Of a DNA stretch of 6,422 nt, positions 1 to 6,422 are shown piece after piece (position 1 is the first letter of the stretch; each line of letters begins with the position of its first letter). The translations under genes were made by a program, and so were the position numbers. Location: positions 1 to 6,422 of the forward strand of contig JAPYVG010000084.1 of assembly GCA_028277025.1 (NCBI GenBank), read 5' to 3'. Below the pieces are notes generated by a model. That model saw nothing but the letters and a program-made list of their open reading frames with translations, did not search any database and was not told the origin of the DNA. Origin of the DNA: Sulfolobaceae archaeon. GTDB lineage: Archaea > Thermoproteota > Thermoprotei_A > Sulfolobales > Sulfolobaceae.

Positions 1-1451
1 AAATAGAGAATGCTGAGGTTGAACTAGAGGGTATTGAAACTGAAGATCGATTATGCAGTGTGTGCAAATTAAGGAAAAGTGTTAGGGAAGATCTAATTCC
101 GACTATAATTACTAGAAAAACTGAAGATCGATTATGCAACATTTGCCTTTCAGTTAGACTTGCACCTTATGCTGTAGGGAGGACTTCCACTCTAAAGAGA
201 GGCGATAGAGGAGACACAGATGTAGAGAAAGAGGGTTGGTACAATTTATTTAAAAAAATAGATAATAGAGGAAGAAGTATAGATGAGTTAGTTGAAGGGT
301 ATGATGATAATGTGATATTTCTAGGTATAAAATTAGACTTAAAGAAATGGGATAATAGAGATGTTTCATTGATAGAGGCTTACCATTTAAACTTAGAGAA
401 CTTAAGGAATTCAGTTAAGGAGTTTTTGAAAGATGTAAGAGATAGAATTTTATCTGGTACTGATCCTAATGTGGATTTTGTAGTAAATAATTGTGTACAA
501 TTAAAAGATCCTAATCCAGAAAAGTTTGAAAAACTTACAAGTTCTTTTATAGATTTACTTGCAAGTCAAAGCAAAAGAATAGATATAAATGAATTTGCAA
601 ATAAAATTTTAGATCTCTGTGATAATATATTTTCCAGTAAGGAATTAGAACGGCTGCGCAATAATATAAAAAACTTGTTAAAAAACCATATAGATTATTT
701 TAATGAAAAAGTAGAACAACTTAAAAATAAATATAGATGTGATTTAAACACAATTGAAGTAGAGAATATAATAAGGAATTTAATAGATTCATATAGGAAG
801 ATAGAAATATCTAAATCATTAGACAGATTGTTTTCTATTAAACAGAACTTCTCTGTGATTATTGAGTATTTTATGGCCTTACTGTATATTAAAAAAGTTG
901 GTCACATAACTTTAATAGAACCTTCAATTACTACACCATTTTTCCTAGCAGTAATTCGTAAGAAGGATTTTAAGAAATTATTTAATGAAGTATTATATCC
1001 GTTTTTCCGAGAATTTTTAGAAGGTTCTAGATACAGTATATCGAACTTGATGCTAGTTTACATTATAAAAGCCAAATCATACACTCCAATTAAAATTATT
1101 AAGGAAATTATAAATACTGAACCCAAACCTCTAAAGGACTCTACAGTACTTCTAATCCCAGTAATAGTTAATAGGAACAGTTTACCCGTTACAGAGTTAA
1201 TAGGCGTCGATATTTACAGCTTTAAGAAATTCATGGATCTGGTAGAAAAAGAAATCCTCGATGAGGAGGCCTTAATAAGGCTATTAAGGTCTTCCGCAGA
1301 GGATTTACCTTATCCAGCTTTTGAAGACTGTAATAAGTTACCAGAAATATGTAGTGATATAATGAGTAAATGGGTAAGGGGAAAAGTCTTTTCCATTCGT
1401 CATGATAACGAATTGAAATTGAAGGGATATATAGCGAGGTTGTTGACATGA
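1..1451 (+). CDS. cas10: Cas10-like large subunit of a type III CRISPR complex, C-terminal part, polymerase motif lost
   Basis: Partial at the 5' end: the frame is open from base 3 with no stop, so the true start and any N-terminal HD nuclease domain lie outside; the GTG at 60 is internal. About 483 residues are visible. A four-cysteine zinc knuckle comes first (Cys codons at 54, 63, 135 and 144), as between the two Palm domains of Cas10. A Palm2-like pattern follows: a hydrophobic strand ending in Asp (312-338, NVIFLGIKLD), helices, then a strand pair (about 897-960) where Cas10 carries GGDD, and an SxSNLMLVYIIKAKSYTPIK segment resembling the later Palm strand and helix. Codons 924-935 read SITT in place of GGDD, so cyclic oligoadenylate synthesis is probably absent. 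The rest is a helical D4-like tail. Its stop overlaps the next start as ATGA. Base composition is very AT-rich. Cas10 assignment is by pattern and context; subtype (Csm1- or Cmr2-like) is open. Confidence 0.78.
   Translation, partial: IENAEVELEGIETEDRLCSVCKLRKSVREDLIPTIITRKTEDRLCNICLSVRLAPYAVGRTSTLKRGDRGDTDVEKEGWYNLFKKIDNRGRSIDELVEGYDDNVIFLGIKLDLKKWDNRDVSLIEAYHLNLENLRNSVKEFLKDVRDRILSGTDPNVDFVVNNCVQLKDPNPEKFEKLTSSFIDLLASQSKRIDINEFANKILDLCDNIFSSKELERLRNNIKNLLKNHIDYFNEKVEQLKNKYRCDLNTIEVENIIRNLIDSYRKIEISKSLDRLFSIKQNFSVIIEYFMALLYIKKVGHITLIEPSITTPFFLAVIRKKDFKKLFNEVLYPFFREFLEGSRYSISNLMLVYIIKAKSYTPIKIIKEIINTEPKPLKDSTVLLIPVIVNRNSLPVTELIGVDIYSFKKFMDLVEKEILDEEALIRLLRSSAEDLPYPAFEDCNKLPEICSDIMSKWVRGKVFSIRHDNELKLKGYIARLLT
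37..138 (+). repeat. Exact 21-bp direct repeat encoding both halves of the Cas10 zinc knuckle
   Basis: Positions 37-57 and 118-138 are identical over 21 bases and lie 81 bases (27 codons) apart in the same frame. Each copy encodes TEDRLC, and a second Cys follows two residues later (LCSVC and LCNIC). The repeat therefore places the two CxxC pairs of the zinc knuckle. It suggests that one half was copied from the other or homogenised by gene conversion. Confidence 0.85.
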
Positions 1452-2158
1452 GAGTATTTAAGATAACATTAAGGGCTTATAACGGCTTTTATAAAGAAAT
1501 TTTACCCTCTACAACAATAGCGGGCGGAATTACTTACGCTGCTTATCTCAATAAAGATATACTTCAAACAACAATTGGTTTTACAGATTTTCATAAAAAC
1601 AATAATATTTACAAATTACATGTTTCTAGAATTAAGCTTGATAGAATTAGTAATAAAGCAGAACCCTTCTACCTTTATAAATATGTGGATAAGGGGGAAT
1701 ATTACTTGACGTATATAGGCTATGCAATTGCTAATGAAGAAAATGAAGTCAAGAACCTCATTAATAAGTATGGCGCATATATTGGTAATTGGAACACAAT
1801 ATTTAGTTTAGACAGTATTTCGGAAGTCAGCAATATCAGTGATAAATGTGTCTATAATTTACCCGTTATAGACCTTTCTGATTTAATATCTAAATATAAA
1901 AATATGAGGGTACAAGTTCACAGATTCACAAATTCCAACTATCTCAGTATGTCTCCTTATAAAATATATTATGATACTAGGGAGAAAAAGTTCTTAAAAG
2001 TTACAAATAAAAAATACGTTTATTTAGCTACTTTTAAAATCGATAATGCGGATATAGGGTATTATTACGACGAATCTGAATTAGCTAACTTAAATCCTTT
2101 CGAGAGAATTTATGTAAAAATGGGATTCGGGGTTATAGGCCCATGTATTCAGATTTAG
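1448..2158 (+). CDS. Cas5-group (Csm4-like) RAMP protein
   Basis: Probably the Cas5 subunit that caps the crRNA 5' handle and bridges Cas10 to the Cas7 backbone; this role is inferred from family and position. At 236 residues it is somewhat short for Csm4 (often about 300). The N-terminus has the RAMP strand (FKITLRA, residues 4-10) followed by LPSTTIAGGITYAAY (19-33), matching the family pattern PSSTLxGAI near the first helix. The C-terminus ends in a glycine-rich loop, GFGVIGPC (226-233), as in Csm4 and Csx10. The middle is not recognisable to me. The ATG at 1448 overlaps the cas10 stop as ATGA, and a GAGG lies about ten bases upstream, so translation is probably coupled to cas10. The gene is AT-rich like cas10. 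A Csx10- or Cmr3-like identity is an alternative. Confidence 0.66.
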   Translation: MRVFKITLRAYNGFYKEILPSTTIAGGITYAAYLNKDILQTTIGFTDFHKNNNIYKLHVSRIKLDRISNKAEPFYLYKYVDKGEYYLTYIGYAIANEENEVKNLINKYGAYIGNWNTIFSLDSISEVSNISDKCVYNLPVIDLSDLISKYKNMRVQVHRFTNSNYLSMSPYKIYYDTREKKFLKVTNKKYVYLATFKIDNADIGYYYDESELANLNPFERIYVKMGFGVIGPCIQI

Positions 2159-2490
2159 TAAAATATGCTATCAGTTTTAATCCTAAGCAATATAAAAAGA
2201 AGTACTATACTTTACCTACTAAAATAGAGGAGAACACTCTCGTTAGATACATTTGGCATCTTAAGACCTTAGTAAGGTGTTTATTATCAAATTCAAAAGA
2301 AAAATACATTTTAGGTAGCGGTAAGATAAAGCTACCATATATATCTAGAATATTATTCAGTATTGACGATAATAAATTAGTTGTTTTATGTCTAGTAGAG
2401 GATAGCATATGCGACTTAGTATTCCGTACTGTCGAAATGGCACTTACAATAGATGAAAAAACCAAAGAGGAAATAATTAAGGGTTGCTAG
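2143..2490 (+). CDS. Unrecognised 115-residue protein of the cas10 operon, possible small subunit
   Basis: I do not recognise this protein. The ATG overlaps the end of the Cas5-like gene by 16 bases, which supports a real, translationally coupled gene; no clear SD site is visible. The N-terminal half looks helical and basic (residues 1-53, many Lys and Tyr, with VRYIWHLKTLVRCLL). The second half looks like strand, strand, helix (YISRILFSI, KLVVLCLVEDSICDLVFRTVEMAL). Small size and a place next to Cas10 and Cas5 would fit a Cas11-type small subunit, but those are normally all-helical, so this is a weak guess. Its stop TAG is the second half of a CTAG whose complement is the stop of the facing gene. 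Confidence 0.6.
   Translation: MYSDLVKYAISFNPKQYKKKYYTLPTKIEENTLVRYIWHLKTLVRCLLSNSKEKYILGSGKIKLPYISRILFSIDDNKLVVLCLVEDSICDLVFRTVEMALTIDEKTKEEIIKGC
2455..2468 (-). terminator. Possible T-tract terminator of the minus-strand cas operon
   Basis: Read on the minus strand, the sequence about 26-31 bases after the stop of the last minus-strand gene is CTTTGGTTTTTTC, with six T in a row at 2461-2456. Archaeal transcription often ends at T-runs without a hairpin. The site lies inside the facing 115-residue gene, so the two transcripts would overlap. No comparable tract was picked out for the plus-strand operon; the first T-rich stretch is near 2566-2578. Confidence 0.3.
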
Positions 2491-3182
2491 GTAATAACCT
2501 TATACTCAGCCCTCAGTATACCAAGTCCTCTAGATTTAAACCTACCTAATCTCACTATTCCATCATTTATTTGTCTTAACGCCTCAATTATTACGTTTTT
2601 ACACTCCTCATCTTCACAGAGTACATCAAATTCTATTTCATCTTTACTTACCTCAATGTTTAAACCTTTACTTTTCTCCTTAATATCATAAGTAAATTTT
2701 AGACCGCTTATAAACTGCGTATTAACCTTTTTATGACTCATAACTATCCTCATTTTAGCTCTAATATTTTCATTGCCAAAAACCCTACATATTATGCAAG
2801 GTTTAGAGAACTTCTCAATAACATCTCCTAAAATATTAGCATACACTTTACTCTCACAATCCTCACTTTCCCTTAATCTTTGAAGTTCAGCACAAGTAAA
2901 TGAGCTCTTTGCCTTCTTTTCGCTATTTTTACACTTCTCTAACTCACTTTCTACTCTGTCTAAGTTTGAAAGAAGTATCTTAGCAGTTACAGTCTCACAA
3001 GCACCCTCGAAATATGCATAGCATGCGGCAGTTCTCAAGAGGCCTTTAATAGTAGTAGGAGGAATAAACTTAAATGATGGATCACTACCAAAGTAAAACA
3101 TTACTTTTCTTTCTCCCGTTTTCAAGCTAGCAGAAATGTTATACGGCGTTAAAGGAACTAATTTAACGTGGATTCTAATCAA
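2487..3182 (-). CDS. Cas7-group RAMP protein, cysteine-rich, second backbone or capping subunit
   Basis: 231 residues. Cas7 hallmarks in order: N-terminal strand IRIHVKLVPLTPYNI (2-16); IPPTTIKGLLRTA (40-52), equivalent to the family IPGSSLKGxLR; CIICRVFG (129-136), equivalent to CxxCxLFG; and a C-terminal glycine loop LGRFKSRGLGIL (212-223). These support a crRNA-binding subunit of the type III backbone, perhaps at the Csm5/Cmr6-like end position given its short, divergent form. Asp34 sits in the loop where Csm3 has its target-cleaving Asp, but alignment there is unsure. Nine Cys, including 54, 62, 84, 97, 109, 129 and 132, suggest an enlarged zinc-binding region. The start is TTG, overlapping the protease stop as TTGA, with GTGAAGG five to six bases upstream. 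It is AT-richer than the other Cas7 gene. Confidence 0.72.
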   Translation of the reverse strand: MIRIHVKLVPLTPYNISASLKTGERKVMFYFGSDPSFKFIPPTTIKGLLRTAACYAYFEGACETVTAKILLSNLDRVESELEKCKNSEKKAKSSFTCAELQRLRESEDCESKVYANILGDVIEKFSKPCIICRVFGNENIRAKMRIVMSHKKVNTQFISGLKFTYDIKEKSKGLNIEVSKDEIEFDVLCEDEECKNVIIEALRQINDGIVRLGRFKSRGLGILRAEYKVIT

Positions 3183-3496
3183 GGATCCTTCACTTGTAAA
3201 TTCTTATAATCTAAAACTATTTGTAATCTCTCTAATAACTTTTCCCCGATCAGATTTTTATCTATATAGATATTACTAATACACGTAGTATAAATTTCTC
3301 TATTAAGAAACTTCACCATTACTATTTTCATTTTAGTAGAATATTCACGGCCGTCCGGAAGTCTCACTAGCGGACCTTCAAATTCCTCACCAGACAATGT
3401 TCTAAATACGTCATGGCTCAGTATGCACTCACCATCAAACCCGGAATCTATTTTAAACTCAATAATTCTACCATTAGCCTCCAAACTGAGCTTCAT
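3179..3496 (-). CDS. Retropepsin-like (clan AA) aspartic protease encoded between two cas7 genes
   Basis: 105 residues from the ATG at 3496, whose ATGA overlap with the upstream Cas7 stop favours it over the GTG at 3508. The protein is a single clan AA half-domain: a beta hairpin (KLSLEANGRIIEFKI), the catalytic triad Asp17-Ser18-Gly19 in FKIDSGFDGECIL, a flap-like PDGREY segment, and a distal hydrophobic-hydrophobic-Gly motif in NLIGEKLLERLQIVLDY (Gly84). This order matches short prokaryotic retropepsins, which work as homodimers with one Asp from each chain. No signal peptide or membrane segment is visible, so it should be cytoplasmic. Both ends overlap RAMP genes by 4 bases, so it belongs to the CRISPR operon. 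The substrate cannot be read from sequence; a neighbouring subunit or a host protein released on target recognition are guesses. Confidence 0.72.
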   Translation of the reverse strand: MKLSLEANGRIIEFKIDSGFDGECILSHDVFRTLSGEEFEGPLVRLPDGREYSTKMKIVMVKFLNREIYTTCISNIYIDKNLIGEKLLERLQIVLDYKNLQVKDP

Positions 3497-4623
3497 GATA
3501 AAGACCACACTCCCTTAACCCTTACCTCATATTTCTCTCCCCTTACTTTATCCAAAATACTCTTCAACTCCTCTCCATTTCTAGCCTCATAAATCTTACC
3601 ACCCTCAGTAATTACAGTAAATACAACTTCCCCTTCACTAACGGGGTTAAGAGCGTTTATTAACGTGTTAGGAAAGAGCTTACATAGAATCCTTTTATCA
3701 CAACCCACCTCCTTAGGCTCAGTTATACTTAACGCAAATTTCCCCTTAAGTAATACAGAACTAAATTCGACCACCTCACCCGGTATGTATAATCTGAAGC
3801 TACCGTATCCAGAAGTCCCCCTACCGCCTATCCACACCTCCCCTTCATCAGCTTTCTCCTTCAATATCTTTAACATCTCAACAACCTTGTCAGTTAAGGG
3901 GTCGTTAAGCACTGCTAGAAATCCTAAGAATTTAACACCGGCCGGAATTACTTCTTCAGTGAAGAGCTTACCTTTCTCCACTGTCATGGTAACCCTATTT
4001 ATAGCCACATGGGTAGTCCTCTCCAAGAGCACCGGAAAAGGATCTACAGCTACTAGATCTGTAAACTTCACAAACCCCCTAACACCAGAAGTTCCTAAAA
4101 CTCTACACACCTCACATAAGTTCTTCCTCCCAGTAAGTTTAATCCATGCCTCCTTGAGTTTACGTCTCTTCTCGTCCTCAATTAACGCCAAGTTCTCGCA
4201 CCTATCTAAGTCCGAGGTAACGTAACAAGCTTTATCTATACCATAACCAGTTATCTCTAAATACTGCTTGAAAGCTTCTTCCAGAGTTTCTCCCACTTTA
4301 TCAATAAGCCCAGCGTAAATGTAGTTACTTAACTCCTCCTTAAGACTCTCAAAAACTATCTTCTTCTCTTCCTCACTTAAAACCCCAACGTTTTCCAAAA
4401 CTTTCGTATCAACCCTCCCTTTCCTTAAATACCTTTCGTAAGTAGAACGGAGTAGGCCCTTAAAACTAGTAGCCGATATTGCTGGTATGTAATAGTTTTC
4501 GTCGTTTACTTGAAGTGGAATTTTGTAAGTAACTAAGTCTGCAGCTGAATAGTCAAAGTAAACGCCGGTAGCCCCAACCCTAGTCAATGAGAGCGTTTCT
4601 AAGACCACGGGGAGTACTTTCAA
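3493..4623 (-). CDS. Cas7-group RAMP protein, Csm3-like backbone subunit
   Basis: 376 residues, longer than typical Csm3 (about 220-300), with an extra domain after residue 280. Hallmarks in order: N-terminal strand (LPVVLETLSL, 4-13); a loop with Asp24 and Asp29 (DYSAADLVTYKIP) where Csm3 has the Asp that cuts target RNA; YYIPAISATSFKGLLRSTY (44-62); Cys133, Cys142, Cys170 and Cys173 as a likely zinc site with CEVCRVLG (170-177); FTD (187-189); HVAINR (205-210) followed by LFTEEVIPAGVKF; and the glycine loop GGRGTSGYG (266-274). These are close matches to the Csm3/Cmr4 pattern, so crRNA binding is likely and backbone target RNA cleavage possible. The start is TTG, overlapping the upstream stop as TTGA, with GAGGAG directly before it and GGTG further up. 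GC content is clearly higher than in cas10. Only one such protein is visible; other Cas7 genes could lie outside the window. Confidence 0.85.
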   Translation of the reverse strand: MKVLPVVLETLSLTRVGATGVYFDYSAADLVTYKIPLQVNDENYYIPAISATSFKGLLRSTYERYLRKGRVDTKVLENVGVLSEEEKKIVFESLKEELSNYIYAGLIDKVGETLEEAFKQYLEITGYGIDKACYVTSDLDRCENLALIEDEKRRKLKEAWIKLTGRKNLCEVCRVLGTSGVRGFVKFTDLVAVDPFPVLLERTTHVAINRVTMTVEKGKLFTEEVIPAGVKFLGFLAVLNDPLTDKVVEMLKILKEKADEGEVWIGGRGTSGYGSFRLYIPGEVVEFSSVLLKGKFALSITEPKEVGCDKRILCKLFPNTLINALNPVSEGEVVFTVITEGGKIYEARNGEELKSILDKVRGEKYEVRVKGVWSLS

Positions 4624-4835
4624 CTCCTCAACACCTTTATTAGCTCTTCTTTAGCCTTACTGACATCCCTATTATAAAGTGCCTTTATAACGTTTTCAAC
4701 GTGCAACCCCTTAAACGATCTGAGCGTAAGGATCAGGTTATCAACAATTTTTTGGTCGTCAATTCCAGATATTATATACTGTTGCATAACGTTGATCAGT
4801 ATCTTAGCCCTTTCTATCTCGTCCTCTCTTTCCAT
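4620..4835 (-). CDS. 71-residue helical protein, first gene of the minus-strand cas operon
   Basis: I do not recognise it by name. The composition suggests three or four amphipathic helices (EREDEIERAKILINVMQQYII, DDQKIVDNLILTLRSF, HVENVIKALY, VSKAKEELIKVLRS) with many charged residues, no Cys and no membrane segment. Its stop TGA overlaps the TTG start of the Csm3-like gene, so it is co-translated with the backbone. Small, all-helical and next to Cas7 fits a reduced Cas11 (Csm2/Cmr5-like) small subunit, although those are usually 110-150 residues; a regulator of the operon is the alternative. The ATG at 4835 is preceded by GGGGAG about eleven bases upstream, a good SD site. An upstream ATG at 4854 is out of frame and is not the start. 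Confidence 0.68.
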   Translation of the reverse strand: MEREDEIERAKILINVMQQYIISGIDDQKIVDNLILTLRSFKGLHVENVIKALYNRDVSKAKEELIKVLRS

Positions 4836-4892
4836 AAGATATTTTTCTCCCCATGATTAATAACTTTTAATGCATGAGGAATTAATAGAGTA
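4836..4892 (-). promoter_or_regulatory. Presumed promoter and SD region of the minus-strand cas operon
   Basis: On the minus strand, GGGGAG lies at 4852-4847, ahead of the ATG at 4835. AT-rich TATA-like stretches are CTATTAATT (about 4890-4882) and ATTAAAAGTTATTAAT (about 4872-4857). The first would start a short leader that includes the SD site. It falls inside the coding start of the divergent 68-residue gene. Which stretch is used cannot be decided from sequence. Confidence 0.35.
4838..4847 (+). promoter_or_regulatory. TATA-like box for a leaderless transcript of the 68-residue gene
   Basis: GATATTTTTC is centred about 27 bases before the ATG at 4870, the usual TATA-to-start distance in Sulfolobales. 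No SD site precedes that ATG, which fits a leaderless message. The box lies within the 34-bp gap between two divergent genes, over the translation start region of the minus-strand cas operon. Confidence 0.4.
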
Positions 4893-5076
4893 TTACGAGG
4901 CGTTGAAGCTCTGTGAGGATTGTGAGGAAATAATAACTAAGTTAAGGGAGCATCTAGCGTTAATTAACAAAGATAGTATAGTATCTAAGAAGGTGAGCAT
5001 TATCAACAATAGCAATAACGTTAACGTAATAAGGGAAACTCTCTTCCAGCTAATATTTTACTTATATGGAAAATGA
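4870..5076 (+). CDS. 68-residue acidic helical protein with CxxC motif, function unknown
   Basis: Not recognised. It is mostly helical by composition: an acidic N-terminal helix with Cys15-x-x-Cys18 (LCEDCEE), a second helix (IITKLREHLALI), an Asn/Ser-rich linker (residues 46-54) and a hydrophobic C-terminal helix (ETLFQLIFYLYG). The ATG at 4870 has no SD site but a TATA-like box at leaderless spacing. Divergent transcription from a 34-bp gap shared with the cas operon suggests a linked role, for example regulator or accessory factor, but nothing in the protein proves it. The hydrophobic end is too short to call a membrane anchor confidently. It could also be a gene of the flanking region. 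Confidence 0.55.
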   Translation: MHEELIEYYEALKLCEDCEEIITKLREHLALINKDSIVSKKVSIINNSNNVNVIRETLFQLIFYLYGK

Positions 5077-5318
5077 TGTTTAGGCGTGAATGATTTCCTA
5101 ACGAATCGCTGTAATCTCTTGTTTTCCCAAGAATTTCCCTCTTAATTCCCACCTTATCCTACACTCCATTATTTTCATCACAATATTTGATTGATATTTC
5201 CATTTAAGTAATAAAACTCTTTAGTTGATAGAAAACCCAAAATAGTTCTTATTTCATTTCATGTTCCCTCCCATGTGTAGTAAAATTTGATAGTTTAGTA
5301 CTTATCAGGAAATTAGAG
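5077..5318. other. Intergenic stretch without a convincing gene
   Basis: No long reading frame on either strand. Immediately after the 68-residue gene there is a weak stem (TTAGG at 5080-5084 with CCTAA at 5097-5101) and then T-rich tracts around 5117-5126 that could end its transcript. On the minus strand a 27-codon frame (5181-5098) contains IRWELRGKFLGKQE, which has protein-like composition and could be a remnant of a lost gene, but it is too short to call. No tRNA, CRISPR repeat or clear box C/D RNA was found. Confidence 0.5.
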
Positions 5319-5463
5319 AGGGTGGAGATAGTGTCGTCATTAGGGTATAAATTTATTAAACGTTGATTCTATATATAAAGAATTAACAATAAATTCGAAT
5401 ATTATATAAAGTCTAAAAATTGTAGAAATATAAATAAGCAAGTGACGACACTATCACCACACT
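5319..5463. repeat. 145-bp structure bounded by 21-bp inverted repeats
   Basis: The left arm (5319-5339) and right arm (5443-5463) are inverted copies matching at 19 of 21 positions, with a perfect 13-base core, GATAGTGTCGTCA (5327-5339) against its complement at 5443-5455. The 103-bp centre is extremely AT-rich and contains TATATAAAG twice (5372-5380 and 5403-5411). A second, 10-base inverted pair, ATAAATAAGC (5430-5439) and its complement at 5482-5491, encloses the right arm. The layout fits a small non-autonomous transposable element (MITE-like), or a paired protein-binding site upstream of the 5527 gene. No target-site duplication is visible at the outer edges, which weakens the transposon reading. 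Confidence 0.7.
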
Positions 5464-5488
5464 GGCACCGATGATAGCAAAGCTTATT

Positions 5489-5513
5489 TATGTCTTCCAT
5501 AAAAGAAGATATA
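5489..5513 (+). promoter_or_regulatory. Palindrome around a TATA-like box ahead of the helix-turn-helix gene
   Basis: Arms TATGTCTTC (5489-5497) and GAAGATATA (5505-5513) are inverted copies with one mismatch, separated by CATAAAA. The ATAAAAG in and beside the loop is centred about 25 bases before the ATG at 5527, suitable for a leaderless transcript. A dimeric repressor bound here would cover the TATA box. The gene downstream encodes a likely DNA-binding protein, so self-repression is a reasonable but untested idea. Confidence 0.45.
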
Positions 5514-5526
5514 GTAGTGACGCGAT

Positions 5527-6177
5527 ATGTTAAATAACGCACGTAATTACGAAAACGTCTTAGTATATGCACAATACCTTTCCGGAGGGCTTATGAAGGA
5601 GTTAGTTCACCGTATTGCTGAAAAAGAAGGTAAGAGCTTAAGGGAAGTAATGAAGGAAATGGGTATGAGTACTGGGACTATTTACAAACCACTAGGTGAA
5701 GATGCTAAGAGGAAAATATTGGAAAAGGCGTTTGAGGTGCTAGACCCTGAGGAAGTCCTACTCGAAATATTTTACGATATTAGAGCAATTTATGGTAGGG
5801 TTATTAGGGATATACTTGAGATTGCAAAAGATGAGACTAAAGAAGAGATTTTGAAAAATTACAACGATATAGGCATTGAGAAAATTGAACAATATCTGAC
5901 CATAGAGGAGCTCAAGTATGCCTCCGATATAAAACCATTCGTCAATGCTAATACAATTCTGTCCAATATATTAAGCTATCTGTTAAGTACTAAAGGCATA
6001 GAGAAAATACACAATATCGAACAACATCGGAGTATAGTAGAGGAGCTCAAGCATGCCTCCTATATAAAATCATCCTTCAATATCTATACAAATCTGTCCA
6101 ACATATTAAGCCGGCCGTCAAGTACTGAAGAACAGGCTCTTAAGCCTAAATCAATAATAGCTTATAGAGGGAGGTAA
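5527..6177 (+). CDS. Helix-turn-helix protein of 216 residues with duplicated C-terminal segment
   Basis: Residues 22-75 look like a DNA-binding domain: KELVHRIAEKEGKSLREVMKEMGMSTGTIYKPLGEDAKRKILEKAFEVL, with the turn at about 38-56 (SLREVMKEMGMSTGTIYK). The pattern, followed by LDPEEVLLEIF, recalls the N-terminal domains of some archaeal plasmid- or virus-type recombinases, but no recombinase catalytic domain follows, so this may be a stand-alone regulator or a truncated relative. Residues 76-110 are helical. Residues 116-156 and 157-201 are a tandem duplication. The start is firm: an in-frame stop lies at 5518-5520, and a TATA-like box sits about 25 bases before the ATG, with no SD site. 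The stop at 6175-6177 is followed after six bases by the next gene, which has a strong SD site, so the two form an operon. Confidence 0.7.
   Translation: MLNNARNYENVLVYAQYLSGGLMKELVHRIAEKEGKSLREVMKEMGMSTGTIYKPLGEDAKRKILEKAFEVLDPEEVLLEIFYDIRAIYGRVIRDILEIAKDETKEEILKNYNDIGIEKIEQYLTIEELKYASDIKPFVNANTILSNILSYLLSTKGIEKIHNIEQHRSIVEELKHASYIKSSFNIYTNLSNILSRPSSTEEQALKPKSIIAYRGR
5872..6129 (+). repeat. Diverged tandem duplication within the helix-turn-helix gene
   Basis: Unit A (5872-5994) and unit B (5995-6129) both begin GGCAT(T/A)GAGAAAAT and encode GIEKI, EELK(Y/H)AS, IK and LSNILS in the same order. Unit B carries four extra codons. From 5905 and 6040 onward the units align without gaps and differ at about 16 of 87 bases by hand count. 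The copies therefore arose by in-frame duplication and then drifted. Confidence 0.85.
6167..6175 (+). promoter_or_regulatory. Strong SD site deciding a TTG start
   Basis: GAGGGAGGT, spanning the last codons and the stop of the helix-turn-helix gene, is the strongest anti-SD match noticed in the window. It lies eight bases before the TTG at 6184, which fixes that codon as the start of the next gene and implies coupled translation. Confidence 0.7.
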
Positions 6178-6183
6178 CCGGGT

Positions 6184-6422
6184 TTGAAGATATTAAGTCA
6201 AAGTTTCGCCGTTGTATTAGCATGGCAAAAAGGGTTAAGCGCATTTTCTTCAGCTTTACGTGACTATTTATCACTCATCATTGAAGATTCTTTAAATAAA
6301 GAAATAGTTATAAAGGATATAAGTGAGGATAACGAAGTGCAGATTAATGCAATTATTAATAATATAAATGTTAACATAACAATAACTTCTTACCCGGCCG
6401 TGATTTTAAATTTCAACCAGTA
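6184..6422 (+). CDS. Unrecognised protein, N-terminal part, cut by the window end
   Basis: From the TTG at 6184 the frame is open to the last base, giving 79 complete codons. The protein begins MKILSQSFAVVLAWQKGLSA, continues with a helix (SALRDYLSLIIEDSLNKE) and then a strand-rich part with alternating hydrophobics (EIVIKDIS, VQINAIINNINVNITITSYPAVILNF). No signal peptide is evident. I cannot name a family. The strong SD site and the seven-base distance (stop end to start codon ~6 bases) to the preceding helix-turn-helix gene point to a two-gene operon in which that protein may regulate or partner with this one. The rest of the gene lies to the right of the window. Confidence 0.62.
   Translation, partial: MKILSQSFAVVLAWQKGLSAFSSALRDYLSLIIEDSLNKEIVIKDISEDNEVQINAIINNINVNITITSYPAVILNFNQ

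What the first reader, a model, noticed from the sequence alone, without database searches (positions are those of the whole stretch)
3179..3496. Aspartic protease gene embedded between two type III cas7 genes
A compact retropepsin-like protein (DSG triad plus distal NLIG) is fused into a cas operon by 4-base overlaps at both ends, so it is made together with the crRNA-binding subunits. Known CRISPR-linked proteases are mainly caspase-like (with the III-E effector) or Lon-like and activated by cyclic nucleotides. With Cas10 apparently cyclase-dead, this one would more likely be controlled by direct contact with the complex, for example by target-induced dimerisation, since retropepsins need two chains to form the active site. 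This is the best candidate here for an undescribed immune output.
Basis: partly seen in the sequence, partly recalled or inferred. Interest (0 to 1): 0.88.

Follow-up and report, generated by a model that had tools for sequence, protein, structure and literature searches.

The report
Retropepsin-like protease in CRISPR operon
A small HIV-protease-like enzyme gene sits inside the operon of a rare archaeal CRISPR system that seems unable to make the usual chemical alarm signal, so it may give that system a protein-cutting output; the gene family was already catalogued next to such operons, but I found no description of what it does.

The parts
3179..3496 (-). Retropepsin-like aspartic protease (PEPT_D / TIGR03698), 105 aa; DSG at residues 17-19, NLIG at 81-84
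3493..4623 (-). cas7 (III-G, larger, 376 aa, TTG start); 4-base overlap ATGA with the protease gene
2487..3182 (-). second cas7 (231 aa, TTG start); 4-base overlap TTGA with the protease gene
4620..4835 (-). C3a64, 71 aa helical protein of unknown function, first gene of the minus-strand operon; 4-base overlap TTGA with cas7
   Evidence: PADLOC PDLC01058 2.6e-37; single-sequence model four helices, pLDDT 81.4
2143..2490 (+). csx26, III-G signature gene, converging on the second cas7
   Evidence: NF049948 112.8 bits, cut-off 50
1448..2158 (+). cas5 of III-G
   Evidence: PADLOC Csm4 5.7e-94, Cas5_IIIg 8.9e-71
3..1451 (+). cas10 (Cas10g) C-terminal part, cut off by the window start; two CxxC motifs, no GGDD
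   Evidence: PADLOC Cas10 7.8e-78, Cas10g 1.4e-74 at profile positions 313-710 of 711

Best explanation
A subtype III-G CRISPR effector operon encodes a single-domain retropepsin-like aspartic protease with intact catalytic residues, translated in step with its Cas7 subunits. Shown: family, predicted fold, active-site residues, operon position. Inferred: two chains must pair through C-terminal strands to form the active site. This weak dimerisation is favoured when the protease is held on or near the III-G complex, most likely after the complex engages target. It then cuts one or a few specific proteins (candidates in view: the co-encoded helical protein C3a64, a Cas subunit, or a host or virus protein), giving a proteolytic output without cyclic oligoadenylate.
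For: Family and fold. Asp17, Gly19 and NLIG invariant and residue 18 Ser or Thr in 4 of 4 sequences. Four-base overlaps with both cas7 genes and between C3a64 and cas7. PADLOC's description records the same association in Sulfolobales. Of 14 control genomes, PEPT_D, Csx26, Cas10g and C3a64 each ring in one, the same one, S. acidocaldarius. Metallosphaera hakonensis has both a PEPT_D protein (P0003) and a Cas7_IIIg protein (P0011), linked by species name. No GGDD in the Cas10 part seen; III-G reported to have lost cyclic-oligoadenylate signalling (PMC12669027). Structural alignments to XMRV, Ddi1 and Rickettsia proteases run from residue 1 to 105, so no sensor domain fits. Model residue 1 aligns with HIV protease residue 9, so the N-terminal interface strand is missing. 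C-terminal-only interfaces have fewer contacts, and lower dimer stability is reported for XMRV and suggested for Ddi (PMC7072860, passages). Between the window and P0002 the last 25 residues are 24/25 identical against 48/80 before them (Fisher p 0.0004). Precedent for a CRISPR protease switched on by target RNA binding to its Cas7-type partner: Csx29 (PMC10028731, abstract and opening paragraphs).
Against: No activity, binding, dimer or substrate was tested. The C-terminal conservation excess is absent against P0001 (24/25 v 77/80, p 1) and not significant against P0003 (12/25 v 28/80, p 0.25). The GTG start at 3508 would add four N-terminal residues that could lengthen the first strand. P0003 scores 53 bits, below the TIGR03698 cut-off of 57.35. 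Only 2 of 5 AlphaFold2 models had mean pLDDT above 80, and the C-terminal end is least certain. The main text of the 2025 classification names no aspartic protease, peptidase or retropepsin; its figures and supplements were not seen. No relative's gene neighbourhood could be read.
Confidence: 0.4

Rival explanations
1. It is a constitutive processing enzyme: it trims a co-encoded protein (a Cas7 tail, C3a64 or Cas10) during complex assembly, as retroviral proteases mature polyproteins, and is not gated by target.
For: Operon position beside possible substrates. The larger Cas7 carries about 100 residues after its Gly-rich RAMP motif in 8 of 13 aligned sequences, the window's included.
Against: That tail is 20-77 residues in the other 5 of 13, among them M. 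hakonensis P0011 (20), a species that has the protease. No cleavage site was identified.
Confidence: 0.25
2. The protein is a structural or docking subunit that keeps the retropepsin fold, with little or no proteolysis in its normal role.
For: Small and co-encoded with complex subunits.
Against: Catalytic Asp, Ser/Thr and Gly, and the hydrophobic-hydrophobic-Gly element, are kept in 4 of 4 sequences down to 38% identity.
Confidence: 0.15
3. It is a general cellular or anti-viral protease that travels in the operon and works apart from the III-G complex.
For: The wider TIGR03698 family rings in 3 of 14 controls (over the cut-off in 1), Caulobacter vibrioides and Methanosarcina acetivorans among them, so the family is not CRISPR-specific.
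Against: The narrower PEPT_D profile rings in 1 of 14 controls, the one that also has Csx26 and Cas10g. Overlaps at both ends tie its translation to cas7.
Confidence: 0.15

Closest known systems
PADLOC PEPT_D (PDLC01133), aspartyl protease in Sulfolobales type III operons
   Same: Full profile matched (positions 1-105 of 105) and the same kind of context; the window protein is a member
   Different: No difference found; the profile gives no function
NCBIfam TIGR03698 clan AA aspartic proteases; retropepsins, Ddi1, Rickettsia APRc
   Same: Family score over cut-off; fold; DSG and hydrophobic-hydrophobic-Gly motifs
   Different: Encoded inside a cas operon; single domain; no N-terminal interface strand as in HIV protease
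Craspase (Cas7-11 with Csx29, subtype III-E)
   Same: Protease encoded with Cas7-type proteins; would be gated without cyclic nucleotides
   Different: Csx29 is a TPR-CHAT cysteine protease; here an aspartic protease that needs two chains, in a multi-subunit III-G system; no substrate identified
CalpL and SAVED-CHAT proteases
   Same: CRISPR type III-linked proteases
   Different: Those carry a SAVED domain and are activated by cyclic oligoadenylates (PMC11229360, passages); no sensor domain here

Membership tests
PADLOC PEPT_D / NCBIfam TIGR03698 | Profile score | tested here: met
   149.6 bits over the whole PEPT_D profile; 84.6 bits against cut-off 57.35
Retropepsins (clan AA) | Retropepsin fold | tested here: met
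Retropepsins (clan AA) | D-S/T-G and hydrophobic-hydrophobic-Gly motifs kept in relatives | tested here: met
   4 of 4 aligned sequences
Retropepsins (clan AA) | Active homodimer that cleaves peptides | not testable with these tools
   Needs purified protein; only a monomer was modelled
CRISPR-Cas subtype III-G | Csx26 signature protein with III-G Cas7, Cas5 and Cas10 | tested here: met
   NF049948 112.8 bits, cut-off 50; Cas10g, Cas5_IIIg, Cas7_IIIg profiles
CRISPR-Cas subtype III-G | Inactivated Cas10 Palm/cyclase domain | tested here: inconclusive
   No GGDD in the 482 residues seen, but the N-terminal part lies outside the window
CRISPR-Cas subtype III-G | No CRISPR array or adaptation genes in the locus | tested here: inconclusive
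   The 7 direct-repeat families found have 2 copies each and no adaptation protein turned up among the 9 proteins scanned; the window is only 6.4 kb
CRISPR-Cas subtype III-G | Cas7 catalytic aspartate not conserved (as published) | tested here: inconclusive
   An Asp at residue 29 of the larger Cas7 is kept in 12 of 13 aligned sequences, the window's included; P0016 lacks the region and the fragment P0015 was left out. That this is the catalytic position is recalled from Csm3/Cmr4, not tested
Craspase Csx29 / CalpL | CHAT or Lon protease domain, or SAVED/CARF domain | tested here: not met
   No such match among the families listed for this protein in Pfam (none), NCBIfam (TIGR03698 only) and PADLOC (PEPT_D, protease, and a weak NYN match at 0.0055)

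The most novel reading that the evidence does not exclude
Subtype III-G, having lost cyclic-oligoadenylate signalling, uses an RNA-guided retropepsin: target binding by the complex pairs two protease chains and triggers cleavage of a dedicated protein, a messenger-free, dimerisation-gated immune output by a catalytic class not described among CRISPR effectors in the papers I saw.
Probability: 0.27. Interest if true: 0.87.

Novelty: new member of a known kind. Interest (0 to 1): 0.52.

Why it matters
The CRISPR-linked proteases named in the papers seen are caspase-like (CHAT) or Lon-like. An aspartic protease that must dimerise, in a type III subtype reported to lack cyclic-nucleotide output and with no sensor domain of its own, would be a different way to turn RNA recognition into protein cleavage. 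I found no biochemistry of III-G: searches for Csx26 and for III-G with Sulfolobales and Cas10 gave three different papers, of which one calls the system uninvestigated in 2020, one is the 2025 classification and one is unrelated. S. acidocaldarius, in which gene deletions are made, rings for both Csx26 and this protease family, so the question is directly testable.

Tried and rejected
Neighbourhoods of relatives: the search for related loci found no relative of the protease in genome contigs (2 scans) or viral contigs, nor in viral contigs of Csx26, the larger Cas7, the Cas10 part or the 5527-6177 protein. These scans need exact peptide patterns, so a miss is weak evidence: the protein database does hold relatives on chromosome-sized contigs. 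No match was found for the protease protein in plasmids, the window DNA in plasmids and phages, the 5527-6177 protein in phages, or P0009 in plasmids. So conservation of gene order was not seen directly. P0002's longest contig length equals none of the 13 Cas7 hits', so its genome could not be linked to a Cas7; one search scored only the 7,995 candidates sharing most words.

Literature: 10 searches. 'type III CRISPR' with 'aspartic protease' and 'accessory', 'CRISPR' with 'retropepsin' and 'Cas10', and 'type III CRISPR' with 'aspartyl protease' gave no paper; 'Cas10' with 'aspartic protease' gave 2 papers with unrelated titles, not opened; the 20 of 123 papers listed hold 'aspartyl protease' 0 times. 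The survey that probably first listed this family (Shah and colleagues, RNA Biology; recalled) and the 2020 classification are not held, so an earlier published description is not excluded.

The 3-row protease alignment against PDB sequences gave 2 hits, E 0.27 and 0.78, taken as chance. C3a64: the single-sequence model has no PDB match at E<=0.001, so a Cas11-like role is neither shown nor excluded. C3a64 and the divergent 68-aa ORF gave no BLASTP alignment. The Cas10 part has no PDB relative by sequence (2 hits, best E 0.99). The Rfam match to PsrR1 (24 bits, gathering 42) is taken as chance. Promoter-like sites at 4600-5600 are at the chance level, 6 against 5.1. ARAGORN found no tRNA.

Full report
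Observation. The reported feature is real and lies on the minus strand. The ORF ending at 3179 reads 105 codons from the ATG at 3496; a GTG at 3508 would add four residues. The three relatives found are all 105 aa. The stop of the upstream cas7 and the ATG share ATGA at 3493-3496, and the protease stop and the TTG start of the next cas7 share TTGA at 3179-3182; C3a64 and the first cas7 share TTGA at 4620-4623. The minus-strand operon is therefore C3a64, cas7 (376 aa), protease, cas7 (231 aa), converging on a plus-strand operon of cas10 (cut by the window start), cas5 and csx26.

Identity. The protein passes NCBIfam TIGR03698, clan AA aspartic protease, at 84.6 bits against a cut-off of 57.35, and matches the whole PADLOC profile PEPT_D at 7.4e-45; that profile's own description is 'Aspartyl protease, in the type III operon in Sulfolobales'. 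Pfam-A gave nothing at E<=1. P0001 (96% identical), P0002 (69%, Sulfolobaceae) and P0003 (38%, Metallosphaera hakonensis) also match PEPT_D end to end, 3 of 3; P0003 is below the TIGR03698 cut-off (53 bits). Asp17, Gly19 and NLIG 81-84 are invariant, and residue 18 is Ser or Thr, in 4 of 4 sequences. Two cysteines, 24 and 72, are also invariant in 4 of 4.

System. Csx26 (112.8 bits, cut-off 50) and the Cas10g, Cas5_IIIg and Cas7_IIIg profiles place the locus in subtype III-G. The 2025 classification (PMC12669027; passages, part 1 of 2 of section 7) calls III-G Sulfolobales-specific, with inactivated Cas10 Palm domains, lost cyclic-oligoadenylate signalling, no adaptation modules, no CRISPR array so far found, and predicted DNA cleavage by an apparently active HD domain. 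Its main text uses 'protease' twice, for Caspase and Lon families and in a CHAT legend, and holds none of 'peptidase', 'pepsin', 'retroviral' or 'C3a64'; its figures and supplements were not seen. The Cas10 fragment in the window has two CxxC motifs and no GGDD; its N-terminal region lies outside the window.

Linkage elsewhere. In the 14 control genomes, Csx26, PEPT_D, Cas10g and C3a64 each ring in one, always S. acidocaldarius; the wider TIGR03698 rings in three, over its cut-off in one. Those answers give no positions. M. hakonensis has P0003 (PEPT_D) and P0011 (Cas7_IIIg), linked by species name only. No neighbourhood of a relative could be read.

Mechanism. The most likely reading is a proteolytic accessory of the III-G complex, made in step with Cas7 and active only as a dimer. 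With no sensor domain and, as published, no working cyclase in its own complex, control by proximity to or contact with the complex is more likely than control by a nucleotide. This resembles Craspase, where Csx29 is activated allosterically by target RNA binding to Cas7-11 and cuts an inhibitor of a sigma factor (PMC10028731, abstract and opening paragraphs), but with another protease class and no identified substrate. The rivals are constitutive processing of a Cas protein, a structural role, and a free-standing protease. None can be separated by sequence alone.

Verdict. The gene family and its type III link were catalogued before; I found no function in the papers searched. It is a new member of a known kind, with an open and testable mechanism.

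Noticed in passing
3493-4623 (-): The larger III-G Cas7 keeps an Asp (residue 29, in an AD motif) in 12 of 13 aligned sequences, the 13th lacking the region, at about the place of the RNA-cleaving Asp of Csm3/Cmr4 (recalled), although the 2025 classification says the Cas7 catalytic aspartates are not conserved in III-G. RNA cleavage may not be excluded.
   Followed up: partly
4620-4835 (-): C3a64, first gene of the operon, is a 71-aa helical protein of unknown function; its profile rings in S. acidocaldarius alone of 14 controls. It may be a complex subunit or the protease's partner or substrate.
   Followed up: partly
3182-3496 (-), residues 24 and 72: Two cysteines are invariant in 4 of 4 protease sequences; a disulfide or redox control is possible.
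   Followed up: no
5328-5339 and 5443-5454: A perfect 12-base inverted repeat (ATAGTGTCGTCA) inside 30-base, 80% complementary arms, upstream of the 5527 gene; perhaps an operator or a mobile-element end. With up to 3 mismatches the pattern is at chance level (6 matches; 46 of 200 shuffles reach 6); the two perfect copies were not tested apart.
   Followed up: partly
5527-6177 (+): A 216-aa protein with weak helix-turn-helix matches and a 93-base direct repeat (82% identical, spacing 135) in its 3' half; no relatives in the phage records or viral contigs searched.
   Followed up: partly
37-57 and 118-138: A perfect 21-base direct repeat next to the two CxxC motifs of Cas10 (TEDRLC twice), suggesting an internal duplication in the presumed zinc-binding region.
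   Followed up: no
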